64,000 nt of DNA from Adineta ricciae (Eukaryota > Rotifera > Eurotatoria > Adinetida > Adinetidae). This document shows positions 1 to 64,000 of this stretch, one piece after another. The stretch is taken from the NCBI GenBank assembly GCA_905250025.1, contig CAJNOJ010000179.1:88334-152333 (forward strand), given 5' to 3'. Made by a program: the position numbers and the translations under genes. Within the stretch, counting starts at the first letter, position 1. Each line of letters opens with the position of its first letter. The notes under the pieces are model-generated. The model was not told the DNA's origin and did not search any database. It worked only from the letters and a program-made list of their open reading frames with translations.

Positions 1-1035
1 CAGTGTTCAATAAACGTAGTAAATGTGGAACAAAGCCAATGTTTAATGCTTTCAATTGAACTTTGGGATTTCTAGAAAATCTTCTATGAACATTTCCATT
101 GTATAAGACAAATCTCGCTCACCCTTGGAAAGCGGCACCTAGTGTCAAACAAGTTAAATGACGTACATCATTATTGACATTCGTTGAATTTAATAATTGA
201 AGCAATAATTCCAGTCCGTGCATATCGGAAAATAAAATGGCGTTATCATACTAAACGAAACGATATCATTCCGAACATTCTCGATTGAATAGAATCACGT
301 CGACATACTTGATGAAGATAAAATTCTAAATCAGTTAAAATTGTTTTCCGGTTTTCGTTATTATCCGTTGCGTTCAATTGTTTTAGAAGATCAGTGAGAA
401 GTTCGTGATCAGTTTGAACTTTCATATTCATTTGTTCGAAATCTTTTTTTAGTTCATCATATGGACGATATTTTGTTTTGACTTCTTCTTCATGTTTCTA
501 AACAAAACAAACATATGAAGATGATTATAATAAATCATGATTAACATACTTCATCAGTGGTCACATCGTCTTTGCTTAAATCAAGATTAGCAAATGCTCG
601 TTCGAGATTTTCTCTACTAATACGTTCTTGCTGTTGAGTGTCATCATTCGACACAGGTACGAGATCGTTTGTAGATTCTTTTTGCTTTTCGTCCTTGTCG
701 AGTAGTTTCGCTTCTCGAAGGCCTGTTTGTAAATTTAACCGAACATGCAGACCGGATGGAATTGCTTGACCTAAAAAACAGAGATGAATCTATGGATTTA
801 TTGAGCGTATGATTAAAATACCTTCTTTCACGATTTGCCATTCGTTCGTAGGAATAAATTCGTCTTGATTTTGAACGAAGTTCTCTATAAAAATGATCTT
901 TCTTTCAAAGAAAAGTCTGGATATCACCTTACCGTTGGACTGTTCTGTTCGTATTGGAACAGATGAGAGTGATCCACATGTTAATGAAAGAATAACAATG
1001 AATATATACGTAGTAGGAAATGAATGAACCAACAT
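1..1035 (-). CDS. SIL1: SIL1-like nucleotide exchange factor for ER Hsp70 (partial, runs off left edge)
   Basis: Likely SIL1, the ER-lumen nucleotide exchange factor for BiP. Exons on the minus strand: 822-1035, 550-770, 309-497, 123-250 and 1-71 (incomplete), all with GT/AG borders and matching phases, giving about 274 visible residues. The start at 1035 opens with a hydrophobic signal peptide (residues about 5-25). Next comes EFIPTNEWQIVKEG followed by PSGLHVRLNLQTG, the characteristic SIL1 N-terminal block, then a charged helical stretch and an armadillo-like region with DNAILFSDMHGLE and NPKVQLKALN. The C-terminal half lies beyond base 1. The introns are short (about 50-60 bp). The family call rests on remembered motifs; the match over several separate exons makes it strong. 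Confidence 0.88.
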
Positions 1036-3296
1036 ATTTGTTTTACGCAGTAAATTTAACTTTGTGAATAAGTAAGAGTGAACAAATTCGAATTCTCTTT
1101 CTATTTTATATGTACCAATTGAATGACAATGTTGAAACGACAGCAAATCCACAGATATATGAAGAAATCAGACGTGGCAAACGAACTGTTGGCTTCATTC
1201 ATTCACATACGGACTTTTCATGACTCATAAATGCTGTGACGCGTACCAATCGATATTCATTTGCATTGACGATAGAGTGCGTTAGAGATCAACACTGAAA
1301 AATAAGTTATGAGCAGAACGTGGATGTCTCATCTTGAGAATATACACAGATAATAGAATCGTCTGATTGTGATATTTTACGCTTGTCTTTGAAGATTAAG
1401 TTCTAAACAAGCACTAAATATAAATGTACCTAACGCCCATTGTTCAATTATGATGTGAACTGACTCATTATCTCATACAAAAGTAACCGTGCATATTGAT
1501 AGGAGGAGAACAAAACATTTTCCTACATCACATATGAGTACTTTGTCAAAATGACGAAGTCTGAAGTTCTTTCTTAATAGAGTACTAGTAAAATTGATCT
1601 TTTGCAAAAGAACAAGGAATACCAGACTAGAACCATAGAAGTCTTTTCCTCTTTGTTAAGGCATACATTTCCCATTCCTTATGATATTCTTTGATTTGAA
1701 AGTTAATAATAAACTCCCTCCCAGAATAGTAGGCCCTCCTGGAATAAAACGGACTCCCTATATAGTATGCCCCTCAAAGACGAAAATTTAGGGAAAAACC
1801 CTATAGGAAGGGATAGAGGGATTTTTGCACAAAAAATATGCGATATGCGCGACCATATTCGACGGTGCTGAGCCTTTTATTGCGGAGGATTAATCAATGC
1901 TAGATGAATTTTGTGCGAGATACGTCGATACACAATCTTCATATCAGAAACCATGAAAACTACAATGATATTGTTCGGAAAAGGCAACGCTTTTCTGGCA
2001 ATAATAATGTTTGTTTATCTTGTAGTTCATGGGTGGGTTTTAATGAAAGTTGATTAAATGTGAGAATTAATATTAAATATAGTCTCCTGCGGGAAAAATC
2101 ACGCTAATAATTATCAAAGGTTCCTACAAATACTTGAGGCATACCAAAAGTAGCGACAATAGCACTTTTTATTCCATATTAGTCTTCTAGATATTGCTTT
2201 TTTTATACAGTCGGATAGAGAAAAAAACTCTCTTTCTAGGCTATTTGATTGTACTTCAACGAATATCATGATATTAAATTATCTATAGAACTTATTTTGA
2301 TATTCTTTGCTTTTTTCTTTTTTTTATGAAAAGAACTGTTTTTTTCAGCAGCAAGAAAATTGGATAAAAACCTGTAAGAAGTCACATTGAAGAAACTCAT
2401 AATATACGATTCCATGCATCTTCATATGCTCCTTTCAACAGTGAAAACTGCAGCTCTCTATGGCCTTCCGATAAAAAAATACTTATCAATATTCATACAG
2501 TCAGCACATAAGCAACCGAAATGAGTTTCATAGGTAATTCAATATCATGATATTAGTTGAAGTACGATCAAATAGCATGGAAAGATAGTGTTTTTTTTCT
2601 CTGTCTGACTGTATAAAAAGCTATCTTTAGAAGACTACTATGGAATAAAGAAGTACCACTACCACTATTTTTGGTATGCTCTAAGTATTTCAAATTTCCA
2701 TGGTGTAACCACGAACCGCCTGAAAATATTGGCTCATTAGGTAGAAGTCATCCATACATATGATTCCTGTTATGTTATTCAATATTAAATGAAAATTGCC
2801 TAGTGCTAGCGGTTCTTCGCAAAATTTTAAGGCTAAAAGTCAAATAAACGTTTTTATATTATTTAAATATTTATTCAAGGCTTTTGAATTAAAACTTCAT
2901 AGTAAAATGCACATTATATGAATAAGTATTTATTTCCAGGTCATCTTGTATGTCTATTTAATTGAAAATATAAAAAGAAGAAGACACGACAATACAGAAG
3001 AGAGAAAAAAAACGATCAATATAATACAATCCATAAACGTTCACAAAAAAAAACCGATGACCAAATTCCATAAATGACCAATCATTTCATCCTGCAAGAG
3101 AAAAACGTAACGTATAGAAAAGAATGTGATTGTTTTTCTGCATAATACATATCACCAAATGATCAACACCTTTCCGATCAAAACAAATCTCTCATGAGTT
3201 GAATAACAACATCACATATTTTCAAACTAGCGTCTCATTTCAACAAGCAACTTTGTCCCTCGGGAGAGATGTTCAAACATATCCTACCTTTCTTCT
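1036..3296. other. Intergenic between SIL1 and Pax6
   Basis: No convincing coding exon. It holds the long inverted repeat at 2128-2690. A GC-richer patch with short C/G runs lies at about 1710-1820. The rest is AT-rich sequence without a recognisable feature. Confidence 0.6.
2128..2690. repeat. Diverged long inverted repeat, probable foldback or MITE remnant
   Basis: Arm 1 (2128-2275) and arm 2 (2541-2690) are reverse complements at roughly 75-80 percent by eye, separated by about 265 bp. Shared landmarks in order are ATACTT(G/A)AG, GCATACCAAAA, TTATTCCATA, TAGTCTTCTA, TATACAGTC, GCTATTTGAT and GTACTTCAAC. At the inner edge of each arm is the perfect 14-bp palindrome AATATCATGATATT. No coding capacity and no clear target-site duplication were found, so the outer ends are uncertain. 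It could be an old non-autonomous DNA transposon. Confidence 0.7.
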
Positions 3297-5793
3297 TTAT
3301 GGTAAAATTGGGGAATACCATATATGTGGCGCTCCACCATACGGTGACATTGATTGCATGTTTTTCATATGATCGAGATCTAAATGAAAAGGTTATCGTT
3401 GATTAGCTGGGGCATGATTATGAATGTGTGTTTATACCTGATGAGAGATTAGATGGGATACCTGTTGAGTAATTTGGACAAGAACGATTATAAGGTGTGC
3501 TAAATGGACTTAGTCCGTCATAACCACGTGTTGAATCTATTAGAAAAGACGAAGAGGAAAAAAATTGAGTTATGTGTCAATTATTTTCTGTATAACGCGA
3601 AAAGATTTCTTCGGGGTATAGACATTTCTATTAGAATACAATTGAATTAGCTTGATGAGATAACTTACTGGGAAAAAATGTTGGATATCCTGATGAACTG
3701 CATGCAACGGCTGCTGCCATTTGTCCAGTAAAACCTGAACTAAATGCTCCATATTGATGATGATGGTGGTGGTGAAGATGTTGATCATTGTTGGTTGGAA
3801 GTACGGGAGGATAGAGTGAAACGGATGAGGATGATGGTTGCGTTTGTTGAGAAGATGGAAGAGGCGGTGTCGAACCTGATGGACGTAGGTTTTCTCCCAT
3901 CTCATTCATCAATTGTTGATGTTGACGTCGACCTTTGACTTTATCTTCTCGACGATATTTAGCGCGCCGATTAGAGAACCAGACCTAATTTCATTTCATT
4001 AAAATTTCTTTCGATATTCATGCACTTGCTTACTTGAATTCTCGCTTCAGGTAAATTGATCTTTTGTGCAAGTTTTTCACGCGCATAAACATCCGGATAA
4101 TGTGTCCCATTAAAAGCTAAAAATGACATCTTTGTATAGAAAAAAGAAAAACTCCATTCGAACAATACCTTGCTCTAAAGCATCGATTTGTTCTTGAGTA
4201 AATGATGTTCGATTCCGTTGCAGCTTGCGTTTTAATTTCAATCGTTCTTGAGCATCCGCATCGTTCTCAGTTAGACTATCTCGTATTGCTGATTTGCTAT
4301 CGTTACTTGCATCAGATAAATCTAAAGACAAAGAAACAAATCTTTTTCTTTTCTTCTTGTCATTTACATTTCAATGGAGAAAAACAATGTTAATCAACGA
4401 TGTGGAAAAATACGGATTAGAAAAGATTGAACATCTGTAAAATAGTGACAAGTTTTTTTCCTTTACATTTTCTACCAATCAGATGCATGGAATAATTTGC
4501 TCGACTCGATAAGAGGAAAATCACTTGCTTGTTTTTTTTCTTAATGAAAAAAGCGACTCGATATCTTCAGGGCACGAACAGTTTATTTTAATCAACCGAT
4601 CATGATATCTACAGGTGGTCTATTTACTAAATATAGTCTTGCTTGAAATCAAACAATCGCCGAATCGACTTCAATTGAAGTTGATGCGGGAGAATTCGAA
4701 TGGAAATAAGTGTCCGAATGTTATGAAAGAGAAGAGAGCTTGACAAGAATTTTGATCATTTTACCTCCTAGATCTTGATGGTGACCATGATTGCCATCGC
4801 TTGCTTGATGCTTATACTCTGAATTCGAATCGCCACTTGTCGAATAGGTACCTGACGATGGTTGTGCGCCAGGATGATGAACATAAAACGACGACGATGA
4901 TGATGAAGGCCATGGTTGGCTATGTAAAGCACGTAGTTTACTATCCACAGAATAGTAGGTTTCATGATTAGTCATTGAATCTAAGGATTTCGAACCAAGA
5001 TTTCTCAGTACTCGATTGATGGATGAAACCTAGAATAGAGAAGCAACGTGAAAATCTTGATAGAAACACATCTGCGCGTCTTTTTTTTCTTCTTTTTGGT
5101 ACATACACTTGGAATATTTTCCGAATTGCAAACATTTTCAGCTAAGAGACGATCACGAATTTCCCAAGCAAATATCGATGGTGTTTCGCGTTTGTATTGT
5201 GCAATTTTTTGAACAACATCATTAGTTGCCACGCGAGGTTTCGAACCACCAATTGCACGTGGTTTAATTGAACCTGTTTCATAGTATCGCGCTAAGATCT
5301 TCGATACGCAACCATTGGACACTTGCAAACATCGACTAATATCACAAGGACGCATGCCATTGTGAGCTAGTTCAACTATACGTGATCGCGTACTATCCGG
5401 TAATGGTCGACCATTAACAAACAGACCTCCGAGTTGATTAACTCCTGAATGTCCTAGAAGAATATACACATAAATATACCGGATTCTCATTGCATATTCA
5501 TGATTAGTATTAATAAAAAAAGGAACAGTAAAAACACTTGAAATGTATTGTAGCGTATAAGATTGTGATCACCGGCGGTGATTGATCACATTCTAATTTC
5601 TTATCAAAACAACAACAACAACAACATGTTTCTTCTGACGAGTTCTCCATCGAAATAAATGAAAACTGTTATATATACAAACAATTTCCTCACGGGCATG
5701 TTTTTTCATATTTCAATCCGCATGTTTGATCTTCTACTCGAGTAAGGATAACTTACCTTTATGAGACATTGATAGATCATTGTGAATATCCAT
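3297..5793 (-). CDS. PAX6: Pax6 paired-box and homeobox transcription factor
   Basis: Nuclear DNA-binding regulator of eye and brain development in other animals. Eight coding exons: 5757-5793, 5107-5453, 4765-5029, 4169-4321, 4034-4116, 3669-3984, 3438-3536, 3297-3379. They sum to 1,383 nt in frame (460 aa), close to the usual 420-450. A complete paired domain (PAI plus RED) starts at [19 protein letters not shown], about residues 13-140. RED includes [18 protein letters not shown]. The homeodomain is at about 250-309 ([18 protein letters not shown]) with the Pax-type serine 50 in [14 protein letters not shown]. The C-terminus is rich in P, S and T with a His run, typical of the transactivation tail. 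Introns interrupt RED after NIPS and the homeodomain twice. An acceptor-like AG lies 15 nt before the ATG. Confidence 0.97.
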
Positions 5794-8700
5794 TGTATCG
5801 GTGAACTAGAATGAAGAAGAAAGAAAAACGGATAAAGTAAGAACGAAACGATCACTTTCGAACAAATTTTATTTACCCCGACATGTTTTTAAACTAATCT
5901 TATCTGAATGTCTGCTTTGGTCTGTAGTTTTTTTCTTCTCCTTCTCTAATTCTATTTCTCTAATTGTGATTTATTCAACTATATATTTAATGTTCATTGA
6001 ATCATATATTTATTGATCATCAACAGTCATTCATTGGGGCGTATGTTTTCTTTTCAATATAACAATCCGAAAAAAAAGGAGGAAGAAATCTTGGAATACA
6101 ATCGAATATCTTGATTATCTTTGAAAAATACATTTTCCGTTTCTTTTCTCTTTTTCTCCTCTCGATTTTCCTTTTTTTTTATATTGAGAATATTAGTAAC
6201 AACTTACAGTTCAGTGGGTTGGAACTTGTTTCGGATCACACACGGGCGGGCGGGCGGACAACGCTCGCACGGATTCGGTTAGTTAGCCTCGTGTGAACGC
6301 TCGATTTGTGCGCTTACAACTGAAAGCATCGAGACAAAACACATATACAAGAGAAAAATCGGGCAAGCGTATAACGACAAGAAAAAGAGAAATAGATCGC
6401 GAAAGGATAAGACAGAGATTGAGAGAAGGAGAAGGAGAGGGAGAGCGATGAAAAAAAAAAAATGCCAAAAGAAACTCTACCGACAGCAAATCCGATTGTT
6501 TGTCGGTCTTTTTCTCTTCTTTTTTCTCATAATTTTTTCTGCTCGAATTAACTTATTCGTCTTCCTCTCTTCTGACTGGCTACCTTTTTTTTTCTCTTTA
6601 TTTCTGTCAGTCATATATCGACAACGACGTCGTCTAAGCACTTCATGGTAATCAAGTAGGCGAAGAAAAGAAGAGAACAAATTAATCATTGGTTGGCTGA
6701 TTTCTTTTTCCTCTCGGGTCGTTTGCTGATTGGTCGGATATTTTTAGTCTGCCATTCTTTTCCTCGTCTTCCATCGCCATCATCATCATCTACCTGATTC
6801 TGCGAACGTTCCCTTTTATTCGACTCCTTCCGTCTTCTATTCATTGAGACTTANNNNNNNNNNNNNNNNNNNNNNNNNNNNNNNNNNNNNNNNNNNNNNN
6901 NNNNNNNNNNNNNNNNNNNNNNNNNNNNNNNNNNNNNNNNNNNNNNNNNNNNNGTCTGCCCTATGCCTATCAATAATAGGAAAGAAGAAAGGAGATAGTG
7001 TGTGTATGTATGTACGTAGCTAATTACAAAGAACTTATCATTATTGAGAGCGACGACAAAAAAAATGTACGCGCGCACTTTTTAATAGGACAAAGAGAGA
7101 AAGATCGCAATCAGTGTTGAACATTAATGATGAAATAAGGACCGACAAGATGAACGCTTACCATACACACATCACACATCTTCAATCAAAGATCTGATTG
7201 ATTTACTTTGATAAAAACATGCATTGACATCCAATAAACTTTCTCGCGCTCTCATTTGTCGAAATTAACGTTGTAGAAGTATCTTTACAGAAGACTTTTG
7301 AATATTAATAGAGAGACAAATATAGAATCGAATCAGAATTCAAATGTCATTCATTTTCTCGTTAGAGTGTGTTCATTGAATCGAACATGATCTGATCCGA
7401 TTGATGACAATACAATTGGTCGCACAATCAGAAAGGCAATGGGAACGAAATAGATGTGGATTTATGAAAAGGAAAATGAATCGACAATTGCCTGGCATAG
7501 AAGTAATAGAAAACTAAACAAAATGAGCGGAAGACGACAATCATCTACATCTTCATAGTTTCAAAGATACCCTTCGGGCTATGCGCATTGACTTACCTAG
7601 ATTGTCGATAGTTTAATCAAGATAAAACTGGATACAATAGTAGTCAAATGATAACTGTTAGAGTAACGAAAAAAGAAGAATGTTTTAATAAAGTAAAACT
7701 ATCTCCATTTCCATCCATTAGTCTTTCCGGCATTTTTCTTTTCTTATCTAACTTTAACATAATAAAAAGGAGCTTTGTTTTCGCATGATCGATATTATTT
7801 AAAGACATTTAAGAAGGAAATTGATATACATTATCCATTTAGATTGTGTATATCTCGAGCATACATAATCATTGAACGACAAAACGATTCAACCGTTGAA
7901 CTGTATCGCAAAAGAAGAACTTTCGCAAAAGTTATCATCGTTCACCTCAAATTCGAACTTCATTTACTTACCGTAACTAGCACGTTGCTATACAGAAATT
8001 TAATGAGAAAAGAAGTAAGTTTTTCTTATCTTCATTTCATTAACAAAAAAAAATTGTAATTATAATGTATGTATATATTTGAAATACTATAAACTATTTC
8101 CATGGATACGAGTTAAAATGACTTTTTAAAGTGCGTACAAGTATTGTTTTTAGAGAATTTTCATTTTCAATGGAAACAAAACATCCCGAACAGTCATGTT
8201 CGATGAAGAAAACTATTGGTAGGCGAATTGAAATATAATCTTATTTCTATATCGCTTAGACGACAAATTCTTATAAGTACATTTATACTATCACATGAAA
8301 ATCATAGTTTAGTTCTTTAAAATCTATTATTCTACTCGAATGATTTGATTTCTGGTCAATTTCCATTTCCAGAAATGTGAGAGACTGAAAATAGATTATG
8401 GTTAATGTGCTGTTGAAAGCACATGCTTTTGTTCCTGTATCACGAATAGAAAACAGAGATCCGTTAAATTGAACTGCTTCTTTTAGAACACACATTACTT
8501 GTTCCCACGGCCTAGAAAAGACTTTATTTGACATGACTTACTCTACATTAAAACAAACTACACATCGAAATTTTCACTATACACACGAGAATTTTGTCTA
8601 TGTTTACATTGTATCACAAATTATTGTTTATCATTTCGAAATTTCGAAGTAGAAAAAGAAATATTAGATATCCATTGAAATGCTTAATTCATCTTCATAA

Positions 8701-9204
8701 ATTGTCGTTTTCTATAAAAATAGCGTGTTGATTTCAGAACTTTCAGATGTTACTTGACTACGATCCAGTTTCGAACAAACTTTGATTTCCATTAAATATT
8801 TATATCTGTGATCAAGAACGGTTTGCTACTAAGGTTTTGTAATAATTGATAACTTCAAGTTGAGTGTCTAGCATCATATTACTCGAAGAAGACCTATTTA
8901 TAAAAACTCATCAACTGTAAATCATAGTTTCATCGGTAAATGCACTTTTTTGACATTTTAGTATATCACGGAATGTTTCTATCTCATCATGGAACACGAG
9001 ATATGATAGGTAAGTTCATTATCTTCCTTTATTTTTTGTACGAAGAAAAAAGCCAAGAAACAAACAAACAAAACATTCGATAGACCTATTGAAACGTTTA
9101 CATCACAAAAATTCTCCGTAGATAGAGTTCATATTTCATGTTTTCGATTGAATCTGATCGTTATCCACGGTCGTATTTACAAAGAAAAATAAATCTTTAA
9201 TAAA
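5794..9204. other. Long non-coding interval upstream of Pax6, with assembly gap
   Basis: About 3.4 kb between the Pax6 start and the 3' end of the next Pax-derived gene. It contains polypyrimidine tracts, a (CGGG)n run at 6243-6257, a 100-N gap and no supported exon. It is the natural place for a Pax6 5' UTR exon and regulatory sequence, but no specific site could be assigned. Confidence 0.6.
6854..6953. other. Assembly gap (100 N)
   Basis: Exactly 100 undefined bases, the usual scaffold placeholder. True distance and content are unknown. Reading frames that touch it are not reliable. Confidence 0.99.
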
Positions 9205-10957
9205 TCAAATAAGTAAAGTAACAAATTGGGGTTGGTTATGAATATCCTTTCGACACATTGGACACGAACGATTCTTGATCATCCATTCTTGGATACATGA
9301 CGAATGATACTCATGCGAACACGATAGGATGCTAACTTCTTGTCCACTACGGTAGGTATCGAGACAAATCGAACATTCCGATGTCGATTCTGTATCGGAC
9401 GGCGACGAAGATAGACATATTGTTACTGACGATGAAGCTTCCGCTTTAGGAAGATTATCTAGTGTTGTGGAGAATGGTAAAATCGATGGAGATTCATATG
9501 CATCTTTGATGGAAGTACTAGATGTTGGAGATTCATTAAGGATACGTTGGATAGCTGCTGCCTAATGAAAGAAAAATATTGATTTGATAGGGAAAAGGGA
9601 GAAAAAGATGAAAATTTACATTTGGTAATGTTTGACTGGTGCAAACACCATTCTGTACTAGTGCTTGTTGAATTTCCCAAACGAACATGGTCGGATTATT
9701 AGTTTTTAATTTGAGAATTTCAAAGCGAAGCTGTGGAGTTATGCGAGGACGTCGTTTGATAGTTGGAATGGAACGTTTAGATTTTGAAGGAGCAGTCGTA
9801 GGTGGTAATGAAGGCAATGGAAAATGTGACGATGGAATCCCATTTGAAAATAGAGAATAATCATAATTGAACAGTGCATTGATCGGCCGTATGGATGGTT
9901 GACGTTCAGTCGATTTGGTAGTTGTTGTCGATTGTGAAATTGAAGAACCGGATAAATTGTAAGGGGGGAAGAGAGCTAGAATAGAAATGTATTCATCGTA
10001 GAGAGCAGATTTACCAATTCACGAGAAATATTCGGATTTCGTTAATGAAGAGATTAGACGATGAGAAAACTCATCCTTTTTTTTTCTCTCAAGCCTTAGA
10101 TTATTTGCTCATTCGAACGAAATGAGAGTTTCAACTAGCAATCATCTTTTTAACCTCTCATCAGCTTAGATTCCTAAGGGATCAGTCAACAGAAGTTGTA
10201 ATGTAGAATCTATATTCATCGAAGCGAAACCATATACGAACACTCTTATCGACAGCGGGAATCATCATGTACAATATTTTATTTAAGCAAATAATAGTTA
10301 CTCTAAATCATCGCATATATGCTAGTAAATGAATACTCTCAGAGCAAATAAACTAATTTTCCTATCTGCGAACCAATTTCAATAGATATTTACTTGGTTG
10401 TGGATAATCTCGAAATGAAGCACTTTGTGTACGCATTAGCGATGGACCATTATTCCATCCAAGAAAAAGTCCAGGCGAATGATAATTTGCCGGTGTGTGT
10501 GAGTAATGAAATGGATTCGACAGCAAATGATTCATTGTGGACGTAGCATAAATTGAGGTCGATGTTGGCAAGGCTGATTCAGCTGAAAGAAACACATTGT
10601 TAAACTACCGTATTACACGAAACTAATTCTTGACATACTATGGCGTCGATAGAGGCTCGAAGTTGTCTGATTAAGATTCGATGATGAATATGAATCACTA
10701 GATTTATTTATTGGATCACCGGTTGAAGATAATGTTCCTATTGTGAACGGTGTGGGTTGATAGGCAAACGTTGCATACGTCGGCTTTTCCCAAGGATTAT
10801 GACGATGATGATAATCATGAGTAAATGTTGAATAGGTGTTGTAATCTAGACAATAATTATTCGATGTTTGTCGCACTAAAAATAAAGATTCTTTTGACTT
10901 ACTCAACGATTGAGAGAGAGGATTATTGACAGTATTATCTTTTCGTGTCATCATCAT
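9205..10957 (-). CDS. Paired-box RED subdomain joined to a C-terminal RING-H2 finger
   Basis: Four exons, 10639-10957, 10394-10582, 9620-9975 and 9205-9561, sum to 1,221 nt in frame (406 aa). Residues 1-240 are low-complexity, rich in S, T, Y and P. Basic KSKRSIPTIKRRPR leads into a RED-type helix-turn-helix at about 245-300, with PTMFVWEIQQALVQNGVC and then AIQRILN. Compare Pax6 [18 protein letters not shown] and SINRVLRN. The intron after LPN is phase 0, at the same place as the Pax6 intron after IPS. Exon 4 continues without interruption into a RING-H2 finger with ligands C351, C354, C369, H371, H374, C377, C388 and C391. No PAI subdomain or homeodomain was found. RED should bind DNA and RING-H2 should recruit an E2, so a DNA-targeted ubiquitin ligase is the inference. 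An acceptor TCTAG directly precedes the ATG. Confidence 0.85.
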
Positions 10958-12471
10958 CTAGAAAAAGGCATAGATTGAATCTGTGTATGTGTTCGTTCAT
11001 TGTAAATAAACAAAAATAAGCAGAGCAACTTCATCACGGCAACTGTACGTAGAATGTATGCTTTCTTTAAATATAAAGAATAGACATTTGTTCGTTCTGA
11101 ACAAGTCATTGCGAGAGAAAAATTTTTTGCAGAGAACACGAGAGAGAGAAATAGGGAATATGGACGAGAATGATGCTCGACGTGTCTTTTTTCTCTCTTA
11201 ATTATACAGTTGATTCTTTTTCGTTCTGTCATTACTTTTTTTCCTTTTCTTTTGCATGAAATGGAAATGGACCTAGGCTATCTTTTTTTTCGCCGATAGA
11301 TTCTCTTCTTATACTTGAACAGTCTAGTTTTTTCTTTCGTTCCTTCAGGTTAAAACCGTTGTAAAACAGCATGTACTAATGCTATTAATAAAAAAACTTT
11401 GAATATACAAGAAGAAACTTCATTTTTAAAAGTGACCTCAGAGAAACATGTTTAGTTGATGATTAATTTTTTTCTTAAGAAAGATACACTTACGTACAAA
11501 AAACAACATACACATCAAGTGAAAGGAAGAGAAAAAAAAACGTTAAGCAGAAACAAGGCAAACATTGAGAAATTTGTTTTTTCTTGTAAGTTGTTAATAT
11601 TCTAAGTAGAAAACCTAGTCAGCGAGAATGTCTGAAATGTGTTATTGCTGATTTACACATGAAAATGAGTATAACAAATGAATGGCAAGGTGGATTTAAG
11701 AACGAGGATGTGATAAAAACAAATGTTCTTCAAAATTGTATTTGTTTCATGATTTCGAAGAATTTTTGTGTAATGTGTTCATACAGAAGAAACATTGCAA
11801 GTGGCAAGTTAGATGGAACACATATGGTATATGATAGATATCAAGCTAATTGGTGATTCCGATGAAGCAGAAGTCATATTTTTGAATTTAGAGTTTAATT
11901 TGAAGATAAATCACGTGCTGTCTAGTTCAAATTCGAATACAAATGAATATTCAGGTGTTGGTTATATCTTCGAAAATAGATGAAGAAAATGAAAACTAAA
12001 GCTGTAATGTTTAGCAAGACTAGAGGTAGTTGTAATTTGATTCCTTTACAGCTCATCTATACCTTATCTCGTAAAAAAAGAAATGATAAGAATAGATTTA
12101 TTTCAGTGTTACCTCACTACAACTCACATAAACAGATAGATCTGTGTCTGAGTATGCACGATATGTATAAATAACTAAAACTATGCTTTATTTTTGAAGT
12201 TTTCATACATATATTCGAATTAGGCAGCTATTTATATTGATACATATTTTTTGATTGTAATGCCGGTTTTGTGCTTGATCGATCAAAATGACTCGACTAT
12301 TAATGTATTTGAAATAAATATTTAATAAATGAATTTCTCTCAAAACATCAAGAAAATACATCTGTACGCCTTTGTTGAATAAAATCTCATAAAATATCTT
12401 TACTGTTATATATAAATGAAAACGAAAAGCAAAAAAAATGTTCGATTAATGAATGATTCTGTTTGTACATA
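10958..12471. other. Intergenic between the Pax/RING gene and the RNF38/44-like gene
   Basis: About 1.5 kb, AT-rich, with polypyrimidine runs near 11220-11340. Several short frames are present but none has supported splice sites or recognisable residues. Confidence 0.55.
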
Positions 12472-13695
12472 TTAATGATTTGAGAGAAAGTTATCTCGTC
12501 GACATATGGGACATGAAGAATTCATTGTAAACCATTTTGCAATACATTTCGAGTGATATTCATGTTGACATGGGAGTATTCGAATACGTTGATTATCTTT
12601 AAAATGAGACATACATATGACACAAGCTGTTTGTTTTGAAGATAAAAGATCAGTTGTCCGGATGGATCGGTATCGATATGAAGCGAAGTGTTCAATATCA
12701 ACTGATTTGAAACGATTTGGATCGGACAACTTCTCGGCTAGATCTAGTAATTGTTCGTAATTTTCACGTTCGCGATACGAACGTGATGGTTGATAGTGAA
12801 ACGAGGGAAAATTCCATCGAAATTGCTGTTCATCCGACGAACATGTCGATGTCGATTCAGTTGAAGTGTCTGAATGAGCAGGTGAAATATTTCCTGTGCG
12901 CATGATTGTTGCACTCATTGTTTGCTGTTTGCTGTCAAGAACGAAGTTTGTCGTACGTAATGGACTAAACACATTTGATTGCGGTGAAAATAATCGCACA
13001 TTGTTGCTTGTAACCATAGTTTTAGTTGATTTCGGAATTGTGTCTAAAATTGAAAGTATAGTTTACTAATATACGTTAGTGGTACACGTACTTTTCGGAT
13101 CTGTAGTGAATGATGTTTCATTTTCAAACATGTGTAAATGTTGATTAGCCAGATATTCGTTATGTATACTCGAAGGAGTATATTGATTCGATAGACTTTG
13201 TTCATATTCATGCGGGGTTGATAATGATGGTAATAAAGGATTGTAGAAAGTAGGTCGTTCGTTTGTCATTTGTAAATGATTCCAATCTTGTCCTGCATGA
13301 TACAAAAGTACCGACCGACGTTTGATAGCTGTTGATGGAGGTTGATTTTCTAATTCAATGTGATGTTCGCATCGTGTTCGTTTGGCATGAAAATCAGGAG
13401 ACTGAATGTGAGAATCATCTTCTAGGAAACGTTTTCGACTTGCTGTCGACGTTGGTGTCGATGATGGGAGAAGATGATGATTGTATATTGAATGCGGATG
13501 ATCGATGAAGAAATCGATTTGCTCATTAGCAATGGGAGGACAACGTCGTGTACGTGTAGATTCTGTTGACGAAGGTAAATGATCGCTTGAGTTTGAATGA
13601 AGTCGACGACAATGTAAATCGAAATGTTGATTTAGTTCATCCATAGTCGGTGGTAACGATGAATGATTTGTTACTCGTTTCTGTTTTTCAGCCAT
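12472..13695 (-). CDS. RING-H2 E3 ubiquitin ligase, RNF38/RNF44 type
   Basis: Two exons, 13092-13695 and 12472-13043, give 1,176 nt (391 aa). The N-terminal two thirds are disordered, with basic stretches (SRKRFLEDD, IKRRS). The C-terminus carries ENYEQLLDLAEKLSDPNRF, then DIEHFASYRYRS and a RING-H2 finger with ligands C342, C345, C360, H362, H365, C368, C379 and C382. The ENYE-LL-LAE-L block followed by a short linker and a C-terminal RING-H2 is the RNF38/RNF44 layout. The expected role is E2 recruitment and substrate ubiquitination. The zinc-ligand spacing (15 and 11) is identical to that of the neighbouring Pax/RING protein, which suggests the two RINGs are related. Confidence 0.8.
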
Positions 13696-14176
13696 CAGAT
13701 TTCACCCGACATTCATTCTACTAAGGACATGACATCATTCGGTCGTCGAATATGAACAATAATGAATGTAATTTACCTATACAATCATTAATTGAAACTC
13801 CAATTCAATCTAGAAGACAAATAAATAGTGATTATAATGCACAAGAAAAGAAATTTCCTAGAATTATACAACATTAATTAAATGTTACACACTAAAACAA
13901 ATGGCGAAATAATATTAGGATGAGATGAACAACAAAACCAACAACGAAAAAGAAAAGAAAACATATTTATGTGCACACACATACTCACAATATACATCTG
14001 ACATTGAAACGAAAAAGAAAAGTGAAAATGAGATTCCAATGGAATTCATGTCAGACATTGAGTATTTTCTTTCCGTGACAAAACATTACTACCAATTATG
14101 ATTATCTGTCAGATTTTCAGTTCTTTCTTCAGCACCAATCTTCGATTCGTGAAATAAGAAAGAGATTTCGTCGTAA
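13696..14176. other. Intergenic between RNF38/44-like and the first TADA3-like gene
   Basis: About 480 bp of AT-rich sequence, probably promoter of the gene at 12472-13695 and 3' UTR of the next. No distinct feature seen. Confidence 0.5.
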
Positions 14177-15588
14177 TTATACAAATGGATATGTATCTAT
14201 GAGATGTTTTTCTAATTCGATTCGTTCATCAACCAATCGTGCTAATTCATCGTAAACGCGAAGTGTTGACTGCCGACGACCTTTTCGCCATGCATCACTT
14301 TCACTATTTCCATTCGAATGCTGTTGTTGATTAGAATTGTTATCCAATGGACTTATTGGTTTACATAATGATATGGCATTTTCACTTGGACGTTTACGTT
14401 GACGAATAGAATTTGTGATTTCGAGAATTTTATCGTCAAGTATACTCAAATCCAGTCGGATCGTATCCATTTTGCATTGTTTTCGTGCACGATCAAGTGC
14501 TAAACGTTCGATGCTGAGACATTCAGCAAGACGATGTTGTAATTCTGCATATTTCGATGAAAAAACACTAAAATATGAACAGTTTGTTAAACTAGATTGT
14601 TTATGAATGGAAAATCTTACTGATTATCTCGTCGAAGCAAATCGAAAATTGATTGATCAATCTGCATTGAATTAGAACCATTTGACATGGTAGAGAATTT
14701 CCGTTTCATTCGATGATTGCTTGTTGTCGATCCATTTTTATATTGATTATTATTGGTCATATTCTCAACTAAACTGTACAAATGAGAATTTTGCTTAATT
14801 ACAACTGAGTATTCGGTTTCAGGATGAATATATTTGTCTTTGGATAAAAGATATTCAGTTGAACTCATAGTTTCTCTGTATTGATCGAAGTCTTTGTCAT
14901 AATCGAAATCGCTGAACAATGCTCGGTCCATGTTGAACACTTTGTCGATCTCATTACAATCATTTTCTTTGAGAAATTCATGTTGATTGTCGATAACTTT
15001 CCTCCAGAATTGATCAGGATTCGAAAGTGTATTTGGCTGTAATTTGCTTCCTGTGGAATTTTGTTGATGACCATTACGATAGTTAGTCTCGTAACAGTAT
15101 GGAAACGTGAAATTCATCGATCGATAAGATCTGATTGGTCGCGAAGAATTTCCATTACTATCTGATCGCATTTTTGCATAGGAAGAATCTTTTTTCGGCG
15201 AGAAAAATCCATTTGGCTTTCGTTCGCATTTAATAGTTTTCAGAAGATATTGAGCAGACGTCTTTTTCATTCGACGTTTGCGTTTCCCGTGTCCACTAAG
15301 CGCTTTACGTCGTCGTTCGCGTTCGGCTTTGAAATCTCGAGGACTTTTACCGTTTGCTAATCGTACCATAGATGAAGATGGCAGTTTTAACATATTTCCA
15401 TCTTGTTGTAGAAGTTCATTTTCACGTTGTAAAGCAGCAACAAGAGCCGATTCCAACTCTTGTTGAATAAATGTTAAATCGTAGATGAAAATTCCTTGTT
15501 GAAATGTAAGATCAATCGTACTGATGATTTGTTGACATCGTGGACATGCTGAACCGTACTCCGCATACCGAGAAGCAGCGGTTGACAT
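14177..15588 (-). CDS. TADA3/Ada3-like transcriptional adaptor, copy A
   Basis: Two exons, 14621-15588 and 14177-14567, give 1,359 nt (452 aa). An in-frame stop lies shortly before the ATG, which supports this start. N-terminal features are ACPRCQQII, then about 25 residues later IQQELESALVAALQREN, matching the Ada3 pattern of a CP motif followed by an L-Q-ELE helix. A central QFWRKVIDN fits the conserved FW element, and the C-terminus is helical, ending in DELARLVDERIELEKHL. Ada3 is a structural subunit of the SAGA and ATAC histone acetyltransferase complexes. Conserved positions are few, so the family call is moderate. The next gene upstream shares the same layout. Confidence 0.6.
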
Positions 15589-15979
15589 TCCGCTTCTCGA
15601 TTATGAACGGAATGAAGAGAAACGATTAGCAAAAATCTTAAATAGAAGAAAAAAAACAGACTTCATATAGAGTATTTTATATGACAGACAGATCATCGGT
15701 CGAAACAATACATTTTGTTTTTCTTCAACGCCAAAAAAAAGGAAAATTATTGACAAAAATATAGAAGAGTAGATAAACACATTTGGCCTTTTCTCATTTT
15801 TTCAAAACATCTGAAAATAGTGATCATCAACTCAATAGGACAGCAGGGAGCATCGAAATGAACATACAACGTAAGATGATTGCGTTTTACCTATGGACTA
15901 TACATATATCTGTGTAACGACAAAAGAAACCGAACAAACATAAACAAGGCAAGAAAGAAAAATAACAACCGGGCTTAGC
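15589..15979. other. Short intergenic between the two TADA3-like genes
   Basis: About 390 bp, with A-rich runs near 15650 and 15735. No coding feature seen. Confidence 0.5.
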
Positions 15980-18169
15980 CTATGATTGATCAATGCACAC
16001 TAATTCTTCTAATTGTTGGTCAAATTCTTCTTCATATTTTTGCCAATCTGATAATAGTTGAGCAAGATTCTGAAATGCTTTCTCCGTACTTGAACTATTC
16101 GCATAACCACCGGTGACATTCAGTTTAGTAATTAAAGCTTCTAAATCGCGTTCGATTGCCGTTAGTTTTTGCCAAGTTTGTTCATTATCTGATAGTAAAC
16201 GTGCACGTTTCAGTGCACAAGAACTGATTGTTGAACATTCGTGTAATAAATCTATTGACATCGATATCTTCGATTGAAATATATCTGTACAAGGCTCGAC
16301 ATTGTTGATTATCATTGGTGTGGATATAGAAAGAGATGTTTTGCGTTTTTTTGTTGACTTCATTTCGTGAAATAATTGCCTTTTCGCATTTTCCGTTGGG
16401 TTAGGATGTTGATCGGTTAAATAATCCTGAACTAATTGTAATTGCTGTTGAAATTTCATCGCTGATGATGGATGGGATATCAATTTGCTTTTCTTTTTCG
16501 ATTTTAATGGCAATGCTGATGCTTCCGGATCGTCTTCAACTTTAATCTAACAAAAAAAACAGTTTGGATTATCAAATAGAATCCGACGTTTGTTAACTTA
16601 CATTTGGTAGTGAAAATAATCCTGTTCGAGCATTTGAAATTTCATTCGAATGTAATCGTGATGAAATTCTTAAAGCGGCATTGATATCTTTTACATCAAA
16701 ATGATTACTTATGGCTTTGCCATGCATAGGACTGGAAATCGGCGTACGATAAACAGGAGACGTTCGTCCCATATGTTCGTAAATCTTTGATTGAAATGAT
16801 CCTAATGTTGTTCGATCAACATAATGCGTTACCAATGGATTGACTTGTGAGAATTCGATTAATTGTTGATAATTTTCTTCGGTTAATTTTTCGATCAACT
16901 TCGATTGCTCATCGTAATTCGACTTTATCTCTTCGAATTTCTTTTCTAAATGTTGATGATATTCGACTAGATTCTCAATCGTAGATATATCATTTGATGA
17001 TATTTTACGATAATACGTATTAATATCCGACCAGATTTGATCAATACGTGCGCCGAGTATTGGTTGCATGGCTACTTGTCTGTCAAGTAGGACATGTGTC
17101 GCATTCTGTCGCTGATGATGATGATGATGATGATGAGAATTGGTTAACGATGGTAATGGCTTTTTCACGAGTTTCTTTGACGAATAGACGCGTTCGGCCT
17201 CTTGATGTTTGCGAATTTTCGAACGTATTGTATCCGAATTATTCGCAGGTGGATTGCAAATATCTCGAAGAATATTTTCTCTAACGATCGACATTGATAG
17301 AAGTGCTTCTAATTCTTGTTGAACCAATTGAACTTCATGTGCAAATACACCAGATTGCGTGTGTTTATTCGAGAGTATTTGATCAATATTTGGACATATG
17401 TTTTGCCAATTAGGTAAACTAATTTCAGTCATTTGCTGAGATGAAATCGCATGTCGAGATGATGTTTTCTAAGTCAAGAGAGGAAACAAAATATTTATTC
17501 AAATTGATCCATTACACTGAGAGTAAAACCTTTCATGAGTACCAAAATATCTTCTACGCGATATAGATAATTACATCAAGGAAGAAACTATCATGAAAAC
17601 AACATGTGCTGTTCTTATGACCTTGTCAATATCTTCGCTTTGATAGCATAACTTGATTTGGCTATGAGAGATCTCGAAAAAAAAGAAGTTTCTTTCTCAT
17701 TTCGATATATTAAAACTTTTGTGATGCCTATCAATGATGTACAGACAAATCTTTTTCACAGAAATTACTGACAATGTCGAAGACGAATGATTGATAGATT
17801 TCAATGATATACGATATACTCGTCTATGAAACTTACACGAGGTGTCTGAATATCGTTGATTGAATTCCGTTCATAGTTTGCTTCCAACGATGAATTTAAA
17901 ACCGATTGATTTTTTGATTTTGTTCTCGTTTTTTTCTTTATGGGAGTCAAAGATGTGGAATCATTAGCATTGTTTATGTCGATGTTGGCATTTTGTGGTG
18001 AAAGATGTCGTCGTCGTTTGAAATTACTTTGAAAACCGTAGTCCTCTAATGAGCGCTTTGGAGGATGATGGTTATTGTTGTTATGAACATTCATTCCGTT
18101 TATTATTGTTGTTGTTGTTGATGCGTGGTTATGATCACTATCATGATTGGCTGTTGATGAATGTCGCAT
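15980..18169 (-). CDS. TADA3/Ada3-like transcriptional adaptor, copy B
   Basis: Three exons, 17837-18169, 16602-17468 and 15980-16546, all phase 0, give 1,767 nt (588 aa). Exon 1 encodes a low-complexity N/H/T-rich leader with basic motifs (FKRRRHLSP, KKKTRTKSK). It joins by a canonical GTAAGT donor over a longer (368 bp) intron. If exon 1 belongs elsewhere, the ATG at 17432 would give 465 aa. Exon 2 has NICPNIDQIL, then VQQELEALLSMSIVREN and DQIWSDINTYYRKISSNDI. These match Ada3 elements (CP motif, ELE helix, FW-like element followed by an acidic/helical stretch). A VKDINAALR motif resembles the TKDVDALL segment of Ada3. The role would be SAGA/ATAC scaffold. Copy A is its tandem neighbour. 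Confidence 0.65.
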
Positions 18170-18703
18170 GAGTTAATTGATTAGATAAAGTCCGCATGGA
18201 GATGCTGGATATGCAGTAACATCTGAATTCTTTGAAGAAAATACTAATATTTCATTGATTGAGTTATTGAAAAAAAGGTCAATCAACGACAAGTTTCAAA
18301 TGTATTCAGTTGTATCGTGATTGCTTTCTTTTTTCTTCTTAGTCTTCAACTGGCTGACAATGAAAGATATTTGAACCAATCGAGACAGACAACAATAACA
18401 GATGACGCTACCAGATGTCTTCAGTGCGGTTTCGAAGTCAATTTCCGTTGCATATCCTTCTCTGCACTTAACGAGTAAGACATACGCAGTAGTTAGTTGA
18501 ATAGTAGATTGTTTCGATCTGAACTCAAATATAAGTTTTTCTTTGTATTTAACATGTTTTATATAACGCGAAAAAGAAGTGTTTGTCTGGCACATTACAT
18601 ACAATATAAAATAGATATAATAAAGAAAAGAAGAAGGAAATATCGATGTTTGACTACGCAAGAGGAAAGAAGAAGCGTTGTAAATTACATTTGTTGTCAG
18701 AGT
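18170..18703. other. Intergenic between copy B and the beta-trefoil-like gene
   Basis: About 530 bp. A 121-codon minus frame here is AT-rich, lacks splice context and resembles nothing known; not called. Confidence 0.5.
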
Positions 18704-19547
18704 TTATGATTTCGGTGAAGTAGTTTCATCACCAATCTGAGATTGTCGATTTGCAGTCGGAGAGGTTGAAGTATTAGCAGCTGCAGCCCAATAAGATGGT
18801 GGCGAAGCTTCATTCGATGTTTCAAGTGTGTGATCATCTTTTTCTGGTTGAATACCCGGTCCATACGCAATCTAAACAGATAAAATCTTTACATTAGTTT
18901 CGAATTAACTCAACTATGTCTTACTAATTGAATTTCGAATTGAGAAAATTTTTCTTTCGTTTTAATTTTGATTTCATCTGCAGTAGAACCATCTTCATCG
19001 AAGCTGATGAAATATCCCGGCGTTTGAACTGATTCAAGATAAATAGCTTGAGCAGAACCTAATACATCTTGTACACGAAGCTCGGCTTCAGCAGGTGGCT
19101 TTTCACCGACTGAAGATGGAATGATTGCAATTTTGCCGTTTTTAATTGCAAGATAATTATAGTTATTGTGGAAGTAATATCGACCATGTTGACCACAGAC
19201 GACCAACCAGTAGGCATTAGGAAAAAATGAACCAGTACCGCCGATCGCATCACAGATTAACTCATTTGTATCTTTAGCAACAACGATTTGTATGGAACGA
19301 GCAGATGCACGGGATATAAATTGTACGACATTGCCAGGTTTAAGGTAAACACTACAAGAAATTTGACAAAAGTAGATATACTTCGTTCTAAACGTTATTC
19401 ATTGACTTACCGTGCATCCTTGCCTTTGACTAATGAATTCACTGTGTTCGCTGCAGTTGTTAGATAATCTCGACCGCCTTCAACTTTCGACGCGAGATCG
19501 TAGGCTTTTTCCACAGCCTTTTTGCCAAGATTACCAAGAAAACTCAT
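18704..19547 (-). CDS. Orphan protein, possible beta-trefoil fold
   Basis: Three exons, 19411-19547, 18925-19351 and 18704-18871, give 732 nt (243 aa). There is no signal peptide. The N-terminus is a short amphipathic segment rich in K, A and G (MSFLGNLGKKAVEKAY). The central 140 residues are predicted mainly beta, with spaced hydrophobics and the motif YLESVQTPGYFISFDEDG. That motif recalls the F/Y-ES...PG-FI strand pair of IL-1/FGF-like beta-trefoils. The C-terminal 55 residues are disordered and P/S/T-rich. The fold is inferred from pattern only; family and function are not recognised. An AG acceptor lies about 20 nt before the ATG. Confidence 0.6.
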
Positions 19548-20253
19548 GATTTACTTTATTGTAGAGTCTAAAAAAACAAAATCGACAGAAATATTTATAC
19601 AAAGAATGAAATAAAGGATTCTGGAAGTAATGATTCATCGATGAGAAACTCTCGTCGTCGTCTCATTTTGGCGTCATGTATCCACCAATCAAATCCCGTA
19701 TATTCATTCATTCATTCATTCATTCGTCTGACATCTTTTGCTTCTGGCAGTCGTAAGAAACCATTGTTAGTTAAAAATCAAAAACCAGCTCTTCTTTATT
19801 TGTTGCTTTTATACAAGATATATATATATACGCACACAACCGGAATGGACAGTTAGTTTCCAAGCAAGAGAAAAAAAATCGCGATATAACAAGGTGCTTT
19901 TTTTCTTTGAAAAAAAAAAGAATCTTTCGTTCATACAAAGATTTCCGAAAAAACAACGAAAACGCATACACAGATGGGATAACTCTAATAATTGTGGACG
20001 TATTTTGATTAACAGTGGAATGATCGTATACTGATCGCACGTAGAATAGGCGGAAAAACAAAATGTTTAGACGGAATATAAAAATGAAATATTCGCTCGA
20101 AGAGCGACTTGTGATGAAAAGAAAGCGTTGAATTTTTGCGGATGTAGAAAAAAACAATCAAATGAGCTCATAATCACACAAACATTCTCGGGAAAAAAAC
20201 TGTACATATAAAAAAAGGATAAGAAAACAACTTTATAGTTTATTTTGTTTTCT
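19548..20253. other. Intergenic, with ATTC tetranucleotide repeat
   Basis: About 700 bp. An (ATTC)n run lies at 19702-19724. A-rich and T-rich tracts are frequent; no supported exon. Confidence 0.5.
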
Positions 20254-20346
20254 TTACTGTTTTTCAAGTATAGTTGGATCATTGACAAGAATTTGTACCA
20301 ATAATGTATCGATATATTCACGCAGACGTCGATTCATGCTTATGAG
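20254..20346 (-). CDS. Alternative last exon of the FIP gene (distal Rab-binding C-terminus)
   Basis: Starts after a TTTTAG acceptor in phase 0 and encodes 30 residues, including MNRRLREYIDTLLVQILVND and ending ILEKQ. It can replace the proximal last exon at 20641-20931, since both begin L-(I/M)-S. Its linker before RLREYI is shorter by about seven residues, and it lacks the roughly 60-residue tail of the proximal form. Confidence 0.75.
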   Translation of the reverse strand, partial: LISMNRRLREYIDTLLVQILVNDPTILEKQ

Positions 20347-23300
20347 CTAAAAGAAAAAACAAAACCATATATTAATATTTGTTCGAGAATTGCTATTTCA
20401 CATCGAGTGAAAGAATATATATAGGTGTGTGGGATAACATGGTGCTAAAGTATAGAAGAAGACAACAAGCATGCAAAATAATAAGTTATGAGGATATTTA
20501 TATGTCGGACAAAAGAAGGTAGAGGCACTCTACAAAATATGCCGGGAGAAGTAAGGAGGAAGCGCATACGAGAGAATGAGATGGCTTGAGTTAGAATAAA
20601 TCACAGAAGCGTTAGGCACAAATGAAGAAGGAATTCGACGTTACAGGCGGCAATACTTGTCAGTCGGTTCCTTGATTGTTGTAGAGGATGTATCGCTTTG
20701 CACGGATTCCGTGGGTTGTAACGATGGCTTTGAACTGGTCACGACTGGCAGAACTGGTCGAGGATTTGGCGATGTCAGTGACGACATACTCATCGAACCA
20801 ATTGATACACCACTACTCGTTGTTACTTCGAGTAATTGGGGATTGTTTTCGATGATAACAGTTAACATTCGTTCGATGTATTCTCGTAATCGATCGTTTA
20901 TGGAATATTGATCTCTCAGTTTACTCATGAGCTGCAAAGATTTAGATTAAAACAATACACCTTGATATAGAGCAGAAATTTCTTTCTTTTTTTTAGTACA
21001 GAGAAACAGATGGTTGCTGTTAAATGTTTTTGGCTATGAAATTTTGAGCAGCGTTATGTACATACCTCGTCTTTAGAAAGGACTTCAAGTTCCGCAGCAT
21101 AGGAAAGACTGTCTGGATTTGCCATCAACCGTCGACCTTCATCGATACCACTAAAAGAATTTCATTTCAAAATTGAACAAAGTCATTCTAGCGTTAGAAA
21201 GACATACGAAGCAACAGCACGTTCACGTAATTCTTCATTTTCATTTTTCAATTTTTGATTTTCCTATCAAGAAGGACATCAACAAATATGATCAGCAACA
21301 ATTGACACGCATACCAATTTCAATGATTGAACTTGGGCATCAAGCTCTTGAATACGTAGCTCCGATGATTTGAGAACGCTTTCCGTACCCGTTAAAGAAC
21401 GGCCAGTTGTCTTACGTGATGTCAATTGTTCAGCAAGCTAAATGAAAGAATAGTATTACATGAAGATCGAGACTGAATAATACTTGTGCGTTCGTTAACT
21501 TTTCTGCTTCGAGTTCTTCGCGTTGAAGACGAAGTTGTTCTAACAGCTTCTCATTATCTTCAGATAAATGATTACAGCGAACTTGACTCTCCTGTAATTG
21601 AACATCGACATCTTCGAGTTTCTAAACAATATCAAACGAGTTGTGAGGAATTCCACTAGTTTAAACAATTACGTCTTTCAAAATGTTGACATCTTTTTTC
21701 ATTTGACCATTGATATGATTCGTCTGTTTAAGTTCAGCTTCGATTGCGTTGATTCTAAAACGAAAGTCATCGATAGATTGAAACGCATCGTCATCAAGGT
21801 TAGTTTTCAGAATGTTAAAATACAAGGAACATCTAACAATATGTGAGCTACAGTTAGAATAATAAGAAGAAACTATTCAGTTCAGTACACACAGACAACG
21901 TATATAAATTACAAGAAGAAGGTTAAAATAAAGGGGGAAATGTGCCTGAGTAGAAACCAATAAGCACACAAACCTCATAACGCTAAAAAAGAAATCAATT
22001 AAGAAAATGATTTGTTAAATGGAAATGATATTTTGAAATTAGAAGACGAAGGAGAAGAGAAATTTACCTTGATTGTAAGATTTCCTTTTCTTGAAGAAAC
22101 GAACGATCTTTTTGAGTCTGAAAATAAATGAGAAACTTACGATAGAATACAATTTTTGTTTCTTTTACTTACGATAAACTCGGCGTATTTTTGTTGTTCA
22201 CTTCGTGTCGTACGCGTATGTTGGCCTTCGAGATCGTGAAAACGATCTTCAAGTGCTAATAATCTATGTGAATTACATTAATGATATAGAATATTATCTG
22301 AGAATGAATATTTTCTTTACCTGCTCTTTAAATCGGTATTTTCACTTTGAATTTTCGCTAAGCGTTCAGTTGTTTTTTCTTTTTGTTCTGTTAAAGTCTC
22401 AACAGTTTTTTGTAATTCGTCAACCTGCAGCATTTCATCGTCATTTTCTTTTCTCTAATGATGTCATTTCTATTTCTACATACTGTTTCTTGTAATTGTT
22501 GTTCGGGCTGTTCTAAAGGTGTGACGGGTTGCAAATAACTATTTCGTTTTAAATTTTGACTACAAATGACACGATGATGAAAGCGAGGAAGAAAAGATTG
22601 AAATCAAACATACGCTACACGTTGCGATGGGGCGCGCGGGTAAACTGTCTCGGGTGAGTAGACACTAGAGGTTGGTTCAGCAACACCAGTGAATTCTTCG
22701 TCGTCACCGTAACTAGATAGACACATTGATTATGATACGAAAAACATCGCATTTAGTTATCGAATAAAATGTATAAAAGTTCCATTGAAACCTTTCAAGA
22801 GTTTACTTTGTTCAAGAGATGTTAATTGATTTCACTTGAGATCGATGAAATACTTCTCGAATAAATATCTCATTGTTCAAATTCAGCTCGTTTGCTGCAA
22901 GATGTACTTATTAGTTTAGCTCAAGCATGGACATAAATAGCAAATCTCTTTCCGACTTAATGTCATAACTGACAGAATCTTATTTTAAATCAAATATAAG
23001 AATAAACTTACAAGGGTGAATCTAATCTTGGTGATAATGATTGACTATTTCGATTACTGTTCCGATTATTGTGATGGGGTTTCTTTGTATTCGTTGTACT
23101 ATTTGGTGTACGAGTGCTGGATGTATGTGATTTGTGATTAGGAGGATGGAATGCTTCGTCACTTTCGACGTCGTATTCGTTGAAAGTTGTTGTACTACCG
23201 TCTTGATTCTGAAACATGGAAAGAGAACAAATAGCAGATGGTTTAAAGCAACGAAAAGAAAACCATCTAGATAGAACAAGCAAGAAAAAGAAAGCAGAAT

Positions 23301-23954
23301 CTATTTGTTTATCACCTCTTCTTGTAGAAGATTAGGCCAAGAAGATAGGGAAGAAAAATCGAATCCATTATTCGTTTTCTACAGAAAAAGAAAAGAACGT
23401 GTTTTTTTTTCTCAGCGATTTTTCTTTTGATGTTTCTTAGTACTGAATATTTCAAAAAAAAAGGAAAGCATTGCTTACCAAACTTCGACGGTCTGAATCT
23501 TCTACCAATGAATTTTCTCGGCTACGGCGTGTTAAATCAGATGCGACTTCTTTGAGCGTTAGGCCTTGTAATGAACTTATTTGAGCGATTCCGTCGCAAA
23601 ATTGTTCGAAATTGATTAAACCAGTATTACTTGGATCTAGTGCTTTTGTAATACGATTCAATTGCTAGAAATGAAAAACGAAAGACATTGTCATTTAATA
23701 TCATAACGAAGATCAAAGCGAACGATGGCCTTTTGTGTAATACTTGAAAATGCAAGAGAACAAAATCTCCATTCGGTTCATATTTCCAACTCCCAAGCTC
23801 ACTTGAGAATAATTGGTTAGATTTAAATTTTAAATGAACTTACTTCAGCGTCGGAATAATAATTATTAGCAACGTCCACAAAACGACGTAATTGTATTTG
23901 TCCTTCGTCGTTTTCGTCAAGAATAGAAAATACTTGTTTTAAATCGATATCCAT
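20254..23954 (-). CDS. Rab11 family-interacting protein, FIP3/FIP4 (nuf/arfophilin) type
   Basis: Links Rab11 recycling endosomes to motors and cytokinesis in known relatives. Exons: 23844-23954, 23479-23664, 23316-23378, 23012-23208, 22614-22712, 22484-22559, 22321-22424, 22173-22263, 22068-22117, 21673-21754, 21484-21621, 21315-21437, 21208-21263, 21066-21150, then a last exon at 20641-20931 (583 aa) or 20254-20346 (517 aa). The N-terminus carries two EF-hand-like segments (LKQVFSILDENDEGQIQLRRF and the one around LDPSNTGLINFEQF). The middle is a long coiled coil. The end of exon 14, VLSKDE, joins either last exon in phase 0 to build the FIP Rab-binding domain with RLREYI and NP-LLE or DPTILE. 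An acceptor TTTCAG lies 2 nt before the ATG. Confidence 0.88.
21974..21982 (-). other. Candidate 9-nt microexon in the FIP gene
   Basis: CGTTATGAG is bounded by a strong TTTTTTAG acceptor and a GTTTGTG donor. It lies in the only long intron (about 310 bp) of the coiled-coil region. Inclusion keeps the frame and changes S-R-I to S-V-M-R-I. Without it the flanking exons also join in frame. Confidence 0.35.
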
Positions 23955-25332
23955 CGCTGAAATTCTGAATAAGCGTTCTATTGATGGCAAACATAAATCT
24001 CATACTCTGGTAAATAAAAGACACATCTGAAGGAAAAAAACGAAAAGAAATTTATCGATGAATACAGCTTCGCACAACGATATGTATTTATCTACTATCA
24101 CACTACACAAAAGGACAGGACATGTTAACGATGCAATCTTCACCTTTTTATGCCTCGTTCTTCATGTTCTCCCTTTTCTTTTTCTGTCCATACAGCAGGC
24201 CAATTAAAAGAATGGCCAAGAAAAAAAAATCGAATGCGACAAAAGAAAAGTTCGACTTCTATTGTGACATGTCACAGACAGTTCAACCTTTGCGTCTATG
24301 TACGTAGAAGAGGAAAAAAAAGAAACTATGTTACCTACATTCACTTCTACATGTACAAGTTCAAATCAAAAGAATGAACTGAGGAGAAAGAGAAAGAAGA
24401 AAATCACTCTCACAAACAAAGAGACAGTTCATCTAGTTTTATAAAGTTCAATTGGTAGAAAGACATTAATAATAATCATAAACACAAGATATCCTCATTA
24501 CGTGAAACATGTTTCGAATTTAATCTACCAAACAAGTTCATGTTTGGTAATTATTTGACTTCAATGATCGTTGCATCACCTTTGTTCAACAAAAAAAGTA
24601 GATGCAAACATGCGATCGATCATCGATGCAAAAAAGTCAAACAAAAAATCTAGCTCGTAGACAGACAGACCGTAAACTGAAAGAAATTGCTCGATGATGT
24701 CTAATAAGAAAAATGTATTAAGTACATGCATGTGTTACCCAGAAGGTACTTAACAAAGGATTCGCTATGTGATGGCAAGAACGGAACAAAAGATTTATGT
24801 ATACACACACACATATATATATATATGGTCGCCAGTTTGTTTAGAGCGATGATTGACGACAAGCTGATTATCGATGGATATTTACCATGTAATTAGAAAA
24901 AAAGTAAACTCTCATGCAAATATGAACTGTTTTATACATACATAGCGTATGTGTATATAACTCTTTACTATTAGACGAAATGACTAGAACGATCGTGTGA
25001 ATACAAAGTGGTGGATAGACTTACCGTTACATATAAAATAGAGAGCAGGGAACAACTGCAAGCACGAATATATATATGTATACTGTAGAATATTAATATA
25101 AAAAAATAGAACCTCTGACGTCCTGAGCCAGTCAGTCAAATGAGTCATTCAATTCTTTTTATTGCTTCGATGTTCTATCAAAGAGAAAAAGACCAAATAT
25201 GCTAAGTGGAAATTATATACATTAAGGGACCGAGAAATTGTTTAATCACCACTTATCACATTTTCCGATCTCTCTTTCCCTCTTTTTCTCTGCATCTCGG
25301 TAAACTTCATTGTACTCACCTTTTACCTATCT

Positions 25333-25371
<39 letters not shown>

Positions 25372-26820
25372 TTGCTCTTCGATAGTAATAATAATAATCA
25401 TAGTCATGCACAACAAACAAAAATAATACTCCTGTCAGTAACATATCTCCGAAATAAATTACCTGCCAGAAATCTTTTTCTAATCTAATCTACAGTCACG
25501 TGTCTTCATTTGGCCTTGTCTTGTCTTGTCTTGAACAAGCATCTAGACTTGGGACAGAGGTCACTATCGAAATCAACTCGCGATTAACGTTGATTAGAAA
25601 AAAGAAACAGCCATACACTTAGTGAAGTGTTCGAGATGTTGTGACAAACAAATGCGTAAGCTGAGTTTTTTCGTATGTATCGAAACAGTCGAATGAAAGA
25701 CGGTTGCTTTGTGCAAAGATGATGAAAAAGCCAAAATAAACATCTCAAATGAAAACTAACAAAAGCAGATGAGAGAGTGAGAAACAGCCGAAAGAGTTGG
25801 CCAGTAGGCGAAAACACAAAAGAAAAAAAAACGTTTTTCTTCACTAAAGGTAGAAGAAAACATAACATAGAACAGAACAAAAGAAAAAATAATAATGAGA
25901 GAATAAATAAAATGACATACGTTTACCTATTGGACATAAGCATAACCAGTGAAAAATAGGTGTAGCATGTTTAATTGAGGTTTCACGATGGAAAGAAATC
26001 AAGGAATGGTTTGAAATTCAAAGCACATATGGAATCACAAAGTACAATTATTTAACGTTCATCTTCACCGAAGGATTGTCGAATAAATATGCAGAATGTC
26101 TTCTGTCGCTGATGCGTAGTCTCCTGAGTACGATCTGGTCACGTATGGTATGAACTACTCGGTGGCATTGACTAGGTTGATTTATTTCTTTTCAACAAAC
26201 AATACGATTTTAATTAGACTTGACAAAGCCAAAATAATCTCGAAAATTATCATGATATGAGCTTTTGGCAAGGCGATAATATAGCTTGATATTGATTTAT
26301 ATCTAATACCATTGGGAAATTTTCTAATTGAACGTTCTGTTTTATTCATGAGACGTACTTCCAAGTTTCATTTTCAATGATAGTCCCAATATAACTTAAA
26401 TCAGTTATTTAGAGACTAAGAAATCTCTGACAATCCGTGAACTGTTTAAGCATCGCACTTTTTCAGGCCAATGACTTGAAAGCATTTTGCCTACGAACTT
26501 TTCGGGTCATTCAATAATAAAGTCAGAAAAGTACATGTTTCTTTTTCTTTCTCTCGTACTTCCGAGATCAAACAAAAATAGAGTTCTTCTTAGCGGAAGT
26601 TATCTTGGTAAGCGATGACTTGGTGTTCCTCCTAATTTTTTTATTGATATTTAAAAAAAAACAATAGAGAACAACATACGAGCAGTTTGTGATCTTTTAC
26701 TTTGTTTCAATCATCTGACGAATTCATGTGAGAAGAAAATTAATTTCGTTCACATTTTATCAGGAAAGAGGAAGAAGAAAAAATACGTAGGATTTGTTTT
26801 GCAAGAATTGCGTTAGTCAT
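23955..26820. other. Intergenic with microsatellites
   Basis: About 2.9 kb without a supported exon. It includes mixed CA/TA repeats (24801-24827), four CTTGT units (about 25515-25533) and (TC)n at 25337-25367. Short frames here are AT-rich and lack splice logic. Confidence 0.6.
25337..25367. repeat. (TC)n microsatellite
   Basis: 31 uninterrupted bases of alternating T and C, within a longer polypyrimidine tract. Confidence 0.95.
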
Positions 26821-28386
26821 TTAGATTAATTTACTGTATGCAACAAGTAATCGATTGATCATCGGCTGACGAGATAAAAGACGATATAGTAGAAATGCTG
26901 TTAGAGCACATGTACCGCCAGCAAGTACGTCGATCACATAATGATGTCCAGAATAGACGGCTGAGAACCAAACACCCAATGTAAATATAACAAAACCAAT
27001 ATGAAGCCACAGTTTCTTGCTCAGCGATCCATAGAGAACAGTTATTACTGGATACGCTGCATGTAACGATGGAATAGCTGCAAAAACATTAGCATTTTTC
27101 GAATACATTGACGAGAAGATTTTCACTCCGATGATTTGATCAAAATGAATAAAACCAGCTGGACTACCAGGCGCTTTCATATTCATATCGAATCCATACA
27201 ATGCAACATACCATGGTGGTCTAAACAACGAAATCTAATATATGCAAAACGATGAAAATGACTTACGCAGCTGGAACGATGTAATAAATAATAAAACCAA
27301 GAATGTTTGTTAGGAGAAATGTAAATGCAAAATCGATGTAATCTCGTTTACTCTTATATCGATAAAGATAGAGACTATATGTAATTGGTATTGGAATCCT
27401 AGAAGGAGAAAATCAATCAATGATAATCCTTTATCTCATTCTTAAATAGATTAATTGAGATTTGAATAGAATTACGAATTTGCGTATCTTTCGATGAAGA
27501 TATTTTCGAAATTCATTCTTTCTAGTCAAATGACAAAGCAAACCAAAGACTTCTTTGAAACTCAAGTCAATCAATATCGAATTTCTTACCAATTAAGATA
27601 ACATATGCCCGAAAGAACATCAAAAAATGGAATATGCTTCAATCGAAAATATTCATTTAATGTCATTAAATGTCCGTCGTGATAAATACCGAAAAGTTTC
27701 TTTTCAATTAAGTAAACATCGAGAATGTGTACCTTTGATATCGTATAATTTGGTACTAAGTGTAATGCATCATATAAAAGTAAATAAGTCAAATAAATCA
27801 AAATAGCTAACGCGAACCGTCGTGTACGATCTGAGAGAACGTAAAGTGATATAAGGATCAGATAGAGAAGCACATGGATAAATGATATTCCAGCAATAAA
27901 AATAAACCATGTAAAATAGCAAAGCGTAACAGTAAGTATCCAAAGGAAATGTTCGAGAGTGAAAATGGATTTATCAGTATCATCACTTGATTCGGAAGAT
28001 GTTCGAGGTGGAAGATCGATAAGAACTGAATTAGCATTGCTGTCTGTCTTCGTTTGATTGTTGTTTTCATCATTGGTCGTTTCGATTGACAACTGATGAT
28101 ATAAGGTGTTCTTTTCTGAATGTTTAATCAGACCGTTTCGTTGCTTTCTTTGGTAGGATTTCCATGTTCTTGATTGTGATAATGAACGCGGACGAGTGAT
28201 AAACGTGAAATTAGATAAGAATGTAGAAAGAACACTCGATGATGGATTTAGTTCATTAGTATGCGTAACATGTCCATTAGGTATGGTGTCCATTTTGATT
28301 AAAGTTTCATCTTCAATAGAATCTTTACCGAAAATCGTCTGAAAGCCAAGTTGTTTGCCTAGAAGGAAAAGACCATGACTATGCAT
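26821..28386 (-). CDS. AUR1/IPC-synthase-like PAP2-family inositolphosphotransferase
   Basis: Three exons, 27590-28386, 27267-27398 and 26821-27220, give 1,329 nt (442 aa). The N-terminal 130 residues are polar. Several membrane segments follow, and the C-terminal part carries the family motifs: APPWY (310-314), IPSLHAA with S361 and H363, and SGHHYVIDVL with S400, H402/H403 and D407. In Aur1 the equivalent residues form the active site that moves phosphoinositol from phosphatidylinositol to ceramide, in the Golgi. The spacing of the APPWY, SLHAA and HHY-x-x-D motifs resembles fungal AUR1 more than animal sphingomyelin synthases. Substrate is not proven. An upstream frame near 28512-28580 could be a 5' exon but does not join in phase. 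Confidence 0.82.
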
Positions 28387-31299
28387 TTTTCGAGTTTGTC
28401 AAGAATGAAAAATTGCAAGTAATATTCGTATATATTGTCTGTGCATAAACTAACAGGTGAGAGCGCGTTCGTTACTCATAAGTATTCGATATATACTTAC
28501 TCATTTGTGTGATAAATGTTGATATAGGTGTAAACATTTTAGTCCAAGTTCGAGTATACATTGGATTAGTGAAACGCATTTTGTTTAGCTTCGGTACTAT
28601 TCGATAATAAACATACAAGCATTATGATCTAAAATGAAGCACATGATAAATAAACATGATCGAAATAAGTCAAAAGCATAGATGTATATATCTCTCAGTT
28701 GTGTAGAATGGATAAAAGTTTGACGAACGAATAGCTGTTCTGCATGAGAATGCAAAATAAACTAACTATGTATGCACATGGATTGCCAATAAAAAAAAAA
28801 CAAAGTCTCCGTACCGAAAATGAAAGGAAAAGGTTTTGCTCGAACAAGTGTATCGCGAATGTTATTCGAACCTATGTTTTTTTCCCTCATAGTACTTCCT
28901 ATATAAAATCGCACGCGATACGTATCAATTTAGTGATTACACATTGACCGTGTCAAGGATGCTGTTCGTAGATATATATGAAAGAGGATATTAGTATTCG
29001 CTCTCGATGTTTTACACATCATTTTCATTTGGTTTGACTACGAGAAAGGAAAAACAGAAGAATTCTCGAGGCGAAGCAACACACTCAAACTTCTTTTTTT
29101 TTCATCTATCATATTGGCCTTTTTCCTCTTTTCCGAAGACTCGCTCTTAAGATCCTGTAGTTGTTGTTTCCTCGTCTATTTTTCTTCTATATTTTGCCCT
29201 GCTTGCTTTTTTTTTGTATTCTCTTCTATTGCTACTAATAAGTCTTTTTTTTTCTCGCACTAAAAGTATGTTTACACTTAACTTTCTTCAAACGATTTTC
29301 TTTTGACCTGACATGATGTAATATCAATGATAAATACGGCGTTCACGTACGAAAAGTTCGGCAAGTAACAAATTACCAATCAGCAGAAAAATAAGATTAT
29401 TCATAACGATAACTGTGACTCATTCGTTCTTTTCTTTCTCCCTACGATCGTCAAAACAAACTTATTTATACAAGCCATAGGAACACTCCGAAAAAAGAAC
29501 GTCGGTCTGTTATACAGATTGTCATATCCAATATTGCTTGGATGAAAAGAAAGATTTCGTTCTCTTTTTCGATAAATATAACGTGTTGATCGATACATCG
29601 ATCATGAAAATGCAATATTGACATGAATTAAATCTGTCCTTGACAGGTTTACTTTTTCAGAAAGTGCAAAGATGATAATTCGATGTCTAAGTATAAAATA
29701 ATCCGTTACTTGCAGCTGACACTGAAAAACGTAAAACCGTTGCACATGCCAAAACTTTCTTACTTGCCGAACATTAATTAATTAGGTTGTTTAGATCTTA
29801 GAAGAGGAGAAACTTGAACATCCATAGCTAGCATTTTGTTCGTGGTGAATGACAGAAAAACAGGCTGGCCTACATAAGTGCAAACGAGAATCGACAACAC
29901 AATAGAGGAGAAGGAGAATATGTCATCTGTCATCCATCGAACAGAATCTATATATATATAGAGAGAGAGATGGATGGGCATATATAAATTCATGCATTCT
30001 GATTGGTAATAGATTTGATTAAGAATGATGTTGAAAGAATAATATGTACAATCGATTTGAAATTTGACAAATATTGAAAATAAAAATCAATATCCTACAG
30101 GTATTTGAGATCAAAAGTACAATGAGTAGGTTGTTTTTATTTTGTTATCAAATAAAGAAAAAAAACTTCAGATTCAATCAGAATCCTGCAGTTCGAATTT
30201 CCATCAAAGTTGAAATGCAAAGAATCGTTAAATTCCTAATTAGATCAAAGAAAAAAAACATGAATGTGTGCTCAGACATTTCATATCTCTCCTTCCTAAA
30301 CGAACATAGAAATGGAGAAAAATGATTATGTCGTTACAATAATAAGAATTCAACTAATTGCTCTTTTATGGTACTTTTTCCAGAAAAAAACAACACTCGT
30401 ATTATACATGTATTAGATATTTTCAAAGGTTGCTTCATCTGCGAATTTCATTACGATTCACTGTTGCTCAATAAAAGTTTACAACACACTATAAAAGAAT
30501 TTCTCAAAACATTTCGTGTGTACGTACGTAATTAGGACTTTGATCACTATTGGACACTAAATTGTTTATAATATTTCACTTTCTAGTATTATTAAGACAG
30601 AAATAGCACGATTTCGATCAACCATCTAGAAATAATTCAGTTTTTTTCTACTGGAAATAACAATATTATTACGGCTAGATAAACATAATCCGTTTTCTTT
30701 TGCTTGTTTTTATGATACCAAGGTGTAGTTGTATGACATGTGAGTTAAGATGTTAGACAGTACAAGAAAACCCATTGAAAGAAGTGTAATCGGACTCGTA
30801 GGTAATAATTATATCCTATTTCACTAATTTACGAGCGCGACTTTTGAAGAAATCAAACGCAGTTCAAGCGTACTTAGAATGAATTTCCCAATTAACACCG
30901 TCATTTCCGAATTTCTGCGTACAAAATTCAACATACAGGATGTATCTTTTGATTTATTTATAGAAACCGATAGTGATCTACTCTGCGTGTAATCATGTGC
31001 AAAGACGAGCTCATGAGTACATTGGAGTGTGCATTATAGGAATGATTTTGTGCTTTCGAGATATGGCTAATTATATTGTCTATTCGACAGAAATAGTAGA
31101 TATGCCTGCACGATATGACAAGATCTAATTGATAATCTTCACTAATCCGATAAAGTAGTTTCACAATTCATAGAGTACTAACGATGGGGTGAGCATATTT
31201 TGTTGACTGGTTTATTATAATAAAGTAAAGATCATCATTATTATTATTATCATATTCATACACAAAAAGAAAACAATAGATGTGAAATAAATATAGGGA
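28387..31299. other. Intergenic between the AUR1-like and Patched-like genes
   Basis: About 2.9 kb. It contains T-rich tracts (29090-29260), a TA/GA microsatellite near 29950-29972 and a 13-bp inverted pair at 29356 and 29760. No supported exon. Confidence 0.55.
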
Positions 31300-34200
31300 T
31301 TAAACAATATTTTTTGTTGTTGTTGACATCAACTCATCTTTATCCTCTTCTTCTTCAATTGTATTCGATGTTCTTTGTAGTTTTTCTCTTGTCAAGAGAA
31401 TTTCTTCATTTAAATTCCCACTTGTCTGAGTATCATTTGTATTTATCGGCGCCAATTGATATGTATCACTGTGTTGTATTCTGTTATTCATATGTGATGG
31501 CCAATGGGAACCAATCACAGAAAGAATAACCGGTAGGAAACACAGAGCATGTATTGCTCCTAAGATCATAATGGCAATAATCGTTTTGAAAAATGTTCGA
31601 AATAAATATGAATGAGCAGTACCCAGAAAAAAAACACCAATAATGGATGATATACATGCACATAATATTGGCATTCCCATATTTATCAATGCTTGTTGTG
31701 CACGTTCTTTTCTTGTGCCTGTTCCTGTCAAAAATGCGTGTACAATATGTACACAGAAATCTGAGCAAAATCCAACTGACATAACTAGTTCGACCATCAT
31801 AACTGATGATGCCTGGATGCCCCAAATATGTAATGTTGCAACAAGACTCGTCAAAATCATCCCCATTGTAGAGATAATAATAATAACAGATTTGAGATCA
31901 GGAATCATTAATAACGTTGCTAAATACATCGCTTCGATAGCGATAAGAAATGTTTGAATTATGTTTGGAATAACTTCGTACATTTGTTCATAGTACTTGA
32001 AAAGACTACTGTATACTAAACAGAAAGATACTTTAAGACTAGATTTTGTTGAAAGTCGTTTTCATACCTTTGATTGGTAATTGTGATTGTTCGGTGAGAG
32101 AATACAATTGATTAACTAAACGACCATCATTGGAATTGTAATGAACAACTGCATACTTTAAATAAAAACGACTAGTTAATAAATGAGTTTTGTTAAATAT
32201 CAAGTCATTAGCGAAGGGAGGAAATAAATTGACAAAGCCGTGAATAGTGTCCATAAACAGTGTTCCATTATCTAATGGATGTTCGTATCCATTGTAGCCC
32301 AAGAGAGAAAACCAAGCTATTTCAAAATTTTTATCCATACCTAAAGAAAACTTCGAATTTATTTGTGCAAGAGAACGTTTTTTCTTACCATCTAATTGTT
32401 TAGCCTGGGAAATGAAATCTCTTATTCGCTTGATATAATCATGTCTCCAATAAGGTATAGGTTCTGTAATGATAAATTGTACTAATGGATGGATATCGAA
32501 TTCTTCATCTAGAGTATCATAATATAATTTGGCATAGGATTTATCGTTCAATAGTTGTCCCAATTTCATTCCATCCCGCATTTGCAATGCTCCATAGACA
32601 GCAAATATTGTATAAATAACAAAGATTGAGCAGACTATGATTTGACCATACGTTGTAAATAATGGTTTTGTAATATAAACAAACATTCCTTTCAATGGTA
32701 AACATTGTTGCCGGTGACGACGTCGACTTTTTGGATTATCTGTTGATGACGTACGATCGGTAAGACACAGAATGACTGTATGGCGATTGTTATTAATACA
32801 ATTATTGTACAAAGCAATGGTACTACCAAACAACATGATTTGATAGAAATAGCAAAAAGCGAGTGAAGCGCCTGAAAGAATTGATATATTAATTCGATAT
32901 GCGTTTTTTCCTATTGAGAAATCTTACTTGTATAAAGACAGAATAAACGTATTCCGTAGAAGTTCGTTGTTGCTCCCGCCAGGAAAGCAATGACATTTGT
33001 TAGCGATGTAATCGTGATACCTGAACCGCATAGTCGAAATGTTTCTGCTAGTCTTTGTACTGTTGTATCCGATGATTTCGTTCGTCGATATGCCGAATAG
33101 ATTAAAAACATATCATCCGTACCAACGCCTACAGCATTGAAAACATATTCGTACCTACGAAACATTCAAGCAATGCTTCTTACCAATAACTAAAAACGGT
33201 GTGACAAATACTAATGGACACATAGGTATACCAACTAGTAAACATATTCCAAAACCAGATACTAGCCCTAACATTGTTGCTAGAACACCTGAACCTGATA
33301 AATACATCGGCGATTGAGCAAATGTACTACGTATTGACAAGCAGATCGTAGCCACAACGATCATAACCATAAACGTCACCACCACCAACATCATGTCTAT
33401 GAGAAAAAGAATCGCTTTTATTAGATTTTCTAATATTCAACTCCTCTGTTACCGAGCATAATATTCTTTTCTAATTCTTGATCGATTGACGTCGATACAG
33501 AGTAGATAGTTTGCACCATAACCGAATGAAAATGTTCGAAGAATTCCAAGAATGCTTGCTCCCACATTCGACTAATATTTTCCACATTTACCAACTTGCC
33601 ATTTACAATCGAAGTTCGCCGTAGGTTAAAATGTAGTTTCAATACTTTAGAAAACAACGTACTTTTCTCGAAATTAATCGTGAAATTGTTGCCAAATATG
33701 AATGGTAAGAAGTTCGCAATACCGTCATCATCTGTATAGAGATCATTTGCGAGGTAATTTTGTAATTCTTTATCTTGTAAACGCTGCCAAAATGATTCGC
33801 GGAAGAAGAGGTCACCTTCAATAACACATCGATGATCTCGTTTGGCACAAAGATCTTCGTAGAAATACGTTCGATTTTCATATGTAACATTGATATGCTG
33901 TATTAAGTTATAAATGCGTGCTAATTCATTGCGAACGTTCGGGCGACGGATATTTCCACGATTTCTGGTGATGAAGATCACATCTCCGTATATGCCTAGA
34001 TCAACATCTTGATGAAGATAATAATCGTCGTAATTGACTGGCAATTTCTTGGCAACCACATCGCGATCGCGAACACTTTTGCAGTCAGTTGGTATGAAAA
34101 GAATGTCAGCATTGTTGATTATATTTGAACGCAGGAACCCCAAAGAGCATAGACCAGTTAGCGCAATTGATATGAAAATGTAGATGAGAGGCCTATGACC

Positions 34201-34722
34201 GAGTTGTTTGCCGATGTTCGAGAAGATTTTTTCATAGAAAGTATTGAATTTTTTAAACAGAACTTCGAATAAATTTCGCCTAGAAAAAATTTCTCATGCG
34301 TGAGAAACTATATAACAGATGATTGGAAAGGAAACCTTTCTCCGCCCCGGATGTCCTATGTTAAAATGTAATGACTCGATTTCATTCTCAAAGGAAAGTT
34401 TGTGTTACATGCGCTGGTACACGCTATTTGATCGTGCTCCACTTAATCTGCATTTAAATTAGCGTAGTTTGGTGTTTCAATAGAACACTAATACTTTGAG
34501 GCTTATCTTCAGACGCCATTAGGTTAGTTCAGATACTTGAAGCTCATTAGTATGCTGAATCTTTGGCTAAGAAAGTGATGAAATGAAGTGTACGGATTCC
34601 GTGGAATGTTCTCTTTGATATAAATCTCGAGGATGACCTTGAAAACAATACTTAGATTTCGTAACTCACCTTTGTGAAACTGTTCGTTTCGCTGACGTTT
34701 CGTCTGGTTGTGTTGTTGCCAT
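31300..34722 (-). CDS. Patched-domain (PTCHD/PTR-like) sterol-sensing membrane protein
   Basis: Exons 34670-34722, 33453-34279, 33184-33396, 32928-33128, 32389-32871, 32068-32340 and 31300-32015 give 2,766 nt (921 aa). An N-terminal membrane helix follows a short cytosolic leader. A large luminal/extracellular region comes next, then the sterol-sensing five-helix block ending GVGTDDMFLIYSAYRRT, the signature (GVGxDDMF) of Patched-related proteins. A second loop and a second membrane block, including SVGFCSDFCVHIVHAF, follow. This two-repeat RND-like layout is that of PTCHD and nematode PTR proteins, thought to move sterols or lipids. The tail is acidic and cytosolic. The 48-bp intron at 32341-32388 is stop-free and in frame, so it could be retained. 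Confidence 0.88.
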
Positions 34723-35664
34723 TGGAGATGACTTTTACCTAAAACAACGAGAATAAACATCAGAATAGATTTTCGTCATAATCATAACAGCGAACGAATC
34801 TTCAAAGTAATATCATAGTGCAAACAGTACCTGTCATCAATCAGGTGTTATCCGATAAAGTAAAGTAAACAAGTGTGTGTGTCATAGTATTTATTTGTGA
34901 TCAAACGCTCTGGTTTTAATCTAGTCTAAAAAATCTTATTTCTTTACGTGTTGTTTTTTTTTGCCGTCGGTGTCACTAGTGTCCATGATTTTTTTTCTCT
35001 TTCTTCGACTATCATAAGTAAAATGTAACACGAATCAGCGTGCACGTGTAATCTCGCATTGTGCAAATAATACGACTAGCTAGAAAGATTTTCCAGTGCC
35101 TTATCATCAGTAGAATGTTCGATGGCATGCTTCGATATCGATGCATGTAATCGTTCAAGAATATAACATGTCGATACAAAGTCACATACATACCGGAATT
35201 ATTAAGCATGAACCAGTCAAAGTTGAAGTGTATGTGTTATGAAGAAAAAAAACATTGTATGTGGTAGAAATATATTGTCCAAAGTGACACGGTGAATCTA
35301 TAGGTACTCTTTTCGTTTTTCTTCTTCTTCTCTGTGTATAATGATGGTTTATTGGATCGAATAAATATAACTACAATTTTACAAATAAAGAGTGTACCCC
35401 TAGTCGCACTGCTTAGCGTCCAATTAGGTTCTACCGTTTGTGAATAGCAGTCAGCATGATTCCTCATTTCAAGCCATACATTATGATTTAAGAAGCACAA
35501 GGAAAAAAGACTTACTAGTGTTTAATCACTCATAAATCCCTTTCAAGCTACGGACTGAATCTATACCAAATCATAACTGATAGAATCATACGTTTATCAG
35601 AGTGGGAGTTAAAACTGTTTTTTCAAAAGTTAAAAGTTGAGAAAAATCGAAAAAAGTTAAAAGA

Positions 35665-35797
35665 GTTATAACTGAGGTTATAACTGTCAACCATGGTTAT
35701 AACCTTCAACCACAGTTATAACTTTCAACCACAGTTATAACCTTTAAGCATGGTTATAACCTTCAACCATAGTTATAACTTTTAACCAGAGTTATAA
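35665..35797. repeat. Left 19-bp satellite array of the MITE
   Basis: Eight exact GTTATAAC cores, mostly 19 bp apart, separated by spacers of the type (C/T)TTCAACCA. The orientation is opposite to that of the middle and right arrays. Confidence 0.9.
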
Positions 35798-36116
35798 CTA
35801 TGGGCCCTGGTTGGAACTTCGGACATCATTAGCTTTATGGTGTTTATCACCTAATATAATTATACTAAGATTGGAATTACTTTGACGTATCATTATACTC
35901 GACAGAACTTTTCAAAGAACTAATGTTTTCTCTAGATCTTCTACGCGAAAAACCGCAAGTATAAGATTCCTTTTTTATATACGTTTAAACTTATCTATGT
36001 ATAACTTACGCTATCTTTTCTTCTATATAGAAATCAGAGTGCAACAGGCAACTCAATAATACATTTTTCTATGTATCCAATAATGACTTTTGCGATTTAC
36101 AACTGTAGTGGATAAC

Positions 36117-36560
36117 TATAACTATGACCTAGAGTTATAACTTGGGTTGAAAGATATAACTCTAGTTAAAGGTTATAACTGCGGTTGAAAGTTATAACTC
36201 TGATTGAAGGTTATAACCATAGTGGATAGTTATAACCTTAGTTACAACCGTTTTAACTTTTCGCAAAAAAATTTTAGTTCACATATTGTTACTTGTATTT
36301 TCTTTGATTGAGCTAAACATCCCTAAGGACGAAGTAGTTACTATTTCAATTCAATAAAATTAGGTGATAAACACCATAAAGCTAAGGATGTCCGAAGTTC
36401 CAACTAGGGTCCATAGTTATAACTCTGGTTAAAGGTTATAACTGTGGTTGGAGGTAATAACCATGGTTAAAGGTTATAACTGTGGTTGAAAGTTATAACT
36501 CTGGTTGAAGGTTATAACTTTGGTTAATAGTTACAACTAATTTAACTTTTCGACTAAAAA
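36117..36560. repeat. Middle and right 19-bp satellite arrays of the MITE
   Basis: Two further clusters (about 36130-36240 and 36413-36540) of GTTATAAC cores with TGGTTGAA-type spacers, reverse-complementary to the left array. A few units are mutated (GATATAAC, GTAATAAC, GTTACAAC). Confidence 0.88.
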
Positions 36561-37122
36561 GTTAATTGGTTATAACCTAAAAGTTATAACCCGAGTTATA
36601 ACTCCGCTAGTTTTAACTCCCACTCTGACGTTTATATGTTATTCGAAAGTCAACAAATAATATTTGTCGGAATTTCGAGATATTCGAGAAGAACTGAAGA
36701 GAAAACCGCATTGTGTCAAAGATAAGACACTGTTACATAAAACAAAAAGGTGCTTTAGTCATCGTGCTCTAAATAAAAAAATCTCGAGTGAAATGTTGAA
36801 TGCTTGCCGACTAGTCTTTGCTTTATATAAGAGATTGTTCATGTCGTATTCGGTCGGATGTCCTCGAGCAAGATGTTTTATGCGAAACAGACAGATGCTT
36901 TGTCATTTTTCAATCATTTTAATTTGTTTCTATTCTTATTTATGTTACATTGTCTACCATTCAACACTGGTTTTGATCAAACATTCTTATAATAGAAAAC
37001 GCAAAGTAATTTGAGAATAAAAATACAGTACAAAGAAGTGTAATTTCAGTTCATTATTTCAATTTTTTCTTTCTTTTTCTATAACATCTATAAATACATA
37101 AGAAAAGATATTCACTGCCAAA

Positions 37123-40100
37123 CTAATGATTGGTCCTAAGTAAATTGTAATCCGTATGTCGATGCAGATTGCTGTTACTTGTTCCAGTACGTGGTAAAAG
37201 AGGATTTGCAGCACGTAAACTACTGAGAAATGACATTTCATCTTGAATATATAATTGATCCTAAACAGAGAAATTCGATTTATTTTTAACTGAGTTCTGA
37301 TTTGTTTCAACGCAGGGTACCTGGAGTGCATTCATACGTAATGATCGTAGAACAGCACTTTCTTCGATTGATTGTTGAGCAGATGTCGTTGTAGTTAAAA
37401 GTGGTGTTGCTGAAACGAGTTGCATAGCTATAAGTAGAAAAGTGTTCAATGCAAACATGAAAAAGTTCGATTGGGATAGTCGGCTTACTGGAAAACCCTG
37501 TATCTTTCATCGGAGATTGTGAACCAAGTGTAACACTTGAACGGAGATGAGTACGATTCTGTCGATCGTCAGCCATTCGGGAATATTGCTAGAAAGAAAA
37601 GGATGTTTGGTATGATATGGGTGAAGACTCAGATAATAGGTTACTTCGCTCATATGTTCTTCTTGTTGTCGGAGAGTTTGAATCGATTGTTGTAGTTGCT
37701 GAAGTCGACCTGTATTTTTTCCATCCAAAGCGTGCAACTCGAAATATAATTGAGATAAACGTTCTTTTTCCTTTTGAATCGCATTATTCGCATGTTCAAT
37801 ATCGAGTAGTTTCTGCTTAATATCTTCGTGTTCATTTTTAATAGTCGATTGTTCAATCTCGACACGTTGTTTCAGTTCAACTAACGAGCGTCGTTCTATA
37901 CTCAGTGCTTCTTCGCGTTTGATGATTTCTTGCTCGCGTTTTTCCAAACGTGCCATTTGTTCTGAAACAACTTTTTGTTGAGCACGAGCTTCAGCTTCGA
38001 TCTAAAAGAAAACTTTGTATACAAAACAATCGAACACGAGATATCAATTGTGTACCGAAGCAGCCTGTAGCATGTCGCGATGTTTTTGCTCTTGAAATGT
38101 TTTCTGCAACGCTTCGACTTTTGCACGTTCGCCAGCCAATTGTGATCGACTTTCGTAAACACTTGCAAGAGTAACTTTTTGATCCTCAAGCAATTGATCT
38201 TTGCCTCGTTGAATTTCCGTACGTTCACGAGCGATCTTTTCCATGAATATACGTTGCTCACTACTCAAAGCATCTTTCTCTGCTTCCATACGTTTTTGAG
38301 CCTGTAGAGCTTTCCATCGTTCCTTAATTTAAAAATGATAAACAGAGAAAAACGAGCGTTGTCTTTGTACTTCTTCGACAAGTTTGGTTTGTTCAGAAAG
38401 ATGAACTTCGAGTCGAGCAATGAGATCTTGTAAATTTTTACGTTCACGTTCGAAATCGACTGATTGCATGCGTAAACGTTCTTCATAAGCTAATCGAAGG
38501 AACAAGAAAACATGTCATATAATCATTACTAGATTAGCAAGCAGTAATTATACCTTTGAGTTGTTGTTCCTTAGCGCGTGCTTCGACTTCTTTTTCGGAT
38601 AGTACCGAACTATGTTTTGCCTCAAGTTTAAGTCGAAGTTCGTCAATATTTTTCGCATTTTGTTCCATATGATCGACAACAGATTCAAACGCTCTAGAGA
38701 CGAACTTTGTTGTCATTGAAATTCAACTATTCTGTTTTACCTCGTATGAGTTGTGACATCCAGAGCGGTCGCTAGTTCCTCTTGTTTAAGTTGTTTCAAG
38801 CGTTGAATTGTTTGTTCATGTTCTCTACGCAGATGATCGACTGTTTGTCTAAACCAAGGATCAATTTATTTGCGATATTATCGAAGAAAAGGATGGCAAA
38901 CCTTTGTAATGCTCGAAGATTTTCTAATTCAGTTGTTCGATCTCGCTGTAGATCATCTAAACGTCGTTGATGATCGAGTATTAATGTCGATTTTTCATTC
39001 TCGAATTGTTGTGTGCGGTCATTCAATTGGCGAAGTAAATGTTCATTTTCTTCTTTTAGTCTAAATTCACAAACAGTATTCAAATCTAAAACTGTTGTTC
39101 TACACGAAAATGAAGCTTACCGTGATTCTCGTCTTTCACAACTCTTTTCGATATATTCGATGCGATGCTTGTAACCTTCTTCGAGCATCGCTCGCTCGAC
39201 TTCGTTTTGTCGCTTGATATGATCCAATGTCATGCGAAGTTCATTGTTTTCGTATTGAAGTTTTTTCACATCGAGCTGCAATTGAATATGATATTGACAG
39301 AGAATTGTCCACTTTCATCGTGCTACTCACATTTACTGTTGATTGATTCGATCGAGTTGCAGCTGAAACCGATGGATCATTCGTAAAAAGTGATTCTTTC
39401 TCAGTGTCTCTAAAAGTAACATTTTCTGAAGAAAAAAAAGCAATTTGATCTAGCCAACGTCGTCGTCGATAATGATACAAAAGAATTACTGAGGTCATTG
39501 TCTGAATCGAACAACTTCTGAGCGGTTGATTTAGCTGGTTGAACTTCTGTGAGCGATGTAGTTTTCGGTGTATTCAATGAAGTCGAACGTTTATCAGTTG
39601 TTGTTAGATCTTGGAGCCAGGAGCTTGGAGATGTTTTTGTAGATGTTACTGGCGGAACAATAATTGGTTGTTTCAATTGTTCTTTATCATTGTCGAGAAA
39701 ATCTTCTATATTCCATTTTTTTGGTTGTTCGGGAATTGCTTGTGGTTTTGCCTGAATCGGCGTTGTCAGTGTCTTTTTTGCGAGAGTGGTAACCACTGAT
39801 TCTACCTTTTGTTTTGGACGCGATAGAAAATCATCGTGTTCATCTTCAGTTGATTCATCTTTTAGACCAAGCCATGCGTTCGGATCGTTTGATTCAGCTG
39901 GTGTTGTCGTTGCTGCTGTTTTATTGGAAGACATCGTACTGAATGATTTATTTGGTTCGAGGCCAGTACGCATGGCTGATATAACTCCTGAACTAGATGG
40001 ATTCTGTAAAGTATTCGTAGGCGCTGGAGCAGTTGATGGTCGTCCAAGTTCAAACTCCTCAAAGCTATAGAAAAATATTATGGATAGCTTTTATAACAAA

Positions 40101-40944
40101 GGATCTAATGTCTTACCGAACTATTTTTTTGCTTTTATCTGTATCCCCTGTTAAAGTAGATTTCGGCGGTGAACCTGAGAAGAAAGTTGAGTAAAGGCGA
40201 AAACTAGTCTAAACATTTACTTCCAAACAAATCGTCAAATTTTCGAGAACCACTTGATGTTGCTGGTCGAGGTTGACTTACAATACGTTGTATTGTATCT
40301 TGACCTTGAATGAGGTGTTTATTATAAAGTTTTATAAATATAAATATAACGAATTAACATTCCGCACAATTCTCAAAAGGTACTCATTTAAGATCGTACG
40401 AAAAGATTCGTTCGATTAAACATCATAAATCTACTATATGATTAAAACTTGACTCACCAGAAAATGTATTGGCCAACGTGCCCGTGCCGCCAAGAGGCGG
40501 CATGTAGGAAAAATTTGAGCCGGCTGTTTGATTCCATCTATCATCGCCGTCGAGACCTAGATCGTCAAAATCATTCGCTTGTGCTGTTGCAGTATTTGAA
40601 ATTGGCTTTTTCGAATCCTTAAATATGCACATGCAGATACAAATAACCAATCTTCTTTGTTAAATATCTCATACCCTAGGAGTCCGATCCCAATCGTCAT
40701 CATCGTCATCAAGATCATAGTTGACTTTTTTATTCTTGCTGCTAGCCGATGTTTTGGTATCTAAACAAATAAAACAATGGGCAGTTTGATTGATCATTTT
40801 AGCCATTGAATGTCGTACCGCTAGTATCATTTATTAATTCTTGTAAGATAGCGTCCAAGTCTGATCGGCCTATGAACAGGATGAATTAGAAAAGAAGAAC
40901 ATTTCAATTTATCTTTTCGAAATAAAGTCGATGCTCTTACTCAT
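37123..40944 (-). CDS. FBF1: FBF1-like (Fas-binding factor 1), ciliary transition-fibre protein
   Basis: About 18 exons and 920 aa. Exons 1-12: 40941-40944, 40819-40869, 40675-40760, 40458-40617, 40221-40304, 40117-40174, 39490-40064, 39331-39425, 39121-39275, 38902-39060, 38741-38848, 38554-38693. The rest run to the stop at 37123. The first coding exon is only ATGA. The N-terminal third is disordered and acidic (a run of Asp around WDRTP), with NAWLGLKDE matching the vertebrate DWLGLKDE motif. The remainder is continuous coiled coil, including REHEQTIQRLKQLKQEELAT and DVTTHTRAFESVVDHMEQ, close to the FBF1 core. The C-terminus MNALQDQLYIQDEMSFLSSL resembles the FBF1 tail. Known relatives sit at basal-body distal appendages and are needed for cilium assembly. 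Confidence 0.85.
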
Positions 40945-42338
40945 CTTGATTAAATTCAAGGATTATTCATGGGAAGAGAATACAGAAAAATGCTTCAAGG
41001 AATTCCTTTTCGTCATAATTCATACCAGTTTCCATGGACAAACCTTGATTGAACTAGTCGACATAATTCGCAATTGGATAGATGGCAGTAATTGCCAACC
41101 TATTAAAACAGAACCCATACAAGAGTATGTAGTTTCTCTCATGCAGAAGACTTCAATGTTGTATCATTCATTTTATATATTATATGTAAAAATAGTGCGA
41201 TATTCTGTTCAGAGAATACTCCACATATTGACGCCTTCATCAATGACTTTATTATATAGTAAATTTCAAATATTTAAATTGCTGTATGATGGTGCCTGAT
41301 TTTTTTTTAGAGATTATTTTCTTTCGTTCACTGTTGACATGTTTATTGTTCCTCCTACTATCTGTAAAGTGTCAATTTTACGTTGACACTCGTCTCCCCC
41401 GCTTAGATCAACTATTAGACCTAGCATCTTACGTCATTGTATGTTATTCTTTGTAAAACAATATCTTCCGTATTGATTTTTTTATCTATTTGATCTTGTT
41501 AATTGAAGGCTATGTCATAGGGAAACAACAGAGTAAAATATTACTAACAAATGATTTATTTCAACCATTACGGAGTAGGAAATCATAGTCAGTATGACTT
41601 TTGTGAAAAAAAAGTCACATGCGATTAAAATGGTGCATATGAGTCATGTGATTAGCTTACTCAGCATGATATTGTAATCCGAACAAATCGTATGACACCT
41701 TCGCATACGCTGGTACACTGAATTGAAATGAAACTTTGATCTTTGTTAACGATATTAATAGACATACGAGTATGGGAACAATTTCGGCAGATTTACATTT
41801 GCTGAAACTATGTACGACGATATTCGATCGATGTTTCAATTAAGTGCAATTATATATCCTTCGTATTCATTCGAAAGTCAAGAGAAAAGGTAGACAACAA
41901 GGTAAAATAAATGAAATGATAAATCATACAAGGAAAACATTTTCTTATCTTATTAAGCATCTTGAGCACATATGTGCCTTTTCAACATAAGTCATGATCG
42001 GAAATGCGTTAACTTCTAGTCCTAATGTATTCGGTTAATTCAAAACATGACATTTTTTTCTTATTTGCCGACACTCGAGTCACTGACTGATCCGACGCAT
42101 GAAACAATTATTATTTGTCTGACTTTCATTGATGATAGACGCGTGATTGTAGATATCGACTTTCGCTGTTCTACCACGCACAGGTTACTAGACCGGGGTG
42201 AGGATAAAAGACGTACGTCACCAAAGTACACACGTTCTGGTTTCTTCTCTGCTTTTTTTTTGTATATATAAAAACGGACGTTTTCCATCATTAGGTTATA
42301 TTATTATTCTTGTCGATCTACGATAAATAATTACAATA
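40945..42338. other. Divergent intergenic between FBF1 and the plus-strand orphan
   Basis: About 1.4 kb shared upstream region of two divergently transcribed genes. It contains a TATA-like element near its right end. A 122-codon plus frame from 40931 overlaps the FBF1 start and is not supported. Confidence 0.5.
42263..42273 (+). promoter_or_regulatory. TATA-box-like element
   Basis: TATATATAAAA lies 66 nt before the ATG of the intronless gene at 42339. Position fits a TATA box with a 5' UTR of about 40 nt. Inferred only. Confidence 0.45.
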
Positions 42339-43490
42339 ATGTTAATAGAAAAAGCTCATGATGGTCAAGCGCAAGTACAACTTGTACCATATTCCGGCAT
42401 GGTTAATCCTGAGCATATGAATCAAATGAATTGTGTACCTATAGTTGAAGTGACCGAAGACAATGTTGACAATGACGAGCAAACAACGTATTTGAAGAAA
42501 TTATTTTTGGAAGATTTTCTTCGAAAATCACAAGAATTCCGTCAGACTGAACAGATCGATAGTTTACCACTTGAAATTCGATTGGGCACTGTTTACACAT
42601 ATCAAAATCGCCGTCAGCAAGTCCAGTATCCTGACAGTCTGTATCGTCGAAACATTAGCGCCGATGATCTTCGAAATGAAGAACGACGAGCTCGTGATGA
42701 AAAACATTTTCTCATAACATTCAACAAAAATAAAGGCATCAATGATATTCAAATGTTCGAACATGAATTAACATGCACTGGCTTTCGTCAGACAACATCC
42801 CAACAGATCACCTACAGATTATATTTATGTTATCAAAAGAAACGTTTAATTTTGGAACTGAAACGTTCAATCGAGGATCCGAAATATTTCTCTGTCAAAC
42901 GTTTATTACGATATTCAACAAAATTCACACATATCGACGTAGTCAAGTCCAAATCGAACACACGTTATCCTCGAACATATGACGATGTTTTCGACATTCG
43001 AACGTCGATTGGGAAAGCATCGGATGAAGAAGAACTGCATATCAATGATGAATATTGTGATTTTCTTCAGATCAAAGACTTAGAAAACTGTGTTATTGAA
43101 ACAATATCACCCACTGGACAAGTTGTTTACCAATTCAATCGATACTTATTACCATACTTCGACTTTTTTCAAATTAAACAGACTCGTTCGTATGATTATT
43201 CATGTATGGACAGTCGATTTTTCAATGTACGAATACTAATTGAACAGCAAACAGGCTACGATTTGAATTCGAGTTCAAAAACAACAACGCCATGTTTACA
43301 AACAAATAATGTCATCATGGCTAAACTACTCACAAGTGTATTCACTGAAGAAGAAGCTAATCGAATTTGGACAATTGGTATTTGGCTATCGGACTTAGCG
43401 ACAAAATGTACAAATCGATCTTTACCTCTGAATAAAATGTTCTGTCGACGACCTGGACGGCCGACAGCTTACCGACGAATCATCAGATAA
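42339..43490 (+). CDS. Intronless orphan protein, 383 aa
   Basis: A single uninterrupted frame from ATG 42339 to TAA 43490, unlike its intron-rich neighbours, and one of only two plus-strand genes. It has no signal peptide, membrane segment or known motif. Residues 50-190 mix helix-forming and beta-prone stretches (LPLEIRLGTVYTYQNRR, HFLITFNKNKGINDI). A central segment, TYRLYLCYQKKRLILELKR, suggests a beta sheet. The C-terminus is basic and ends FCRRPGRPTAYRRIIR, which contains an AT-hook-like RPGRP. Codon use is like that of the other genes. It may be a retrocopy, a recently captured gene or a lineage-specific family; no function is proposed. Confidence 0.75.
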   Translation: MLIEKAHDGQAQVQLVPYSGMVNPEHMNQMNCVPIVEVTEDNVDNDEQTTYLKKLFLEDFLRKSQEFRQTEQIDSLPLEIRLGTVYTYQNRRQQVQYPDSLYRRNISADDLRNEERRARDEKHFLITFNKNKGINDIQMFEHELTCTGFRQTTSQQITYRLYLCYQKKRLILELKRSIEDPKYFSVKRLLRYSTKFTHIDVVKSKSNTRYPRTYDDVFDIRTSIGKASDEEELHINDEYCDFLQIKDLENCVIETISPTGQVVYQFNRYLLPYFDFFQIKQTRSYDYSCMDSRFFNVRILIEQQTGYDLNSSSKTTTPCLQTNNVIMAKLLTSVFTEEEANRIWTIGIWLSDLATKCTNRSLPLNKMFCRRPGRPTAYRRIIR

Positions 43491-43956
43491 ATATATAAAC
43501 ATTTCTTGCTGCGAATGAACTCTCAGATCTTTCGCTTGTCTATTCATTTAAAAAATAATTTAAGATTGATTTATTAGGCAATAAAATTGAAGGAAAACAG
43601 ACAAACATTTATTGATGCTCTCTTTCTTCGAACATCGAAAGATATTATAAAGACGAATAAGATCAAACAGGATAATCACAATGTACAAATGAATAAAAAC
43701 ACACGTGCTATTTGGAAGAACTTTTCTTTATTTATAATTGAAAGGCTTTCTTTAAAGAATGAATCAATTTCGAACTACGTTCACTGTTATGGACTCTATG
43801 CTGGAAAAACTTCTTTTGAACGAAAGAAAAACAGAGAAAGAGACAGAGAGCGAAAGAAAAAAAACACGAAAAACGATTTATGCTGGATATTGGCAAGACA
43901 ATTTCAGTTCTTTCGATAGTTGTGTTTTCATTCTCGTGGAAACCTTTCGAAGACAA
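43491..43956. other. Convergent intergenic with polyadenylation signal
   Basis: About 470 bp between the convergent orphan (plus) and NHERF-like (minus) genes. AATAAA at 43580-43585, 90 nt after the orphan's stop, is a plausible polyadenylation signal. A 110-codon plus frame here is A-rich and not credited. Confidence 0.5.
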
Positions 43957-45674
43957 CTATAAACGATCGATTAGATCATGTTTTTGTTTCATAGACATTT
44001 GTTGATCTTGACGTGAGTCTCGTTTACGAGCTTGTTGTGCTTTTAATTTTTCTCGATATTCCGCAGCAGACATTTCTAAAAAAACAACAAGTCCAAATTA
44101 AATCTCCATTGAAATAATCAAAATCCTTTCGTACTCAATTCAAGTGGAACGTCAGAACCGTTGGTTGAAGATGATTGAGATGAACTATGGTGCAAATCTT
44201 TCGCCGGAGATGAATTACCAACAGATGTGAATTCTCTCCGTTTCTCTTTATCAATTAATGGCGGAGATGATCGAAGATAGTTTTCATGATCAGATGTACG
44301 AGATATCGTCGGCGAACTATCAACCTACATTACATAATTTAGGTAATAAATGTGAAGAAGGTAAAACAAATGGATTAGATTTGATTCGTATGATTTCCCT
44401 GAAGATTGATTAAAGAGACTCATTTATTCTGTCACCTTTGATTTATTCTAATACGTTTTGTTCTATTCTCTGTAGTGTTAATAACGCTAGACTTTTTCGT
44501 AGATAATTGAACGATTGATTTTTTTTCTTTTATTCTCGAGGTATTCGATCTTGACGTAAATAGTCGCTGTTTTCATTGAAATTTAGCAAAAATAGGTCAT
44601 GTTTTGGACTTCCTGCGCAAATATCCATATCTTAATCAACTTCATATGCTGAGAAACTAGCAATGTCATGAATAGTAAATATAATACAGATGGTTTCAAA
44701 GTTAGTTGAAAAGAACTGAATAAATATCTTAATGACGAACTGATTTGTAAATATTAGAGGTGAAGTTTGCTTCAATTCTTTGAATGGACCGGCAAAAACA
44801 ATATCTCTAAATTCAATTGATCAAAGTAGTCAAGTCAATTACATTTCGATGCCTTCTAGGCTCGAAGGGCTTCGAAAAATAAACCTTTTCAACTTTGATC
44901 AAAGTAAAGAAGGAAGAAGAACAAAAGAAAATTAAAAGTCCATCAAGGTGAAGGCAAATAATATATCTAATGTCAAGAAATTTTGACATTTTCTGCAAAT
45001 ACTTATCAACGGCATGTCTATTTGAAGAAAAAAAAAACGAAATTATCAAACGATGCATACTTTTGTTGTATGTGTAACAGTTGGACCGGTAAAATCAGTA
45101 ACATGTTTATATTCACGAGTGTGTTCAGTTGTTGTTCGTATTGGTATCTCATGAATAACAGGTGAATCGATCTTTCCAATACTTCGCTCAGAGGTTTGAG
45201 GTGAATGATTGCCGTTTTCTGAAAGATAAAGTTGCAAACGAGATTTCATTTTCATGATCAAATCAAACCTTTTCCATCGCGAATCTCGGTTTCATATTTC
45301 AGAACATTGGAATCAGAACTTCGAACAATGATAGATTTGTTTTTGTAATAAGCATCAGCATCAGGATCGAGTACAAGTAGAATAACTTCTTCTGGATATT
45401 TCGTACCATTTCTTGAAACACCTTCTTTGATTCTTGCCACAACTTGTTTATGATTTTCATTTCCGATTGGAACAAAGTTCACTTCAACAATCCGGTCATA
45501 TTCCTTCAAGCCAGCCGATTCAGCTGGAGAGTTCGGATCGACTTTGCCAATGTACTGACCTGGCTTCGACTTTTCACAATGCAAATTGAATCCATAACCA
45601 ACAAAATTCGGCCATCGTCGAAGATGACATAAACGCGGCTGAGGTTCATTTTCGTATTCACCGTTACTTGTCAT
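43957..45674 (-). CDS. NHERF/EBP50-like single-PDZ scaffold protein
   Basis: Four exons, 45269-45674, 45061-45218, 44135-44324 and 43957-44075, give 873 nt (290 aa). A PDZ domain lies at about residues 14-95: PRLCHLRRWPNFVGYGFNLH contains the GYGF carboxylate-binding loop and the NHERF-type lead-in, and KSKPGQYIGKVDPNSPAESA follows. The middle is disordered and S/T-rich. The last 40 residues are basic and helical, ending KQKHDLIDRL, like the ezrin-binding tail of NHERF1 (SKKNELFSNL). Such proteins tether membrane transporters and receptors to ERM proteins and actin at the apical membrane. Vertebrate NHERFs have two PDZ domains; only one is seen here. Intron 2 is long (736 bp). Confidence 0.85.
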
Positions 45675-47075
45675 TGACGAAAAACAAATTTTGCTGTACT
45701 AGTAGATCTAAAACATAATATTGAAATTCGATAGGCTATCAAACGAACGGATTAAATTCGAACAGTTGTTCTTATCAAAGGAAGAAAAATGAGTCAATGA
45801 ATATGAATATGAAAAAAGCGTACTTGATAATTCAAAGATCGATCCCGATACAAATATATGTGTGTGTACGGATGCGGAGGCTTTGATCGAAGCAAATAGA
45901 GAATAAGAACGGGTGCTCTGCTTCACTCTACAACACTGATCATCAACAACGACGACGATGACTACGGCCAGGGATCTGTTCTTATGCTTAGTTTTTTCTC
46001 TCTCTCTCTCTCGTTCTCGTCCTCGATGAATACTATTTGATTTGTTATTCACTTACTTTCGCTGTCTATTCTATGAAATAACGAAAAAAAAAATGACAAT
46101 TTATCGAGATTTATATTTTTCTCCCATGAAAAATTAAACCGTTGGAGGGGGGAAGGCGAAAAGATAAGACGAAGAAGAATTTAGTAATATAAAATAAAGT
46201 GAAAGTATTTTATTTTTGTCTATAAGACAAGCTATTGACGAGCAAAATGAATGTCTCTCGTGAACGATTACAATACAAATATGTTCAATCGTCTATGTTG
46301 ATATTGGCACCTCCTTCTTTTCTTTCGTTTTTTCTCTTCTTCTCCTCCTCCTCGTCCTCCTCTACCCAGTTACAACCGAGAGACCGATCGAACAACATTG
46401 GAAAAAAAAAGAGAACAACACACAACAATGTAAAATGTCTCTATCGTTCATGTGCGACATATGAACGAATAATTGAAAGGATGAGAAGAAAGAGAAAGAA
46501 GAGATTCGATTTTAGTTTAAAAAACATCTACAAAGAAAATTGCTTTCATTCTTTCAATAGGCGGTAATAAAAGCGTTTATTTACTTATCAATTCTCTATG
46601 TATTTAGCTTTCGAAGTAATGTGATCAAGTACAATATTGATATTTGAGTATGAAATACNATTAACATGCATCTTGTTTTATATTGGCATGTTGAATGTAT
46701 GCGCTGTTTTTCAAGCTGCAAAACGAATAAATGCATCATTCATTTCTTTCTACACACATAGATGTGTACAGACATGATTTGAATAGAGAACAACGAACGG
46801 TATAATCATGAAATAAAAATAACAACATATCGATACATAGTCTTAATAACCTCTCATAAAATAGAGAGAAAGAGAAAATTTTGAAGCATCATCACCTTCT
46901 TTCATTGTTAATCAGTCGCTGAGAGAATTTGATTTTAGCTGTCGAGAGATTTTGTTCTTTTTTATATATCGTTCTTCTAAACAATAATAAATAACAAAGA
47001 AAAGACGGAAACTGATACAATGAAAGAAAGAAAAAAAATATATATGAGAATGTGTTTTTCAAATGCCACTTGTTG
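45675..47075. other. Intergenic containing the truncated TMED duplicate
   Basis: About 1.4 kb. Apart from the duplicate at 46441-46658 and a (CT)n run near 46000-46012, nothing is supported. An ambiguous base sits at 46659. Confidence 0.55.
46441..46658 (-). pseudogene. Truncated duplicate of the TMED 5' end (promoter plus signal peptide)
   Basis: 46453-46658 matches 48044-48248 at roughly 90 percent in the same orientation. It carries the TMED upstream region, the AG acceptor and the ATG (46527) with the same signal-peptide codons. It then leaves homology and hits a stop at 46441 after 28 codons. No GOLD domain follows. The right end of homology meets the N at 46659. Confidence 0.8.
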
Positions 47076-48118
47076 TTATTTCTTTCCACGTAAAAGTTTG
47101 CCATATGCTGATTTACTTTCAAATAAACTACGAATAGTTATCACTTGAACAATGGTAACAGTTATCATTAGAGTTAAATTAATAATTGACCAAAAATTGA
47201 TTCGCTGAAAATTATTTTCTAAAATCAGACGATCGTGAACTTCGTAATTGCGAAAACTACTCTGATAATGTTGAGCCGTTTCCATATGATCGTAAATGCG
47301 TTGAAACGTATCCTAAAATAGAAGAATCTTATGATTTATTTATTTTTTGATCAAACGTTCTCATTGGGTAACATGCTGAAGTTCAACAATTGAATGTTAA
47401 TCCCTGATAATCAATTCAACACGTGTGAGATTATTCTATTAAAATTGATTGCCAAGTGTAAAGCTTCACTAGTGAATAGATCACGTTTCATAAAATCTTT
47501 CGAACGAGCGTATCTACATAACGAAATGGGAGATTTTTGACAAATGTACTCTCGCTTGGTATGTTATAACTACAAGAGGATAAAACAATCGAATGTGTCT
47601 TTAAACGAACTATTCGAGAATGGAATTTTAAGAATCTGGACTCTTACTCGAATATCTTGAACTTTCGCTTGTAATTCGCCAAGTTGATCAACTTCCATGG
47701 TTTTCATCCATGATTCAGTGACATGTTCAACGACACTTTGTCCCTGTTCATTGACAGGTCTTAAACTGAAATAGACTTGTTTATGGCTGAATCGTGAGAA
47801 GGAATTATCGAAACAAAAGCGATATTCGCCTGTTTCTTCTAATTTCAACGTTTGATGTCCATCGCGTTTCTTGAAATCGGATTGTAAGACACGGTTGGTT
47901 GGCGAATAAAACCAAAAGTTAATATCGTAATCGCCACCAACGACGACTTCGTATTCGATTTCAATAGTTCGACCAGCGTCGAGAACTTGATGGAAACATT
48001 CGCGTTGATTCGCCTGAATTAAAATGGTTAATTCAATGTCGAATGCGACATGTGAACGAATAATGGAAAGGATGAGAAGAAAAAGAAAAAAGAGATTCGA
48101 TTTTAGTTTAAAAAACAT
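47076..48118 (-). CDS. p24/TMED family cargo receptor
   Basis: Two exons, 47648-48118 and 47076-47312, give 708 nt (235 aa) across a 335-bp intron. Signal peptide at residues 1-25, then a GOLD domain with the two expected cysteines: RECFHQ near the start and YRFCFDNSFS near the end. A coiled-coil stalk follows, then a single membrane helix (SIINLTLMITVTIVQVITI) and a short cytosolic tail ending RGKK, a lysine pair suited to COPI binding. p24 proteins cycle between ER and Golgi and sort cargo. The layout and the pair EVVVGGDYDINFWFY fit the TMED1/5 (gamma) branch best. The acceptor TTTGTAG abuts the ATG. Confidence 0.9.
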
Positions 48119-48248
48119 CTACAAAGAAAATTTCTCTCATTCTTTACATAGAGCTAATAAAAGCGTTTGTTTACTTATCAATTCTCTATGTATTTTACTT
48201 TCGAAGTAATACGATCAAGTACAATATTGATATTTGAGTATGAAATAC
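48044..48248. repeat. Parent copy of the TMED 5' direct repeat
   Basis: Covers the TMED signal-peptide codons and about 130 bp upstream. It is repeated in the same orientation at 46453-46658. Confidence 0.85.
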
Positions 48249-50616
48249 AAACAAATGTGAAAAAACTTCCACACTTAACCGTTTAGATTCATGTGGACGT
48301 GTCAGTCCTTACTGGATAGATAGCGTTAGTTGTTGTATTATGAATGATTAGCGTTTGATGAGATACATCTTCACCCATTTTCATGCTTGATTACCGCTCT
48401 ATTTCACACATCCTTCTTACTCTAAAGTAGATTGAATATCTTTTCATCGTGTAATAACAGCATTACAATTCGATGAATTCTACTTATGAGAAGGTGCGAC
48501 GAGTGAAATTGATTTCTTTCAGAAAATATCAAACGAACATGGCATGAAAGCGTGAATTACTCGTTGTTGTAATATAGACGAGTAAGAGTTTAAGGACGCT
48601 TGTGTGCGTTTTACTCTCTCGTAGCTCATGTAGAAAGCCTTCGAGGCGTGTGCTCTGTACTTAACTTGACGTAATGAGAGTTTGAAGTTCAGATATACAA
48701 GGTTACGATAGTCATTCGTGATTCCATTGTATAGATCAGAATAGGATTAAAGATTGTAATTGAGGAAGTTTATTTAATTTTTTTCAATAAACAAGTAAAT
48801 GCATCGGTGAGTTTCAAAGTAAGAACTCTGATATCATTAACTTCAGGTCAAGAACTTTCAATATTACTAATTTAGAATATTCAATAATCCTACTCTTGAT
48901 TACTCAGGACATATCTATGTCAACTGCTTGCACTTTCAAGGTCAAGATTAAAATTATCTTTCTAGACAACAAAGATGCCGATCGTTATGTTCGATGAACG
49001 AAAATGAAATACGATAATTGGATAGGAATCCTCAAGAGACGAAAAGAAAAACAAGCTGATCGTACTGTATTGATCTCGTCAAGTACGAGTGTGATACTTT
49101 TTACAGTCGCCCATCTCTTCCATAACAAGTTTTCTTCAATGTATGGGATATAAATACAAAATCTGAGTGCAACAATTACACGAGTTCATTGAAAGACAAG
49201 TTCACAAGTTCAGGTACCTTTGCTGATTACAATACCTTTCCCTTTTGTTTTTCACTCAGATGGAAAGCAAATGCGATGTTAAAAAAAACTCGCAGGAAAT
49301 CGAGCTTTTGAAATCGGAAATGAGTTGTTGCTATTAGAGCTGTTTAGTGACAGAGAAGAGTATTATATCATACTCGTTTCGTCAGCAGCCGACGTATAGG
49401 AGAACTACTTGCGCCCGAGTAATCGAGAATGATTAGAAGAATAAACTCTATTCATGAGAAATCTTGCTGTTTTTACATCCGTAACACGAAACCATTCAGT
49501 TGAAGCAACACAATATGTTAAATCTCGTCTTTTCAGTCGTTTACCGATGTTTTCTTCATTTATCGCCGCTCAAAGTCGCACAATGAGATTGTAAGTTAGA
49601 TTTAATTTACTTTATCACCTTGCTGTCAACGAAAGTGTTTGAAGAAAAAGAAAAGTCGTCATTCTCTTCGAATGAAAACTTCTTTTACCTACATTCGAAA
49701 ATTCAAAGCTAAATGAAAATATCTGATAAAAACTTCATCTTATTCTTGTTCGATCGTTTCATTAAGTATGTAGATTTGGCGTAATTGAATTAAATCTTTG
49801 TTGAGCATATCAGATTAACTTCAACTAACAAGAAATGAATGTTTATCCGTCGCTTTATTCTGACGTCAGACGGCTCATTTCAGTTTCCTGTACGTTCTCA
49901 GCAAGCCATCTCACAGAAATACATCTGAAGATGTTCTTCTCAAGTTCTCTAGTATTCCTAATTATTCTTTATAGTTGGCTCTTATTTCGATGGAATTCTT
50001 CCGTTTTTCCCATTACTTAGACAATTTCTTGCGAGACTAGACATACATATACATTACCATTGATGTTCTAAATGTTATCGTAAATTAGATTAGACATTTG
50101 TGTCCATGGAAAGCAGAGCAAGCCTTTGAGTAGATCGCGTGTTGGCATTAATGTTCGCATGTAAAAACTTTTTCGATTTGTTTCCTTCAGTTCTGTCTAT
50201 TCTTATGCTTCATGTCCAATATGATCGATTATGACAGATGAGTACAAATTCTCGATTCTCGAGATTATCTTCATTCCTTATACAGACTGATTCGAGCGAG
50301 AATTTATAGTTGCAGAGTCACTTCAAATAAAAATAGATCTATTTTGGTATATCGTCGGCTACGTAAGATGCTTGCCTTGCCTTTACTTGCTCACCCTTAG
50401 ATAAGTTACTCTAATTTTGTATCCAGTCCAGTAATTTCAAATAATTTCCTTACGCTTTTCACACGGAAAAGAAGAAAAACGTTGACGAATAATAGTTATC
50501 AAAGGAGACTGACGTTCTGTCTCGCATATATTATTAAAATAAAAATGTTCTTTGAATTTATGTTTTTTTTTTCTAATTTTATTTCAACATGACATGTGTT
50601 AATAAAACATGCTTTA
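48119..50616. other. Intergenic between TMED and the MARVEL-like gene
   Basis: About 2.5 kb. It includes a TATA-like box at about 49148 with a possible two-exon small transcript (see findings). Otherwise AT-rich with no supported exon. Confidence 0.5.
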
Positions 50617-51413
50617 TCACTCTTCGTGAGAAATTTCTGGACGCACTAGACGTAGAATGTAATTCGTTAGAACAAAACCTGTAGTGACGAAAAGAAAGAA
50701 CTAAAAGCAGAAAGTTTGATTTGACTTAGTATCAAATATAAGACTTACCGAAGCTGCTGCAGGCGCACCTTTATTTTTTACTGTTGAAACTACACCTACG
50801 GTATCTTCTAATTTCTTCTCCCATGCTGCTGCACAACATCTATTTAGAAAACTATTTCAATATAAATTTGCTCTTCGTATTCGTTCGTTACGTACGCAAG
50901 AATAAAATATATTCCACCAAAGATAATCATTACGATGCTGAACTATTTAACGATAAAAAATGAGGATTTTTCTTTGTTGTGTTTGATCACTTACAGCAAA
51001 ATCGAATTTAGTTGATAAACGAAAAATTAGTTTAGTTATATAAAGAATAGAATCGATGAGGATAAGAAGCAGTCCGAAGACTGTAAAGACAATAATTGCA
51101 TTTCGTGTATGAACAGCGGATACTTGAACAGGTGACTGAAAAGAGAGCAAATCTGCTAGTTCGCAGTCAGCTTTGCTTGCGACACCAGCAGTAATCAATA
51201 TACAAATGCATGAAATCTAAAACGATTTTTCATCGGAATGGGTTGTTTACGAGAAAGTTTTCTACTGACAATTATGATTAAATTTAATAGACCAAACAGT
51301 GTTTTGATAAAACCAGGACCAGGAACGCATTTGGTATTTCGTAATTTATTAGGATCATTCGATGCATAAGTCGGAGCATCAGCTGTTGAATTTTGAGTAC
51401 TAGTTGACGGCAT
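50617..51413 (-). CDS. Four-transmembrane MARVEL/tetraspan-like protein
   Basis: Five exons, 51270-51413, 50995-51216, 50896-50942, 50749-50839 and 50617-50700, give 588 nt (195 aa). Four hydrophobic segments are seen: the end of exon 1 into exon 2 (KTLFGLLNLIIII), then IIVFTVFGLLLILIDSILYI, SIVMIIFGGIYFILAC and SFFLFVTTGFVLTNYIL. Both termini are polar and probably cytosolic. A cysteine pair follows TM3. The arrangement is that of MARVEL or other small tetraspan vesicle and junction proteins. No diagnostic motif allows a subfamily call. The exon 1 donor is a weak GTCAGT. An AG acceptor lies about 18 nt before the ATG. Confidence 0.72.
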
Positions 51414-54400
51414 TTGGTAATATCAATCAATCTAGACATAGAAAAACGTCGGAACGATCTTCATTTATTCAAAGAAATAGCTTTATGTTCCAATTGCTTT
51501 GATCTATTACTAGAAAGAAGTAGGAAAATCTATACACGTAAGACAAAACATAGTTTGCTGATAAGAGTTTAGTTTTCAGATATTTTCTCGGTGCTTGACG
51601 AGTAAAAGTTCTGAATCGTTATATTCGATTTGTGTATGTACAGTAACACGTGGAGTTTCGCTTGATTGATCATATGTATGTAGACTGAAAACATGATGAT
51701 TGAATAGAAGCCGGTGACGAAGAGAAAGCAATCAAAATCTCGCATGTATATTAATGTGTCCAATGAAACTGACTTATATTATTAGAGACGCGATTGACAA
51801 TAGACAGATCTTGATGTCTATGATTTGTTTGAAAGATTTATCAAGTTGTTTTCTCCTTCGCTTATGAAAATGGATATGCCCTCAATCGTGTTTGATCAGA
51901 GTTCGGTGCTCTTTTTTTTTGTATTTTGGATTGTGGAAATGAGAGAAGGATTATTATTAATGGGTAATATCCTAGTTATGTTTAATTCGAAATACATGTT
52001 TAGAAAACTAATGAATTAAAACAACATCAACAGCGAGTTAATGGCAGAGAAGTAACCAAATGAATTTTTCTTATCTGATGACGATCATTGACTGTTGATG
52101 AGTCGTTTCTTCAAGTCTTTTTTATGCTTTATATATATCTTTATATGTATATTTCGTTCTCTCTCTCTCTGCGTACATCTGTCGATCTCAAATACATTTA
52201 TCTCAGACATTTCAACGCAGGAAATTATCGCACGACGTCTACTTTTCTTGATTGTCTAGATGCAAATCATTTGATGACAGATACTCTACGCACGAGAAAG
52301 CTAAAACAGTTATCCAATTTGATATAAGACAATAACAGAGACAGGAAAAGAAAACGATCCTGTGTTTTTGTTTTCATTTGCTATTGTGTCTACCGCATCG
52401 GAAGTTTGCTTCAATCATTCAATTCATATGGATTCTTTACCTGCTGAATCATACGGCAACAGGCAAGTTCTTGAAATACTTTCATTAGATAATTTGACGT
52501 ATTCTTCAATGAAATCTATCTCTTGCATCCCTCGTTGACATGTTTTCTTATCGAGTTAACTTGTTTTTCTTTTGATAATTTATTGAAAATCGACGTGCAT
52601 GTTTGAAAACATTTGGATTTTTTTATCGAAACATCTGACGAGTAAAAGACGTGCTTGCAAGAAAGGAAGAAGATGATTTCATCTAGATTACTAGCCTTTT
52701 TTCTTCAGCTTTACTTCATTCATACGACGAAAATCTCTGACAAACGTTGAATAAAGTTAGAAAACAGAAACGTGACATATAGAAGAAACATCTATGACGT
52801 AGGTCAACGTCTTCTAGGAAAACAATTTACTCCACATAAAATTCTATTAGGTTACTTCGATTAGATTATATTGGCTATGTGCTTGAATCAAACGAAAGCG
52901 TTGTATTTCACCCTTGATAAGTTCTTGAGCAAATGATTTGATTTTGTCAGAAAATAATAGATCTTTTCCTTCTTTTCTTGTTACATTGACATTGGATGTA
53001 GGCTTCATTCTGTATTCAAATAAAAGTAGTCATTTACTCACAGTTTGACGTTGGTGATTGATCGATAGAATTCGAAAGAGAAAATGATTGTTTTCTAGGT
53101 TGCCATTCTCGATATTCTTGAGGAATTCTTCATAATAACATTCAATTTCATATCGAGCATGTCAATGTCTCATGCAAGTCTAATGCTCAATTAGGAATAT
53201 TTCATATCGTCGACCAATTTATATTTAAAACAAGAACTAGAAATTTGACTCATACTTCTGATGTTCCCGCTTTTCTTACGTTCAATGTGGAGATAGAATT
53301 AGCAGAAAGAAATACAATAAGTTCAACAGGAACGGCGCAGCCTGCTTTTTTTTTACACGTCAATCTCATCAAACAGTGGATCCTAATACGAGTAAGATTG
53401 CTTTCGGTGGAAAGAAGCTGAAATTTTTTTCAGTCAGATTTTTTCTCAATGACATTATCCATCAGACAGGCAGAGAGATGCCCATATATGTTGTACTTTT
53501 CCTCTCGTAAGAAAGACATGATTTTCAACGCGAAGTACTCCGTGCTATTGTACGATATTAGCACAGATATGCAAAAAGTATAGATTGTCATCTGTTTTGA
53601 GTGGAGAGGAATAATCAAACGATTTTTTATGTACACAAAGAATTGCTTTCTCATTTTTTTATCCTGTTGACATCTTACACAAGAGTATATACTTCAGTAC
53701 TAGTACCATATTTTTCCAAATTGGCGCACGCATCGGGTATGTCACATTTCATATTTTTTTCTCTTATTTTCTTATATGTAAATTAGCATTTTGTCTCTAT
53801 TCTAAAATATACGAATTAATTCAGGTTTATGTGAAAAATGTCTTCGCATAGCTTGCATCAGTTCCGAATGATATCCCGCGTCTATAATTGGAACTTTGCT
53901 TTTGATCTGATTGAAGAAAAACATTCATGTAAATTTGGTCAGGCCTTTCGATAAATATCTGATGTAAAGAAACTAACCTAGTTTTGTTTTCCTCACGCTT
54001 GATATTTAGTTATTCAAGTCATGTCGATGAGATGATTATTAAGAAAATGTGTAACAATGTTTTATAATGATGCAATTCTACATTTAATTGTTTCCTTTCG
54101 ATTAGACTCTTCTTTTGGCCTAATGAATGTCGTATAATAAATACATTTGAAGAAAAAGGAAATCAGAGCTTCTATGATTATGTTATATTATGAACTCATT
54201 TACTAGACCATGATTTCTTCAAATCTTCATCAGAATTTCAAGAGTTCATAGTGTGGGCATTCTCAACAACAGTCATGTTTTTGCTTGAAAAAGTTAAATC
54301 TAGCTATTTTTACTTCATACGAGTATATATATACGCGAATGGGTCTCTGAAATTGCATAGAGAGAACACATTCATTGTCTTTTATTCTTAGTCTCGTGTG

Positions 54401-56091
54401 GATCATTGGTTTTTTGTTTTCTTCTTTTTATCAGAAATCGTTACACAGTTTAGTCCTCTTATCATCTGTTGTTTTGTCTTTGTTCGTAAATACGCTGTAG
54501 ATTTCCTTCTCTCGTCACTAACAGTGTGCATTCTGCGCATTTTCTTCTTCTTTTGCTTTCTTCTTTATTCTCGTATTAAAATCAAGAAGAAAAGAGAAAA
54601 AAACACTAGACGATAGATGCATCGAATAAAGAAAAACCTTCTTTGAAAAATGTTCGCCTATCGTTTATTATAATATGAGTATCATTTCTTGCACAAGTCA
54701 TTATTTATCCTAGAGGAAAATAATGAGACAAGTTCATGTATAAAGATCGTTGATCACTTCATTCCGTTCAATTATCTCGACTTTTTATCAACAAGATCCA
54801 ACTTGTGAAGAGAAAAGCACAGAAAGACACATTTTTATCTAATCGGTATTATCTGATCACTTCTGGGCGATGCTAGTTCCCAACTATTGAAGTACTCCCC
54901 ATGGAAATGACAATGATATCCTTTGCTCAATAGAAATCTTCCCCCGTAATTCAATATGGACAATCGAACAACGCCATACGTTCCAGCACTTTTTCGGTAA
55001 ATATGTTTTTTTAATCATTGATTACATCTCCGCATGCAAAAGGCAGCAACTAACTGTAGGGCGTCACCCAATGATCTGATGTTTATCAAGGAACAAAAAA
55101 ATAACCGTCATCTCTAATCTAAAATAAACTTTCTGACACGGAAACGTCTCGATGATTATCCGCTTTCTTAACAGTTCCCGTAGATTAACATCTGAAATTG
55201 CACTTCTTTTTTTTATTTATAAGAATACATTTATATACTAAGATTATAGCCCACCTTCTAAAGATCTAATCATGAAAGTCGGCAGTTTCTTGGTACATTC
55301 AGATATGAACCTCCGTTCTATTTAAGTCTTTTTGTCATGAACAATTGATATAGTTGAACTGATTGATTAATTAAAAAGAATAGATAAACATTCATAGAGA
55401 AAATATGTCTCATCTAGAACGTTAATTTTAACATCAAACATTGCATAGACAAAAAAAGAAATTACGGTCGCAAAATTAGTGTCTCCGGTCCGTCGACATT
55501 AAGTATTCATGATAAGAAAAAAAAGGGAGAAAACATTGAAATTAGAAGTGAAAAAAGAACAATAGGGCATAGTGTTCTTTAGTATATCATTGCAAAATAA
55601 TAAATGACCTTAGTCACACAAAGAAAGGTTTTCATTTTTTTTCTTTTATTATTTATACAATAACATGTGTGATAAATGTGTTAAAACTGTAAATAGTAGA
55701 AGCATAGTCTATTTATAATGAAATAATGCATTCATAGCGAAACAAAAAAATGCTCTAGAAAATCTATTCAAAGCTGCGTCGGTTGTTTCTTTTTCATTTG
55801 AGTATAATTGATTGAAAACTCAATCAAGCATGTACAAAGAAAAGATGTCAACATGAAAGAAACAACAGAGACGTACTGGAAGATAAATGGGTCGATGTCA
55901 ACCATAAAATATCTACATGTATAAATGTATTTTTCAGAACAATAGTACATCATATGACATGCTTGTGAATGCGTTAGAAAAGGGCAACTAAACGGTTGTT
56001 ATCATTTCTATTTGATTTTTTTTGTCAAGAATGACGAAATAACATTTAAGTTGTTTCACTGTGTGATTTGATTTCTTGTATCTTTTCTAGC
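51414..56091. other. Longest intergenic interval of the window
   Basis: About 4.7 kb between the divergent MARVEL-like (minus) and GPCR (plus) genes. It is AT-rich with many short frames, none with splice support or recognisable residues. No repeat with clear ends was found. Confidence 0.5.
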
Positions 56092-57510
56092 ATGTCTAGT
56101 TGCAAAGGAGTAAATTTTACCAGTGCAGATGCGGCATATGCGAGAAAAATCCAATCAGAAGATAAAAGCTGGGCGTGGTGGTTAAATAATCTTGGTTCGT
56201 TCTTAATATTCGTATTTGATTGAAAGAGATATTAATTGAATTTATCTTTCTTCCTCTTCCAGGGACATTAGTTGTCTTCGTAATAGGTTTCTGTGGTAAT
56301 ATATTATGTTTATTAGTCCTGTGTCGCCGACGTAAGTTGTTATTCCAAAATGAAATGAACGAAGATTATTTGATGAAATCTTGTAGGTCTAAGACGTAAT
56401 TCATATACTCAGTATTTGATAGCTTTAGCATTCGTGGATACCGGTGCGATCCTTGCGGAAGGTATGTAACGAAACGAACAAGTAGATTGTTTTGATTCTG
56501 AACATAAATCTGATCTTTGTCTAGTTCTATCTGCACTGGATGAACTACATCAAGAAGAATACAAAAAAGTTCTTATTCAGCATAGTAATGTGTCGTGTAA
56601 AGTATATAATTACATACGCTACATATTCTATTCGATGAGTTCTTGGTAAGTAATATTAAAAAAAAAATAAGAAGAAGTTAGCTGAGATTTGGTTTTCTTT
56701 CGTAGGATTATTGTAACGTTAGCTGTCGAACGGCTTGTTGCAATCAGGTTTCCTTTGTGGTCAAAGAATATCTGTACAGTTGTTAATGCGCGTCGAATTA
56801 TTTTCATAATACTTCTTTTTACTATGATTATTCAATCGTATCAATTTATAATCAAAGGTCTTGATTGTACGCCGTCATCGTCATCAACGGAGGGTTGCCG
56901 TTGTAAAACTATTCGCAATCATGAATATTTAAGGCTTGATGTAATACTAACTGTTTATGTCTGGAGGGTTGTTCTTATGACTCTACTTCCGCTGACGATC
57001 ATCATAACCGTAAATGTGCTGATCATGAGCAAACTTTTCAATGAAGGTTCGCTACTCGATCATACAAATACAACGTGCAATGCTCAACGCAAAATGAAAC
57101 TAGTCTATAAAATATCTCGAATGCTAGTCATTGTGACGTCTGTCTATCTGGTATTACATGTACCCGGTTCGAGTTTAGACATTATCAAATTTATGTACAT
57201 AACTGTTTTTCGTATCTGTAATGTCAAATGGCAATATTATATCCATATCAGCCATGATATATTCGATCTATTAACTAATTTCAACTATGGCATTAACTTC
57301 TATTTGTATATTATTAGTGGAAAACATATACGGAATGAATTAGTACGTGCGTTTAAGCATTCGTCACTACGTTCGAAGTCGAGTATAAGAAATGGGAAGA
57401 ACCATCGGTCCAGTTATTATATGTCATCATATGCTCATGGATCACGATATAATCAAGCACGATACTCACATACACCACTGTCAAGGCGTCCTACTGCCTC
57501 ATCGATGTAA
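56092..57510 (+). CDS. Class A (rhodopsin-like) G-protein-coupled receptor
   Basis: Five exons, 56092-56194, 56263-56331, 56387-56461, 56525-56645 and 56706-57510, give 1,173 nt (390 aa). TM1 carries the GN signature (VIGFCGNILCLLVL). TM2 follows in exon 3 (LIALAFVDTGAILAE). The TM3 end reads VERLVAIRFP, so the usual DRY/ERY is ERL. TM4 to TM6 are clear, with a cysteine-rich second extracellular loop. TM7 ends NYGINFYLYIISG, an NPxxY variant. The tail is basic and serine-rich. The pattern is closest to FMRFamide-type or related peptide receptors that are expanded in many invertebrates; the ligand is unknown. A TTTCTAG acceptor ends one base before the ATG. Confidence 0.87.
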
Positions 57511-59827
57511 GATTGTCAGTTTTTTTTTTCTACAACTCATTTACGGCGTATACATGTTTTAACAAATGGATATATATATATATGTGCGTGTGTATGTGTG
57601 TAATTATTCGTTGTTACATATAAACTTTTGCTCTTGTTTTGCTTTTTACTCTTATTGTTTATTGTTTACAATAATTTTTTTTGTGAAAAACAAGCAGTAA
57701 TTCTCATTAGATACTGACAATGATTGATTGACAAAAGGATGGAGTTCTATTCAATAAGTAGACATGGCAATGTCAACGGAAAACAATCTCATATCTTGCT
57801 TTAACTAAATTAATGTTGTTTGTTTTGTTCGTTGATGAAAACTAGCAGCTGAAGATTATCTATATTATATAGAAGAGTGACAGACAATGTTCGATCTGGA
57901 AATATGATGTCTATTCATAGATCATCATCGAAATTCTATGACAGTGAGCAACATCTAATGTACGACTGTAGAAATGTCATTTAGAATATAGTTTCTGGTA
58001 GTTTGAACTAAATACACAACGGTTTGCGTTGTTATGATAAGTGAACTCGTTGCTTCTTATCACATGAGATCTCGATCGAAAAATAATACCACATGAACAT
58101 GTGAGATTATTACACATTCAAGAATAGATTTGAAGCGTTCTACCACGAAATACTCCACTTATCTTTCTAACCTAAGGCATTACCAGTCTATTGTTGAAGG
58201 AATTGTATACCATTAGGCGTTTGACGTAGTTTTGATCGAGAAAACAACGACCTCACACGCAGCATGATATTATTCAAGTGTACATCCCATGAACTCAATG
58301 GATGAAAAAAAAAGATTGCAAATTGTCAAGGATGTAGAAGGAAAATTATGCTTAATTAGCTTTTAAAAATATGATAAAATTGTTTAGAACAAAGATCACA
58401 ATACGTTGCACGCGAAGGACGATGTCAGTTTGAGTAGAGAATCATTTTCTGTTGAAAATTGTTAGTTATCGATGCAGTCAGCTGAGGTTTCATATGATAT
58501 CGAAATGGGCGGTGATAAAAAAAGATTCGACGTCATGGAATACTACTCTTTACAGAAAGACTGAGTAGACGAATGAAATATCTGAATTGTATTCATCAAT
58601 TTAACGCGAATGAGGACAATTGACGCGTTGCATTCGCATGATGTTCTTGCTATTTGAGTCTCTTTTCACTAAATCATCGTGTAATTTGAAGTACTGTAAA
58701 TGATTTTTATGCATCACGGCATATTTTTTTTCAGTTCTATCAGTATGAATCTGAGCAAGATACTATTAATAACTGTCTGGTTGAGTTTAGCTGATAGTCG
58801 TCTTATTTCTTCATCTCAGATTATTCGGATAGAACCGAATCATCTTTTCTAAGTTTTGTTTGATCGAATAGGTCAAATCCATCTTTCACGCCAGGATATT
58901 TTCTCATTGCAACAGATTCTCTTCGAGTATCCAGTTGACCTCATTTCTCCTATCGATAATTTAAGGACATTTGTTTAATCGGTGTTATATTTCAATGTAA
59001 ATAGCTCACGGTATAATTCCAAATGATCATTCTGTCATATCCCAATAAGTCCATCTTGTCAACAGGTATCAATCCTATTTTGGATTGATTATTCTATAGA
59101 ATGATGTGAGTTTTCTACAGTCTCTATTATATCGAGTTTTGATTTAAAAAAATAACACAAATAATGATATATCTATAGATCAAAGTTTTGTCTTGATGGG
59201 GAAAATGTTTCGTTATTCAAGCCAATGCGTCAGATAGATCTTTGAAAGCAATAAAAATTTCTCGTGACGTGCAGCGATGATAATGATAGATATTAAAGAA
59301 ACAAATGTCATCATATAATTTATATATCTCAATTGACATGAATTTGTTGGGGAGAGACAAACGTTATCTCATCATGTTCGTATTCTTATTGAAAGAAATG
59401 GTTTATTATTTAATCAAGAAAAAGACTTCCTACTAAATGAAATAATTGATATTTATCATCGAGATTTACTTCTGGTATAGATAATCTCATTGTCTGTAAT
59501 GTTTTACGTCGCAAAATTCGTTTTCGAACGAACAATTCTTAGCAAAGGATTTTTAATGCACGCAAAGAAACTTGTACTTCAACAACATCCGACATTTCAT
59601 TAGGAAATGCACTGATTACTTTGTGTTGTGTACATAATAACTAAGTCTGCCATTTAAGACCTGGCATTTCCTCGACATATGTCTTTATCTATCGAGGTTG
59701 AACATTGACAGATGACTTCCTTTAGACTATGATCAAAAGGAAAAGATAATAAATTAAGAAAATCAATCCGTTCAAGTTTACGTATATTTAAATAAATCAG
59801 CTTTTATTTTTCCAAACAAAACTAAAC
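57511..59827. other. Convergent intergenic between the GPCR and FDX2
   Basis: About 2.3 kb. A TA/TG microsatellite lies at about 57569-57600. No coding feature is supported. Confidence 0.5.
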
Positions 59828-60861
<1,034 letters not shown>

Positions 60862-61187
60862 ATCCTTCCCAGATTGATCTTGAAATAAAAAAGAAAAAGC
60901 AGAAGTTCATCTACTTAAGTTCTCGAGAAGTTGGACATCTTTCTCGATAAAGTTAACTTGAAAATAATAATAATAATGTTACAAAATCTACATAAGAAAA
61001 TGTTGTCGAAATGCAACATTTTGTTAATATAAGTACTGGGAAGCAAAACAAAAAAGAACAAATTCACAGCATTTTATCCAACGCCAGTCAAAAATACACG
61101 TTCTTCGAAACAACTATGGCACGTGAAAGAAAAATGAAACTGAAAGAAGGTCTTTAACTGTTTCTGTTCAATTATTGGATTAGTTTC
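60862..61187. other. Short intergenic between FDX2 and NF-YC copy 1
   Basis: About 325 bp, AT-rich, with an ATA/AAT run at about 60962-60975. Likely FDX2 promoter and NF-YC 3' UTR. Confidence 0.45.
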
Positions 61188-62450
61188 TTAAACAGGCTGT
61201 TGCTTTATATCGACATTGTTTGTTTCATCGGTAGATTGATTCGATTTGTCAATCTGAGGTACTGTTTTCGTTGCTGTTATCGAATTATTGGCATTATTTT
61301 TTTGTGACGCACTCAAAATATGTTGTAACTGTGCAGCGGTTATTGTTATCTATTGAACAAAAGATCGTTCAAGATTTTTCTCATGAATCTTTTCGGAAAC
61401 TTACATGGGCGGAAGTAGCAGGTCGCGTTTGTGGTTGAATTATACTAGGTGTTGTTGACACATGAACATTTTTCGCAGGCGTAATTGTCTGTTGTTGCTA
61501 AAATGATTGAAGATTAAATAGGAGAAATGAGATTGCAATACTTCAGCTACTTGAGGTGCAGCAATCTGAATATATTGCGCTGGTGATTGAATTTGGTTCG
61601 GCTGCGATAGAATTGTATACTGCTGACCGGGATTCTGTGAAAAGATGTTTTTTTTAATTAAGACACTGTCAGAAAAAGTCGATTTCGGATCTTCTTACGC
61701 CGAGGGTGACAAATGGTGATGGTATGGATGAAGATAATTGAATAATTTGTCCATCTAATCTCAGAAGAAAAAGTTCATCAGCGACGATTAGTTTTCCATA
61801 AATATTCATTACTTGGTAATTGAATAGCGCTCGGCTGATTTGTTTGTGGAAGTGTAACAATGTATTGTACTTCACCCGTGTTATTATCCTGAAAACAAAA
61901 ATCATTGAGGGTGATCTTCATGTACTATCAATTAACTATACATGTTTTTTATGCGGCTTGGACTCTCCACGAGGCACAATATCAATCAGAAAATCAAACT
62001 GTTCATATTTGGTTATCGCCATAGCCACGTCATTTCTCTATTAGGAAGAACGACAAGATAATGACAGTTTTTCGAAGGATGATGTTTGTTAAACCTGCAA
62101 CGTTCGTCGTTTACTTTCTTCGGTGTGAAGCCATGAACGTAATGTCAACTCGTGAATGAATATTTTCGCGGCTTTTGCAAAAAGTATTGGAACTTCCGCA
62201 CTGATCATTTTGACATCATCGTCCAATTTCATGATCTTCTTTATACGTGCTAATTGCAACTCGCTAGCACGAAAAGCCGTCTAGAAACAAGAATGAAGTC
62301 GTTCGTACTCGTCCTGATCAATCGATCATTACATACGATATTAATAGAGTCGATCTCTGAACGCACTTCTGACCAGAATCGTTCGAGCATTTCTGCACCT
62401 TCGCTTGGTTGTAAGGAATCATTTTTCTCATTTGGTGTTGTTTGTGTCAT
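61188..62450 (-). CDS. NFYC: NF-Y subunit gamma (CCAAT-binding), copy 1, long form
   Basis: About eight exons and 291 aa; exon 1 is 62337-62450 and the stop is at 61188. The histone-fold region (about 44-125) has [40 protein letters not shown], then [14 protein letters not shown] and [10 protein letters not shown], the near-invariant NF-YC core. It pairs with NF-YB to form a histone-like dimer that, with NF-YA, binds CCAAT boxes. The C-terminal half is Q/T/I-rich, as expected for the transactivation domain. Three intron positions (after INI, TLQ and QLP) are shared with copy 2. A TTCTAG acceptor lies about 12 nt before the ATG. Confidence 0.93.
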
Positions 62451-62653
62451 CCTTATTCTATCTAGAACGCATTCAGAGTGAGATGACTGATGAGAATACA
62501 CCAAGGGAGTTATTCATGAAACAACATGTACATAGATATGTATTTACACAAAAAATATATGGAAAGAGATGAATGGTTTTTTTTTGTTTACGCAAAACAT
62601 TTTCACGAAGAAAGTGTTGTATATCTGAACATTGCACATACAAATAAAGTCGT

Positions 62654-63420
62654 TTAAGGTCCAAGACTATATTGCTGCTGAGTACCTTGTGGACTCTGAA
62701 AAAGCAGTGATGACTTATGATTCGAAGAGCGAGTTTTTCACTTACTGCCATAGTAACAATGTTCGACGAGAGATTTTGAGGTAATTGAATAATTTGACCA
62801 TCTAAAATATCATTCTTATGATCGATCTAATTCGAAATCAGAGCATACTTGGTAGTTGAATTGTGTTACCCATACCGGTCGATGTTGGCAAAGTAACAAT
62901 ATATTGTACTTCACTGACGGAGTCTTTCTTCTTATGTGTCTTTGTTGCTTCTTCTCGTGGAACAATATCGATAAGAAAATCAAAGAGTTCATTTTTCGAA
63001 ATTGCTGCAGCTACATCATTTCTCTAAAATACCATAACAATCTCTTCAAAATATCTGCCTTTCCATCAAAAACAAACTTGTAATGTACGGCGTCGACTCT
63101 CTTCAGTTTGTAGCCATGAATGAATCGTCAACTCTTGAATAAACAGTTCTGCTGCTTTAGCGAACAATATGGGAACTTCGGCACTAATCATTTTCACGTC
63201 ATCGTCTAATTTCATGATCTTCTTTATACGTGCCAATGGAAGATCAGTAGTACGAAATTCGACCTGCAAAGAAATTTCTAAGTTAAACATTCTGTAACAA
63301 ACTGCTACTTACAATATTGATATCGTCGATTTCAGTTTTAATTTCTGCCCAATATTTATCAAGCATTTCCTTGCCAGCGGACGGTTCAATATTTTCAGCT
63401 TCAGCTTTCGATGAATTCAT
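62654..63420 (-). CDS. NFYC: NF-Y subunit gamma, copy 2, short form
   Basis: Five exons, about 188 aa; exon 1 is 63313-63420 and exon 2 begins at 63263. The histone-fold core is intact ([44 protein letters not shown]) and differs from copy 1 at scattered positions such as [17 protein letters not shown]. The first intron positions and phases equal those of copy 1. The C-terminus stops soon after [13 protein letters not shown], so the long Q-rich activation tail of copy 1 is missing. It could bind NF-YB and DNA but activate poorly; this is inference. The acceptor GTTTAG ends one base before the ATG. Confidence 0.92.
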
Positions 63421-63669
63421 TCTAAACGTTTGTCTTTTCAGAAAAAAATTTTCTTAATCTAGAATATAAGCAACAATTTTTCTACAACTATTTCATATAA
63501 ATAATTTTTCCGTATTTTGTTTCTCGTCAGAATAAATTCACAAACAATAAGAATAAGATTACAATTTGTTTTAACGATTGCACACATTCACATCACTTCA
63601 ATTACAAACAAGATAGAGGTGTTTTCTTCGATGTACATCCATAAGAACACTGTTCTTATTCACAAAAAA

Positions 63670-64000
63670 CTAGAACGAATGATTACTTTTAATCTCATCG
63701 AGATCATTGATTTGACCAGGTAAAAGATCGGGACGATTTATTCCCAGTTCCCCTAACGGACTCGTACTACATAACAACTCGTCATGACTTTGCGCTAGCG
63801 GACAGCACAATGGGTCCGAATTCATCGAACCAACTGACGCGGAATTGGCACGTTGAGTCCACGTTTCATTTGTTGGCACATCATCGCAAACCATCAATAA
63901 ATTCGATGATGATGAATGTTTCTAAACAGATGAGACTTAGAAAACCGTTCGATCAATGCTCGTATTCTACCTTGGGTGACTGAATTATTTGCCGTTGTTT
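63670..64000 (-). CDS. 3' end of an unrecognised gene (partial, runs off right edge)
   Basis: Last exon 63670-63921 and part of the previous exon, 63971-64000, joined in phase 0 over a 49-bp intron. The visible 93 residues are disordered, with four serines in a row and PLGELGINRPDLLPGQIND near the end. No domain or family is recognised. It ends 249 bp upstream of NF-YC copy 2. Confidence 0.65.

Follow-up and report, generated by a model that had tools for sequence, protein, structure and literature searches.

A five-exon gene encodes a Pax RED subdomain and a RING-H2 finger

The window, by which we mean the whole stretch of 64,000 bases analyzed from contig C179 of Adineta ricciae, carries on its minus strand a fusion gene that extends from position 10957 to position 9205 and comprises five coding exons specifying a protein of 387 amino acids. 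Coding exon 1 (10903 to 10957) starts with the ATG at 10957 and is followed by a GT-AG intron of 57 bases (10846 to 10902; GTAAGT...TAG), whose counterpart in the copies on contigs C66 and C74 is evident from deposited proteins. Coding exon 2 (10639 to 10845) was placed from the gene model and from the splicing of the C66 and C74 copies. Coding exon 3 (10394 to 10582) encodes a Ser/Thr/Tyr-rich N-terminal region in which the stretches RRHTES and SLMRT(H/Q)SAS are conserved. Coding exon 4 (9620 to 9975) terminates within the RED subdomain after the residues TLPN, in phase 0, and intron 4, which interrupts the RED (58 bases; 9562 to 9619), has the place and phase of the Pax6 intron between IPS and VSS. 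Coding exon 5 (9205 to 9561) consists of 118 codons that specify the end of the RED, a linker, the RING, a C-terminal tail, and the stop.

In exon 5 the frame stays open from AAAIQRILN, where the RED ends, through a C3H2C3 RING that is complete. The original prediction, made from the DNA letters, held that the fusion did not depend on a guessed exon join, and this was borne out, since exon 5 alone carries the RED end and the whole RING; reading frames and domain matches likewise located the RED and the RING at the positions claimed, in one open gene. The predicted four exons and 406 amino acids were not upheld, because the first exon of that model reads through the 57-base intron at 10902 to 10846, which is confirmed by the deposited proteins. 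The RING cysteines described as C351 to C391 are present, but they are numbered C332 to C372 in the protein of 387 residues.

Splicing of contigs C66 and C74, where the genes have four introns of phases 1, 1, 1, and 0, reproduces letter for letter two proteins deposited for A. ricciae, P0001 and P0008, and the rotifer source implied by the prediction is thereby borne out. The intron phases are identical in three copies, as read by exact splicing or by hand, and in the fourth as read by alignment. The C66 copy seemed at first to contain an in-frame stop, which was discounted because it falls inside intron 1. Immediately 5' of the ATG, positions 10958 to 10971 of the window form a pyrimidine-rich, acceptor-like site with TAG. 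Spliced leaders exist in bdelloids, and this site could be a trans-splicing acceptor or the 3' end of an unseen 5' intron.

Conserved features of the RED and the RING

Searched with the PF00292 and RING-H2 models, as had been proposed with the prediction, the 387-residue protein matched both above their Pfam cut-offs. The RED subdomain (residues 227 to 277; 9538 to 9748, minus strand) scored 38.9 bits with PAX PF00292 (cut-off, 22; E 1e-9) over profile positions 73 to 124 of 125, and the RING-H2, of the C3H2C3 type (residues 332 to 372; 9253 to 9375, minus strand), scored 51.4 bits with zf-RING_2 PF13639 (cut-off, 27.3; E 1.3e-13) and also matched a regular expression. Exon 4 alone gave 33.7 bits with PAX (profile positions 72 to 117), and joining exons 4 and 5 raised the score to 38.9 bits, which supports the splice join 9620/9561. 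No match to the first 72 positions of the PF00292 profile, corresponding to the PAI subdomain, was found in the fusion protein, and a six-frame PF00292 search of contig C179 returned only Pax6 and the fusion RED. The fusion protein also has no homeodomain, the only models matching it at E 0.01 being PAX and those of the RING type.

A search of PDB sequences with the RING gave 52 distinct sequences at E ≤0.001, and the solved RINGs closest by sequence were those of ZNRF3 (7.3e-14), Arkadia (2.1e-13), and RLIM (1.2e-12). The eight zinc ligands, in C3H2C3 order, are invariant across 19 relatives of the fusion protein, as are I334, W362, P370, and R373 of the RING, positions known to contact E2 or E2-ubiquitin. 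Because the zinc ligands and the E2-contact positions are all invariant, the protein is likely to be an active ubiquitin ligase. The RING is followed by a C-terminal tail of 15 residues (RKDIHNQPQFVTLLI; 9208 to 9252, minus strand) that is as constrained as the RING itself, with a mean majority of 0.97 among the 19 relatives. Tails C-terminal to the RING in MDM2, XIAP, and RNF4 aid RING pairing and activation.

The corresponding PDB search with the RED gave four distinct sequences at E ≤1, and the closest solved structures by sequence were the paired domains of prd, Pax8, Pax6, and Pax5 (E 5e-9 to 1.5e-8). The RED core motifs F-x-W-E-I and I-x-R-x-L are kept in the fusion family, and a basic KRPR stretch preceding the RED is retained in most alignment rows. 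The recognition helix of the fusion protein, AAAIQRILNE, differs from that of PAX6, and because of this difference the fusion RED may not read Pax6 sites. Residues I273, Q274, R275, and L277 of the helix are invariant across the 19 relatives. Since they are invariant in the family and yet the sequence is unlike that of PAX6, the helix appears to be constrained but altered, which would fit either recognition of a different DNA site or contact with a protein.

The linker between the RED and the RING (window positions 9375 to 9490 and the equivalent region of the relatives) contains a psi-K-x-E motif in 14 of the 19 proteins and a VTICL-like hydrophobic motif in 18, both patterns having been picked post hoc; the window copy is without the psi-K-x-E motif. 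Judged by their sequence, these linker motifs might be SUMO-related.

The fusion gene occurs in four copies and in other bdelloid species

A PF00292 search of the A. ricciae genome produced 43 exon matches, four of which belong to the fusion gene, in the window on C179 and on contigs C66, C74, and C56. The C179 and C66 copies are 92 to 97% identical in their last two exons, the C74 and C56 copies are paired in the same way, and divergence between the two pairs amounts to about a third to a half. The four copies are two old pairs.

The first protein database search (E ≤0.001) returned 28 proteins, comprising 21 family members and 7 proteins that share the RING alone. According to a precomputed domain list, 18 of the 21 members have both domains, and P0017, P0020, and P0021 have PAX alone; inspection by eye indicated that the reading of P0020 and P0021 continues into the intron at the RED splice site and that P0017 stops in the linker. 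A profile search returned 31 proteins, adding P0029, which has both domains, the fragments P0030 to P0036, which have one domain or none, and the unrelated RING proteins P0022 and P0037. Our alignment consists of the 19 proteins with both domains and leaves out P0017, P0020, P0021, and the fragments. PAX and RING were both matched at E 0.001 in 19 of 19 relatives, a set chosen for carrying both domains. Eleven of these have named sources, either Adineta (A. ricciae, A. vaga, and A. steineri) or Rotaria (R. sordida, R. socialis, Silwood1, and Silwood2), and eight come from environmental data. The search of other rotifers suggested with the prediction therefore found the same architecture in Adineta and Rotaria, in independent assemblies of other species. 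No Pax-RING protein from a named non-bdelloid was returned by searches that reach only relatives sharing exact words, and for this reason an independent fusion elsewhere is possible. Among the titles and abstracts of open-licence papers listed by literature searches, none described a Pax-RING protein; the author of the prediction likewise knew of none.

The length of one relative bears on splicing. P0014 has 329 amino acids, equivalent to 990 coding bases including the stop, and its longest contig has 1085 bases, leaving 95 over; the introns of the B-type genes of A. ricciae total 226 and 227 bases. Because this contig is too short to hold the introns, it is probably a transcript from which they have been removed and which encodes both domains.

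The fusion gene is under purifying selection

We calculated dN/dS ratios by the Nei-Gojobori method between the two copy pairs. The ratio was 0.25 to 0.26 for the whole gene, 0.33 to 0.38 for the N-terminal part, 0.157 to 0.211 for the RED, and 0.039 to 0.055 for the RING plus tail, at dS values of 0.86 to 1.37 outside the linker, which is near saturation, and with the linker saturated in two of the four comparisons. Within pairs, substitution counts were small. Across the 19 relatives, invariant columns numbered 19 of 56 in the RED, 27 of 42 in the RING, 9 of 15 in the tail, and 3 of 50 in the linker. The fusion gene is under purifying selection, and the E-values of the domain matches, the presence of both domains in all 19 chosen relatives, and dN/dS ratios well below 1 together indicate that the co-occurrence of the two domains goes far beyond chance.

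In the family tree, Adineta and Rotaria appear on both sides of the two-copy split, the second-copy branch having support of 86/76, below the starred level. Since both genera lie on both sides, the duplication into two copies probably predates the split between Adineta and Rotaria.

Neighboring genes suggest donors for both halves of the fusion

Directly upstream of the fusion gene, an open frame of 196 codons (12472 to 13062, minus strand) encodes a RING-H2 protein that scores 54.2 bits with PF13639. With the fusion RING as the query, 85 places in the genome were matched; the four self copies were followed in rank by the four RING-H2 genes that lie immediately upstream of them (54.5 to 52.8 bits), and the next match scored 46.6. 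With the neighbor RING as the query, 80 places were matched; below the four copies of the neighbor itself came the four fusion genes (57.5 to 54.5), and the next match scored 48.5. A RING-H2 gene thus lies upstream of the fusion gene at four of four loci, and the two are reciprocal nearest paralogues throughout. Proteins P0018 (fusion) and P0049 (neighboring RING-H2) each derive from a contig of 33751 bases, which suggests that the linkage also exists outside the A. ricciae genome.

At a distance of 3.4 kb downstream, and on the same strand as the fusion gene, is Pax6 (approximately 3418 to 5794; exons read and name assigned by eye), with a full paired domain (PF00292, 215.1 bits) and a homeodomain. 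Between the two genes, positions 6854 to 6953 of the window are a run of 100 N, representing an assembly gap or a masked stretch. The first 7000 bases of C66 are collinear with window positions 7299 to 14356 (92%), and the end of C116 is collinear with positions 384 to 5435; these two ends point toward each other with the gap between them, so that the second haplotype agrees with the window, although unjoined. Positions 2125 to 2297 and 2517 to 2690 show inverted matches to each other's C116 counterparts (78 to 84%) and resemble the arms of a small inverted-repeat element. Downstream of the C74 copy, a Pax6 homeodomain and 3' exons were found (C74:204142-204800), in pieces 64 to 90% identical. 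No paired box was found at this C74 Pax6, and a DEAD-box helicase-like gene (identified by eye) lies between, where the 5' part would be expected; the C74 gene may be a remnant or a Pax6 without a paired domain. At C56, where the contig ends after a further 4.1 kb, no part of Pax6 was found.

We surveyed the RED intron at 19 Pax loci, 13 of which were readable. The fusion gene, in which the intron follows TLPN in phase 0 at the Pax6 intron position, shares it with Pax6 on C179 and C116 and with the loci on C37, C11, and C814. The intron is absent from eight loci (C17, C243, two on C25, C60, C125, C174, and C75), and at C60, C125, C174, and C75 an intron is located a few codons later instead. 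For human PAX6, passages of PMC2530489 place intron 6 at c.357+1 and S121 in exon 7; c.357+1 lies after codon 119, a position equal to that of the fusion RED intron.

The RED tree placed the fusion REDs on a branch of their own, not joined to Pax6, and relations among the other Pax classes were without resolution. The fusion RED is 33% identical to the RED of the neighboring Pax6 and 40% identical to those of C37, C17, PAX8, and prd. Because the tree and identity do not favor Pax6, the indication of Pax6 as the source of the RED comes from the intron and the location only. The reciprocal paralogy of the RINGs, the shared RED intron, and the presence of Pax6 3.4 kb away suggest that the likely donors of the two halves are the flanking genes, the RING-H2 gene upstream and Pax6 downstream.

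An eyegone gene that had lost its homeodomain was also considered as the source. The tree is compatible with this origin, but a separate gene with a RED plus a homeodomain-like region exists on C814, and we rejected the eyegone origin as the explanation. In C814:12001-21697 (minus strand, approximately 6867 to 7700), that gene has, by eye, a Pax6-type RED intron, and no PAI was seen in it. It has an eyegone-like make-up and may be decaying.

Proposed function and alternative explanations

The locus holds one gene with two domains, present in four copies, conserved among relatives and under purifying selection. We lean, with modest confidence, toward the explanation that this bdelloid-lineage fusion gene encodes a nuclear RING-H2 ubiquitin ligase targeted by its Pax-derived RED. 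In the origin we propose, a duplicate of the RING gene would have acquired a Pax6-type RED exon and its intron, at a locus holding both a RING-H2 gene and Pax6. The basic stretch ahead of the RED (KRSIPTIKRRPR), a signal read by eye, would direct nuclear entry. The RED would dock on DNA, probably at a site altered from the Pax6 site, or on other Pax proteins, and the RING at the C-terminus, together with the conserved tail, would recruit a charged E2 and ubiquitinate an adjacent protein, for which Pax6 is the first candidate by analogy with TRIM11. The protein may also direct ubiquitination to Pax-bound chromatin, the function raised with the original prediction. PAI anchors most paired domains, and its absence counts against our explanation, as do the recognition helix unlike that of PAX6, the RED tree, and the identity values. 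We offer only tentatively, as somewhat doubtful, the fuller proposal that a Pax6-derived DNA reader became itself a ubiquitin ligase, built from two neighbors and fixed before Adineta and Rotaria split, with its duplicate kept and one of two Pax6 loci left without a paired box.

An alternative that we consider unlikely, though not negligibly so, is that the RED is a protein-interaction module only, through which the ligase would contact Pax6 or another paired-domain protein and set its level without binding DNA. Such a role would suit the recognition-helix residues unlike those of PAX6 and the loss of PAI, and there is a parallel in TRIM11, which passages of PMC10728303 describe as binding PAX6 and driving its degradation without a Pax-type DNA-binding domain. 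However, I273, Q274, R275, and L277 do not vary among the 19 relatives, and most alignment rows keep the basic KRPR stretch, both of which argue against a purely protein-binding RED.

Less probable still is a dominant-negative competitor, whose RED would sit on Pax6 sites while the RING mainly shortened the protein's own lifetime by self-ubiquitination. Pax6 is close at hand, 3.4 kb downstream, and passages of PMC3082225 report that the RED-only proteins eyegone and Pax6(5a) can bind DNA via the RED. Nevertheless, the recognition helix is changed, and the RING and tail are the most conserved parts of the protein, beyond the needs of a mere self-destruct signal.

Paired domains are related to Tc1-type transposases, and the Pfam HTH_32 profile gives 13.2 bits on the exon. 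This score is well below the HTH_32 cut-off of 33.7, while PAX exceeds its own cut-off and the RED intron has the Pax6 place and phase; we therefore rejected a transposase helix-turn-helix, not derived from Pax, as a highly improbable source of the RED-like part. Least probable of all is that two genes were read as one or that the assembly is at fault, for although P0017, P0020, and P0021 have PAX without a RING and some short fragments have a single domain, the last exon contains the RED end and the RING in four of four genomic copies, independent assemblies of other species concur, P0020 and P0021 enter the intron at the RED splice site in the manner of unspliced gene calls, and P0014 is compatible only with a spliced contig.

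Significance and comparison with known systems

The fusion is a new architecture built from known domains. Few developmental regulators are as well known as the Pax genes, whose domain make-up of PAI, RED, octapeptide, and homeodomain is regarded as established, and a ubiquitin ligase that derives from Pax and is conserved would put a Pax domain to a new use. If the fuller proposal is correct, ubiquitin would be deposited at selected sites or directly on Pax6, and the protein would represent a new class of regulator in bdelloids, a group with a history of old tetraploidy and asexuality. The way in which the genes fused can also be read unusually well at this locus, because the likely donors of both halves still flank the gene.

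The fusion protein resembles Pax6 and other paired-domain factors in its RED half, in the place and phase of an intron shared with rotifer Pax6 and human PAX6, and in its neighboring locus, whereas it differs from them in having neither PAI nor homeodomain, in its changed recognition helix, and in its C-terminal RING. A homeodomain is found in most, not all, Pax subfamilies. Judged by PAI and the homeodomain, which were tested for and are absent, the fusion protein does not qualify as a Pax transcription factor in the usual sense. Eyegone and twin of eyegone likewise have a paired domain reduced to the RED side, and passages of PMC3082225 describe Drosophila eyegone as having a truncated PAI and an intact RED. 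Eyegone has a homeodomain, in contrast to the fusion protein, which has a RING instead; it shows that a paired domain reduced to the RED side can be retained, though in company with a homeodomain.

On the ligase side, ZNRF3, Arkadia, RLIM, RNF38, and RNF4 share with the fusion protein a C3H2C3 RING with E2-contact residues, and none of them is known to carry a Pax RED. TRIM11 is, according to passages of PMC10728303, a RING E3 that controls the level of PAX6 and thereby provides the analogy for the proposed Pax6 target, although it has a TRIM architecture and no RED. MSL2 has another DNA-binding fold, has its RING in another position, and acts in the dosage compensation complex, yet it is the closest working parallel, being described in passages of PMC3447885 as a RING E3 whose own sequence includes a DNA-binding domain (CXC) and which acts on chromatin by modifying H2B K34.
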